From an uncultured Spirochaetaceae bacterium (lineage in GTDB: Bacteria > Spirochaetota > Spirochaetia > Sphaerochaetales > Sphaerochaetaceae), in the NCBI GenBank assembly GCA_944389145.1, contig CALXLH010000005.1:1-41332 (forward strand): 41,332 nucleotides of DNA, read 5' to 3'. This document shows positions 1 through 41,332 of the stretch, one piece after another. The translations under genes and the position numbers were made by a program. Every line of letters begins with the position of its first letter. Positions within the stretch are counted from its first letter, which is position 1. The notes beneath the pieces were generated by a model. That model was not told the DNA's origin, made no database searches, and saw only the letters and a list, made by a program, of their open reading frames with translations.

Positions 1-81
1 GCTCTTGCTCTTGAAAACAAGGCGGAGGCATATGTCTGCCAATCCTGTAGACATGTATTTGCCGATTATAAGATCAGATGA
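1..81 (+). CDS. 3' end of an unidentified protein gene (partial)
   Basis: Frame 1 is open from the window edge to a TGA at 79-81 and encodes 26 residues. They include a CxxC pair (VCQSC) near the C-terminus and end in DYKIR. The composition is protein-like, and a hairpin with a T-run follows 16 bases later, which supports a real gene end. The CxxC could be half of a zinc ribbon or a redox pair. The family is not recognisable from this tail, and the gene begins outside the window. Confidence 0.45.
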   Translation, partial: ALALENKAEAYVCQSCRHVFADYKIR

Positions 82-97
82 TCATTGCCGCCTTCAT

Positions 98-124
98 CCG
101 GCAGGACAAGCCTTGTCGGTTTTC
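98..124 (+). terminator. Putative rho-independent terminator
   Basis: CCGGCAGG (98-105) pairs with CCTTGTCGG (111-119), with one bulged T and one G-T pair, around a five-base loop. TTTT follows at 120-123. It sits 16 bases after the partial reading frame that stops at 81. The stem is imperfect and the T-run is short, so this is a moderate call. Confidence 0.45.
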
Positions 125-491
125 TGGCGGCTAACTTTATAAAATTCAAGAACAATCATCACGATAGTACCAAGATCCTAGAAGCGTGACCTACTCTCTA
201 TACTGTCCCACATTGCTGTGAGCCTGAGGGTGGAGCTTCCTGCATGCCTGGTCAAGATTCAGCTGAGTGTTTATGAGCGCCATCAAATCGACTTAACGGA
301 GGAAGGAGTTATCCTTCTTCAGATGTGCAGGAGTGGTGTTGAGGAGCTTCCCCCTATGCACATTCTCATGAGCAATGCGCTCATCAAGCAGAATCTAACC
401 GTTTCTTCATATTTCATATCAGATCTCTTCCATTCCTCTTCACCTTCCGTTCCGATTAGAGGATGGAGACTCCTGGAGGTAAAGGTTGAAG
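125..491. other. Intergenic stretch without a convincing gene
   Basis: About 370 bases between the putative terminator and the end of the ProXp-ala gene. A 94-codon plus-strand frame from GTG at 218 has no ribosome-binding site and no recognisable motif. Short minus-strand frames (for example 35 codons spanning roughly 190-295) look mildly protein-like but are broken by stops. Decayed coding sequence is possible. No tRNA, riboswitch or other structured RNA was recognised. Confidence 0.4.
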
Positions 492-980
492 CTAAATATT
501 AATGATATGATGCTCGATATTGAACTCATCAAGAAGCGATATAAGATCACTGAAGGCAATGAACACGGTGCTGGTGTTCTCCATCGGATGGATGCCGATA
601 TCCCCGCCGGAAAAGAAGGAGTCGATCACGGCAACCGTCCTGTGCTCCCTGTCCGCAAGAAGCCCGAACGGAGTCACCGACCCCTTCATCAGGGAAAGGA
701 TGGACAGGAGATCCTCCTCCGATGCGAACGAGAGGGGACGCGAGCCGAGGATGCGGCGCAGCTTTTTCAGGTCTGCAGTCTTGCCAGAGGCGATCGAGAC
801 AAGGTAATACTGCCGCTTCTTGTCATCCCGGAGAAAGAGATTCTTTGGTACGCGCGGCATATCGAAGCCCGGGATGGACAGCCCTTCGGCCTCCGCGATC
901 GTATTCACTGCCTCATGGCAGAATTCCCTGTATGGGATCCGCCTTTCATCCAGGATGGCTAGGATATCATCCCTTGTCAC
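492..980 (-). CDS. ProXp-ala/YbaK-family prolyl-tRNA editing protein
   Basis: This 162-residue free-standing protein of the YbaK/ProRS-associated editing family most resembles ProXp-ala (PrdX). Members of that group hydrolyse Ala-tRNA(Pro) made by mistake by prolyl-tRNA synthetase. The central signature PKNLFLRDDKK (about residues 45-55) carries the conserved lysine (K46) found in ProXp-ala enzymes. A GSVTPFGLL segment (about 110) and HPMENTSTV (about 131) match the family's GxxTPFG and HPxxN blocks. Its length is normal for a single-domain trans-editing factor. It is the last gene of the long minus-strand operon: its ATG lies inside the end of tgt (14-base overlap), so the two are probably translationally coupled. 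The specificity is inferred from the family, and related deacylases in this superfamily act on other mischarged tRNAs. Confidence 0.85.
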   Translation of the reverse strand: MTRDDILAILDERRIPYREFCHEAVNTIAEAEGLSIPGFDMPRVPKNLFLRDDKKRQYYLVSIASGKTADLKKLRRILGSRPLSFASEEDLLSILSLMKGSVTPFGLLADREHRTVAVIDSFFSGGDIGIHPMENTSTVFIAFSDLISLLDEFNIEHHIINI

Positions 981-2094
981 CGTAGAATCTCCTCAGATAA
1001 TCCCTCTTGAATTCAGCGAACCTGTCTTCGGCTATCGCCTTGCGGATGCGTATCATCAGGTCATATAGGTACTGCAGGTTATGCTCCGTCGCGAGCATTC
1101 CTCCCAGCATCTCGTTGCACTTGATGAGGTGGTGCATATAGGCGCGCGAGTACTCTCGGCAGAGCGTGCATCCGCATCCCTCCTGTATCGGGGCGTGGTC
1201 GAACTTATACTGGGCCTTCTTCAGGGCTATCACGCCATCATCGGTGAAGAGGCCGCCATTGCGGGCCATGCGCGTCGCCAGCACACAGTCAAAGAGGTCG
1301 ATCCCGTTCTCTACCGCCGCAAGGATGTAGTCAGGGGATCCGATGCCCATGACGTATCTAGGCTTATCCTCAGTGATGAACTGCGCAGTGTAGGCAAGCA
1401 TATCCTCGAAGACATGCTTCTCCTCCCCTACGGACAGTCCTCCGATCGCGATGCCGGGGAAATCCATCTCTGAGATCGTGAGCGCGCTCTCCTTCCTGAG
1501 GTCCTCATAGAAGTTGCCCTGCACGATGCCGAAGAGATTGCCGCGGAAGCGCTCCCCCAGCCTGTCACGCTCCTTGATCGAGCGCTCGGCCCATAGCCTG
1601 GTCACCCTCCAAGCCTCCTCGGCGTTGCGATGCTCTATCCCAGGAGGCGTGCATACATCCAGCACCATAGCGATGTCAGAACCGATGACAGACTGGATAT
1701 CCACGACCTTCTCCGGCGTGAATATGTGCTTCGATCCGTCGATATGGCTCTGGAACGTCACGCCGCTCTCCCTTACCTTCCTCAGTCCTGAGAGAGAGAA
1801 GACCTGGAAGCCTCCGGAATCAGTGAGGATGTTCCCATCCCATGAGGAGAATCCATGCAGCCCGCCGAAGTCATCCAGCACCTCGGTTCCCGGCCGGAGA
1901 TAGAGATGGTAGGTATTGGCAAGTATCAGTCGGTATCCTATCTTCCTTATCGTGTCATGATAGATTCCCTTGACGGTACCGTTGGTGCCAACCGGCATGA
2001 ATGCAGGTGTCTCGACATCCCCATGCGGGAGGGAGAGTATGCCAAGCCGTGCCTTTGTTTCCTTATCCTTCTTCGTTATCCTGATTATGCTCAT
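967..2094 (-). CDS. tgt: tRNA-guanine transglycosylase
   Basis: This 375-residue enzyme exchanges guanine-34 for the queuine precursor preQ1 in GUN-anticodon tRNAs (Tyr, His, Asn, Asp) during queuosine biosynthesis. The general-base aspartate is in TDSGGFQVFSLS (D92), and the nucleophile is in DLFDCVLATRMARNG (D269). The zinc site follows the family pattern C307-x-C309-x2-C312 with H338. Length and domain order match bacterial Tgt. The ATG overlaps the stop of the upstream permease gene by four bases (ATGA), and the gene itself runs 14 bases into the ProXp-ala gene. The next enzyme of the pathway, queA, lies 25 kb away in this window (27166-28206) in a different operon. Confidence 0.97.
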   Translation of the reverse strand: MSIIRITKKDKETKARLGILSLPHGDVETPAFMPVGTNGTVKGIYHDTIRKIGYRLILANTYHLYLRPGTEVLDDFGGLHGFSSWDGNILTDSGGFQVFSLSGLRKVRESGVTFQSHIDGSKHIFTPEKVVDIQSVIGSDIAMVLDVCTPPGIEHRNAEEAWRVTRLWAERSIKERDRLGERFRGNLFGIVQGNFYEDLRKESALTISEMDFPGIAIGGLSVGEEKHVFEDMLAYTAQFITEDKPRYVMGIGSPDYILAAVENGIDLFDCVLATRMARNGGLFTDDGVIALKKAQYKFDHAPIQEGCGCTLCREYSRAYMHHLIKCNEMLGGMLATEHNLQYLYDLMIRIRKAIAEDRFAEFKRDYLRRFYGDKG

Positions 2095-3167
2095 AGCTTC
2101 CTTCCTAGGATCGACAGCACCAGCGAGAGCAGTATCGTAAGCACGATGGGCAGCACCACCGTCATGACAGGCGCTACCGCTCCCTGATGGCCCATGATCG
2201 AGAATACCATATCAGCAACATAGTATATTACCGCTATCGAAAGCGACTGTATCACGGAAAAGAGCAGGACATTGCGGCGGAAGCTGAAGTTCATGCTTAC
2301 TGAGATGAACATGAGCGTGAAGATTGCCAGCGGGCTGAATATCCTGCGATAGTAATCCGTCGCCTTCTCATGCCATGTCACCCTGTCATTGGCATAGAGG
2401 GAGGCAAGGTAATCCACTGCAGTCTCCCTGTCCATCGTCTCGATCGAGGTGTTCTGGCTGCGGAAGAGGCGCGGCTCGATATCGAAGGCGGGATCGGTAT
2501 ACTCTGCCTCATAGCGTGATGCCACGCTCCCATCCGTCACATGATAGACCCTCGCATTCTCGAACACCCATCCCCGTCCTTCCTCGAAATGCGCCCTATC
2601 AGCCTCGATACGGGCTATGATGGCCCCATCCGCATGCTGGACAAGCACCGGATCATAGATAGCCTGTGATGCCTCGGAGAAACGCTGCGTATAGATAAGA
2701 TAGCCATCGGGATCAGAGAGCACGATATTCCTCGTATCACGCGTGGATGAAGAGCCGAAAAGCTCCACCTCAAGCTCATCATGCACGGCGTTTATCGCTA
2801 TGACAGCCTTCTCCTGATAGACAGATCCCAGTACGGTAAGCACTATGGCAAGCACCACGATAGGAGCCTTGAGCCGCCAGGGGCTTACGCCTGCGTTGAG
2901 TATCGGGATGAGCTCATTGTTCGCCAATAGCGTGGAGAGATAGTATGTCACGGAGAATAGGAATGCGATCGACGCCACCATCAGCAGATACTGAGGCAGC
3001 GACAGCACGATGTACTCCGCGATCCTCAGCGGTGGGATATCCCCGTTCATGATCTGATCCATCTTCGAGAAGAGCTCGACGGCTGCAAGGATGAGCGCGA
3101 ATAGCATGATCGTGACGGTTGCGACCTTGAGTATCGATGAGATGGTATAGCGGGAAAGGATCCTCAT
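2091..3167 (-). CDS. lptG: LptF/LptG-family permease, LptG-like
   Basis: A 358-residue inner-membrane protein of the YjgP/YjgQ family. The N-terminus holds three membrane helices (about 15-35, 50-80 and 100-120). A large periplasmic beta-rich domain follows (about 130-265), then three C-terminal helices, which is the LptF/G layout. In the Lpt machine, LptF and LptG form the transmembrane core that passes lipopolysaccharide from LptB2 to the LptC/A bridge. It is the second of two adjacent permease genes with a four-base stop/start overlap (ATGA), as in lptF-lptG pairs elsewhere, so it is called LptG by position. Whether this organism exports true LPS is not shown here: many spirochaetes lack classic LPS, and the cargo could be another glycolipid. 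Confidence 0.82.
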   Translation of the reverse strand: MRILSRYTISSILKVATVTIMLFALILAAVELFSKMDQIMNGDIPPLRIAEYIVLSLPQYLLMVASIAFLFSVTYYLSTLLANNELIPILNAGVSPWRLKAPIVVLAIVLTVLGSVYQEKAVIAINAVHDELEVELFGSSSTRDTRNIVLSDPDGYLIYTQRFSEASQAIYDPVLVQHADGAIIARIEADRAHFEEGRGWVFENARVYHVTDGSVASRYEAEYTDPAFDIEPRLFRSQNTSIETMDRETAVDYLASLYANDRVTWHEKATDYYRRIFSPLAIFTLMFISVSMNFSFRRNVLLFSVIQSLSIAVIYYVADMVFSIMGHQGAVAPVMTVVLPIVLTILLSLVLSILGRKL

Positions 3168-4444
3168 CTTGCCCTCCTGAAGCGGAACATCAGGAAGAGA
3201 GCGGCTGCAAGGATCGCCAGGTCCGGAAGCGACATCAGAAGGTATGGCGCGCTATGGATGGCGAAGATGCGGAGCTGCACGGCAAAGATCATATACCAGT
3301 ACGCGACGGCTATCAGGAGAGAGATGGCGAAGCCCGTGAGCTTTCCATGCTTGACCCTGACCATCGACAGAGGCAGCGTTATCAGGGTAAGGCAGAAGCA
3401 GGCCGCGGAAAGCACGAACTTCTTGGCAAGCTCCGCCTTATAATACTGCGAATAGCTGTTGCGCGGAGGATACTCGCCATATGATGCGATATCAGCGGCG
3501 GCTGTCGCCAGGCGCTCAGAGAGGGCCGTCCTTGCGATATCCCCGCGGGCGGCGGAAGCTATGGCATCAGCGACCGAGAGCCGCGAATCCTCCCTGCCCT
3601 CATGCCAGCTACGGAAGCCATCGCGCTCTAGGCCCTCCCGTTCCCTGATTCCCGCGATCAGGTCACGGGAAGAGAGATTTAGAGGAGAGGTCGACGTGAG
3701 TGATGGTATCTGCTCGGAGAAATCGAGGAAGAAGGTGGCCTTCTCCGCACTCGAGAGCCCGTATGATTCGATATCGCCATCCTCGGTAAGTAGGATATGG
3801 GGACTGTCAAGCTCCAGCGAATAGATATAGTTATCGCTATCGATAAGCTCAAGCACTCCCCTGTCTGACAGGACCGTGCGCGACTGTCCATCCTCTTCCT
3901 GGGACAGAAGCACGATATCATGGATCTCATTCCCCTCGCTCTGGCCGTTCGAGAGCACGATATTCCCTACGGTATTGACGGAATTAGGCTCGATCTCGAA
4001 TGTCGGCATCTCCTGCATAAGCACCCTCAGCCTCATCTCATACTGGCTTGATGCCCAGGGATGAACGATATCCGCGAAGAGGAACGTGACGAAGGAGAGG
4101 AAGATGGAGACGACGATAAGCGGCCTGTATACATGCGACAATGATATTCCCGAGCTGCGTATGGCAAGAAGCTCATTCGATGACCCAAGATCGCCGAGTA
4201 TCATCGATGAAGCCGCAAGGGACGCGAACGGGAACGTATAGATGAGGAACTGAGGCATCGAGAGCGAGACCATGGAGAGCATCGTCATCATATCGATGTT
4301 CCTCAGGAGTATCCTCTGCACCAGGAGGAGTATCGAATTGATGAAGAAGATGCAGAAGAAGAAAACGAATGCCACAGCGAAATTCTGGGCAAACTGCACG
4401 AGTATATAGCGATAGAGGATGCGGTAGGATCCCTTTTCCTTCAA
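3164..4444 (-). CDS. lptF: LptF/LptG-family permease, LptF-like
   Basis: A 426-residue membrane protein with the same six-helix plus periplasmic-domain layout as its downstream partner. The N-terminal amphipathic segment YRILYRYILVQF is typical of LptF/LptG, and the helices run at about 18-42, 55-85, 98-120 and three more after residue 335. Its periplasmic part is longer than in the partner, with an acidic, poorly conserved insert of about 70 residues around 250-320. The reading frame opens with TTG at 4442-4444 because no ATG fits the N-terminus; GTG at codon 16 would cut into the first conserved segment. Only three bases separate it from the dut stop. The family assignment is firm. The F versus G label follows gene order only. 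Confidence 0.82.
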   Translation of the reverse strand: MKEKGSYRILYRYILVQFAQNFAVAFVFFFCIFFINSILLLVQRILLRNIDMMTMLSMVSLSMPQFLIYTFPFASLAASSMILGDLGSSNELLAIRSSGISLSHVYRPLIVVSIFLSFVTFLFADIVHPWASSQYEMRLRVLMQEMPTFEIEPNSVNTVGNIVLSNGQSEGNEIHDIVLLSQEEDGQSRTVLSDRGVLELIDSDNYIYSLELDSPHILLTEDGDIESYGLSSAEKATFFLDFSEQIPSLTSTSPLNLSSRDLIAGIREREGLERDGFRSWHEGREDSRLSVADAIASAARGDIARTALSERLATAAADIASYGEYPPRNSYSQYYKAELAKKFVLSAACFCLTLITLPLSMVRVKHGKLTGFAISLLIAVAYWYMIFAVQLRIFAIHSAPYLLMSLPDLAILAAALFLMFRFRRAR

Positions 4445-4447
4445 GAC

Positions 4448-4879
4448 TCAGACCCCGGTTGACCCGAACCCCCCGACTCCGCGATCGGTGCTTCCAAGGC
4501 TATCGGACAGAATGAATGAAGCCCTCTCCACCCTTGACACCACAAGCTGTGCGATCCTATCGCCGGGATTGACCGCGAAATCCTCGCTGCCGAGATTGGC
4601 AAGCAGCACGGATAGCTCGCCCCTGTAGTCACTGTCGATCGTCCCCGGGGCATTGAGGACGGTGATGCCATGGCGCATGGCAAGTCCGGAGCGCGGCCTC
4701 ACCTGGACCTCGAACCCTTCAGGGATCTCCAGGAAGAGTCCAGTGGGGATGAGAGCGCGCCCGCCAGGAGGAATCGTGATGGGAGAGGAAAGGAAGGCAG
4801 AGACATCAGCCCCTGCCGCTCCCTTGCTCTGATAGGAAGGGAGCGATGCCCCCTCCCTTCTCATCACGGGTATATCCAT
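4448..4879 (-). CDS. dut: dUTP diphosphatase (dUTPase)
   Basis: A 143-residue trimeric-type dUTPase, which converts dUTP to dUMP and pyrophosphate. This keeps uracil out of DNA and supplies dUMP for dTMP synthesis. All five family motifs are visible: AGADVSA (1), RPRSGLAMRHGI (2), GTIDSDYRGEL (3, with the catalytic Asp), GDRIAQLVV (4) and the C-terminal RGVGGFGSTG arm (5), which closes over the substrate. Length is normal. The ATG overlaps the pnp stop by one base (TGATG), so it is likely coupled to pnp. Its product pool leads to thymidylate kinase, encoded at 26556. Confidence 0.97.
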   Translation of the reverse strand: MDIPVMRREGASLPSYQSKGAAGADVSAFLSSPITIPPGGRALIPTGLFLEIPEGFEVQVRPRSGLAMRHGITVLNAPGTIDSDYRGELSVLLANLGSEDFAVNPGDRIAQLVVSRVERASFILSDSLGSTDRGVGGFGSTGV

Positions 4880-7002
4880 CAGTTCGATTCCTTGGCCGCT
4901 TCCGGCTGGGCATCGATATATGAAAGGTTAAGCCTGCCCATCCTGTCGATCTCGATGAGCTTCACATCGACCTGCTGGCCGACAGAGAGCACATCGGAAA
5001 CGTTCTTCACCCTCGTCTTGGAGAGCTTGGAGATGTGGCAGAGTCCCTCCTTTCCGGGAAGGATCTCGATGAAGGCTCCGAAATCAACGATGCGCTTCAC
5101 CGTACCATGGTAGATCCTGCCGACCTCTGGCTCCTCGATGATCGAAAGCACAAGGTTCTTGGCCTGCTGCGCAGAGGCGTTGTTCCTGCCATAGATCATC
5201 ACGGTTCCGTCATCATCGATGTTGATCTCCGCTCCAGACTGGGCAGCGATCGCCTTGATCGTCTTTCCTCCGGTTCCGATCACGGCACCGATCTTATCCT
5301 CAGGCACCGTGATGGTGAGGATCTTAGGAGCAAGCTCGCTGATCTCCGGGCGAGGAGCCGGGAGGGTACCAGCCATGATCCCAAGGATATGCATCCTGCC
5401 CTCCTTGGCCTGCTGGAGCGCCTTCCTCATGATCTCAGGGGTAACGCCTGCGATCTTGATATCCATCTGGAATGCCGTGATGCCGTCCTTCGTACCGGCA
5501 ACCTTGAAGTCCATGTCTCCGAGGTGATCCTCCTCTCCGAGGATATCAGAGAGAATGACATAGCGGGAGTAATCCGCTCCTTCGGTGATCAGCCCCATCG
5601 CGATACCGGCGACAGGCTTCGAGATAGGAACGCCTGCATCCATCAGTGAGAGGCATCCGCCGCAGACCGATGCCATCGAGGAGGAACCGTTTGACTCCAT
5701 GATCTCAGAGACGACACGGATGGTATACGGGAACCTCTCCTTCTTCGGCAGCACAGCCTCAAGCGCCCTCTGCGCAAGATGACCATGGCCGATCTCGCGG
5801 CGACCTGTGGTAAGGCGTCCGACCTCACCGACCGAATACGGCGGGAAGTTGTAGTGGAGCATGAAGTTCGAATAGCTCTTCTCTCCGTCGATCGTGTCGA
5901 ACATCTGCTCGTCCTGCACCGTTCCGAGGGTCGTGACAGCAAGGGACTGCGTCTCGCCGCGGGTGAAGAGCGCCGAGCCATGAGTGCAGGGAAGAACTCC
6001 TACCTCGCACTCTATAGGGCGGATCTCTGTAACCTTGCGGCCATCTGTCCTGACGCCATCGTTGAGGATCGAGGAACGAAGGATCTCATACTCCATGTCC
6101 TCAAACATCTTGGCAATCTCGCCAGGCCTCTTCGCATCCTCGGCGATAAGGTCTGCGAACTTCGCCTTCACATCCTCATGGACGCGCTCAAGGGCCGCAT
6201 ACCTGTTCATCTTGCCCTTGACGAAGGATGCCTCCTTCTCGAGAGGATAGGCATATTCCTTGACAGGCTCGAGCCATGCGAGGTCGGCAGCCTCGATCTC
6301 CATCAGAGGCAGCTTTTCCTTGCCGCAGATCCTCCTCAGCTCATCCTGAGCCTCGCAGATGCGGGTGATGACAGGCTGGGCTGCCGCGATGGCTCCGAGC
6401 ATATCATCCTCGCTGACCTCCTTGGCTCCGCCCTCAACCATGGTTATGCCATCATGGGTTCCCGCGACGACGATATCAAGGGAAGCGGAAGGCATCTGCT
6501 GGAAGGTCGGGTTGATGACGAACTCCGAACCGATCTTCGCGACACGCACGGCAGCTATCGGACCATAGAACGGGATATCAGAAATCGTGACTGCGCAGGA
6601 TGCGGCATTGATAGCCACGATATCAGGCGTATGGGACATATCCGAGGATACGACGGTCGGCACGATCTGGATCTCACGGCCGAATGCCTTATCGAAGAGC
6701 GGCCTCATCGGGCGATCGATGAGACGGGAGACGAGGATCTCCTTGTCCTTGGGCTTAGACTCCCTCTTCAGGAATCCCCCAGGAATCTTTCCTGCCGCAT
6801 AATACTTCTCGTTGTATTCAACCGATACAGGCACATAGTCGATCGGTTCTGATGGTGCGTCACCGCAGCAAACGGTGGCGATGACCGCGCTGCCTGCATA
6901 GTGCGCATATACCGCGCCATTAGCCTGCTTGGCGATCTTTCCGGTCTCGAATACGAGATCAATATCCCCGATCTTGACCGAAACTGATTTTACTTCTGCC
7001 AT
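4879..7002 (-). CDS. pnp: Polynucleotide phosphorylase
   Basis: A 707-residue 3'-to-5' phosphorolytic exoribonuclease that degrades mRNA to nucleoside diphosphates, with roles in RNA tailing and quality control. It has two RNase PH-like cores (about 1-215 and 310-545). The second contains the FTRGETQSL and GDMDFKVAGT stretches, the latter with catalytic aspartates. A KH domain follows (about 553-610, with the GxxG loop in IGAVIGTGGKTI), then an S1 domain (about 620-690, GRIYHGTVKRIVDFGAFIEI). Length is standard. An 83-base gap separates it from rpsO and holds a strong hairpin. A purine-rich AGGAAG precedes the ATG. In other bacteria the rpsO-pnp junction is a target of pnp autoregulation. Confidence 0.98.
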   Translation of the reverse strand: MAEVKSVSVKIGDIDLVFETGKIAKQANGAVYAHYAGSAVIATVCCGDAPSEPIDYVPVSVEYNEKYYAAGKIPGGFLKRESKPKDKEILVSRLIDRPMRPLFDKAFGREIQIVPTVVSSDMSHTPDIVAINAASCAVTISDIPFYGPIAAVRVAKIGSEFVINPTFQQMPSASLDIVVAGTHDGITMVEGGAKEVSEDDMLGAIAAAQPVITRICEAQDELRRICGKEKLPLMEIEAADLAWLEPVKEYAYPLEKEASFVKGKMNRYAALERVHEDVKAKFADLIAEDAKRPGEIAKMFEDMEYEILRSSILNDGVRTDGRKVTEIRPIECEVGVLPCTHGSALFTRGETQSLAVTTLGTVQDEQMFDTIDGEKSYSNFMLHYNFPPYSVGEVGRLTTGRREIGHGHLAQRALEAVLPKKERFPYTIRVVSEIMESNGSSSMASVCGGCLSLMDAGVPISKPVAGIAMGLITEGADYSRYVILSDILGEEDHLGDMDFKVAGTKDGITAFQMDIKIAGVTPEIMRKALQQAKEGRMHILGIMAGTLPAPRPEISELAPKILTITVPEDKIGAVIGTGGKTIKAIAAQSGAEINIDDDGTVMIYGRNNASAQQAKNLVLSIIEEPEVGRIYHGTVKRIVDFGAFIEILPGKEGLCHISKLSKTRVKNVSDVLSVGQQVDVKLIEIDRMGRLNLSYIDAQPEAAKESN

Positions 7003-7049
7003 TGTTCTTCCTTTCTTTCCTTGTTCTTTCTGCTTTGTTCTTTCATGAA

Positions 7050-7075
7050 GGAAAGCCAGGCAGAGCTGGCTTTCC
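7050..7075 (-). promoter_or_regulatory. Strong hairpin between rpsO and pnp
   Basis: A perfect 10-base stem (GGAAAGCCAG / CTGGCTTTCC) with a six-base loop lies in the 83-base gap between rpsO and pnp. On the transcribed strand it is followed by TTCATG rather than a T-run, so it is a poor full terminator. It could be a leaky terminator, an RNA-processing site or an mRNA-stabilising 3' end for rpsO. In E. coli an RNase III-cleaved hairpin upstream of pnp mediates autocontrol. A similar role here is only an analogy. Confidence 0.6.
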
Positions 7076-7085
7076 CGTTATTTCC

Positions 7086-7352
7086 TTATTTCCTAAGGCC
7101 GAGGTCGGCAATGAGCTGCCTGTACTCGTCGATATTGCGTCCGCGGATGTACTTCAGCAGGCGGCGGCGCTGGCCGACGAGCTTCAGAAGTCCGCGCCTT
7201 GACGCATGGTCCTTCGGATTATCCTTGAAATGGCCCTGCAGGTCGTTGATGCGAGCCGTTAGGAGCGCGACCTGAACCTTCGCATCCCCGGTGTTCCTTG
7301 AATCGTTACCGTACTTCACTACGATCTCGTTCTTCTGTTCCTTCGTGATCAT
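7086..7352 (-). CDS. rpsO: 30S ribosomal protein S15
   Basis: An 88-residue S15, which binds 16S rRNA early in assembly of the central domain and contributes to inter-subunit bridges. The family sequence is evident: the N-terminal KNEIVVKYG segment, then [22 protein letters not shown], the [22 protein letters not shown] rRNA-binding core (residues 50 onwards) and an ending in LGLRK. The length is exact for S15. The ATG overlaps the ribF stop (ATGA) and has a GGAGAAG Shine-Dalgarno inside the end of ribF. Confidence 0.99.
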
Positions 7353-8188
7353 CTTCTCTTCTCCAAGAATAGTGAATCTAGCTGCAGCGTCCCTTTGCCC
7401 CTTCCCTCCACGCTGCCGATGACAGAGGACAGGAAAGGCGAGGAAAGGACGAGAGACTCACGTCCGATCCTCAGCATGCTTTCAACCATCCTCCCGTCAG
7501 AGAGGAGGAGCCGGGTATCATAAGATCCTAGTGGCGGTAGGAGCTGATGAATCGAGGCCCTGCTGAAAATCAGTTCTCCAGAGCAAGGCCTGTAAGGTAA
7601 CGGCACAAGGTCCACCCTGTAGAATTGACCGGAGAGATGAAGGAAGCCTTCAAGCTCTCCTTGTATGACAAGCTGCCTGAGCGATGTGGATGAAATCTTC
7701 CTTCCAGCATCATCCATGACAGCGTCTACTTCTATCAGAACGCAGCTTCCTCCCTTCTCCGCGATGAGCCTGGGGATATCACGCCCCGAAGCCTGGGATG
7801 AGGGATTGCCGAAGCGGAAATCCGATCCGACGACAGCCGCAACGGGATTCGCGGCTCTCATCAGGAGATCCACGAAGCCACTGGCACCAATCTTACTGAA
7901 ATCGGCAGAAAAGTCAATCAGCGCAAAAAAATCCACGCCGAATGACGCGATATACTCGGTACGCATCCTGATCGTATCAAGCTCGCCTGCGGAATAGGGC
8001 TTCGGATTGGTGCGGAATGAGATGACAAGGCTCACGGAGCCCCTTCTCTCCCTAGCGGTCCTGACGACCGTCTCCAATATCCTCCGGTGTCCCCTATGCA
8101 TACCATCGAAGACACCTATCGAGAAGACCGTGTCCTGCCCTCGCAGGCGTCCGGAACCGACAAGGGAGGAGAAGTCGAGCGTCTCCAT
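7349..8188 (-). CDS. ribF: RibF-like FAD synthetase with a degenerate flavokinase domain
   Basis: A 279-residue protein whose first ~180 residues are a FAD synthetase (FMN adenylyltransferase) domain: [14 protein letters not shown] with the nucleotidyl-transferase HxGH at 31-34, VVGSDFRFG at 119-127 and ISSTSLRQ at 165-172. In bifunctional RibF a riboflavin kinase domain follows, with a GxPTAN motif. Here the ~100-residue C-terminal part keeps a remnant resembling the PPxGxY strand ([13 protein letters not shown], about 223-235), but no PTAN motif and no recognisable kinase active site. The protein is therefore probably an FAD synthetase that cannot make FMN itself, which implies a separate flavokinase or FMN uptake. 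It lies between truB and rpsO, with one-base and four-base overlaps. Confidence 0.85.
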
Positions 8189-9018
8189 CAGAACCTTCCC
8201 ATGAGGCGGAGGCCCCCATCCACGCGTTCTGCGAAGCCGAAGAGCGTGTCAAGCATGATATATGCGAACGGACGCTCCGGATCGCTGTCGGAGAGGATCG
8301 CGCGGCGGTCGATCCTGCCGTTCTCCACCTCACGCCTGAACGCAGGCGAGAGCCTTACAGAGGAGAACAATGCGGTCTTATCCAGAAGCGATTTCGTATC
8401 CAGGGAGATATCAGAAAGAGTGAATGGTCCTATCGAGGTACGCCTAAGACGGGAGACGAAGGCGCAGGAGCCGGCACGCTCGCCTATGTCACGCGCAAGC
8501 GAGCGGATATACGTTCCCTTTGAAACGGATGCGCTTATGACGGCCTTCTCCCCATCATAAGAAAGAAGCTCGATGGAATCTATCGCTATATCGCGGGGGG
8601 CCATCTCCACGGCCCTGCCGCTCCTTGCCTCCTGATACGCCCTCTTCCCGCCGACATGGATCGCGCTGTAGACGGGAGGTATCTGGCTCTGATGGCCGAG
8701 GAACGACGGGAGCACCGAACGCAGCGTCTCCTCCGATGGCGGATCAGCGCGCCTTATAACCTCTCCCTCAGGATCGAGCGTATCGGTCTCGCGCCCGAAC
8801 GTCACTTCCGCGATATAGGACTTCCCCATCGATGAGAATACGGGATTGAGCCTGGTCGCCTTGCCTGCAAGCACGATCATCAGGCCGGATGCGAACTTAT
8901 CGAGCGTTCCGGCGTGTCCCACCTTCATCCCCTTATGGGAACGCTTTATGGAAGAAAGAGAGGAGAAGGACGTGATGCCCTCCTCCTTATCCATCAGGAT
9001 AACCTCCGACTCAGCCAT
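8188..9018 (-). CDS. truB: tRNA pseudouridine-55 synthase
   Basis: A 276-residue TruB that converts U55 in the T-loop of tRNAs to pseudouridine. The catalytic aspartate lies in GHAGTLDKFASGL (D40). Other family stretches follow: the KSYIAEVTFGRETDTLDPEG block (about 66-85), GHQSQIPPVYSAIHVGGKRAYQEARSG (108-134) and SKGTYIRSLARDIGE (about 165-180). The C-terminal region is short, with no clear PUA domain, which is seen in many bacterial TruB proteins. It overlaps rbfA by eight bases and ribF by one, in the classic rbfA-truB-ribF-rpsO order. Confidence 0.96.
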   Translation of the reverse strand: MAESEVILMDKEEGITSFSSLSSIKRSHKGMKVGHAGTLDKFASGLMIVLAGKATRLNPVFSSMGKSYIAEVTFGRETDTLDPEGEVIRRADPPSEETLRSVLPSFLGHQSQIPPVYSAIHVGGKRAYQEARSGRAVEMAPRDIAIDSIELLSYDGEKAVISASVSKGTYIRSLARDIGERAGSCAFVSRLRRTSIGPFTLSDISLDTKSLLDKTALFSSVRLSPAFRREVENGRIDRRAILSDSDPERPFAYIMLDTLFGFAERVDGGLRLMGRF

Positions 9019-9367
9019 CGATATCCTTCACGGCCTCGTCGATAAGGCGGTTGATGCGCTCAGCCTCGCGATACGAGTCATCGCGTATGAACGTCAGCAC
9101 CGGCGTGTTCTTCGTCCGAAGCACCTGCGCAAGCCGCCTCTGGATGAAGCCTGATGCGCTGTTGAGCGCCTTTACGGATGGATTTATCCTCTCCTCAGGC
9201 ATCGATGAGACATAGACCCTCGCCTCCGTGTTGTCTGGAGCAAGCTCCACGCGCGTGACAGAGGTGAATGTGGATAGGTGCGGGTTCTTTATCGCACCGG
9301 AGACTATGAGGCTTGAGATAGCCTCCATGATCCGGCTCTCAAGCCTTTCCTGGGAAAACTCACTCAT
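9011..9367 (-). CDS. rbfA: 30S ribosome-binding factor A
   Basis: A 118-residue RbfA, a KH-like cold-shock factor that binds immature 30S subunits and helps 16S rRNA 5'-end maturation. Visible features are the N-terminal helix QERLESRIMEAISSLI, the beta strand TRVELAPDNTEARVYVS (about 38-54), the FIQRRLAQVLRTKNTPVLTF helix-strand (about 73-92) with the family R-x-L-x4-R-x3-P-x-L pattern, and a C-terminal ERINRLIDEA helix. Its ATG overlaps the infB stop by eight bases, and its own end overlaps truB. Confidence 0.95.
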   Translation of the reverse strand: MSEFSQERLESRIMEAISSLIVSGAIKNPHLSTFTSVTRVELAPDNTEARVYVSSMPEERINPSVKALNSASGFIQRRLAQVLRTKNTPVLTFIRDDSYREAERINRLIDEAVKDIDG

Positions 9368-11999
9368 TTATCTCAAGCTTCCTTCTCACCTCTTCGGTCT
9401 CTACGATCTCGAGGATATCTCCAACCTGGAGATCCTGCCAGTTCTCAAGGCCGATACCGCATTCGAAGCCTTCCGCGACCTCCTTGGCATCATCCTTGAA
9501 CCTCTTAAGCGACGAGATCTTCACCATGTCCTTGTTGATCTGGATGGAATCGCGGATCACGCGTACCAGGCTGTTGCGCTTGACCTTGCCCTCCAGGACA
9601 TAGGCTCCGGCGATGATGCCGATCTTCGGCACCTTGAAGGTATCGCGGACCTCGACCTTTCCGATATCCACCTCCTTGATCTCCGGAGAGAGCATTCCCT
9701 CCATCGCCGCGGTGATATCATCAACGACATCATAGATGACGTTGTACTTCTTGATCTCGACCTTCTCCTGCTCGGCAAGCGCCTGCGCACGCGGCGTCGG
9801 ACGGACATTGAAGCCTATGACAAGCGCGTCGGATGCGGATGCCAAGGAGATATCGGACTCGATGATGGCACCGGCTGCCGCCCTTATGACGTTGACCTTG
9901 ATCTCATCGGTGCTGAGCTTCTCAAGCACGCCCTGGAGCGCCTCGACAGAACCCTGCACATCTCCCTTGATAACGACGTTGAAGTCCTTCATCTGGCCTT
10001 CCCTGATCCTCTCATTGAGATTCTCGAGGGTTATCTTGTTGCGGCCGCCGGCCTCTGCAGTCCTCTCAAGCTCCTGCCTCTTCGCGCCTACCATCCTGGC
10101 CTGCTTCTCATCCTCGGTGACCTGGAACGGATCGCCGGCGGACGGGATATCCGAGAGTCCGATGATCTCGACAGGATCCGAAGGACCTGCCTCCTTGATC
10201 TTCTTGCCCTTGTCATCGAACATGGCCCTGACGCGGCCCGGATAGATACCGGCCACATAGTAGTCGCCCTGATGGAGCGTACCCTTCTCGATGATGATCG
10301 TCGCAACCGTTCCCCTGCCCTGATCGATGCGCGACTCAAGCACCTTTCCGACTGCACGGCAGTTCGGATTCGCCTTCAGCTCAAGCACCTCGGCCTGCAG
10401 GAGAATCGTATCCAGAAGGTCATCGATGCCTTCCTTCTTCAGTGCCGATATGCGGCAGTACAGCGTCTGCCCGCCCCACTCCTCCGGCACAAGCCCAAGC
10501 TCGGAGAGCTGCTGCATGACGCGCTCCGGATTGGCCTCCGGAAGGTCACACTTGTTTATTGCGACGATAATGGGTACCTTCGCTGCCTTGGCATGGTCGA
10601 TCGCCTCCTTTGTCTGCGGCATGACGCCATCATTGGCAGCGACGACAAGCACTACGATATCGGTGACCTGCGCACCGCGCGCCCTCATCATCGAGAACGC
10701 CGCATGTCCAGGCGTGTCAAGGAATACGATATCGCCCTTTCCAGGCACGGTGACCTTATATGCTCCGATATGCTGCGTAATGCCGCCGAACTCTCCGCCC
10801 GCGACATCGGAGGACCTGATCGCATCCAGGAGCTTCGTCTTGCCATGGTCTACGTGTCCCATGATCGTGACGATAGGCGCACGCGGCACGAGATCCTCCG
10901 GATCATCCTCATCCTGCGCGATGATCGTCTCGTCATACAGGGAGACAAGATGCACCTGGCAGCCATACTCTGAAGCGATTATCTCAGCAGTCTCATGATC
11001 GATCTGCTGGTTGATAGTCACCATCATGCCCATGCGGAAGAGCTTGGAAATGATGTCAGAGGCCTTGAGGTTCATCTTCTTGGCAAGGTCAGCCACGGAG
11101 ATGTTCTCCATGATATCTATCGACTTTGGGATCGCGGCAAGCTTCTGCTCCTCACGCTTCTTCTTCTGGAACTGGAAGTCAAGCTCCTCATCCTTCTGAT
11201 AGCGATCGTTGTAGTCCTTGCGCCTTGAGGCTCCCTGAGGCCTCTTTCCAGGTCCCTTCTGATTGATGTCAGGAGCACCCTGTCCCGGCATAGGCCTCAT
11301 CGGGCGCTGGCCGAAGCGTGGAGCGCCAGGCTGTCCGTCACGCCTGAATCCAGTACCGGAAGGCGTATAGCTCTGTCCGGCTCTCGGCAGGCGCTGGCCC
11401 TGTCTCTGGAAATGGCCATCCCCATCCTTATTACCCTGGAAGCGGGGTCTCTGGCCCTGCCTCTGGCCACCAGCGGGACGTCCACCGACGATTCCGGCCA
11501 CCCTCGGCCTGGATGGAGCGGCCTCCGATCCCTCGACCTTCTGTCCCGGAACAGGAGGAAGATTCGAGCTCTTGATGATGACAGGACCGTTATGAAGCGG
11601 AGACTGGATCCTGGAGTTCTGATGATGGACGGCCGTATTGGTCATATAGCCCTTACCGGTGAGGACATTGCCGAAATCCTTCTTCTGGGCTTCCTTCTCC
11701 TTCGATTCCTTCTTCTCCGGAGCAGATGGCCTTGTGAGCGGAGGAAGATTCGTCGCCTTGATGATGACAGGCTCGGCGATGCGGCTGCTTTCCGGCACGA
11801 CGCTATCGGCCTTCTTCTCCTCCTCCTTCTCCTTGACCTTCACGACCACGGGCTTCTTCTTGAGGACGATGACCTTCTTCTCGACTTCACTCTGGGCATG
11901 GGTCTCGGCAGCCTGAGCCTTCTCCGCCTTCGGAGCGGCCTGGCGCCTGATTACATTGACCTTCGTGATCTTTTCCTCGTTCTTTACTTCTTCTGACAT
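9360..11999 (-). CDS. infB: Translation initiation factor IF-2
   Basis: An 879-residue GTPase that places fMet-tRNA on the 30S start site and drives subunit joining. The G-domain holds GHVDHGKT (G1, 381-388), DTPGHAAF (G3) and NKCD (G4). Domains II, C1 and C2 follow to the C-terminus (beta-barrel, helical linker, fMet-tRNA binding). The ~290-residue N-terminal extension is low complexity: lysine/glutamate-rich to residue 110, then Gly/Gln/Arg/Pro-rich (about 160-260). It contains two copies of PVIIKxxNLPP (77-87 and 139-149). An IF2-N module ([17 protein letters not shown], about 293) precedes the G-domain. AAGGG sits upstream of the ATG, and the gap to nusA is 12 bases. Confidence 0.98.
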
Positions 12000-12011
12000 C
12001 TTAACCCTTTA

Positions 12012-13541
12012 TCACTCGAACTCGAACTCCGCTCCGCACTTCGGGCATACGGTCGTACCGGCCGGAAGCACCTCATGACAGATCGGGCACTCGAAATCTG
12101 CACCTGTATCATCTTCCGTTATGACAACGCTATCGCGGACGGTAGCGATATCCTCATCGCTCAGGCCCTTCTCGTGAAGCTCATCATCATCATAATCGAA
12201 GAACTCCTCAATGGACCAGATATCAATATCATGAAGCCGCTTGATGATCTTCTCTGGAAGTCCGAGATCCGTAAGCGGCGTATCATCAGGATCGATGCCG
12301 ATCTCATCATTGGTAAGAGGCTGAGGAGCATCCGCGACGGCCTCTCCTTCCTCAGAGGCAGCCTCATCCTCGCTCTTGAAGAGATTATCGACGTTGCGAT
12401 AGATCTCCATGGTCTGCTCCATCTCATTGAACTGGGCCTGGGTCTTAACCTCGATATTCCAGTCACAGAGGACCTTCGCAAGCTTTACGTTCACTCCGCC
12501 CTGCCCTATGGCGATGCCGAGCTGGTTGTCATCAACGATAGCGACGACATGACGGGTGGAAGGATCGATCGTGACGACGCGCCTGACCTGGGCGGGAATC
12601 AGGGCATTGGCTATGAACACCAGAGGATCCTCCGAATAGCGCACTACATCGATCTTCTCTCCCTCGCACTCGGCCATCACGGTCTGGATCCTCACGCCGG
12701 CCTTTCCTACCGTGGAACCGACGGGATCGACATCGGTCTTATGGGTATCGACAGCTACCTTCGTCCTCACGCCCGCATGCCTGGCGATCGCCTTGATCTC
12801 GACATCTCCAGAGGAGATCTCTGGAACCTCGTTCTCGATCAGGGCCTTGACGAATTCCTTTGAGGAGCGGGTAAGGAGGATGCTTACGGAAGATCCCTTA
12901 GAGGCCTTGGCATCACGCCCGGCCTTCCTGTTGTTGCGCTCGGCTCCGACCTTCTCGACCTTCTCGACATAGAACTTCAGCTTCTCTGCGATCTCATAGG
13001 TCTCCCTCGGGCTCTGGCCGCGGAACGGGAAGAGCGCATCGGCTCCCTCCAGGTTCAGGTTCACGATGAAGTCACCGTTCTTGGGATTCTGCCTCTTGAT
13101 CTCTCCGATGACGAGCTTTCCCTCCATGGCCTTCGCATCGATATATACCTTATCGGTGGTATATTCCTTGACCACCTGCTGTGAACGCTGCTTTGCGGAC
13201 TGCACCGCGCTGTACTCGAAATTGCGCGGATCGATAGGAATCTCCAGGGAATCGCCTACCTCGACATCCTCTACCAGCATCTGGGCATCATCGAGAGGGA
13301 TCTGCCTGACCTTATCATACCAGTCCTCCTCGTTGACAACCTCCTTGACGGAATACAGCTCAACGCATCTGTTCTCCTCCCCTGCGCCATTCGGGAAGAA
13401 ACGAACCACGACATTGTCATCGGTTCCGAACTTCCTCTTGTATGCGCTGGTGAGCATATCGCGGATGAGGGAGACGACCTTCTCCTCGTCCATCCTGCCA
13501 TCATCGATCATCGATCTGATTTCCTCGCTAAGATCAAGCAT
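12012..13541 (-). CDS. nusA: Transcription termination/antitermination factor NusA with C-terminal zinc ribbon
   Basis: A 509-residue NusA, which binds RNA polymerase and nascent RNA and modulates pausing, termination and antitermination. Domain order: N-terminal polymerase-binding domain (1-125), S1 domain (about 130-200, containing YIDAKAMEGKLVIGEI), then tandem KH domains (about 230-370) including DPVGSTVGKAGVRIQTV and NQLGIAIGQGGVNVKLA with their GxxG loops. A short helical helix-hairpin-helix-like segment is at about 425-470. The last 27 residues form a CxxC-x10-CxxC zinc ribbon (C485, C488, C499, C502), which is not part of the standard E. coli or Bacillus NusA. It overlaps rimP by eight bases, in the usual rimP-nusA-infB order. 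Confidence 0.97.
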   Translation of the reverse strand: MLDLSEEIRSMIDDGRMDEEKVVSLIRDMLTSAYKRKFGTDDNVVVRFFPNGAGEENRCVELYSVKEVVNEEDWYDKVRQIPLDDAQMLVEDVEVGDSLEIPIDPRNFEYSAVQSAKQRSQQVVKEYTTDKVYIDAKAMEGKLVIGEIKRQNPKNGDFIVNLNLEGADALFPFRGQSPRETYEIAEKLKFYVEKVEKVGAERNNRKAGRDAKASKGSSVSILLTRSSKEFVKALIENEVPEISSGDVEIKAIARHAGVRTKVAVDTHKTDVDPVGSTVGKAGVRIQTVMAECEGEKIDVVRYSEDPLVFIANALIPAQVRRVVTIDPSTRHVVAIVDDNQLGIAIGQGGVNVKLAKVLCDWNIEVKTQAQFNEMEQTMEIYRNVDNLFKSEDEAASEEGEAVADAPQPLTNDEIGIDPDDTPLTDLGLPEKIIKRLHDIDIWSIEEFFDYDDDELHEKGLSDEDIATVRDSVVITEDDTGADFECPICHEVLPAGTTVCPKCGAEFEFE

Positions 13542-14025
13542 TTCCTGCCTCCCATCTGTATTCCAGCTTAGCCTTCGCTATATCATCGAAATCAAGCGTG
13601 ATGGTGCCCTTCTCCCCAGATCCCTCGAAAAAGGCATCGGAAAGCGTCACGGAACGCTCATCGGCAGACTCTATGCGGCCGATCGCATAAGCGCTTCTCG
13701 AAACGGAATAGCACCTGACATCACGTCCAATGAATACCGAGAACTCCATCGTATCCTTGATGTTCCTCTGCAGCCCCGGCGATGAGACCTCCAGCTGGAG
13801 ATCCCTGTCTCCAAGGATGATGCTGTAGCGTGGATAGATAAGGTTATAGGCCGCGGCCAGGTCATCTGTATTGATCTCCTCACCGCTCTTATAGAGTATG
13901 ACGGTCATGGACGCAGATCCCTGATACGTCCCTACCGTTGCCTCCACCGTCTTCAGTCCAAGCCCAGAGACAAGCGAGTCTATCTCGCCTACGAGAGCGC
14001 TCCCGGATGCCTCATTCTTCAGCAT
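13534..14025 (-). CDS. rimP: Ribosome maturation factor RimP
   Basis: A RimP family protein of 163 residues from the chosen start. It acts in late 30S maturation. The N-terminal alpha/beta domain ends in the YPRYSIILGDRDLQLEVSSPG region, close to the family YxLEVSSPGxxR signature; the C-terminal SH3-like domain (about 90-163) follows. The frame could open at an ATG at 14040, but a GGAGGA at about 14029-14034 lies five bases before the ATG at 14025, which makes 14025 the better start. It is the first gene of the nusA-infB superoperon, with its own promoter at 14092-14120. Confidence 0.92.
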   Translation of the reverse strand: MLKNEASGSALVGEIDSLVSGLGLKTVEATVGTYQGSASMTVILYKSGEEINTDDLAAAYNLIYPRYSIILGDRDLQLEVSSPGLQRNIKDTMEFSVFIGRDVRCYSVSRSAYAIGRIESADERSVTLSDAFFEGSGEKGTITLDFDDIAKAKLEYRWEAGNA

Positions 14026-14045
14026 GCATTCCTCCATCATGAATA

Positions 14046-14066
14046 AAGGGACCGCGTCGGTCCCTT
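14046..14066 (-). promoter_or_regulatory. Leader hairpin upstream of rimP
   Basis: A perfect 8-base stem (AAGGGACC / GGTCCCTT) with a five-base loop lies between the rimP promoter and start codon, about 20 bases before the Shine-Dalgarno. The run after it on the transcribed strand is only TATTC, so a strong terminator is unlikely. It may stabilise the long operon mRNA or modulate rimP translation. Confidence 0.5.
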
Positions 14067-14091
14067 AAATCACTTTAATGAAACTATGTTC

Positions 14092-14120
14092 CTTTTACCA
14101 AATCAAGAGGCGTATGTCAA
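14092..14120 (-). promoter_or_regulatory. Sigma-70-type promoter of the rimP-nusA-infB superoperon
   Basis: TTGACA (14115-14120, reverse strand), a 17-base spacer and TAAAAG (14092-14097). It is just downstream of the exported-protein gene stop (14126) and 67 bases ahead of the rimP start. This is the clearest -35 in the window and would drive rimP and the 12 genes after it. Confidence 0.7.
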
Positions 14121-14125
14121 CACTC

Positions 14126-15067
14126 TCAAAGGGAATCCATCATCGCAAGCGCCTCAAGGAATGCCCTGGCATCGACATCCACGCGCGCAGATCCATCGAT
14201 CACGATCTGGGCCGATAGCACGGAGAGCAGGATCTCCTCAATGGGGAATGAGGAATCGGAGGCTGCCGCAACCAGGCTCATCAGATCGATCAGGTCAAGC
14301 ATCTCGTTCTCCTCAAGATAGACAACAAGATCGCCTGAGGCTATCTCATCGATGCTTATGCCCAGGATGGCCTCAAGGTCCACGGCATCGGAAATTCCCA
14401 TCTCCCTGTAGCCCTCGATGATCATCGCGGAGAAGAGCATCCTGTAGAGATCCATGTCAGCACCAATCGCCGCCATGTATGAGGCAGCCATCTCATCATC
14501 CAGCTCGACCGAGAGCTCCACGCTGCCGGAGAGAGGAGAGCCGGAAAGCATGAATGACGAGGCAGAGACCGAGAGCGTGAACAGGGATGGTGTCGAAATA
14601 TCGATATAAGCCTCCACCCTGCCATCGAACGTCACGGAGCCATCCCCTCTTCCCTCGACCGCATAGAGCACCATCGCATCATCATAGTCCACCGACGCAC
14701 CTATGGAGAGGTCGTTCTCTGAGAGAGGAGGAAGCACGGAGAGAGTCACCGTTCCGCTTCCTGCCACAGGATACATATGATCAAGCGGCATCAATGCACC
14801 GGCAAGGCCGAAGAAGCCCTGCACGATATCCATTGCAGGACCTTCCACCATGCCTGCCAGGCTCACCCCGCCATCATCCAGAAGCTGCGGAATGAGAAAT
14901 GCGTTGAGAGCGCTCTCATCGACCGAGGACAGGTCATAGGAAGCAGGAAGAGGCTCGCCTGAGTACAGCAGCCCCGGAGCCAGGAGCGAGACAAGTACCG
15001 AAGGGTCCGCGGCGAATAGCGAGAACGACAGCAGAAGCACCAGAATCAGGGAAATGATCTTCTTCAT
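14126..15067 (-). CDS. Exported protein of unknown function
   Basis: A 313-residue protein with a typical Sec signal peptide: MKK, a leucine-rich core and a cleavage site after SLFA (about residue 19). The mature chain is acidic and rich in Ser, Asp, Ala, Leu and Met, with alternating hydrophobic patterns such as GSVTFDGRVEAYIDI suggesting beta structure in the middle (about 105-195). The C-terminal 110 residues look helical. No cysteine follows the signal peptide, so it is not a lipoprotein. No known domain was recognised. A TATCAT box lies six bases before the ATG and no Shine-Dalgarno is visible, so the mRNA may be leaderless. It lies upstream of the rimP operon on the same strand, but rimP has its own promoter. 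Confidence 0.8.
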   Translation of the reverse strand: MKKIISLILVLLLSFSLFAADPSVLVSLLAPGLLYSGEPLPASYDLSSVDESALNAFLIPQLLDDGGVSLAGMVEGPAMDIVQGFFGLAGALMPLDHMYPVAGSGTVTLSVLPPLSENDLSIGASVDYDDAMVLYAVEGRGDGSVTFDGRVEAYIDISTPSLFTLSVSASSFMLSGSPLSGSVELSVELDDEMAASYMAAIGADMDLYRMLFSAMIIEGYREMGISDAVDLEAILGISIDEIASGDLVVYLEENEMLDLIDLMSLVAAASDSSFPIEEILLSVLSAQIVIDGSARVDVDARAFLEALAMMDSL

Positions 15068-15073
15068 ACAGCG

Positions 15074-15079
15074 ATGATA
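15074..15079 (-). promoter_or_regulatory. Putative -10 element (TATCAT) six bases before an ATG
   Basis: TATCAT ends six bases upstream of the start codon of the exported-protein gene, so transcription would begin at or next to the A of ATG. No good -35 is placed 16-18 bases upstream; TTGGTA lies about 19 bases away. No Shine-Dalgarno is present. This fits a leaderless transcript. Confidence 0.4.
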
Positions 15080-15130
15080 GCATGGAAAGCGGCTAGCGTA
15101 CCAAGAATGATGGAATCATGCCCTGATCTA

Positions 15131-15160
15131 TTGAGGAAGAGCATGCAACGGAGCTATACC
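15131..15160 (+). promoter_or_regulatory. Putative promoter of the MFS transporter gene
   Basis: TTGAGG (15131-15136), an 18-base spacer and TATACC (15155-15160), ending 23 bases before the ATG at 15184. A GGGGAGG Shine-Dalgarno lies between them. The match to sigma-70 consensus is fair. Confidence 0.45.
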
Positions 15161-15183
15161 TTTGGAGTTCCGGGGAGGCTGAG

Positions 15184-16383
15184 ATGCATCGTCTGACATA
15201 TGAATCAACAATACGTTCCTGCTTCGTTGCCTATATCGTACAGGCAATAGTCGTAAACTTCGCGCCGCTTCTGTTCGTGACCTTCCAGCAGACATTCGCG
15301 ATAGGACTCAGGGAGATAACCTTCCTCATCACGTTCACGTTCGCCATCCAGCTCGTGATCGACTTCGCCTCCGCATACCTCATCGACAGGATCGGCTACA
15401 GGCGATGCATGATCGCTGCCCACGTGTTCTCCGCTGCGGGCCTGCTCCTCATATCCGAGCTTCCATTCATCCTAGGGGATCCTTATCCGGCACTTCTGAT
15501 CTCCGTTGCCACCTATGCGATAGGCGGAGGCCTCCTCGAAGTCCTAATAAGCCCGGTCGTGGAAGCCTGTCCTACAAGGAACAAGGAGAAGGCGATGAGC
15601 ATGCTTCATTCCTTCTACTGCTGGGGATTCGTCGCCGTCATACTCATATCGACGATATTCTTCTCCGTGTTCGGGATCCAGTCGTGGCGTACCCTGGCGA
15701 GGCTCTGGGCTGTCGTCCCGCTTGCGAACATGATAGCGTTCTTCTTCGTCCCGATATATGACATCCTGCCTGATGGAAGGAAGAGCGGGACCGCGGCACT
15801 CTTTTCCAATGGCACGTTCTGGCTCCTGTTCTTCATGATGATAGCATCAGGGGCCTCAGAGCAGGCCGTAGGGCAATGGGCATCGACCTTCGCGGAAACA
15901 GGGCTGGGCGTCAGCAAGACGATAGGAGATCTCGCCGGCCCATGCCTCTTCGCATTCATGCAGGGGCTCTCAAGGCTCATATTCGGCAGGTACGGCGACA
16001 GGATCGACCTGCAGAGGATGATGAGGGCATCTGCGATACTCTGCTGCATCAGCTACCTGCTTGCCTCCCTATCTCCGGATTCCGTGCTCAGCCTCATCGG
16101 ATGCGCCCTCTGCGGCCTGTCTGTCGGCATCTTCTGGCCTGGTACGTTCAGCATCGCGTCCAGCATTCTGAAGGGAGGCGGAACGGCAATGTTCGCATTC
16201 CTGGCCCTTGCCGGAGACGTCGGCTGCGCGATCGGTCCATCCCTCACTGGCCTTGCTGCAGATATGCTGGGAGGCAATATATCATCAGGAATCCTATGCT
16301 CGATGATATTCCCCGTCTTCATGCTCCTTGCCCTTCTAGGCATAGGCAGGATCAAGGCAGGGATGGCGCATAAGGAATCCTGA
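15184..16383 (+). CDS. Major facilitator superfamily transporter
   Basis: A 399-residue membrane protein with about 12 helices in two six-helix halves and a polar loop near residues 200-210 (ILPDGRKSGTAA). The MFS signature between helices 2 and 3 is visible as DRIGYRRCM (about 68-76), and its second-half counterpart as FGRYGDRIDLQRMM (about 266-279). It broadly resembles the fucose-permease/YbjJ branch, but no substrate residues can be named. GGGGAGG five bases before the ATG sets the start. It is one of the few plus-strand genes, transcribed alone and divergently from the exported-protein gene. The family is sure; the substrate is unknown. Confidence 0.88.
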   Translation: MHRLTYESTIRSCFVAYIVQAIVVNFAPLLFVTFQQTFAIGLREITFLITFTFAIQLVIDFASAYLIDRIGYRRCMIAAHVFSAAGLLLISELPFILGDPYPALLISVATYAIGGGLLEVLISPVVEACPTRNKEKAMSMLHSFYCWGFVAVILISTIFFSVFGIQSWRTLARLWAVVPLANMIAFFFVPIYDILPDGRKSGTAALFSNGTFWLLFFMMIASGASEQAVGQWASTFAETGLGVSKTIGDLAGPCLFAFMQGLSRLIFGRYGDRIDLQRMMRASAILCCISYLLASLSPDSVLSLIGCALCGLSVGIFWPGTFSIASSILKGGGTAMFAFLALAGDVGCAIGPSLTGLAADMLGGNISSGILCSMIFPVFMLLALLGIGRIKAGMAHKES

Positions 16384-16387
16384 TCAC

Positions 16388-16510
16388 CTATGCATCCTCA
16401 TCATCCATGGCAGGCTTCCTATGATGCCTTCTTCTCCGTACAGCCCAGATGACCGATACGGCGAGGCAGCCGCCAGCAAGCCCGAATAGAATCATCAGGG
16501 CTTCGCTCAC
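16388..16510 (-). CDS. Small single-pass membrane protein (40 residues)
   Basis: A short minus-strand frame from GTG (16508-16510) to TAG (16388-16390) encodes 40 residues. An N-terminal hydrophobic segment (about 4-24: ALMILFGLAGGCLAVSVIWA) is followed by a strongly basic run (RRRRHHRK) and an acidic tail (MDDEDA). This fits a single helix with a positive-inside cytoplasmic tail. A GGGGAGGAG lies upstream, with nine bases between its end and the GTG, a little long but usable. It is downstream of mutS on the same strand and converges with the MFS gene. The membrane-peptide composition is hard to explain by chance, but homology and expression are unknown. Confidence 0.5.
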   Translation of the reverse strand: MSEALMILFGLAGGCLAVSVIWAVRRRRHHRKPAMDDEDA

Positions 16511-16640
16511 CTACTGGCGCTCCTCCCCTAAGGCACTAAGCCTGAAAACCTGGATATTCCTGATCCTTTCAGGCCTGGCAACGGGAGCTCCCTGGCTATG
16601 CTACTTCCATGCGCTGCAGGACGGGGGATTCCACTCAGGG
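16510..16640 (+). pseudogene. Relic of an EamA/DMT-family transporter
   Basis: One plus-strand frame reads ALSLKTWIFLILSGLATGAP then WLCYFHALQDG (about 16527-16620). This matches the helix 3-4 region of small EamA/DMT-family permeases (family pattern SGLATGASWLCYFxAL). Before and after this stretch the similarity stops, and no start codon, first helices or C-terminal half is present. It is therefore a fragment of about 35 codons left from a transporter of roughly 140 codons or more. The match is from memory of the family and was not searched. Confidence 0.6.
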
Positions 16641-16699
16641 CTTGTCATGCGGTACTCAAGACGCCTAACCGTTCAAGATATGTGGATCAAATCGAAAAG

Positions 16700-19267
16700 C
16701 TACTCCCCAAGCCTCTTCTTGATCTCTGAAAGGAACATGAGCGCCTCCAGAGGGGTTGATGAGTCGGTGTCGAATGCCGCTATGTCGCGCAGTATCTCGC
16801 TGCCCTCGCTTCCTTCCTTATCCGAATAATCGATGAAGAGGTCTCCCTGAGAGGAATCGAAGGCATAATCCGCGAAATGACGGCGCTGGAATGAGGATGC
16901 CTCCTTGATCACATCCCTAGGGATCCCCGCAAGCTTCGCGACATGTATGCCATAGCTCGATGCGGAGACGCCTGGCTCGGCCTTACGAAGGAACGTTATT
17001 GTATTCCTCTCCTCCCGCACGGCCATATGCAGCAGCTGTATTCCGGATGTATCGAGAAGCGTAAGCTCATGGTAATGCGTCGCAAAGAGCGTTATGCAGC
17101 CAAGCGATCGGAGGTATCCCATCACGGCGTATGCGATCGACATCCCGTCCTCGGTAGATGTACCGCGTCCGATCTCGTCCATTATCACAAGGGAGTGGCG
17201 TGTCGCCGAACGGAGGATGGCCGCCGTCTCGGACATCTCCACGAGGAACGTGGACTCACCCCTGGCAAGGTTATCGCTGGCGCCTACGCGGCAGAAGATC
17301 CTGTCCGTGATAGGGATGACGGCCCTTGCAGCAGGGACATACGACCCAATATGCGAAAGCAGGGTTATAAGGGCGATCTGCCTCAGATAGGTCGACTTAC
17401 CGGCCATGTTAGGTCCCGTTATGAGCGAGAAGCGGGAAGGAACGGAGGAGAATGAGTTGGCGACATAGGCCCCGGCCTCCGTATAGGCCTCAACAACCGG
17501 ATGGCGGCCGTTCTCTATCTCTATGTCCCCTTCCTCTATCATCTCAGGCCGCACCCATCCGCACTCTGTGGCAAGGGTGGCAAGCGATGAGTACATATCA
17601 AGCCGGGATATTATCCTTCCCATGCTCTCGATCGGGATATAAAGGGAGGCTGCACGCGAAAGGAAGAGGCCGAATATCTCCTTCTCACGCCTTGCGGCAT
17701 CATCAGCGGCACTCGCTATCCTCTCCTTAAGCTCCTCCAGCTCTGGCGTGACGAAGCGCTCGCCGCCGACAAGCGTCTGACGCCTGACGAAGTACTCAGG
17801 AACCTTATCAAGCTGCCCCTTCGATACCTCTATATATGCACCGAGGATCCGGTTCTCCCCGACCTTCATGTTCTGTATCCCCGTCTCCGCCTTGATACGC
17901 TCAAGATACTGATCCAGAAGCGCAGCCCCGCCTTCCTCAAGCGCCCTGTGCCTGTCAAGCTCCTCATCAAATCCGGCAAGGATCACCGTACCGGCAGCCG
18001 CAGCATTGGTACAGTCACGGCTTATCGCGCTCATGATATCCTCCGAAAGCGAAAGAAGCGCATCGAATGAGGAGGAGAAATCATCAGCAAGGGAGAGATA
18101 TTCATTCCTCTCCGAGACAAGTGAGAAGAACGATGCGATGGTATCAGCGATCGCGATGAGATTACGCGGGGTCAGCCTCGACATCGAGGCCTTGGCAGAG
18201 AGCCTTTCAAGATCCGAGGCTGATGAAAGGACGCCGCGCACCCTTTCAAGCTCGTGCCTGTCAGAGACGAATAATGATACCCAGTCAAGCCTATCCCCTA
18301 TCCTGGCGATATCCACGAGCGGATGGAGTATGGAATAGCGCAGGAGCCGCGCACCAGAGCCGGTGAGAGTCCTGTTGACCGTATTGAAGAGCGAGCCTTC
18401 CTTCCGTCCTCCCGCCATAGTCTCGACAAGCTCGAGATTGCGGACGGCGGCAGCATTCATCAGTACCTCGCCCTCATCGGTTATACGCTCCACGACCCTC
18501 AGCTGCGGCAGCTCTGCCTTAGTATTATCCGCGACGTACCTCAAGAGCGGTCCCATTACGGAGAGGACCGGATCATCCTCCTCTACTCCGGCATCCCTCA
18601 GCACTGAAAGCGGAAACTGCTTGATGCTCTCCTTAAGGCCTGAGCGGATCGTGAACTCCCATTTAGGAAGCTTCGTGACCATCGCGCCCGAGCCATCGGC
18701 GGTACGCCTGAATCCCTTTTCCGAGAAATAGAGATCATCGGACACGAGCATCTCCTTCGGAGAGATGGAGGACAAGGCTGATTCAAGCGAGGAGAAATCA
18801 CGCTCCAGAGGCAGCGTGCGGACATAGAACTCCCCAGTAGAGATATCGGTCCATGATATATATACGCCCTTGCGATCCATCGAGGCGGCAAGGACATAGG
18901 ACGACGAAAGCGAGTCAAGATACTCATCATCGACGACGGTTGCGGGGGTGTAGATCTCCGTCACGCTCCGCCTTGCAAGCTCGTTGGACTTCTCAGGAAG
19001 CGAGAGCTGCTCACAGATAGCGACCTTCTTCCCTGCATCCAGGAGCCGCTTGAGATAGCTTCTCGCAGCATGGTATGGAATGCCGCACATCGGTGCGGAA
19101 CCCCGATGGGTGAGCGTGAGGTTCAGCAGCTTCGAGACCTCGACCGCGTCCTCGTTGAACATCTCATAGAAGTCCCCGAGGCGGAAGAACAGCACCATAT
19201 CCTGATGCTTCTCCTTGACCTCGAGGTATTGACGCATCATAGGCGTCAGGCCCTGTTCCTTCTCCAT
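16700..19267 (-). CDS. mutS: DNA mismatch repair protein MutS
   Basis: An 855-residue MutS1-type protein that recognises mismatches and small loops and recruits MutL. The mismatch-contacting FxE motif is in RLGDFYEMF (F33, E35). Connector, lever and clamp domains occupy about 120-560. The ATPase has Walker A GPNMAGKST (618-626), Walker B VIMDEIGRGTSTEDG (D697, E698) and the signature ESTFLVEMSETA (671-682). The C-terminus (about 790-855) contains the helix-turn-helix dimerisation region. The ATG follows the bamA stop after one base, so the two are co-transcribed. No mutL lies in the window. Confidence 0.98.
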   Translation of the reverse strand: MEKEQGLTPMMRQYLEVKEKHQDMVLFFRLGDFYEMFNEDAVEVSKLLNLTLTHRGSAPMCGIPYHAARSYLKRLLDAGKKVAICEQLSLPEKSNELARRSVTEIYTPATVVDDEYLDSLSSSYVLAASMDRKGVYISWTDISTGEFYVRTLPLERDFSSLESALSSISPKEMLVSDDLYFSEKGFRRTADGSGAMVTKLPKWEFTIRSGLKESIKQFPLSVLRDAGVEEDDPVLSVMGPLLRYVADNTKAELPQLRVVERITDEGEVLMNAAAVRNLELVETMAGGRKEGSLFNTVNRTLTGSGARLLRYSILHPLVDIARIGDRLDWVSLFVSDRHELERVRGVLSSASDLERLSAKASMSRLTPRNLIAIADTIASFFSLVSERNEYLSLADDFSSSFDALLSLSEDIMSAISRDCTNAAAAGTVILAGFDEELDRHRALEEGGAALLDQYLERIKAETGIQNMKVGENRILGAYIEVSKGQLDKVPEYFVRRQTLVGGERFVTPELEELKERIASAADDAARREKEIFGLFLSRAASLYIPIESMGRIISRLDMYSSLATLATECGWVRPEMIEEGDIEIENGRHPVVEAYTEAGAYVANSFSSVPSRFSLITGPNMAGKSTYLRQIALITLLSHIGSYVPAARAVIPITDRIFCRVGASDNLARGESTFLVEMSETAAILRSATRHSLVIMDEIGRGTSTEDGMSIAYAVMGYLRSLGCITLFATHYHELTLLDTSGIQLLHMAVREERNTITFLRKAEPGVSASSYGIHVAKLAGIPRDVIKEASSFQRRHFADYAFDSSQGDLFIDYSDKEGSEGSEILRDIAAFDTDSSTPLEALMFLSEIKKRLGE

Positions 19268-19268
19268 A

Positions 19269-21809
19269 TCAATAGAGCGAGGTCGTGATCGCGAGGACGA
19301 TCTTCAGGCCAGAGCCGGGCCTGCTGCTATCAGCGAAGAGAAGCCCCTGCTCCCAGGCGAATCCTGCCTCATGGGTCCATGTCGCATTCTTTACGATATA
19401 GAGTCCGAGCGGGAAGCCGGGAATCTGCATCTTAAGTCCGACTCCGGTGGCGAAATACCAGTCGATATTCGAGAAGCTGGCAAGCTCCGAAAGCGCTCCG
19501 GTCACGCCCGTGGCAGAGATGAATCCCTCCACGGCAACGATGCGGTTGACGATCGGGAACGTGAGATCAAGCTGGTTATGCCACAGGAATGCCTTATCGT
19601 AGACGACATCGAAGCCGCGGCCGATGTTCATTCCATCGATGTAAAGCATCTCGTAGCGCGTCGCACCCTCCTTGGCATTATGCCAGGTCCAGCCCCGTCC
19701 ATCCCCGCTGTTCCAGTACTGATCGAACATAAACGAGACAGAGGATGAAAGGGAGAGCACGAGATGCTTTTCCTCTCCATCATCGTTCGTATAGCTGAAG
19801 AGCGAGTGATACCCCGCGCCGGAGAGCGAGAGGCGGTTGTAGTTCGAAAGGCCGCCAAGCCAGCCGCCCGCATAGGTCCATGATGCCGACAGCACATAGC
19901 CCTTCGTCGTGTTCTGCCTCAGGTCCCTTCCGTCCCAGGTCACTGAGAGCGTAAGGCGGTTGGACCACTGCCAGCGCTCATGATAGCGCTTTATCAGCAG
20001 CTCGTACGGATCGTACTTGGAGGCATCATAGAATGCGCGGTTGATGCCGAACGAGAAGCCTGCCGAGAGCGTAAGCGAGCCCGGATCGAAGGCAAACGTA
20101 TATCCCGTATCATAGCCGAGGGCTATGCGCCAGTAGTCATATGCCATGAGGTACGCATCCGAAGGATAGAGCGGATTGTCAGAGGCATACCAGCTATCCG
20201 CGGAAGGATAGCCCCAGGGGAACGTGAGCATATCATCATCACGGCCATCGAAGTAACCCGAGGAAGGATCCCGCTGGAGCGTATCATCACGGTAGCTATG
20301 CTCGACGGAGAAGCTTATTCCGTTAGCCCATCTCTTATCCCCCACCCAATCATCAGAAAGGGATAGAGATACAGACTGGGTATCGGGAGAAAGCGTCGTG
20401 GAGATGGCGAGATCACGGCCAGTCCCTGCCAGATTCCTATCGGCCCACTGGAGAAAGCCCGAGATGGGAAACCCATCGACCGTACCTCCGAACGTGGCTC
20501 CGAACTGCAGCTCCATCTGATTGCCTTCCTCGACGGCTATCTCAACGACGACTCCATCAGGGGTATCGCCATAAAGGAGATCTGCCCGGACCGATGAGAT
20601 AAGGCCGGTGTTCATCAGGTTCTGCTGGCTGCGGATAAGGCGGGAACGGGAGAAGACATCGCCGACCTTGAGCGTCAGCTCACGCTCCATGACATGGGGC
20701 CTGGTCTTGGTCAGTCCCGTTATGATGATATCCTCGACTACGGACTGCGAGCCTTCACTTATCGCGATATCATAGCTGATCGTATGCGCAGCCTCGTCCC
20801 GGATCTGGCGGAAATCCACCGTGGCTCGTATATACCCGTTATCATAATAGAGCGAGGAGATCGCCTCATACTGCGCCGCTATCGCAGAGGCATCATACGG
20901 ATCGCCCGGCTCTATGGTTATCAGGGCGGAGATCTGATCGTCGGAGAAGACCTCGTTGCCATCGAAGGAGATGGTACCTATCGTCCACCTGTCGCCCTCG
21001 GATATCGTATAGACGACATTGACATAGATGGTGTCCTCGTTCTCCTCTCCCGTCGGCACGACATCCACGCTTTCTATCCTCGCATCAGGATAGCCCTCCG
21101 TCCCATACAGCGAGATTATGGCATTCCTGTCCGTCTCGATATCAGCCTGATTGAAGTTTCCGCTGTTGAAGAACGATCTCTCCTTCTGCGTCAGCACATC
21201 TCCGATGTTCTTTGCCGTCAGCCCGGATATCCCCTCGAAGAGTATCGAACGCACCTTATACTGCTTACCCTCGCTTATCGTATAGGTCACCGCGACGGTA
21301 TTCGATGCCTCATCTAAGGACGATTCGGCCTTGACCTCCACATCCCTGTATCCTCTCTGGAGATAGTAATCCCTGACGCTCGCCTCTCCGACAGAGAGCA
21401 TGCCGGGCGTGAAGAAGGCCCCCGCCCTTATATCCTGGTTCGAGCGGACGCTTCGCTCGCTCACCTGCCGCTCTCCCTCGACAGACACGGATGAGACCAT
21501 CGGATTCTCCATGAAGGAGAACTGTATGACAAGGTTTCCGGTACCCTCGTCCCGCAATGCCTCTGCGGAGACATAGCTCAGCCAGGGCTGGGCATAGAGC
21601 ACGCTGTTCATCTCAGCGAACGTGCTGTCGGAGAACGGTTCCTCAAGATAAGGCCTCAGGAGGCTATCCACCGTATGCGCCTCGACATTCTGCAATCCGG
21701 TATATCTGAACGCGGTCATCGGCATGCCGTTCCACCACGCCTCATCAGCGGCGGAAACCGGCAAGGCAAGGGCGCAGAGTGCGGCCAGTATCAATAGAAA
21801 GCGTCTCAT
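19269..21809 (-). CDS. bamA: Outer membrane protein assembly factor BamA
   Basis: An Omp85-family protein of 846 residues from the chosen ATG. It is the beta-barrel insertase that folds proteins into the outer membrane. A Sec signal peptide ends near ALPVSAADE. Five POTRA domains span about 30-435, with repeating units such as GDVLTQKERSFFNSGNFNQ. The C-terminal 16-strand barrel follows (about 440-846), with the GxGLRF-like strand seen as FATGVGLKMQIP near the end. The frame also opens at TTG 21815, but ATG at 21809 has AAGGA about eight bases upstream. A 101-base gap after tamB shows no terminator. The tamB-bamA pairing fits joint outer-membrane biogenesis. Confidence 0.95.
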   Translation of the reverse strand: MRRFLLILAALCALALPVSAADEAWWNGMPMTAFRYTGLQNVEAHTVDSLLRPYLEEPFSDSTFAEMNSVLYAQPWLSYVSAEALRDEGTGNLVIQFSFMENPMVSSVSVEGERQVSERSVRSNQDIRAGAFFTPGMLSVGEASVRDYYLQRGYRDVEVKAESSLDEASNTVAVTYTISEGKQYKVRSILFEGISGLTAKNIGDVLTQKERSFFNSGNFNQADIETDRNAIISLYGTEGYPDARIESVDVVPTGEENEDTIYVNVVYTISEGDRWTIGTISFDGNEVFSDDQISALITIEPGDPYDASAIAAQYEAISSLYYDNGYIRATVDFRQIRDEAAHTISYDIAISEGSQSVVEDIIITGLTKTRPHVMERELTLKVGDVFSRSRLIRSQQNLMNTGLISSVRADLLYGDTPDGVVVEIAVEEGNQMELQFGATFGGTVDGFPISGFLQWADRNLAGTGRDLAISTTLSPDTQSVSLSLSDDWVGDKRWANGISFSVEHSYRDDTLQRDPSSGYFDGRDDDMLTFPWGYPSADSWYASDNPLYPSDAYLMAYDYWRIALGYDTGYTFAFDPGSLTLSAGFSFGINRAFYDASKYDPYELLIKRYHERWQWSNRLTLSVTWDGRDLRQNTTKGYVLSASWTYAGGWLGGLSNYNRLSLSGAGYHSLFSYTNDDGEEKHLVLSLSSSVSFMFDQYWNSGDGRGWTWHNAKEGATRYEMLYIDGMNIGRGFDVVYDKAFLWHNQLDLTFPIVNRIVAVEGFISATGVTGALSELASFSNIDWYFATGVGLKMQIPGFPLGLYIVKNATWTHEAGFAWEQGLLFADSSRPGSGLKIVLAITTSLY

Positions 21810-21916
21810 TCTCAATTCCTTGGCTCCTTCGGCAATGATATCAGAAAAAACGTAGCGGCTCTACATGGAAGCCGGCACAGTGCCCGTCGATGCGCAGAAA
21901 ACACCAAAACTACACC

Positions 21917-24900
21917 TCACCAGACGATCCTCTTCGATATCTCGAATCCGAAATTATCCATGAAGTCATAGACGGTTATGTTTCCTGGCCTGGTGAAGAA
22001 GGTCACGGTACACATAGGATTATTCCATTCAAGTGATATCTCGATATCAAGATCGAGATCATCCGCGATGAACGTATGGGAGTCAGAGTCATCGGTACGG
22101 TCAGTCGAACTCTGCAGATGGACCATCCCCTCGAAATAGAGCTCCGGCGAGATATACTTGCCAAGATACAGCGTCGTTCCGTTGAGGTAGCGCGCCATCG
22201 GGGAGAGATTATCCTCATCGAGGTTCGAGGAGGCAAGGCTTACCGTATCGTAGAGGATGTTCTCCACGATATTCGAGTGTATGGAGAACGTATCGAGGGA
22301 AAGCGCGCTCCTGATCGATGTCTCAAGGCCCGTATCAGAGGAACGGAGTATGCCCATCCTGGAAAGGATGTCCACAGAGGCAGAGACAAGCGAGAACATC
22401 GAGGAGACAGTAACATCGCCGTAAACCCCTGTCGGGAGTATCGCGCCGCCAAGGATCGACATTATCTCGTTTATATCCTTGCTTGGAGAGCTTTCGAAGG
22501 TCGGGCTGATGTTATCCAGGGTGGCATTGCGCAGCACGAGGAAGATATCAACGGGACGGCCGTCGCTGTCGAAGTCACGCAGCCTCGCCCTGAGGTTGAT
22601 GATAGGATTGAAGGACGGAGTGCCATAGCTGACATCAGGGAATCCTATGCTTCCCTCCGTGATGTAGAAGTTCTTCTGGAAATAGAAGAATTCTCCGGAG
22701 CGGATCTCCAGGTTGCCGGAGATATCAAGGCCGCCGGACTCAGGTATCCTCACCGTCAGGCGCTGGTTCTCCGCCAGCATGGCCGTGAGGATCGGATCAG
22801 ATCCGAGAGGCATGACAAAGCTCACGTTCTCACGCAGCAGCAGGTTCATGTCCATCGTGACAGTCTTCTTGGAACCCCACCACTCCGGCATCGGCTCCAT
22901 GCCCACAGACATCCTCAGATCCTGAGCCGTGATATCACCGCCAAGCTCGACGAAGTTATCATAGCCGACAACGGAAAGGTGGCCAGAGACATCTCCCCAG
23001 ATATCGACGTTTGCACCCACGACAGGCAGGCGTATCCCGACCTCCTTTCCATCCTCGGCATAGACATCGACCCTCCACTGCATCAGCGAGAGCGTCTTGG
23101 AGAGATCGACCGATAGCGATACCCCGCCAGGAAGCCGCTCATAGGTATTCATATCAAGCACGGTGCAGTCATCAACGAGCGACGTGATGCTGTTATCCCA
23201 TACGACGAAAGATGGATCGTGGAGTATCACGCGCTGCCCTGGCATCCAGAAGAGATCGAAGGCCACGGTCTCTGCCTCAGCCTTGCCGAAGAGCTCCCAT
23301 TCGATTCCATCCTTGACTATATAGACCTCACCATGCGTAGGCGCAGGATCGACGAATGTCACGGTAGGAACGGGGAAGAGGATATTCACCACGCTCATCT
23401 CGAAAAGCGGTATGCCGACCTTCATCTCGAAGCCTGTATCCGTCAGATGACCCGCAATGGAAAGCATGACAACCGGATCGAGATCTATGGATATATCGAA
23501 GAGTCCAGCCGATGTATCGAAGGAACCCGAGGCAAGCGAGCCTGACAGCTCGACGCGTCCATCTGAATAGAGGAACGAGGACTCACGGCCGTCGATATGC
23601 AGCCTGTCATCTATATCGATATCCCCGACCGCGAGATGCCCGGAGATATCTGCCGGTCCATCATCACCGATGAGCAGCATGGCGCTCTCTGCAAGATTAT
23701 CAGCCGCCCCGATCTCCGCCTCAAGCGAGAGCGTCGTGGTCACAGGATACTCCCTGTCGGCATTGATCTTCGCCGCGTAGATATCCGCAGAGGCCTCAAG
23801 CCGTCCCGTTGCAGAGGAGAATCCGACGAACGGAGAGGAGATCCTAAGCCCGTCGCTGATGAAGCTGATGGAGCGGAACTCCATCACATCGCTGCCTATG
23901 AACATGTCAGCGGAGAATGTGCCTGGACGGTTGGCCATATCCGTAGAATTGGCAAGGAACGAACCGGAGAATGCTAGAGAGGACCAGCTCCCTCCGTGGC
24001 CGGTGAGGTTCACCGTGGCTGCATAGCCATCGATGCCCAGGCGCCTCAGATTCAGGTTATCGGCACGGAATATGCCGGAGAATCCGGAGTCAGAGGCATA
24101 TACGGAAAGCCTTATCTCCTCCCTGGCCTCTGAACGTGAGGATGAAAGGAAGAGCGCGCCACGCCTCTCTCCCACGGAGATATCGAGGCTGCCGCGCAGC
24201 GGCTCCGTCTCCACCCCGGATACTATGATGTTATCCAGCCTCACCCCGTCATTGTTCCCATGGGCCGAGAATGAGATATCAGGGGATGTCGGCAGATGCC
24301 TCATGTTCTCTATCTGGAAGGAAGGCACGCTTATGTCCAGCGCCTGCTCGGAGAATATGAACGAGGCGCTTATCGTTCCATTGAGCACGCACGGAGCTAC
24401 GGCCTCGGATGGTACGGGAAGGGCGAACGACGAGAATGCGGCCTCCCCTCTTATGCCATCGCCATAGCGCACGATGATGGATAGCGCAGGATTGATAAGC
24501 GATATCACATCATCATCGAGATCGATCGAAAGATCTATCGGATAGACATTCTCCCCGCTTGAGAGCACGGCATCCGAACGTATCATGCCATCCTGGGAGA
24601 AGTCCACGCGGCCGCTGAAGAGCGTGCCAGGAGCCGGCGGGATACGGAGGGAGAAGGAATACTCCCTGCTGTCCGAGAGCTCAAGGACAGCCTGGGCGAT
24701 AGCGCTGCCATCGGCATTCTCCAGAGTGAAGTCGCCCTCAGGCAGAAGCCTCTCAAGATCGAGCGATCCCTGCCAGAGCGCCGTCGCGATATCCGTAGAG
24801 AGCTCTGCGGAATAGACCTCCACGCTGCTGCCCGAAAGATAGGATGAGAGAGAGGCCGAGGCAGAGAACGAATAATCATTGAAGCGCACATCCGCAAATG

Positions 24901-26494
24901 ATACGGAGAATGACGACGGGCCATATAATCCATCCTCTCCCATCCTGACATCAACGTTCACCGATCCTGTAGCGCTCGTCGCATCGCCTATATATCCCGT
25001 AAGGGCTGGCATGAAGAATGAGATATAAGGCTGGAGCGGATGGAGCGGCAAGCCGCTCATAAGCGCCGAAAGCATAAGCGATCCATCATCGTAGCTGCCG
25101 CGTGCGGTAAGATAGCGGCCATAGCGGGCTACGAAGCGCACGCTTCCATCAGAAAGCGTCACTGACAGCGAGGACGCCTCATCCAGCTCAGGAAGCCTCA
25201 CGTCATCGATGCTGAGGTCAAGGTCCAGCCCTCCATCCTTCCCGATGGCTCCCTCAGCCCCTATCGAGAGCGATGTGCCGCTGAACGCCTCCTCATCAGA
25301 GGAAAGCATCGCGTCTGATGATAAGGCGAAGGAAAGCCCATCCTCCCCGATCCCTGCCGATCCCTCCACGAAGGAGGCGGAAAGCATCGGAAACAGCCCT
25401 GTTCCAAGCGAGATGATGCCGGAGTCCATGCGAGGAGAGGAGAAAGAGATGCTCCTGCTGCCAAGAGAGGCGGAAAGCGCGATCTGGCCGGAAGATAGCA
25501 GCGAGACGGAATCCTTGCTTATGGCTACATCCTGAAGGATGGCATCGTAGCCGTCATAGTCATCGCTTGCGGCCTCTATCCTGGATATCGTTCCGCTTAT
25601 ATCCCCGTACGAGGCGCTTACCCCGGTCAGCACCGCATCCGCGCCGCCGCCAGAGAGGGATACGAAGGAAGCTGAGAGGGCAGCCGAGACTTCAGGAGAG
25701 TCCAGGGACAATGATGAGAATGAGAGCTGGAGGGAGCCATCGGCAAAGCGTGCCCCGTTGTCAAGGGAGCCCCTTGCCGCCAGATCATCCGCATGGGCCG
25801 AGAATGAGCCATATGCTACGGAGAGGCTATCCATCGAGAAGGCTGCGGAGAGAGCACCGTCATAGAAGAGCGTCAGGAGCAGGTCATGCCCCTCTCCCGC
25901 GACGCCATCACGATCTATCGACACGCCGGGCGCAGAGAGCCTGCCATCGATCGAGGAAAGCCCGTCATCAAGATACACCGATGCCTCCATGCCATCGATG
26001 AACGCAACATCGGCAATCGACACATCGGTATCGTGGATGTGGATCGAGAATGAGTACTGTCGAGGAATCGATGGCATTGAGAACACCGCGCTCCCATCTC
26101 CTCCGCCGCTTCCCGAAAGCAGCGCCATGGGGATATCCACCCAGCCGCTCTCAGCCTCTATCTCCAGGCTTCCCGAGCCCAGCACCAGATAGCGGATGAG
26201 CGAAAACAGGCCCATATGCACGGTAACCCTCTCGAAAGAGGCAACCTCCTCCCCTCCTACGGAGACCTCCAGCCCGTTTATGAATATGCCATCGCGGAAG
26301 TTCCTGTCCATCGAATCGAAGGAGAGCGAGACAGGCGTCGACGCGTCCGAAAGCTCCTTGAGAAGCTCCTGCGTCGCTATGAGCGTAGGGCTCGTCATGG
26401 AAAGGACAGCTACGGTAAAGAGCGCTACTGAGGCGAATACCAGCAGGACTACGATGGAAATAGCGATCGTCGAGAAAGTCGAATGGTATCTCAT
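21917..26494 (-). CDS. tamB: TamB-like translocation and assembly module protein
   Basis: A protein of 1525 residues with an N-terminal membrane anchor (about 8-32, IAISIVVLLVFASVALFTVAV) and a very long chain of short beta strands. The C-terminal ~250 residues match the TamB/DUF490 domain: GGLDISGNLEIRSGEFFYFQKNFYITEG, then INLRARLRDFDSDGRPVDIFL, and YLGKYISPELYFEGMVHL. TamB-type proteins bridge inner and outer membrane as beta-taco tubes, work with Omp85 proteins and take part in lipid transport. bamA directly downstream fits this. A TTG at 26503 is in frame, but ATG 26494 gives the expected short N-terminus. GATAAT at 26505-26510 could be a -10 box, giving a very short leader. Confidence 0.9.
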   Translation of the reverse strand: MRYHSTFSTIAISIVVLLVFASVALFTVAVLSMTSPTLIATQELLKELSDASTPVSLSFDSMDRNFRDGIFINGLEVSVGGEEVASFERVTVHMGLFSLIRYLVLGSGSLEIEAESGWVDIPMALLSGSGGGDGSAVFSMPSIPRQYSFSIHIHDTDVSIADVAFIDGMEASVYLDDGLSSIDGRLSAPGVSIDRDGVAGEGHDLLLTLFYDGALSAAFSMDSLSVAYGSFSAHADDLAARGSLDNGARFADGSLQLSFSSLSLDSPEVSAALSASFVSLSGGGADAVLTGVSASYGDISGTISRIEAASDDYDGYDAILQDVAISKDSVSLLSSGQIALSASLGSRSISFSSPRMDSGIISLGTGLFPMLSASFVEGSAGIGEDGLSFALSSDAMLSSDEEAFSGTSLSIGAEGAIGKDGGLDLDLSIDDVRLPELDEASSLSVTLSDGSVRFVARYGRYLTARGSYDDGSLMLSALMSGLPLHPLQPYISFFMPALTGYIGDATSATGSVNVDVRMGEDGLYGPSSFSVSFADVRFNDYSFSASASLSSYLSGSSVEVYSAELSTDIATALWQGSLDLERLLPEGDFTLENADGSAIAQAVLELSDSREYSFSLRIPPAPGTLFSGRVDFSQDGMIRSDAVLSSGENVYPIDLSIDLDDDVISLINPALSIIVRYGDGIRGEAAFSSFALPVPSEAVAPCVLNGTISASFIFSEQALDISVPSFQIENMRHLPTSPDISFSAHGNNDGVRLDNIIVSGVETEPLRGSLDISVGERRGALFLSSSRSEAREEIRLSVYASDSGFSGIFRADNLNLRRLGIDGYAATVNLTGHGGSWSSLAFSGSFLANSTDMANRPGTFSADMFIGSDVMEFRSISFISDGLRISSPFVGFSSATGRLEASADIYAAKINADREYPVTTTLSLEAEIGAADNLAESAMLLIGDDGPADISGHLAVGDIDIDDRLHIDGRESSFLYSDGRVELSGSLASGSFDTSAGLFDISIDLDPVVMLSIAGHLTDTGFEMKVGIPLFEMSVVNILFPVPTVTFVDPAPTHGEVYIVKDGIEWELFGKAEAETVAFDLFWMPGQRVILHDPSFVVWDNSITSLVDDCTVLDMNTYERLPGGVSLSVDLSKTLSLMQWRVDVYAEDGKEVGIRLPVVGANVDIWGDVSGHLSVVGYDNFVELGGDITAQDLRMSVGMEPMPEWWGSKKTVTMDMNLLLRENVSFVMPLGSDPILTAMLAENQRLTVRIPESGGLDISGNLEIRSGEFFYFQKNFYITEGSIGFPDVSYGTPSFNPIINLRARLRDFDSDGRPVDIFLVLRNATLDNISPTFESSPSKDINEIMSILGGAILPTGVYGDVTVSSMFSLVSASVDILSRMGILRSSDTGLETSIRSALSLDTFSIHSNIVENILYDTVSLASSNLDEDNLSPMARYLNGTTLYLGKYISPELYFEGMVHLQSSTDRTDDSDSHTFIADDLDLDIEISLEWNNPMCTVTFFTRPGNITVYDFMDNFGFEISKRIVW

Positions 26495-26555
26495 AAGCCT
26501 CAAAATTATCCGTTGATTATGTTACCATAATCCGAGGAAAAGGAGAAACCTAGCC

Positions 26556-27176
26556 ATGCAAGGCAGAATACTCAGATCATTCATCGTCCTGGAAGGCCTG
26601 GATGGGGCAGGAACGACGACCCAGCTCCACGCTCTCGCACGCTACTACGAATTCAACAAGCGAAGATATGCCATCACCAACGAACCGACATCGAATCCGA
26701 TCGGAGAGCTTGTGAGGAAGGTGCTGCAGAAGAAGGTGCAGACGACGCCGGAGGCGCTCGCGCTGCTCTATGCAGCAGACAGGGATGACCACCTACATAA
26801 CAGCGCCTATGGAATCATACGCATGCTGGAGGAAGGCACTGTCGTGATATCTGACAGATACCTATATTCCTCGATAGCCTATCAGGGTGTCGAGTGCGAT
26901 CTCTCATTCATAAAGGAAATCAACCGCTTCCCCTCCCCGGAGGTCATCATCTATGTCGATACCCCTGTTGAGGAGTGCATCAGGCGCATCGATAAGAGAG
27001 GCGGAGAGAAGGAGCTCTTCGACAGGGCTGAGTTCCTGAGCGCCGTCAGGAAGAACTATGAGGCAGCCTTCGCGGAGCTTCCGGAAGGAGTCAATCTCAT
27101 CCGCGTCGACGGAATGGCAAGCCCCGAGGCAGTCGAGAAGGAGATACGCAAGGCGCTCTCCGCGCTCAGCCTCTGA
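26556..27176 (+). CDS. tmk: Thymidylate kinase with a lysine-less P-loop
   Basis: A 206-residue dTMP kinase (dTMP + ATP to dTDP). Family features are the DR(Y/x) motif in VISDRYLYSSIAYQGV (about 92-107), the YVDTPVEECIRRI block (about 129-141) and a lid region KRGGEKELFD (about 143-152). The P-loop reads EGLDGAGTTTQL: residue 20, normally the Walker A lysine of GxxGxGKT, is threonine. Other dTMP kinases with GTTTQ loops are known, as I recall from spirochaetes, so the enzyme is probably active with a different phosphate-binding arrangement. AAGGAG lies 10 bases before the ATG. The gene is divergent from tamB (61-base gap) and its end overlaps queA tail to tail by 11 bases. Confidence 0.94.
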   Translation: MQGRILRSFIVLEGLDGAGTTTQLHALARYYEFNKRRYAITNEPTSNPIGELVRKVLQKKVQTTPEALALLYAADRDDHLHNSAYGIIRMLEEGTVVISDRYLYSSIAYQGVECDLSFIKEINRFPSPEVIIYVDTPVEECIRRIDKRGGEKELFDRAEFLSAVRKNYEAAFAELPEGVNLIRVDGMASPEAVEKEIRKALSALSL

Positions 27177-28206
27177 TGAACATCGCATCGCCATAGCTGA
27201 AGAAGCGGTACCTGCTCTCTATGGCATGGCTATATGCAGAGAAGATCAGATCCTTGCCGGCAAGGGCAGAGACAAGCATCAGAAGCGTGGACTCCGGCGT
27301 ATGGAAGTTCGTCAGGAGATCGGATACGAAGCGGAAGCTGTAGCCTGGACGGATGAATATATCCGTATCGCCCTCAAGGCGTGAGATCCTGCCGCGATCA
27401 TCGGCAGCGCTCTCAAGCGTCCTCACGCTTGTCGTGCCGACCGCGAGGATCCTCTTTCCATCAGACTTCGCCGCATTGAGCGCATCCGCGGTCTCTGGAT
27501 CTATCGAGTAATGCTCCGTATGCATATGATGATCCTCGACGTTCTCCGTGCGGACGGGAAGGAAGGTGCCGGCTCCCACATGGAGCGTAACCTCATAGAT
27601 AGGGATGCCCATATCCCTAACCTCCGCCATCAGCGCCTCAGTGAAATGAAGCCCGGCAGTCGGAGCCGCCACCGATCCAGGCCTTGAGGCATAGACCGTC
27701 TGGTACCGCGTCTCATCAGAGAAGCTGTCCTCCCTCTTGATATAAGGCGGAAGCGGCACATGGCCGCAGCTGTCGAAGAACGACTCTCCGATCGGAGAGG
27801 TGAACATCAGCGACCTCGTCGCATCGGGATTCTCACGGACGATCACAGCCTCCGCTACGGCATTGCCGTTCCTGTCTGCAAAGGAGAAGCGCTTTCCCAC
27901 CCTCTGCCGCTTCGTCTTCGTGGCCATGCACTTCCAGGCGCCATCGCTCTCCGGAGAGAGGAAGAGGAACTCGACCGTTCCACCGGTATCAGAGGTACCA
28001 TATACCCTTGCCTTCCTCACCCTGGAGTTATTTACCACGATCACGGAAGGCTTGGTTATGAGCGAGGGAAAGTCCCTCATCATGTGGTCAGAGAAGGCTC
28101 CCCTCTCCCTGTCCAGCAGGAGAAGCCTGTCCTCTCCTCTCTTCTCCGAGGGTTCCTGGGCTATAAGCTCCTCAGGCAGGTCAAAATAGTAATCCCTGGT
28201 CAGCAT
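27166..28206 (-). CDS. queA: S-adenosylmethionine:tRNA ribosyltransferase-isomerase
   Basis: A 346-residue QueA, which transfers the ribosyl moiety of SAM to preQ1-modified tRNA to form epoxyqueuosine, the step after Tgt. The family opening [25 protein letters not shown] is present. So are [14 protein letters not shown] (about 55-68), the [23 protein letters not shown] core (about 168-190), [21 protein letters not shown] (about 211-231) and the C-terminal [18 protein letters not shown] block. GGGAGGATCGG precedes the ATG. It overlaps ruvB by 26 bases and is the last gene of the yebC-ruvCAB-queA operon. Confidence 0.97.
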
Positions 28207-29242
28207 CCGATCCTCCCTTGATATTCAGCAGCTCATAGGCCTTCCTCGTCACGCAGCGTCCGCGCGGGGTCCTCTTCAGATATCCCTGCTGTATGAGATA
28301 AGGCTCATAGAAATCCTCCAGGCTCTCCACAGCCTCTCCCACGGATATCGAGAGGGTATCGGCACCGACCGGGCCTCCGCCGTAGTACTCGATGATCGTG
28401 CGCAGTATGTTCCTGTCCATCGTCTCAAGGCCGTTCTCGTCGATGCCAAGGCGCTTCAGCCCCTCGCTGACGATGCCTTCCGTGATCGTCCCGTCCCCCA
28501 GGATGGAAGCGAAGTCACGAAGCCTCCGGAGAAGCCGGTTCGCGATCCTGGGGGTTCCCCTTGAGCAGCGCGCGAGCATCATCACCGCCCCCTCCGTGAT
28601 ATCGGTCTCAAGGATGCGCGCCGAACGCGATATGATCCTTGAAAGCTCCTCCGGCTGGTAGAAGTCTATATGGATGTTTATTCCGAAGCGGGAGGCCAGC
28701 GGAGAAGAGACCGAGCCGGCCTTGGTGGTCGCTCCGATCAGAGTGAAGTGAGGAAGCGGTATCCTCATCGTGCGCGCCGCCGGTCCCTGCCCTATCACCC
28801 AGTCGATCTCAAAGTCCTCCATCGCGATGTACAGCATCTCCTCAAGCGCGGGCTTGAGCCTGTGGATCTCATCGATGAAGAAGATGGAGCCTTCGGAGAC
28901 GTTGGTAAGTATCCCGGCAAGATCCTTCGGCTTGTCGAGGGCTGGAGCGGAGGTCATGCGGATCTCAGAGTGCATCTCGTTGGCTATGATCGAGGCCAGC
29001 GTCGTCTTACCCAGCCCTGGAGGCCCGACGATGAACGTATGGTCAAGCGCATCTCCCCTCCCGCGGGCCGCCTTTATGAAGACGGAAAGATTCTCCTTTA
29101 TGGAGCCCTGCCCCTGGAAATCCTCAAGATACTGAGGCCTCAGGAGGTTCTCCTGCCTGTCCTCATCCTGATAATGGGCATCGACTGCCCTTGAGAGCAC
29201 GCTCTCCTCAATCTCTATCTCGCTGCCCTTGTCTACGATCAT
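28181..29242 (-). CDS. ruvB: Holliday junction branch migration helicase RuvB
   Basis: A 353-residue AAA+ motor that drives branch migration with RuvA. Walker A is GPPGLGKT (73-80), and Walker B is FFIDEIHRL (D124, E125). Sensor 1 is in [10 protein letters not shown] (about 166-175), and an arginine finger stretch is in SPLASRFGI. The C-terminal winged-helix DNA-binding domain (about 260-345) carries [15 protein letters not shown] and the [14 protein letters not shown] recognition region. The N-terminus is about 20 residues longer than E. coli RuvB. The ATG overlaps the ruvA stop by four bases. Confidence 0.98.
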
Positions 29243-29865
29243 CTGGAAAGCCCTTTGAGTACCAGCGGGAATACAAGCGTCTCAGCGCTCCTCTGGTCCC
29301 GGCCCTGCACGAGAAGCGCATTCTCCTCAAGCACGCGGTCAAGCACGCGGATGACAGCCCTGCGCTCAAATCCCATATTGGCGAATGATTCTATGAGATC
29401 CCTGTACTGGGATGGTACGGACGGGGATGCATTATCCTCCTCCTCATCCAGGACAAGGACGTTCCTCAGCTGCAGCACGAGCTTCTGCGCGGTCTTCGGG
29501 CCGATGCCGGAGACCTTTGAGAGCGTCTTCACATCCTGGGCGTCCAGCGCCTTCACCAGATTCTCCACAGTGATGCCCGAAAGTATCTTGAGAGCCTGAC
29601 GCGCACCGATGCCGGGAACGGTCTGCAGCTGCTCGAAGCAGAAGCGCTCCTCCTCGCTGTAGAAGCCGAAGAGCGTCATCGCATCCTCACGGTGCTGGAG
29701 GTATGCAAGCACGCGCACGCTATCCTTCTCCTCTCCGGAAAGCCTCGAAAGGCGCTCAGATGCATTCGAGGAGACATCCAGCCTATACTCCACACCCCCC
29801 GGCGTGAGTATCATGACATGATCAGGGAAAGCAGCTACAAGCCTCCCGGTAATGGCGTTTATCAT
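29239..29865 (-). CDS. ruvA: Holliday junction branch migration protein RuvA
   Basis: A 208-residue RuvA from the chosen start. It binds the four-way junction and loads RuvB. The OB-fold comes first (1-65, [13 protein letters not shown]), then two helix-hairpin-helix motifs: [16 protein letters not shown] and [19 protein letters not shown] (about 80-135). A flexible acidic linker (EEEDN) leads to the RuvB-binding domain III (about 155-205). The frame is open up to 29904, but the ATG at 29865 starts at the family N-terminus and has GGAGGAG upstream, while the longer version adds 13 unrelated residues. The start overlaps the ruvC stop by four bases. Confidence 0.96.
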
Positions 29866-30350
29866 CGCAGCGCTCCTCCTATCCCGCGATGGGTACAGTA
29901 GCATATGCAGTCGGCAAGGGCATCGGCAGCATGATCCGGCCGCGGTATCGTCCTGAGCTTGAGTATCACCTTCACCATCTCCTGCACCTGCGCCTTATCG
30001 GCCCGCCCCATGCCCGTTACGGCCATCTTGATCTCAAGGGGCGAATAGAGATGCACGGGGATGCCCAGCTCGGAGAAGCGGAATATCACGGCACCGATCA
30101 CCTTCGCGACAGGGATCGCGGACGTGATGTTCTTCGTGAAGAAGATATCCTCCATCGACACCACGGAGCAGCCGTACCGCTCAGAGAGCGTGCCGAGGTC
30201 AGAGGCTATCGTATATATGCGCTTCTGTATATCCTCACCGGAACCAGTGGAGATCGTACCGAAAGAAACAGGCCGGTAGTGCTGACCATCGAAATCGACA
30301 ACACCCCAGCCCGTATCTGCTAGTCCCGGATCTATTCCGAGTACCCTCAC
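29862..30350 (-). CDS. ruvC: Holliday junction resolvase RuvC
   Basis: A 162-residue endonuclease that nicks Holliday junctions symmetrically. The acidic catalytic set is present: D7 in GIDPGLADTGWG, E67 in SMEDIFF, and D139/D143 in PDHAADALADCI. The RADKAQVQEMV segment (about 116-126) matches the conserved junction-binding helix. It starts with GTG (30348-30350), overlapping the yebC stop. Length is typical. It is part of the yebC-ruvC-ruvA-ruvB order common in bacteria. Confidence 0.97.
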   Translation of the reverse strand: MRVLGIDPGLADTGWGVVDFDGQHYRPVSFGTISTGSGEDIQKRIYTIASDLGTLSERYGCSVVSMEDIFFTKNITSAIPVAKVIGAVIFRFSELGIPVHLYSPLEIKMAVTGMGRADKAQVQEMVKVILKLRTIPRPDHAADALADCICYCTHRGIGGALR

Positions 30351-31087
30351 TCCTCTTCCTGGAAATCCTCTGGGAGATCAAGGTTCGTGGAGACCTGCTG
30401 GACATCGTCAAGCTCCTCAAGCCTGTCCACGATCTTCAGTACCTTGTTCGCCTTCTCGTTATCGAGGGTCACAGTCTGATCGGCGATGCGGGAGACATCA
30501 GCGCTCTCCTGCTCGAATCCCGCAGCCTGCATGGCCTCAAGGACCTTGGCGAAATCACCGGAGCTTGTCGTGACCTCGATCACGCCATCCTCGGTAGAGA
30601 CATCCTCCGCGCCGTTCTCGAGAGCGGCCTCGAAGATCTGATCCTCGGTATACTTCGTCGCATCGTATGTGATCACGCCCTTCGTCTGGAACATGTAGCT
30701 CACGCATCCGGTAGCGCCGAGAGATCCGCCGAGCTTCGTAAGCGTGCTTCTGACATCAGCGGCGGTCCTGTTCTTATTATCGGTCAGGGTATCGATTATG
30801 ATGGCCACTCCGCCTGGGGCATAGCCCTCATAGGTAAGCTCATAGAACGTCGATGCTCCAAGCTCCCCGCTTCCCTTCTTGATGGCGCGGTCGATATTGT
30901 CCTTAGGCATATTCTCGGCCTTTGCCTTGAGGATCGCGGTCCTCAGCCTTGCATTGGAGTCAGGATCCGCGCCGTTCTTCGCCGCTACCGTGATCTCCTT
31001 GATGAGTTTCGTGAATTTCTGCCCGCGCTTGGCGTCAGCGATTCCCTTCTTGTGCTTTATTGTTGCCCATTTGCTGTGGCCAGACAT
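30347..31087 (-). CDS. yebC: YebC/PmpR-family protein
   Basis: A 246-residue YebC/TACO1 family protein. The N-terminal signature SGHSKWATIKHKKGIADAKR is complete, followed by FTKLIKEITVAAKNGADPDSNARLRTAI and the KGSGELGASTFYELTYEGYAPGGVA block. The family was long annotated as transcriptional regulators; more recent work links YebC members to relief of ribosome stalling on proline-rich stretches. It leads the ruvCAB operon. Upstream lie a promoter (31134-31163) and an AGAGG Shine-Dalgarno about eight bases before the ATG. Confidence 0.95.
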   Translation of the reverse strand: MSGHSKWATIKHKKGIADAKRGQKFTKLIKEITVAAKNGADPDSNARLRTAILKAKAENMPKDNIDRAIKKGSGELGASTFYELTYEGYAPGGVAIIIDTLTDNKNRTAADVRSTLTKLGGSLGATGCVSYMFQTKGVITYDATKYTEDQIFEAALENGAEDVSTEDGVIEVTTSSGDFAKVLEAMQAAGFEQESADVSRIADQTVTLDNEKANKVLKIVDRLEELDDVQQVSTNLDLPEDFQEEE

Positions 31088-31133
31088 CAGTTGTACCTCT
31101 TATGAAAAATAAATCTTCCTTGAATACCGAGTT

Positions 31134-31163
31134 AAGCTACCATAATCGCTGTTTTGCTGTCAA
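31134..31163 (-). promoter_or_regulatory. Promoter of the yebC-ruvCAB-queA operon
   Basis: TTGACA (31158-31163, reverse strand), an 18-base spacer and TAGCTT (31134-31139). It is 46 bases ahead of the yebC ATG. The -35 is perfect; the -10 is weaker. Confidence 0.55.
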
Positions 31164-31184
31164 TCAGGGAGGAGGCGATCGAAA

Positions 31185-31208
31185 GGAAGAACCCGGCCGC
31201 GGCCGGGT
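31185..31208 (-). terminator. Terminator of the DUF4912-GH57 operon
   Basis: ACCCGGCC (31191-31198) and GGCCGGGT (31201-31208) form a perfect palindromic stem, followed on the transcribed strand by TTCTTCCTTTC. It begins six bases after the GH57 stop and ends just upstream of the yebC promoter, so it insulates the two operons. The tail is pyrimidine-rich rather than pure T. Confidence 0.7.
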
Positions 31209-31214
31209 GTCCTA

Positions 31215-32810
31215 TCATGAGTAATCCTCGAGCTTGTCCGGGTCGAAGAGATTGTAGTCTATATCGGGGAAGATCACGTTGCGCCGCTCAGCATTGATCA
31301 GCCACTCGGTATTGACGGTGTTGCGCGACATCGAGGAGAAGACGACGTTGAACGATCCCAGATGATTGCGAAGCCTCTTCTCCGCATAGGTGACAGAGGT
31401 ATTGTCATGCATGATGCACGTCCAGTCAGAGGCCATGGCCAGAAGCACCTCGCGCGATGCCTGGTTCAGGAAGCGCCCCTTCAGGGATCCCTGGTCAGGG
31501 AAGCGGTGGGTAAGATCCTGCATGCGGTCTATCGCCTTCATTATGTGCCTGTACGTCCATGCATTGCTGCCATCCAGCCAGATATCAGAGTATCCGCCAG
31601 CGCCCCAGCTCGACTCGTTAGGCTCCATCCTCTCCGTCCTTCCGTCCTCAAGGATCACGGAAGTCGGGGTGGTAAGGGAGAAGTCAGATGAGGCTGATGC
31701 CTTCCTGATCACGCCCTCGAGGAAGGATATGCCCTCATACCACCTGTGGCCGAAGAGCTCGGCATCATAGCAGAGATTGAAGACCGGATCCTCGATTCCG
31801 GAGGCATCGATCATGATGCCCTTCCTCTTTATGTTGTAGAGGAAGTTGTCCACATGGAGGGCCACCTTCTCCTCTGCCTTATGAGGATCATAGAACCTCT
31901 TATCCTCTGTCTTTCCGGTTATGGCATGATACTTATAGCCGGTGAAGCACCTGATCTCAGGCTCATGGATATACGGCCTGATGTAATCCATCGGCATATA
32001 GTATCCGATATCGCGGTAGAAATCGCGGTAGTCGCCATCGCAGGGATAGCCTGATACGTTCGACCATACGAGCGACGTAAGGGACCAGTCACGGACGAAT
32101 CCGATAACGCCCGAGGGAAGCTCCACGGGACGATAGCCGCCGCACTGCGACTTCGTCCTTGCCGTCAGCGCAGCATGGGATGCAAGCTGGCACCAGGATA
32201 CGCCATGTCCAGCAAGCACCTTATCAAGTCCGGGATAATAGCCGCACTCAGGAAGCCAGAAGCCCTTGGCCCCCTGCCCGAAGATGCGCCTGTGCGTCCT
32301 CAGGCCCATCACCACCTGGGCGTTTATCGCCGTGGGATAGTCCTTGTAGACAGGGAGATACGCATGCGTCGCCGCAGTCGTCAGCAGCTCTATATGGTTG
32401 CGGTCGGCAAGATTGCGATAGCCCGTGAGTATATTCCCCTCATATCCCTGGAAGACCTCAAGGTTGCGCCTTGCCTCCTCAAGATAGCGCATGGCCATCT
32501 CAAGGCACTCAGGCTCCTCCCGCCTCGTGCGCTCCGCTTCCTTCTCTCCAAGCTCGATGCGCTCGTTCATATAGCCTACGAACCTCTCCTGCAGGGCAGG
32601 ATCGGTAAGCATCGTGATCAGCGTCGGCGAGAAGCATATCGAGATACGGTAGCCTACGCCTTCCGAATCGAGGCGCTCCAGCATCCTCAGCATCGGGATA
32701 TAAGTCTCGTTGAGCGACTCGAAGAGCCAGTTCTCCTCAAGGAACTTCGGATACTCTATGTGGCGGACATAGGGAAGATGGGCATGGAGTATCAGGTTTA
32801 TCTTATTCAT
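31215..32810 (-). CDS. GH57 1,4-alpha-glucan branching enzyme-like protein (DUF1957)
   Basis: A 531-residue member of the GH57 AmyC/branching-enzyme subgroup. Family members cut alpha-1,4-glucan and rejoin it through an alpha-1,6 bond, building branches in glycogen-like polymers. Motif 1 is HAHLPYVRH (9-17). The nucleophile lies in FWLPECGYYPG (E188) and the acid/base in NLCYDAELFGHRWYEG (D349). The substrate-facing ESSWGAGGYSDIWLDG stretch (about 398-413) and the C-terminal helical SDWTCIMHDNTSVTYAEKR segment are also typical. It overlaps the upstream DUF4912 gene by eight bases and is followed by a strong terminator. Branching activity is inferred from the family; related enzymes act as amylases. 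Confidence 0.88.
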   Translation of the reverse strand: MNKINLILHAHLPYVRHIEYPKFLEENWLFESLNETYIPMLRMLERLDSEGVGYRISICFSPTLITMLTDPALQERFVGYMNERIELGEKEAERTRREEPECLEMAMRYLEEARRNLEVFQGYEGNILTGYRNLADRNHIELLTTAATHAYLPVYKDYPTAINAQVVMGLRTHRRIFGQGAKGFWLPECGYYPGLDKVLAGHGVSWCQLASHAALTARTKSQCGGYRPVELPSGVIGFVRDWSLTSLVWSNVSGYPCDGDYRDFYRDIGYYMPMDYIRPYIHEPEIRCFTGYKYHAITGKTEDKRFYDPHKAEEKVALHVDNFLYNIKRKGIMIDASGIEDPVFNLCYDAELFGHRWYEGISFLEGVIRKASASSDFSLTTPTSVILEDGRTERMEPNESSWGAGGYSDIWLDGSNAWTYRHIMKAIDRMQDLTHRFPDQGSLKGRFLNQASREVLLAMASDWTCIMHDNTSVTYAEKRLRNHLGSFNVVFSSMSRNTVNTEWLINAERRNVIFPDIDYNLFDPDKLEDYS

Positions 32811-33510
32811 CCGTGTCAGCCTCCCTGAAAGCGCTTATTATGTCCCTCACCGTGGCGGAGGGAGCAAGCTCCCCTTCCTTAGAGGAGAGCATCGACAGAT
32901 ATATCCGGTAGAGCGCGTCGCTCTCCCTCATCTCATCCTTATGCGAGAGCCAGTAGGAATAGACGAGCGTGATACGGCCGGAGACCGCGAGGGAACGCCT
33001 CTCGCCATCGATCACCGAGACAAGCGAGACCTGGCAGTATCCGTCTCCATAGGGGATGCCGATATTCCATTCGCTGTCCGTCATGGAGACCGGCACGTCA
33101 TAGGTCTCGGTACGGCCGTCGACATGGATCTCGACGGCAAGCAGCAGCGAGCCGCCCTCGTCCGCGATATGATCGCTCATCAGGGACGCGACAGACCAGA
33201 AGCAGTAGGCCCACGAGGAGTTGCGGAGTATCAAATGGATCTCCGTCTCAGGATAGCTCTCCGGAAGTTCCTCAACGCCAGGCAGTCCCTCGACATAGTC
33301 GCTTATCTCCCTGTAATCCGTTATGCCGGAAAGATATCTCAGGTTCGGATCATTCCTTGCGATCTCAGAATCATCCTCTTCCTCGTACTTCTCCCTCAGG
33401 AGTTCTATGATATCCTCCCGGGACAAGGCCTCGATATTACCAATCCCTTCCTGTTCGGCTATCCCTCTCAGTTCGTCGACAGAAAGCGATTCGATATTGA
33501 CTAGTATCAT
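32803..33510 (-). CDS. DUF4912 domain protein
   Basis: A 235-residue protein. The N-terminal ~45 residues (SLSVDELRGIAEQEGIGNIE, then REDIIELLREKY) form a helix-extended-loop-helix unit like SAP/Rho-N modules, followed by an acidic linker. From about residue 85 the sequence resembles DUF4912: TEIHLILRNSSWAYCFWSV and, later, VDGRTETYDVPVSM and SWNIGIPYGDGYCQVSLV-like strands, an Ig-like fold that may bind carbohydrate or protein. DUF4912 proteins recur next to GH57 glucan enzymes, and here the pair shares one promoter with an eight-base overlap, suggesting a role in glycogen metabolism. AAGGGG precedes the ATG. No enzymatic residues are apparent, and the exact function is unknown. Confidence 0.78.
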   Translation of the reverse strand: MILVNIESLSVDELRGIAEQEGIGNIEALSREDIIELLREKYEEEDDSEIARNDPNLRYLSGITDYREISDYVEGLPGVEELPESYPETEIHLILRNSSWAYCFWSVASLMSDHIADEGGSLLLAVEIHVDGRTETYDVPVSMTDSEWNIGIPYGDGYCQVSLVSVIDGERRSLAVSGRITLVYSYWLSHKDEMRESDALYRIYLSMLSSKEGELAPSATVRDIISAFREADTDE

Positions 33511-33539
33511 CGCATCCCCTTATCTAGCTCGATGTCAAA

Positions 33540-33568
33540 ATACTAGGTAATAGCGGCAAAATAGTCAA
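33540..33568 (-). promoter_or_regulatory. Promoter of the DUF4912-GH57 operon
   Basis: TTGACT (33563-33568, reverse strand), a 17-base spacer and TAGTAT (33540-33545). It lies about 30 bases before the DUF4912 ATG, leaving a short leader with AAGGGG. The spacing is ideal and both boxes are close to consensus. Confidence 0.65.
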
Positions 33569-33892
33569 TAAATCGCGATTGCACGCAAGGAAATGCATCT
33601 TCTTCCAACGCTCATGAGCCATCTGATGGATTCACCAGCAGCAATGGAACCTCCGCAGAGGCACCTTCGGCCGTATATCTATACGGGCAGACATCCTTCC
33701 AGTCATCATCGATTACCTTGTTCATCTCATCCATGGCGATAGTGATGCCTTCTGCCGCCTCGCCTGACCACACTACGGATGTGCCATCGACCTTGATATT
33801 CGGAGCATCATCCTTAGTGCCGAATCCCCTTTCACCTGAATAATAATCCTCTGCTGTAAGGAATTTGATAAGCGTTAGCTGTGATGAACTTC

Positions 33893-33941
33893 AGGAAGGC
33901 GGAGAAACTTCCTACCGGCGTTCAATTGTTTCCGCCTTCCT
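33893..33941. repeat. Imperfect palindrome inside the lipoprotein gene
   Basis: AGGAAGGCGG-AG-AAAC (33893-33908) and GTTTCCGCCTTCCT (33928-33941) are inverted copies, 14 paired bases with a two-base bulge, around a 19-base centre. Together with its edges it introduces stop codons into a frame that is otherwise open on both sides. It could be a small mobile palindrome (REP or MITE-like) or a hairpin left by a deletion. I found no second copy in this window. Confidence 0.6.
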
Positions 33942-34816
33942 CTACCCCTACAGCGAGATATCCTCAAGTTGCACACAATTATAGTCTATTCCTGTAGTAT
34001 TTACAGCCATTGCCCATGCCATTAGCCCTTCCGCGGATGAGACATAATAGGTGTTGCCTGCAATGACATAGTCGTCGATGAAAGCCGCAAGAGAGAGGTC
34101 CTTGCTAATCGATGAATCAGAGTCAAATCCAAGCCCAGTACTCGTATCCTTGAATTTTATGTTCGATAGAGGATCCTCTCCTATGGTGATCTCAGGAAAT
34201 GTTATCTTATTTCCATCCTTCACATATAACGTATCCTTCTCTATAGCTATGCCCTTGAATACCTCATATTTATTTAAGTCATCGATAGAAAACGTCACCG
34301 TCCAGGCCTTCGCCCATTTAGCATAAAGCGTGATTGATGATGTGACGGGGGCATCAAAGTCATATAGCACGGATGTATTCTCATCACTGTACCATCCATC
34401 GAAAGAATAGCCTTCTTTCTCTGGTTCTTCTGGTTTCTCAGCCATGTTGCCGCTGACCACGCTCTGGGAAGCTACCTCCGTTCCTCCATTCGACTGGAAC
34501 GAGACTGTGTATCTCTTCGTATGACTGATGGCATATCGGTTCCACTTAGCATAGAGCGTCATGCTGCCTGTTACAGGAAGGGACATATCATATTCGGTCG
34601 TGAGTGCCTCATCTGTGTACCAGCCTGCGAAGGTGTAGCGGTAGCTGTATGTGCTCTCCTTCTCCGGCTCCGGTATATCCTCAAGCGTGTTCCCATCGGG
34701 GACCGTTATCGTCGTCTCATATCCTTCGGGGAACTGGCCACCGTTAAGGCTGAACGAAACCGTGTGATTATCAGGTCCTGAATTACAGGACAGGAGCATC
34801 ATCAGGAGGAATAGTA

Positions 34817-34824
34817 CCCCCCCC
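34817..34824 (-). repeat. Poly-G (8) tract in a signal-peptide coding region
   Basis: Eight consecutive Cs on the plus strand (Gs in the gene) fall in codons 13-15 of the lipoprotein gene. With seven or ten Gs the signal peptide joins the long downstream frame; with eight it stops early. Such tracts change length by slipped-strand mispairing and switch genes on and off in other bacteria, including treponemes. Confidence 0.65.
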
Positions 34825-34879
34825 TCGTATCATCGTGCCAATCGGAGCGCTTCTCTTCATCTCTCCTCCCTTTCCCTCT

Positions 34880-34907
34880 ATGATACCAGAACAGGAAAGG
34901 AAATCAA
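34880..34907 (-). promoter_or_regulatory. Promoter of the InlB-repeat lipoprotein gene
   Basis: TTGATT (34902-34907, reverse strand), a 16-base spacer and TATCAT (34880-34885) preceded by TGG, making an extended -10. It is 20 bases before the ATG at 34860, with a GGGAGGAG Shine-Dalgarno between. An intact promoter and ribosome-binding site suggest the locus is still expressed. Confidence 0.55.
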
Positions 34908-34974
34908 GAAAGCCATAGCATGCGGTTTCCGCAGGACACTCGTCCAGATATCATTATTCACCCTTGCATCGTAA

Positions 34975-34980
34975 TATGAT
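34975..34980 (+). promoter_or_regulatory. Putative -10 element (TATGAT) of the GH57/DUF3536 gene
   Basis: TATGAT ends 12 bases before the ATG at 34993, so the 5' leader would be about five bases. No Shine-Dalgarno is visible before the ATG and no good -35 is seen 16-18 bases upstream. The call is tentative. Confidence 0.35.
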
Positions 34981-34992
34981 AGACTACTCGGC

Positions 34993-37317
34993 ATGGAAAA
35001 GAAGGAAGAAAGGACATCGCTCATACTCCATGGGCATTTCTACCAGCCGCCGAGGGAGAATCCGTTTACCGGGATAATCCCCAAGCATGCATCAGCCGCT
35101 CCTTATATCGACTGGAACGAGAGGATCTGGCATGACTGCTACTCGGCAAACGCGCACTCACGCTATCTCTCTCCGGATGGACGCATCATATCGATAACCA
35201 ACAACTTCTCATATATCTCATACAACTTCGGCCCCACCCTCCTGTCATGGATGGAGGAAAAGCATCCGGAAACCATAGAGATGCTCATCGAGGCTGACAG
35301 GGAGAGCATAGCGCGGCTCGGACATGGCAACGCGATGGCCCAGAGCTTCAACCATACGATCCTCCCGCTCGATAAGCTTCCTGACGCGAGGCTGCAGATC
35401 GAATGGGGAGCGATGGACTTCGAAAGAAGGTTCGGGCGCAAGGCCGAGGGAATGTGGCTTCCGGAGGCCGGAATCAACAAGGATGTGATCCAGCTCCTGT
35501 CGGATGAGGGCATAAGATTCGTAGTGCTCTCTCCCTGGCAGTGCAAGGCAGTCGAAGACGATGAGGGCCGGATGACGCTCCTGCAGGGAAAGCCGGCCCC
35601 ATACTGGCAGCCCTATATCCTCACAGGCTCCAACGGTGGGGAGATCGCGGCATTCTTCTATCATCCGGGCCTCGCGGAGTCTATATCATTCGGCCATATG
35701 CTCCGCTCTGCCGATAACCTCTACTCGACGCTCAAGTCGATAAGGGACACGGAGAAGCGAAGCCTGATCCACACGGCAACCGACGGAGAGATCTATGGCC
35801 ACCATGAGCCATATGGCGACATGGCGCTCGCGGCACTCATACGCAAGGTTGCGGAGAGGGACGACTTCAGGCTTGACAACTACGGCTCATATCTTGCATC
35901 TCACCCTGCCACGCTCCATGCGGAGCTTCACGCGGGTGAGGCCGGCAAGGGAACCTCCTGGTCCTGCTCGCACGGGGTATCCAGATGGTATAAGGACTGC
36001 GGATGTACCACGGGCGGCGAGGCAGGCTGGAATCAGGCATGGAGGACTCCGCTGCGCATCGGGCTGCAGCACCTCGGCGAGAAGCTCGACCTGATCTTCC
36101 AGGAGGAAGTCGGAAAGATATTCGGCAAGGATCTCGATCCATACGAGCTGCTGAGGAAGGCAGGACAGGAGTTCTGCGGAAAGCTGTCGATGAGGGAGTT
36201 CATCGAGTCATTGCACAAGGCAAGGCACTTCGCCTCGACCTATGACGTGGAGCTTGCGCACCTCCTTTCCGGCATGAAGAACAAGCACTTCTCCTTCACC
36301 AGCTGCGGCTTCTTCTTCTCAGAGCTTTCCGGAATAGAGCCACGGCAGAACATCAAGTACGCGCTATATGCCATACGCATGTTCCAGCCCTACTATCAGG
36401 GAGACCTGCTTTACCCGTTCCTATCAGATCTGAGGAAGGCAAAAAGCAACATAAAGACGATGGGAGATGGCATGAACATCGCACAGGAGGAGATGAAGGG
36501 ACTCTCAGGAGAGGCTGAGGCCGTGCTTTACTTCTATACCAACCGGCTCCTGGCGACCGAGGAGGACTATGAGGACACCTACGGCCGCTTCGTGCTCTCC
36601 AGGATAGGGAATGAGGACTCAGAGAACTTCTTTGCCGATATCATCGATACCGTGAACCTGGAGCTGTTCCGCTTCCGCATCCTCTCCTCCTCCTCGATAG
36701 ACTACGGCATCAACCTCTATCTCTCTGAGAGCGATGGCAACGACAATCCGCTCAGCCGCACGAGGATAACCAATCAGGACATACCTGACAGGATGCTCGT
36801 GGATATCTACGGATGGATAGACAGGTCGATGAACCGCATGACGTTCACAGAGCTTTCATCGCTGGCACGCGACATGAGGCACTTCTCCATGCTGGTGAAG
36901 AACTCCAAATACGTGCCGCTTGAGACAAACGTGATGGAGAACCTGGGACTGACGCTGAAGATCATCAAGTCGCTCTTCACCGTATACGTCGACGTAACGC
37001 CCCAGGAGCGCAAGGAGATACTTGGCAACATGATAGACTTCGTGCGCAAATGCGGCCGCGATACGGATATCCAGTCGATAAACGGCATCCTCTCCGACCA
37101 TGCCGCGTACCTTGCCTCGGAAGTGGCAAGGGAAGGACTGACGAAGGCGAATGCCGAATCTATCATCGAGCTTCTCACGCTCTCGCGTTCCCACGGCTTC
37201 GAGCCGGAGACGGCGGCGCTGCAGAATGCGGTCTATCCGTACTACAGCGGAGCAATGGAGGCCACGATAGCGGAAAGCCTCGCGCGCGATGCGTTCCTAT
37301 CACTGAACTTCCAGTAA
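34993..37317 (+). CDS. GH57 glycoside hydrolase with DUF3536 domain
   Basis: A 774-residue protein. The N-terminal ~300 residues are a GH57 catalytic domain: LILHGHFYQPPRENP (motif 1, 10-24), nucleophile in GMWLPEAGI (E158) and acid/base in HTATDGEIYGHHEPYGD (D264). The C-terminal part, from about 400, is the helical DUF3536 region, with FFFSELSGIEPRQNIKYALYAI near 460-480. GH57 enzymes act on alpha-glucans (amylase, pullulanase, 4-alpha-glucanotransferase, branching). This architecture is uncharacterised as far as I know, but lies near the second GH57 and DUF4912 genes, suggesting a glycogen function. The cytoplasm is likely, as no signal peptide is present. The final 18 bases overlap recN tail to tail. 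Confidence 0.86.
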   Translation: MEKKEERTSLILHGHFYQPPRENPFTGIIPKHASAAPYIDWNERIWHDCYSANAHSRYLSPDGRIISITNNFSYISYNFGPTLLSWMEEKHPETIEMLIEADRESIARLGHGNAMAQSFNHTILPLDKLPDARLQIEWGAMDFERRFGRKAEGMWLPEAGINKDVIQLLSDEGIRFVVLSPWQCKAVEDDEGRMTLLQGKPAPYWQPYILTGSNGGEIAAFFYHPGLAESISFGHMLRSADNLYSTLKSIRDTEKRSLIHTATDGEIYGHHEPYGDMALAALIRKVAERDDFRLDNYGSYLASHPATLHAELHAGEAGKGTSWSCSHGVSRWYKDCGCTTGGEAGWNQAWRTPLRIGLQHLGEKLDLIFQEEVGKIFGKDLDPYELLRKAGQEFCGKLSMREFIESLHKARHFASTYDVELAHLLSGMKNKHFSFTSCGFFFSELSGIEPRQNIKYALYAIRMFQPYYQGDLLYPFLSDLRKAKSNIKTMGDGMNIAQEEMKGLSGEAEAVLYFYTNRLLATEEDYEDTYGRFVLSRIGNEDSENFFADIIDTVNLELFRFRILSSSSIDYGINLYLSESDGNDNPLSRTRITNQDIPDRMLVDIYGWIDRSMNRMTFTELSSLARDMRHFSMLVKNSKYVPLETNVMENLGLTLKIIKSLFTVYVDVTPQERKEILGNMIDFVRKCGRDTDIQSINGILSDHAAYLASEVAREGLTKANAESIIELLTLSRSHGFEPETAALQNAVYPYYSGAMEATIAESLARDAFLSLNFQ

Positions 37318-38937
37318 GGCAGCCGCATGCTCCAGGGATATATCGCTCGTCTCTCCTGACAGGAGGCGGGCGATTTCCCTAACCCTGTCCTCACCCTCTA
37401 TCTCCCTGATATGAGAGATCGTCCGTCCTCCCATCTCCTCCTTGTAGACGAGGAAATGGCGGGAGGCCTTCACCGCAAGCTGCGGAAGATGGGTTATGGC
37501 AATCACCTGGCGCGATGAGGAAAGGGCCTTCAGCTCATCTGCCACGGCAGAGGCCACGGCGCCTCCTATCCCGGCATCGATCTCGTCGAACAGGAGCGTT
37601 CCGACATTACCGCCTCCGCTTATCGAGGACTTGAGGGCAAGCATGATGCGCGAAAGCTCTCCGCCTGAGGCGCTGTTCTGGATCGGAGAGAGGCGCTCGC
37701 CCTTATTAGGAGCGATCATGAATGAGATATCATCCATGCCATCTGGTCCCGGATCGCTGCCACGCTCAACGAGGATGGTGAATACGGCACTCTCCATGCC
37801 GAGCCTCCTCAGGCGTTCCTCGACGCTTCTCTCCAGCTTCTTCGCGCCACGCTTGCGGCTCTCGCTGAGCCTTGCGGCCTCTGCAGAGACCGACTGCCGG
37901 GCCTTGCCAAGGCTCAGCCTGGCATCAGCAAGGAGAACCTCTCCATCGTCCGACACCCTCAGCCTCTCCCTATACTCATCACGCCGGCGCATGGCCTCCT
38001 CTACCGTACCGCCATACCTCTTCTTCACACGCTGTATCACAGAGAGGCGGGCATTGGCACTCTCAAGATCCTCCTCCGAGAAGTCTATGCCGGCAAGATG
38101 GTCACGGAGCGTCAGGATTATGTCAGAGCATTCTATGTCGATATTCTCCATGCGCTCCGAGAGATCAGAGAGCGAGGAATCCTTCTTCTCTGCCTTGCGG
38201 AGCGTCGAAAGCGAATCAGACAGCGATGAAGAGGCAGAACGCAGCTCATCCATCACGCTTGATATCGAGGCGCGCAGGAACTCAGATGAATCCATCACCC
38301 GTATCCTCTCACGGAGCTCTTCCTCCTCTCCTTCCCTGAGCCCAGCCCCCTCAAGCTCGGATAATGCGAACCGCATGTAGTCAGCCTGCTCCGATCCCTT
38401 CTGGATCATCTCCTCGATCTCGCGGACCTTCTCCTCGGCCTCAAGCATCTCCTGATAGAGCTTATGATAGGCACAGAGCGAATTGCCTGAGGCCTCATCC
38501 AGCAGCTCACGCATGACGTTCGGACGCATCAGCGACTGCTGCGCGTGCTGGGAGGAGACATCGACAAGCAGCTCTCCCAGCTCCCTTCCCTCGATGCGCG
38601 TGATAGGAGAGCCATTGACGGTATATGACGACCGTCCCGAAGCCTTGATGATACGCCTGATAAGCAGCTCCCCGTCCTCGATCTCCACGCCCTTATCATC
38701 AAGCCAGGCAAGCACGGATGGAGAGACCACGCGGAAGAGTCCAGTGACCTCTGCGCTGTCAAAGCCCCTGCGGATAGCCTCCCTGTCGGCCTTTGCGCCA
38801 AGAAGGAGGGAGATGGCACCGAGCATTATGGTCTTTCCGGAACCGGTCTCTCCGGTAAGGACGGAGAAGCCATCAGAGAATGAGATATCCAGCGAGTCTA
38901 TCAGCACATAGTTATGGACGATGAGGCGTTCAAGCAT
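37300..38937 (-). CDS. recN: DNA repair protein RecN
   Basis: A 545-residue SMC-like ATPase acting in double-strand-break repair. It opens with the RecN N-terminus MLERLIVHNYVLIDSLDISF and Walker A GETGSGKTIML (about 32-42). A coiled-coil arm spans about 150-380 (for example EEELRERIRVMD, LSDSLSTLRKAEKKD). The C-terminal half-ATPase has the signature SGGELSRIMLALK, Walker B TLLFDEIDAGIGG and the ITHLPQLA switch histidine. The frame is open 47 codons further upstream, but that extension is unlike RecN and runs through nadK. ATG 38937 has AGGAG eight bases before it and overlaps the nadK stop by eight bases. Confidence 0.96.
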   Translation of the reverse strand: MLERLIVHNYVLIDSLDISFSDGFSVLTGETGSGKTIMLGAISLLLGAKADREAIRRGFDSAEVTGLFRVVSPSVLAWLDDKGVEIEDGELLIRRIIKASGRSSYTVNGSPITRIEGRELGELLVDVSSQHAQQSLMRPNVMRELLDEASGNSLCAYHKLYQEMLEAEEKVREIEEMIQKGSEQADYMRFALSELEGAGLREGEEEELRERIRVMDSSEFLRASISSVMDELRSASSSLSDSLSTLRKAEKKDSSLSDLSERMENIDIECSDIILTLRDHLAGIDFSEEDLESANARLSVIQRVKKRYGGTVEEAMRRRDEYRERLRVSDDGEVLLADARLSLGKARQSVSAEAARLSESRKRGAKKLERSVEERLRRLGMESAVFTILVERGSDPGPDGMDDISFMIAPNKGERLSPIQNSASGGELSRIMLALKSSISGGGNVGTLLFDEIDAGIGGAVASAVADELKALSSSRQVIAITHLPQLAVKASRHFLVYKEEMGGRTISHIREIEGEDRVREIARLLSGETSDISLEHAAALLEVQ

Positions 38938-39775
38938 GGAGCGCTCCTGACCAGTGGAGCTTGTCGCGGATGATCTCGGTGAAGTTCCTCTCAAGCGAAC
39001 GGATAAGGAGCGCGCGGCTGCGGCTCTTCTCCACCATGATCCTGTCACCTTCCTCAAGGGGGAAATCCAGCTGTCCATCGGCGGTCAGGACGATATCCGT
39101 GCGCTGGCCTGGAACGACCTCAAGCGTGACGACGCGTCCGGAGGTGACGAGGGGCCTGTTGGAAAGCGTGAACGGGCATATAGGCGTGATGATCACCGCG
39201 GACATGTCGGAATCGAGGATCGGCCCGCCTGCGGCAAGCGAGTAGCCAGTGCTTCCCGTAGGCGTTGCCACGATCATTCCGTCGCCGCGGAACGTTCCGA
39301 GCGCCGTATTATCAAGGGAAAGGCCGAGGGACACGACCTTCGCGATGCCGGATGACGAGATGACGGCCTCGTTGAGCGCGGCGGCATGCCAGACCCGCCG
39401 GCCTGAGCGCATCACGGTTATCCGGAGCATCAGGCGCCTGGAGATATTGTCTCCCTTCGTGATGTAATGCTCCAGCGCATCCTGCCACTCATCTATCGAT
39501 ATCTCCGTGATATACCCGAATGTACCCATGTTCACGGGAAGTATGGGTATGCCAAGCTCATGGACCGCGCGTGCCGCATATAGCACGGTACCATCCCCGC
39601 CGAGCGTGATCACCAGGTCCGTATCCACCGGAACATGCATGGAATCATCGAATGACTCGGTATTGATGATAGTTGCCCGGAGTCCCTTTCCACAGAGGAA
39701 GGCGGCGATCCTTTCCGCTTCCTCCGCAGAGCTTTTCTTTGAGCCATTGGCTATGATAAGAACGTTTCTGACCAT
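38930..39775 (-). CDS. nadK: NAD kinase
   Basis: An ATP-NAD kinase of 281 residues from the chosen start, making NADP+ from NAD+ and ATP or polyphosphate. Motifs: LGGDGTVLYAAR (the GGDGT ATP/NAD motif, about 58-69), VNMGTFGYITE, the LNEAVI NE/D motif (about 135-140) and the glycine-rich FRGDGMIVATPTGSTGYSLAAGG (about 162-184) with conserved TPTGSTAY-like loop. Two ATGs are possible (39784 and 39775). AAGGG lies next to the first but nine bases from the second, so 39775 is preferred. An extended -10 (TGG-TAAGAT) lies upstream in the 48-base gap after the DegT gene. The nadK-recN pair is a common arrangement. Confidence 0.94.
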   Translation of the reverse strand: MVRNVLIIANGSKKSSAEEAERIAAFLCGKGLRATIINTESFDDSMHVPVDTDLVITLGGDGTVLYAARAVHELGIPILPVNMGTFGYITEISIDEWQDALEHYITKGDNISRRLMLRITVMRSGRRVWHAAALNEAVISSSGIAKVVSLGLSLDNTALGTFRGDGMIVATPTGSTGYSLAAGGPILDSDMSAVIITPICPFTLSNRPLVTSGRVVTLEVVPGQRTDIVLTADGQLDFPLEEGDRIMVEKSRSRALLIRSLERNFTEIIRDKLHWSGALHA

Positions 39776-39832
39776 CTCTCTCATCCCTTGTGGTATATCT
39801 TACCATCGCAAGGCGGCAAAGGCGAACCCTAT

Positions 39833-40900
39833 TCAGCTGATATGGCTGATGACCCGCTGTATAGTCTCCATATCGACCTTGGACAGGAAAGGATAGAGAG
39901 GGAATGATATCGCCCTCGTTATGAACGCTATGGCGTTCGGGAACCTGTCGTACTTATCCTGATAGCGGTATCCGACCGATCCGGAGAACGTCCTGCGGCA
40001 GGAGACGGAGTACTTCTTTGAGAACTCTATGGCATCATCAGGACGGGCGTTCACGATAACGGAGAAGCCGAATCCGTTTGAGTTGAAAAGCGGTGACGAG
40101 GAGCCGAAGAGCTTAGTGTCGCTCTTCCTCTGTGCCTGAAGATAGGTCTGGTATATGCTCCTTCTCCTCTCCAGAAGCGTATCGATCTTGGAAAGCTGCA
40201 CTATGCCGAGCGCCGCATTCATATCAGGCAGGTCAACATATGGAGACCCGAGATCCGCATACTTGCGGAGCCTCTCTATCATCTCCTGTTCCTTGGATAC
40301 CGCTACAGAGCCGCCTCCAGTGGAGATCATGCCATCCTCCTCCAGCGCCGCTATCACGATATCACCGCACATGCCTGCCCTGACGAACTCCTCGTCTGAC
40401 CCCTCGCCTTCGGGCTTCTCATCACCATATGATGAGCCAAGCGATTCCGTGATATCCTCTATGATCGGGAGCCCGACGGCCCTTATGTTCTCAAAGGACC
40501 TGGGAATCTGGCATACAGGCTCGAAGTAGAGGATCGCCTTCACGCCATCCTTGAGCTCCTTCGCCGCAGCCTCAGCATCCATCAGCCCATACTCATCGGT
40601 ATCCACGATGATGGGATGGACTCCCAGCCTACGCATCGCCTCAAGGTAGATCCTTGGAGAAAGGACGGATATGATCACGCTCTCCCCTTCCGCTACGCCT
40701 GTGGCCACGAGGGACGCCATGATGACATCAAGATAAGAGCGAAGCGCAATGCCATCCTTATGTCCGACGAATCCGGAGAAGAGCCTGAGGAACTCCTTCT
40801 TGCGCTCACCCGGTCCGATCTTCTCATCGACCATCGTCTGCAGGACAGCATCCATGTCCTTCCTGTATAGTGCGGGTTTCTGGAATCTGATAAGTGCCAT
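39833..40900 (-). CDS. DegT/DnrJ/EryC1-like protein lacking the PLP lysine
   Basis: A 355-residue protein with the fold-type I sugar aminotransferase pattern: an N-terminal stretch aligned to the usual GTxALxxAL region (GIALRSYLDVIMASLVATGV, about 50-69), then EGESVIISVLSP and GVHPIIVDTDEYGLMD (about 93-108). The PLP-ring aspartate is in PIIEDITESLGSSYGD (D148/D149 region). The catalytic lysine normally sits in a FSxxxxK...GEGG block. The matching stretch GDIVIAALEEDGMISTGGG (about 179-197) has no lysine; glycine 190 occupies its place. The protein may be a sugar dehydratase-like or non-catalytic paralogue. It is led by a -10 box six bases before its ATG and is followed by nadK. Confidence 0.8.
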   Translation of the reverse strand: MALIRFQKPALYRKDMDAVLQTMVDEKIGPGERKKEFLRLFSGFVGHKDGIALRSYLDVIMASLVATGVAEGESVIISVLSPRIYLEAMRRLGVHPIIVDTDEYGLMDAEAAAKELKDGVKAILYFEPVCQIPRSFENIRAVGLPIIEDITESLGSSYGDEKPEGEGSDEEFVRAGMCGDIVIAALEEDGMISTGGGSVAVSKEQEMIERLRKYADLGSPYVDLPDMNAALGIVQLSKIDTLLERRRSIYQTYLQAQRKSDTKLFGSSSPLFNSNGFGFSVIVNARPDDAIEFSKKYSVSCRRTFSGSVGYRYQDKYDRFPNAIAFITRAISFPLYPFLSKVDMETIQRVISHIS

Positions 40901-40906
40901 GACGCC

Positions 40907-40912
40907 ATTCTA
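40907..40912 (-). promoter_or_regulatory. Putative -10 element (TAGAAT) for a leaderless transcript
   Basis: TAGAAT ends six bases before the ATG of the DegT-like gene at 40900. Transcription would start at or near the A of ATG, and no Shine-Dalgarno is present. The region where a -35 should lie is a T-rich tract that belongs to the upstream terminator. Confidence 0.4.
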
Positions 40913-40913
40913 G

Positions 40914-40954
40914 CAGAAAAAGAGAAAAAGATTGACCAGCCTGCCCGGCTGGCC
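40914..40954 (-). terminator. Rho-independent terminator upstream of the DegT-like gene
   Basis: On the minus strand GGCCAGCC (40947-40954) pairs with GGCTGGTC (40934-40941), eight pairs including one G-T, around a five-base loop, followed by AATCTTTTTCTCTTTTT. It ends transcription arriving from the AT-rich gap. The 5S transcript already has its own terminator at 41212-41243, so this one implies another transcript between them. Confidence 0.75.
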
Positions 40955-41008
40955 AACTAACGGAAACCAAATGAAAGCTTCTGAGGGAGGATTTCTATAT
41001 ACATTATA
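40914..41008 (-). ncRNA. Candidate small RNA in the AT-rich gap
   Basis: A perfect TATAAT -10 (41003-41008, reverse strand) lies about 80 bases upstream of the terminator at 40914-40954. The predicted transcript (about 40996 to 40916) has an unpaired AAATCCTCCC stretch, complementary to Shine-Dalgarno sequences, ahead of the terminator hairpin. No convincing -35 box was found. It could instead encode a 15-residue peptide from ATG at about 41001, or be a leader for the DegT-like gene. No known RNA family was recognised. Confidence 0.35.
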
Positions 41009-41211
41009 AGCCGAAAACCCGGGAAAATGACGAGATATTTTTCTAAAAATTAGTGCCACACAATAGGTTACACCCAAAGTGTGGCAAAATAATACCTGAT
41101 AATATAAATAGATATAAGGAATGTGGAATTTTTGTGAAGCATTTTTTACTGATAGTGCTTTGCTATTCCAACTATATCTAAACAAATAGAAACGATTAGG
41201 ACGGCAAGCCA
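40955..41211. other. AT-rich intergenic island between 5S rRNA and the DegT-like gene
   Basis: This stretch is clearly richer in A and T than the coding regions around it and has no convincing protein gene. A 114-codon minus-strand frame across it (to 40910) has no family features and includes the 5S terminator. The stretch contains an inverted repeat (41054-41086) and the proposed small-RNA promoter. It could be a remnant of a mobile element or a regulatory spacer after the rRNA operon. Confidence 0.45.
41054..41086. repeat. Inverted repeat TGCCACAC/GTGTGGCA
   Basis: Eight-base perfect inverted copies (41054-41061 and 41079-41086) separated by 17 bases, with AT-rich flanks on both sides. 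Possible readings are a dyad operator, two outward-facing ends of insertion elements, or a weak hairpin. Nothing in the window identifies which. Confidence 0.55.
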
Positions 41212-41243
41212 AGAAAAAACAGCACCCTTGTGGAAGGGTGCTG
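41212..41243 (-). terminator. Terminator of the rRNA operon
   Basis: CAGCACCCTT (41220-41229) and AAGGGTGCTG (41234-41243) form a perfect 10-base stem with a four-base loop. On the minus strand six Ts follow (41214-41219). It lies 16 bases after the 3' end of the 5S rRNA, which is the usual place for an rrn terminator. Confidence 0.92.
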
Positions 41244-41259
41244 GGGAAATACAAATAAA

Positions 41260-41332
41260 CCTGGCGGCGACCTACTCTCCCGCGAGACGCAGTACCATCG
41301 GCGCTAGGGCGTTTTACTTCCGTGTTCGGGAT
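41260..41332 (-). rRNA. rrf: 5S ribosomal RNA, 3' part
   Basis: The last 73 bases are the reverse complement of the 3' two-thirds of a 5S rRNA. The minus strand reads CCCGAACACGGAAGTAAAA (the conserved loop C/helix III region), then CGCCGATGGTACTGC (helix IV/V) and GGGAGAGTAGGTCGCCGCCAGG at the 3' end, whose CGCCGCCAGG would pair with the 5' strand outside the window. The 5' part is cut off by the window edge. A 23S gene should lie further upstream on the minus strand. Confidence 0.95.

Follow-up and report, generated by a model that had tools for sequence, protein, structure and literature searches.

A poly-G tract in the signal-peptide region of a gut spirochaete lipoprotein gene as a probable phase-variation switch, and its counterparts across the genus

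Introduction

In an uncultured Spirochaetaceae bacterium, a stretch of 41,332 nt (hereafter the window, contig C5 of a 2.13 Mb genome in 42 contigs) holds a lipoprotein gene on its minus strand whose signal-peptide coding region includes a run of eight Gs, with the repeat-containing body of the protein out of frame with the start codon. The question raised by such a structure is whether the gene has been recorded in the OFF state of a length-variable switch, or whether it is simply dead. An earlier note on this DNA favoured the former and described the locus as a contingency locus.

The best protein matches of the window genome include Candidatus Ornithospirochaeta and Spirochaetaceae/Spirochaetales MAGs. 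A literature search for phase variation together with Sphaerochaeta, which was not exhaustive, found no paper joining both, and the few papers naming Ornithospirochaeta are, by title, taxonomic or gut surveys. Poly-G switching is known as a mechanism, while its system in these gut spirochaetes appears to be undescribed.

Results

The tract and the reading frames

The G8 run, the ATG, the Shine-Dalgarno sequence and the promoter named in the earlier note are all confirmed as intact (Table 1), the promoter as a consensus match: TTGATT-16-TATCAT is the sole promoter-like site in 33550-35010, and shuffles of this region average 2.4 such sites. Reading from the ATG, MKRSAPIGTMIR precedes the tract, and with eight Gs, as assembled, the frame continues as GGGTIPPDDAPVL and stops. 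According to frame computation, nine Gs lead to a stop after 19 codons, while seven or ten Gs give 303 or 304 codons with the product MKRSAPIGTMIRGGVLFLLMMLLSC...; in the latter frame the sequence after the tract reads GGVLFLLMMLLSC and meets no stop until 33948. The claim that one G fewer would join the start to the repeat body, behind a signal peptide with LLSC, is borne out. By sequence, expression on or off depends on tract length, the alternatives being 25, 19 or 303/304 codons. The body contains two PF09479 List-Bact (InlB-type) repeats (E=1.9e-35), which follow the signal peptide with its lipobox, LLSC having been recognised by reading. A lipobox combined with PF09479 places the gene in a class typical of contingency loci, that of surface proteins.

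Table 1. Coordinates of the features at the window locus
Feature	Positions	Strand	Remark
Lineage-specific insert between the DUF4912 and GH57/DUF3536 genes	33600..34970		approximate ends
Remnant of the lipoprotein family's C-terminal end, out of frame	33612..33890	-	
Imperfect hairpin with two 18-nt arms, just past the premature body end	33893..33941		single copy in genome
Lipoprotein body	33948..34816	-	open to TAG at 33950-33948
Better of two List-Bact repeats (PF09479)	34317..34511	-	residues 98-162 of the ORF from 34802
Frame read with G8	34783..34860	-	25 codons, then TAA at 34785-34783
Lipobox Cys codon (LLSC) in body frame	34785..34787	-	
G8 homopolymer tract in signal-peptide coding region	34817..34824	-	C8 on the + strand
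Start codon (ATG) of the lipoprotein frame	34858..34860	-	
Shine-Dalgarno-like GGGAGGAGAG	34861..34870	-	direct reading; GGAGG at 34869-34865
Sigma-70-like promoter TTGATT-16-TATCAT, TG before -10	34880..34907	-	consensus match only

Homologues with tracts at the same position

The body was used as a query against 48 genomes of the genus, and relatives were found in 26 of them. Counting the window locus, eight homologous List-Bact lipoprotein loci from six species have G8-G10 tracts placed after the ATG and ahead of the lipobox; their frame states differ, two being ON and six OFF. Besides the window locus (G8, OFF), one of them lies in the same genome and six in five other species, all with G9-G10 tracts, two in frame and five out. 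A paralogue with a similar tract, of the kind whose existence the earlier note had raised, is present on contig C37 of the same genome; its G9 occupies the corresponding place in the signal peptide and is in frame (MNTHKGQHFSRILRGGVAFCLLLLLSSC; the Shine-Dalgarno sequence of this locus is poor). The other ON locus is G002:C51 (G9, MKKRSLFTIIQWGGVLFLLALLTSC), while G048:C22, G049:C34 and G049:C91 (G9 each) as well as G060:C52 and G009:C36 (G10 each) are OFF. The signal peptides of tract-free homologues are ordinary and lack Gly-Gly, and the Gs therefore do not reflect a conserved feature of the protein. In the unbiased tract set, L186 and L192 are signal-peptide tracts in frame, and L195 lies just past the lipobox, out of frame; overall, four of 11 signal-peptide tracts are in frame, about one third being expected under free length drift.

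At the in-frame C37 paralogue (L015 1-3123, minus strand), a second lipoprotein-type ORF (MRRIAFIFLAATMIISCSND...) lies a few bases past the stop, and the tract switch may there control an operon.

Excess of long G runs in the genome

Exact G runs, counted over the whole genome by pattern searches and in retrieved stretches, amount to 106 G6, eight G7, four G8, five G9 and five G10, with none longer. The step from G6 to G7 (x0.075) predicts about 0.6 G8, 0.05 G9 and less than 0.01 G10, so that 14 runs of eight or more Gs are observed against approximately 0.65 extrapolated from G6 and G7. This excess and the flat length distribution from G8 to G10 look as for tracts under selection. The runs of eight or more are found at the 5′ end of a gene, just upstream of it, or in copies of the same cassette cut by a contig end in 13 of 14 cases, the exception being the G8 at C25:23445, which lies within a lipoprotein-like ORF, and the genes concerned are nearly all lipoprotein genes. 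A lone G8 is only mildly unusual; it is the position, the homologues and the genome-wide excess that make the window tract significant.

Contigs C13, C26 and C27 of G000 (L008, L013 and L014) end 40-75 nt past the tract, within a shared cassette. The assembly breaks at this cassette, and further copies may be missing from it.

Tracts in promoter spacers and in other genes of the genus

In a census of 93 tracts from the own and relative genomes, 41 have a TTGACA-like hexamer 7-14 nt ahead of the tract, 35 of the hexamers being perfect, and TAnnnT stands directly past the tract in nearly all of these (T in 37/41, A in 36/41, last T in 35/41). The spacing between -35 and -10 at the 41 tracts is 16-24 nt, with a mode of 19, and at least 31 of them are followed by a lipoprotein-type ORF, in most cases 29-42 nt further downstream. 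Promoter-spacer length would be the commoner switching mode in this genus, a mode that the earlier note had no means of recognising. The motif TTGACA-N7..12-G8-N0..4-TAnnnT was further searched for in 139 genomes of the order, with the reversed motif as a control. It occurs in 42 genomes (the control in 0/139), namely in 33/48 of the genus, in 8/16 (G064-G079) and 1/11 (G141) of two sister genera of the family, and in 0/64 of the rest. Since it is present in two other genera, the device either predates the genus or was acquired more than once.

In the own genome, no Pfam match was obtained for several promoter-class lipoproteins. Some promoter-class genes share the upstream region and the signal peptide, with bodies that score at or near shuffle level (in the C13-C14 pair, 97 for the signal peptide and 81 for the body, the shuffled maximum being 81), and these alignments suggest a cassette copied in front of unrelated bodies. 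Upstream identities come from free-end alignments, in which unrelated pairs give 0.62-0.8 over short stretches, and the C13/C25/C26/C27 group alone is convincing upstream, with an identity of 0.81-1.0 over about 75-145 nt.

Other tract genes of the genus encode Methylase_S (HsdS), two GT2 and a GT1 glycosyltransferase, a Wzy_C O-antigen ligase, a protein with a weak Wzi match, and PapD-like chaperones, all of them classic contingency classes. The G9-G11 tracts in or before the genes for HsdS, the two GT2, the O-antigen ligase, GT1 and the weakly Wzi-like protein (L197, L208, L209, L145, L152 and L172) belong to other species of the genus.

Damage to the window copy

Homologues that reach a stop within their compared DNA are mostly about 500-760 aa long, several with Glug repeats in the second half, whereas the window body stops at residue 289. 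A C-terminal remnant begins 58 nt further on in a different frame. The translation of 33890-33612 aligns with the C-termini of the family (YYSGERGFGTKDDAPNIKV... AMDEMN... PLLLV; pairwise E=7e-4), and the score of this alignment is reached by 4 of 2000 shuffles. The profile score of the fragment is weak (6.4 bits, the highest among 500 shuffles being 5.3) and a single-sequence search of the genus found no homologue, its family membership being visible only by comparison with the family C-termini. The window gene has lost its middle and keeps its 3′ end out of frame, and a shortened protein would be expected from it even when ON. The hairpin listed in Table 1 was considered as a repeated element that had cut the gene short, and was rejected on account of its single copy in the genome.

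In regard to the surroundings, the DUF4912 and GH57/DUF3536 genes are directly adjacent in those genus relatives for which this stretch was compared, and none of the genus relatives examined has a lipoprotein gene at the site. The approximately 1.4 kb that include the lipoprotein gene therefore represent a lineage-specific insert.

Discussion

The significant tracts, the homologues with varying frame and the promoter pattern found across the genus make phase variation the best explanation of the window locus. With a probability of roughly 0.75, the G8 is a translational contingency tract, belonging to a set of poly-G tracts spread over the genus, and the assembly records the OFF frame of the lipoprotein gene. 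The contingency-locus reading of the earlier note gains support from the six loci with differing frame states in five other species, and from the occurrence of G tracts in surface-protein promoters, signal peptides and classic contingency genes of the genus. According to this model, slipped-strand mispairing during replication would add Gs to the tract or remove them. With a G count of 1 modulo 3 (7 or 10), the ATG, the signal peptide and the lipobox would be joined to the List-Bact body and a lipoprotein, presumably exposed on the surface, would be made; with 8 or 9 Gs translation would end within 25 codons, and the population would probably become heterogeneous. The ON product could be useful even from the 3′-truncated copy. 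Most poly-G contingency loci of the genus would instead alter the -35/-10 spacing of lipoprotein promoters.

Several observations speak against switching at this locus. With eight Gs the tract is among the shortest observed, and slippage is usually less frequent in shorter homopolymers. The gene is truncated, its 3′ part being displaced into another frame, and it lies in a lineage-specific insert, so that this copy may be decaying. Furthermore, a MutS domain is encoded in the window itself (18923-19246, in an intact 867-aa open frame) and MutS was found in 20/20 genus genomes tested, and its presence should limit slippage of the tracts. By the same observation, the tracts are not a mere result of lost mismatch repair, which was rejected as a cause of their instability.

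It is rather unlikely that the window copy is a pseudogene, i.e., that it arrived as a further member of a phase-variable family, has since been deprived of its middle and 3′ end, and retains the G8 as a relic of no further importance. Such an origin would agree with the length of the homologues, several of which extend into Glug repeats, with the displaced C-terminal end and with the relatives that have no gene at this site. However, the body is open over 289 codons with two good repeats, its promoter, Shine-Dalgarno sequence and ATG are intact, and a 137-aa relative in the same genome, with one repeat and an in-frame tract, indicates that short forms can be kept. As to the earlier statement that the gene is OFF unless simply dead, the first part agrees with a frame that stops at 25 codons, while the 3′ truncation leaves the second some weight for this copy, which may be a shortened working gene or a dying gene with a relic tract.

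The window tract could also act as a promoter spacer, like the majority of the tracts in this genus, its length setting transcription and not frame. TTGGCA-N11-G8-TACTAT around the tract resembles the genus promoter motif, with a spacer of 19, the commonest value, and a hexamer weakly resembling a -35 box stands equally far from the tract at the own C37 locus and at the G002 locus. Nevertheless, a transcript from there would start past most of the signal peptide, leaving MMLLSC as the only start, too short for export; a full promoter, Shine-Dalgarno sequence and ATG lie upstream of the tract, and G048, G049 and G060 have no -35-like hexamer at that distance, which makes this function quite improbable. 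A homopolymer error of sequencing or assembly, with a true gene of fixed in-frame length, is conceivable in a 42-contig assembly in which several contigs end shortly after such tracts, yet separately assembled genomes of several species show tracts at this very position, some in frame and some not, and even with a fixed in-frame length the gene would still have a G7, itself unusual, in a genus where such tracts abound; we regard such an error as highly improbable. Equally doubtful is a slippage that leaves the DNA unchanged. Polymerases and ribosomes are known to slip on homopolymers in other systems, and a G8 would permit this, with a constant low level of full-length protein as the outcome. 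A programmed shift would need a constant frame relation, and the homologues, with varying tract lengths, have no single one (two loci are in frame and six off by different amounts), which counts against it.

Poly-G tracts in promoters of Treponema pallidum control tpr genes and tp0126, the latter via the distance between -35 and -10, with 17 nt as the optimum, and in vivo the length of the tracts varies from 7 to 11 (PMC7864442). Like TP0126 (an OmpW homologue) and the tpr genes, the loci described here belong to a spirochaete and combine poly-G of 7-11 nt with surface-protein genes, and the TP0126 tract, placed between -35 and -10, has the same layout as most tract loci of the genus studied. 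In contrast to both, the window tract lies within the sequence coding for the signal peptide and affects the frame, and the proteins are lipoproteins of another family, from gut relatives within the Sphaerochaetaceae. Compared with T. pallidum, the genus uses the same device more widely and has signal-peptide tracts in addition. Frame-switched genes of Neisseria carry repeats early in the coding region. A homopolymer in the promoter spacer, as it is discussed in PMC7864442, is found at porA and opc of Neisseria meningitidis. The two tract placements are the same as here, while the organism and the proteins are unrelated. The Vlp proteins of Mycoplasma hyorhinis are a surface lipoprotein family with a homopolymer in each promoter, and so share both traits, but their tracts are poly-A and their genes form a tandem cluster, as opposed to poly-G and dispersed loci. 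Likewise, intragenic G8-G11 tracts switch the frame of surface genes in Campylobacter, where the gene families differ and promoter-spacer tracts are few.

For the genus as a whole, we lean slightly towards a scheme in which a standard cassette (TTGACA, 9-11 nt, G8-G12, TAnnnT, leader, signal peptide), copied ahead of many lipoprotein genes that are otherwise unrelated, together with signal-peptide tracts as a second, translational switch, would produce a random combination of surface lipoproteins in each cell, as a contingency programme that spans the genome. Poly-G phase variation is hard to study in the syphilis agent. If harmless gut spirochaetes apply this device to dozens of their surface lipoproteins, it would be a general strategy of host-associated spirochaetes, and switching could be measured directly in existing metagenome reads. 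The tract loci also supply candidate surface proteins, ready for study, in a group on which hardly any experiments have been done, and they warn that single assemblies of such genomes will label many live genes as broken.

Two other kinds of genes behind tracts were observed. PapD-like pilus chaperones lie directly behind G9-G10 tracts in four species (L010, L169, L188 and L189), based on a Pfam match in L010 and L169 and on similar sequence in L188 and L189. In L012 (G000:C25:20000-31600, tract at C25:28070-28079), a full promoter-tract cassette, TTGACAAAATCCTAC-G10-TAGCCT, stands ahead of a 1450-aa ORF whose sole PHROG match is phrog_9880, a phage family of unknown function, and this may be a prophage gene under a contingency promoter.
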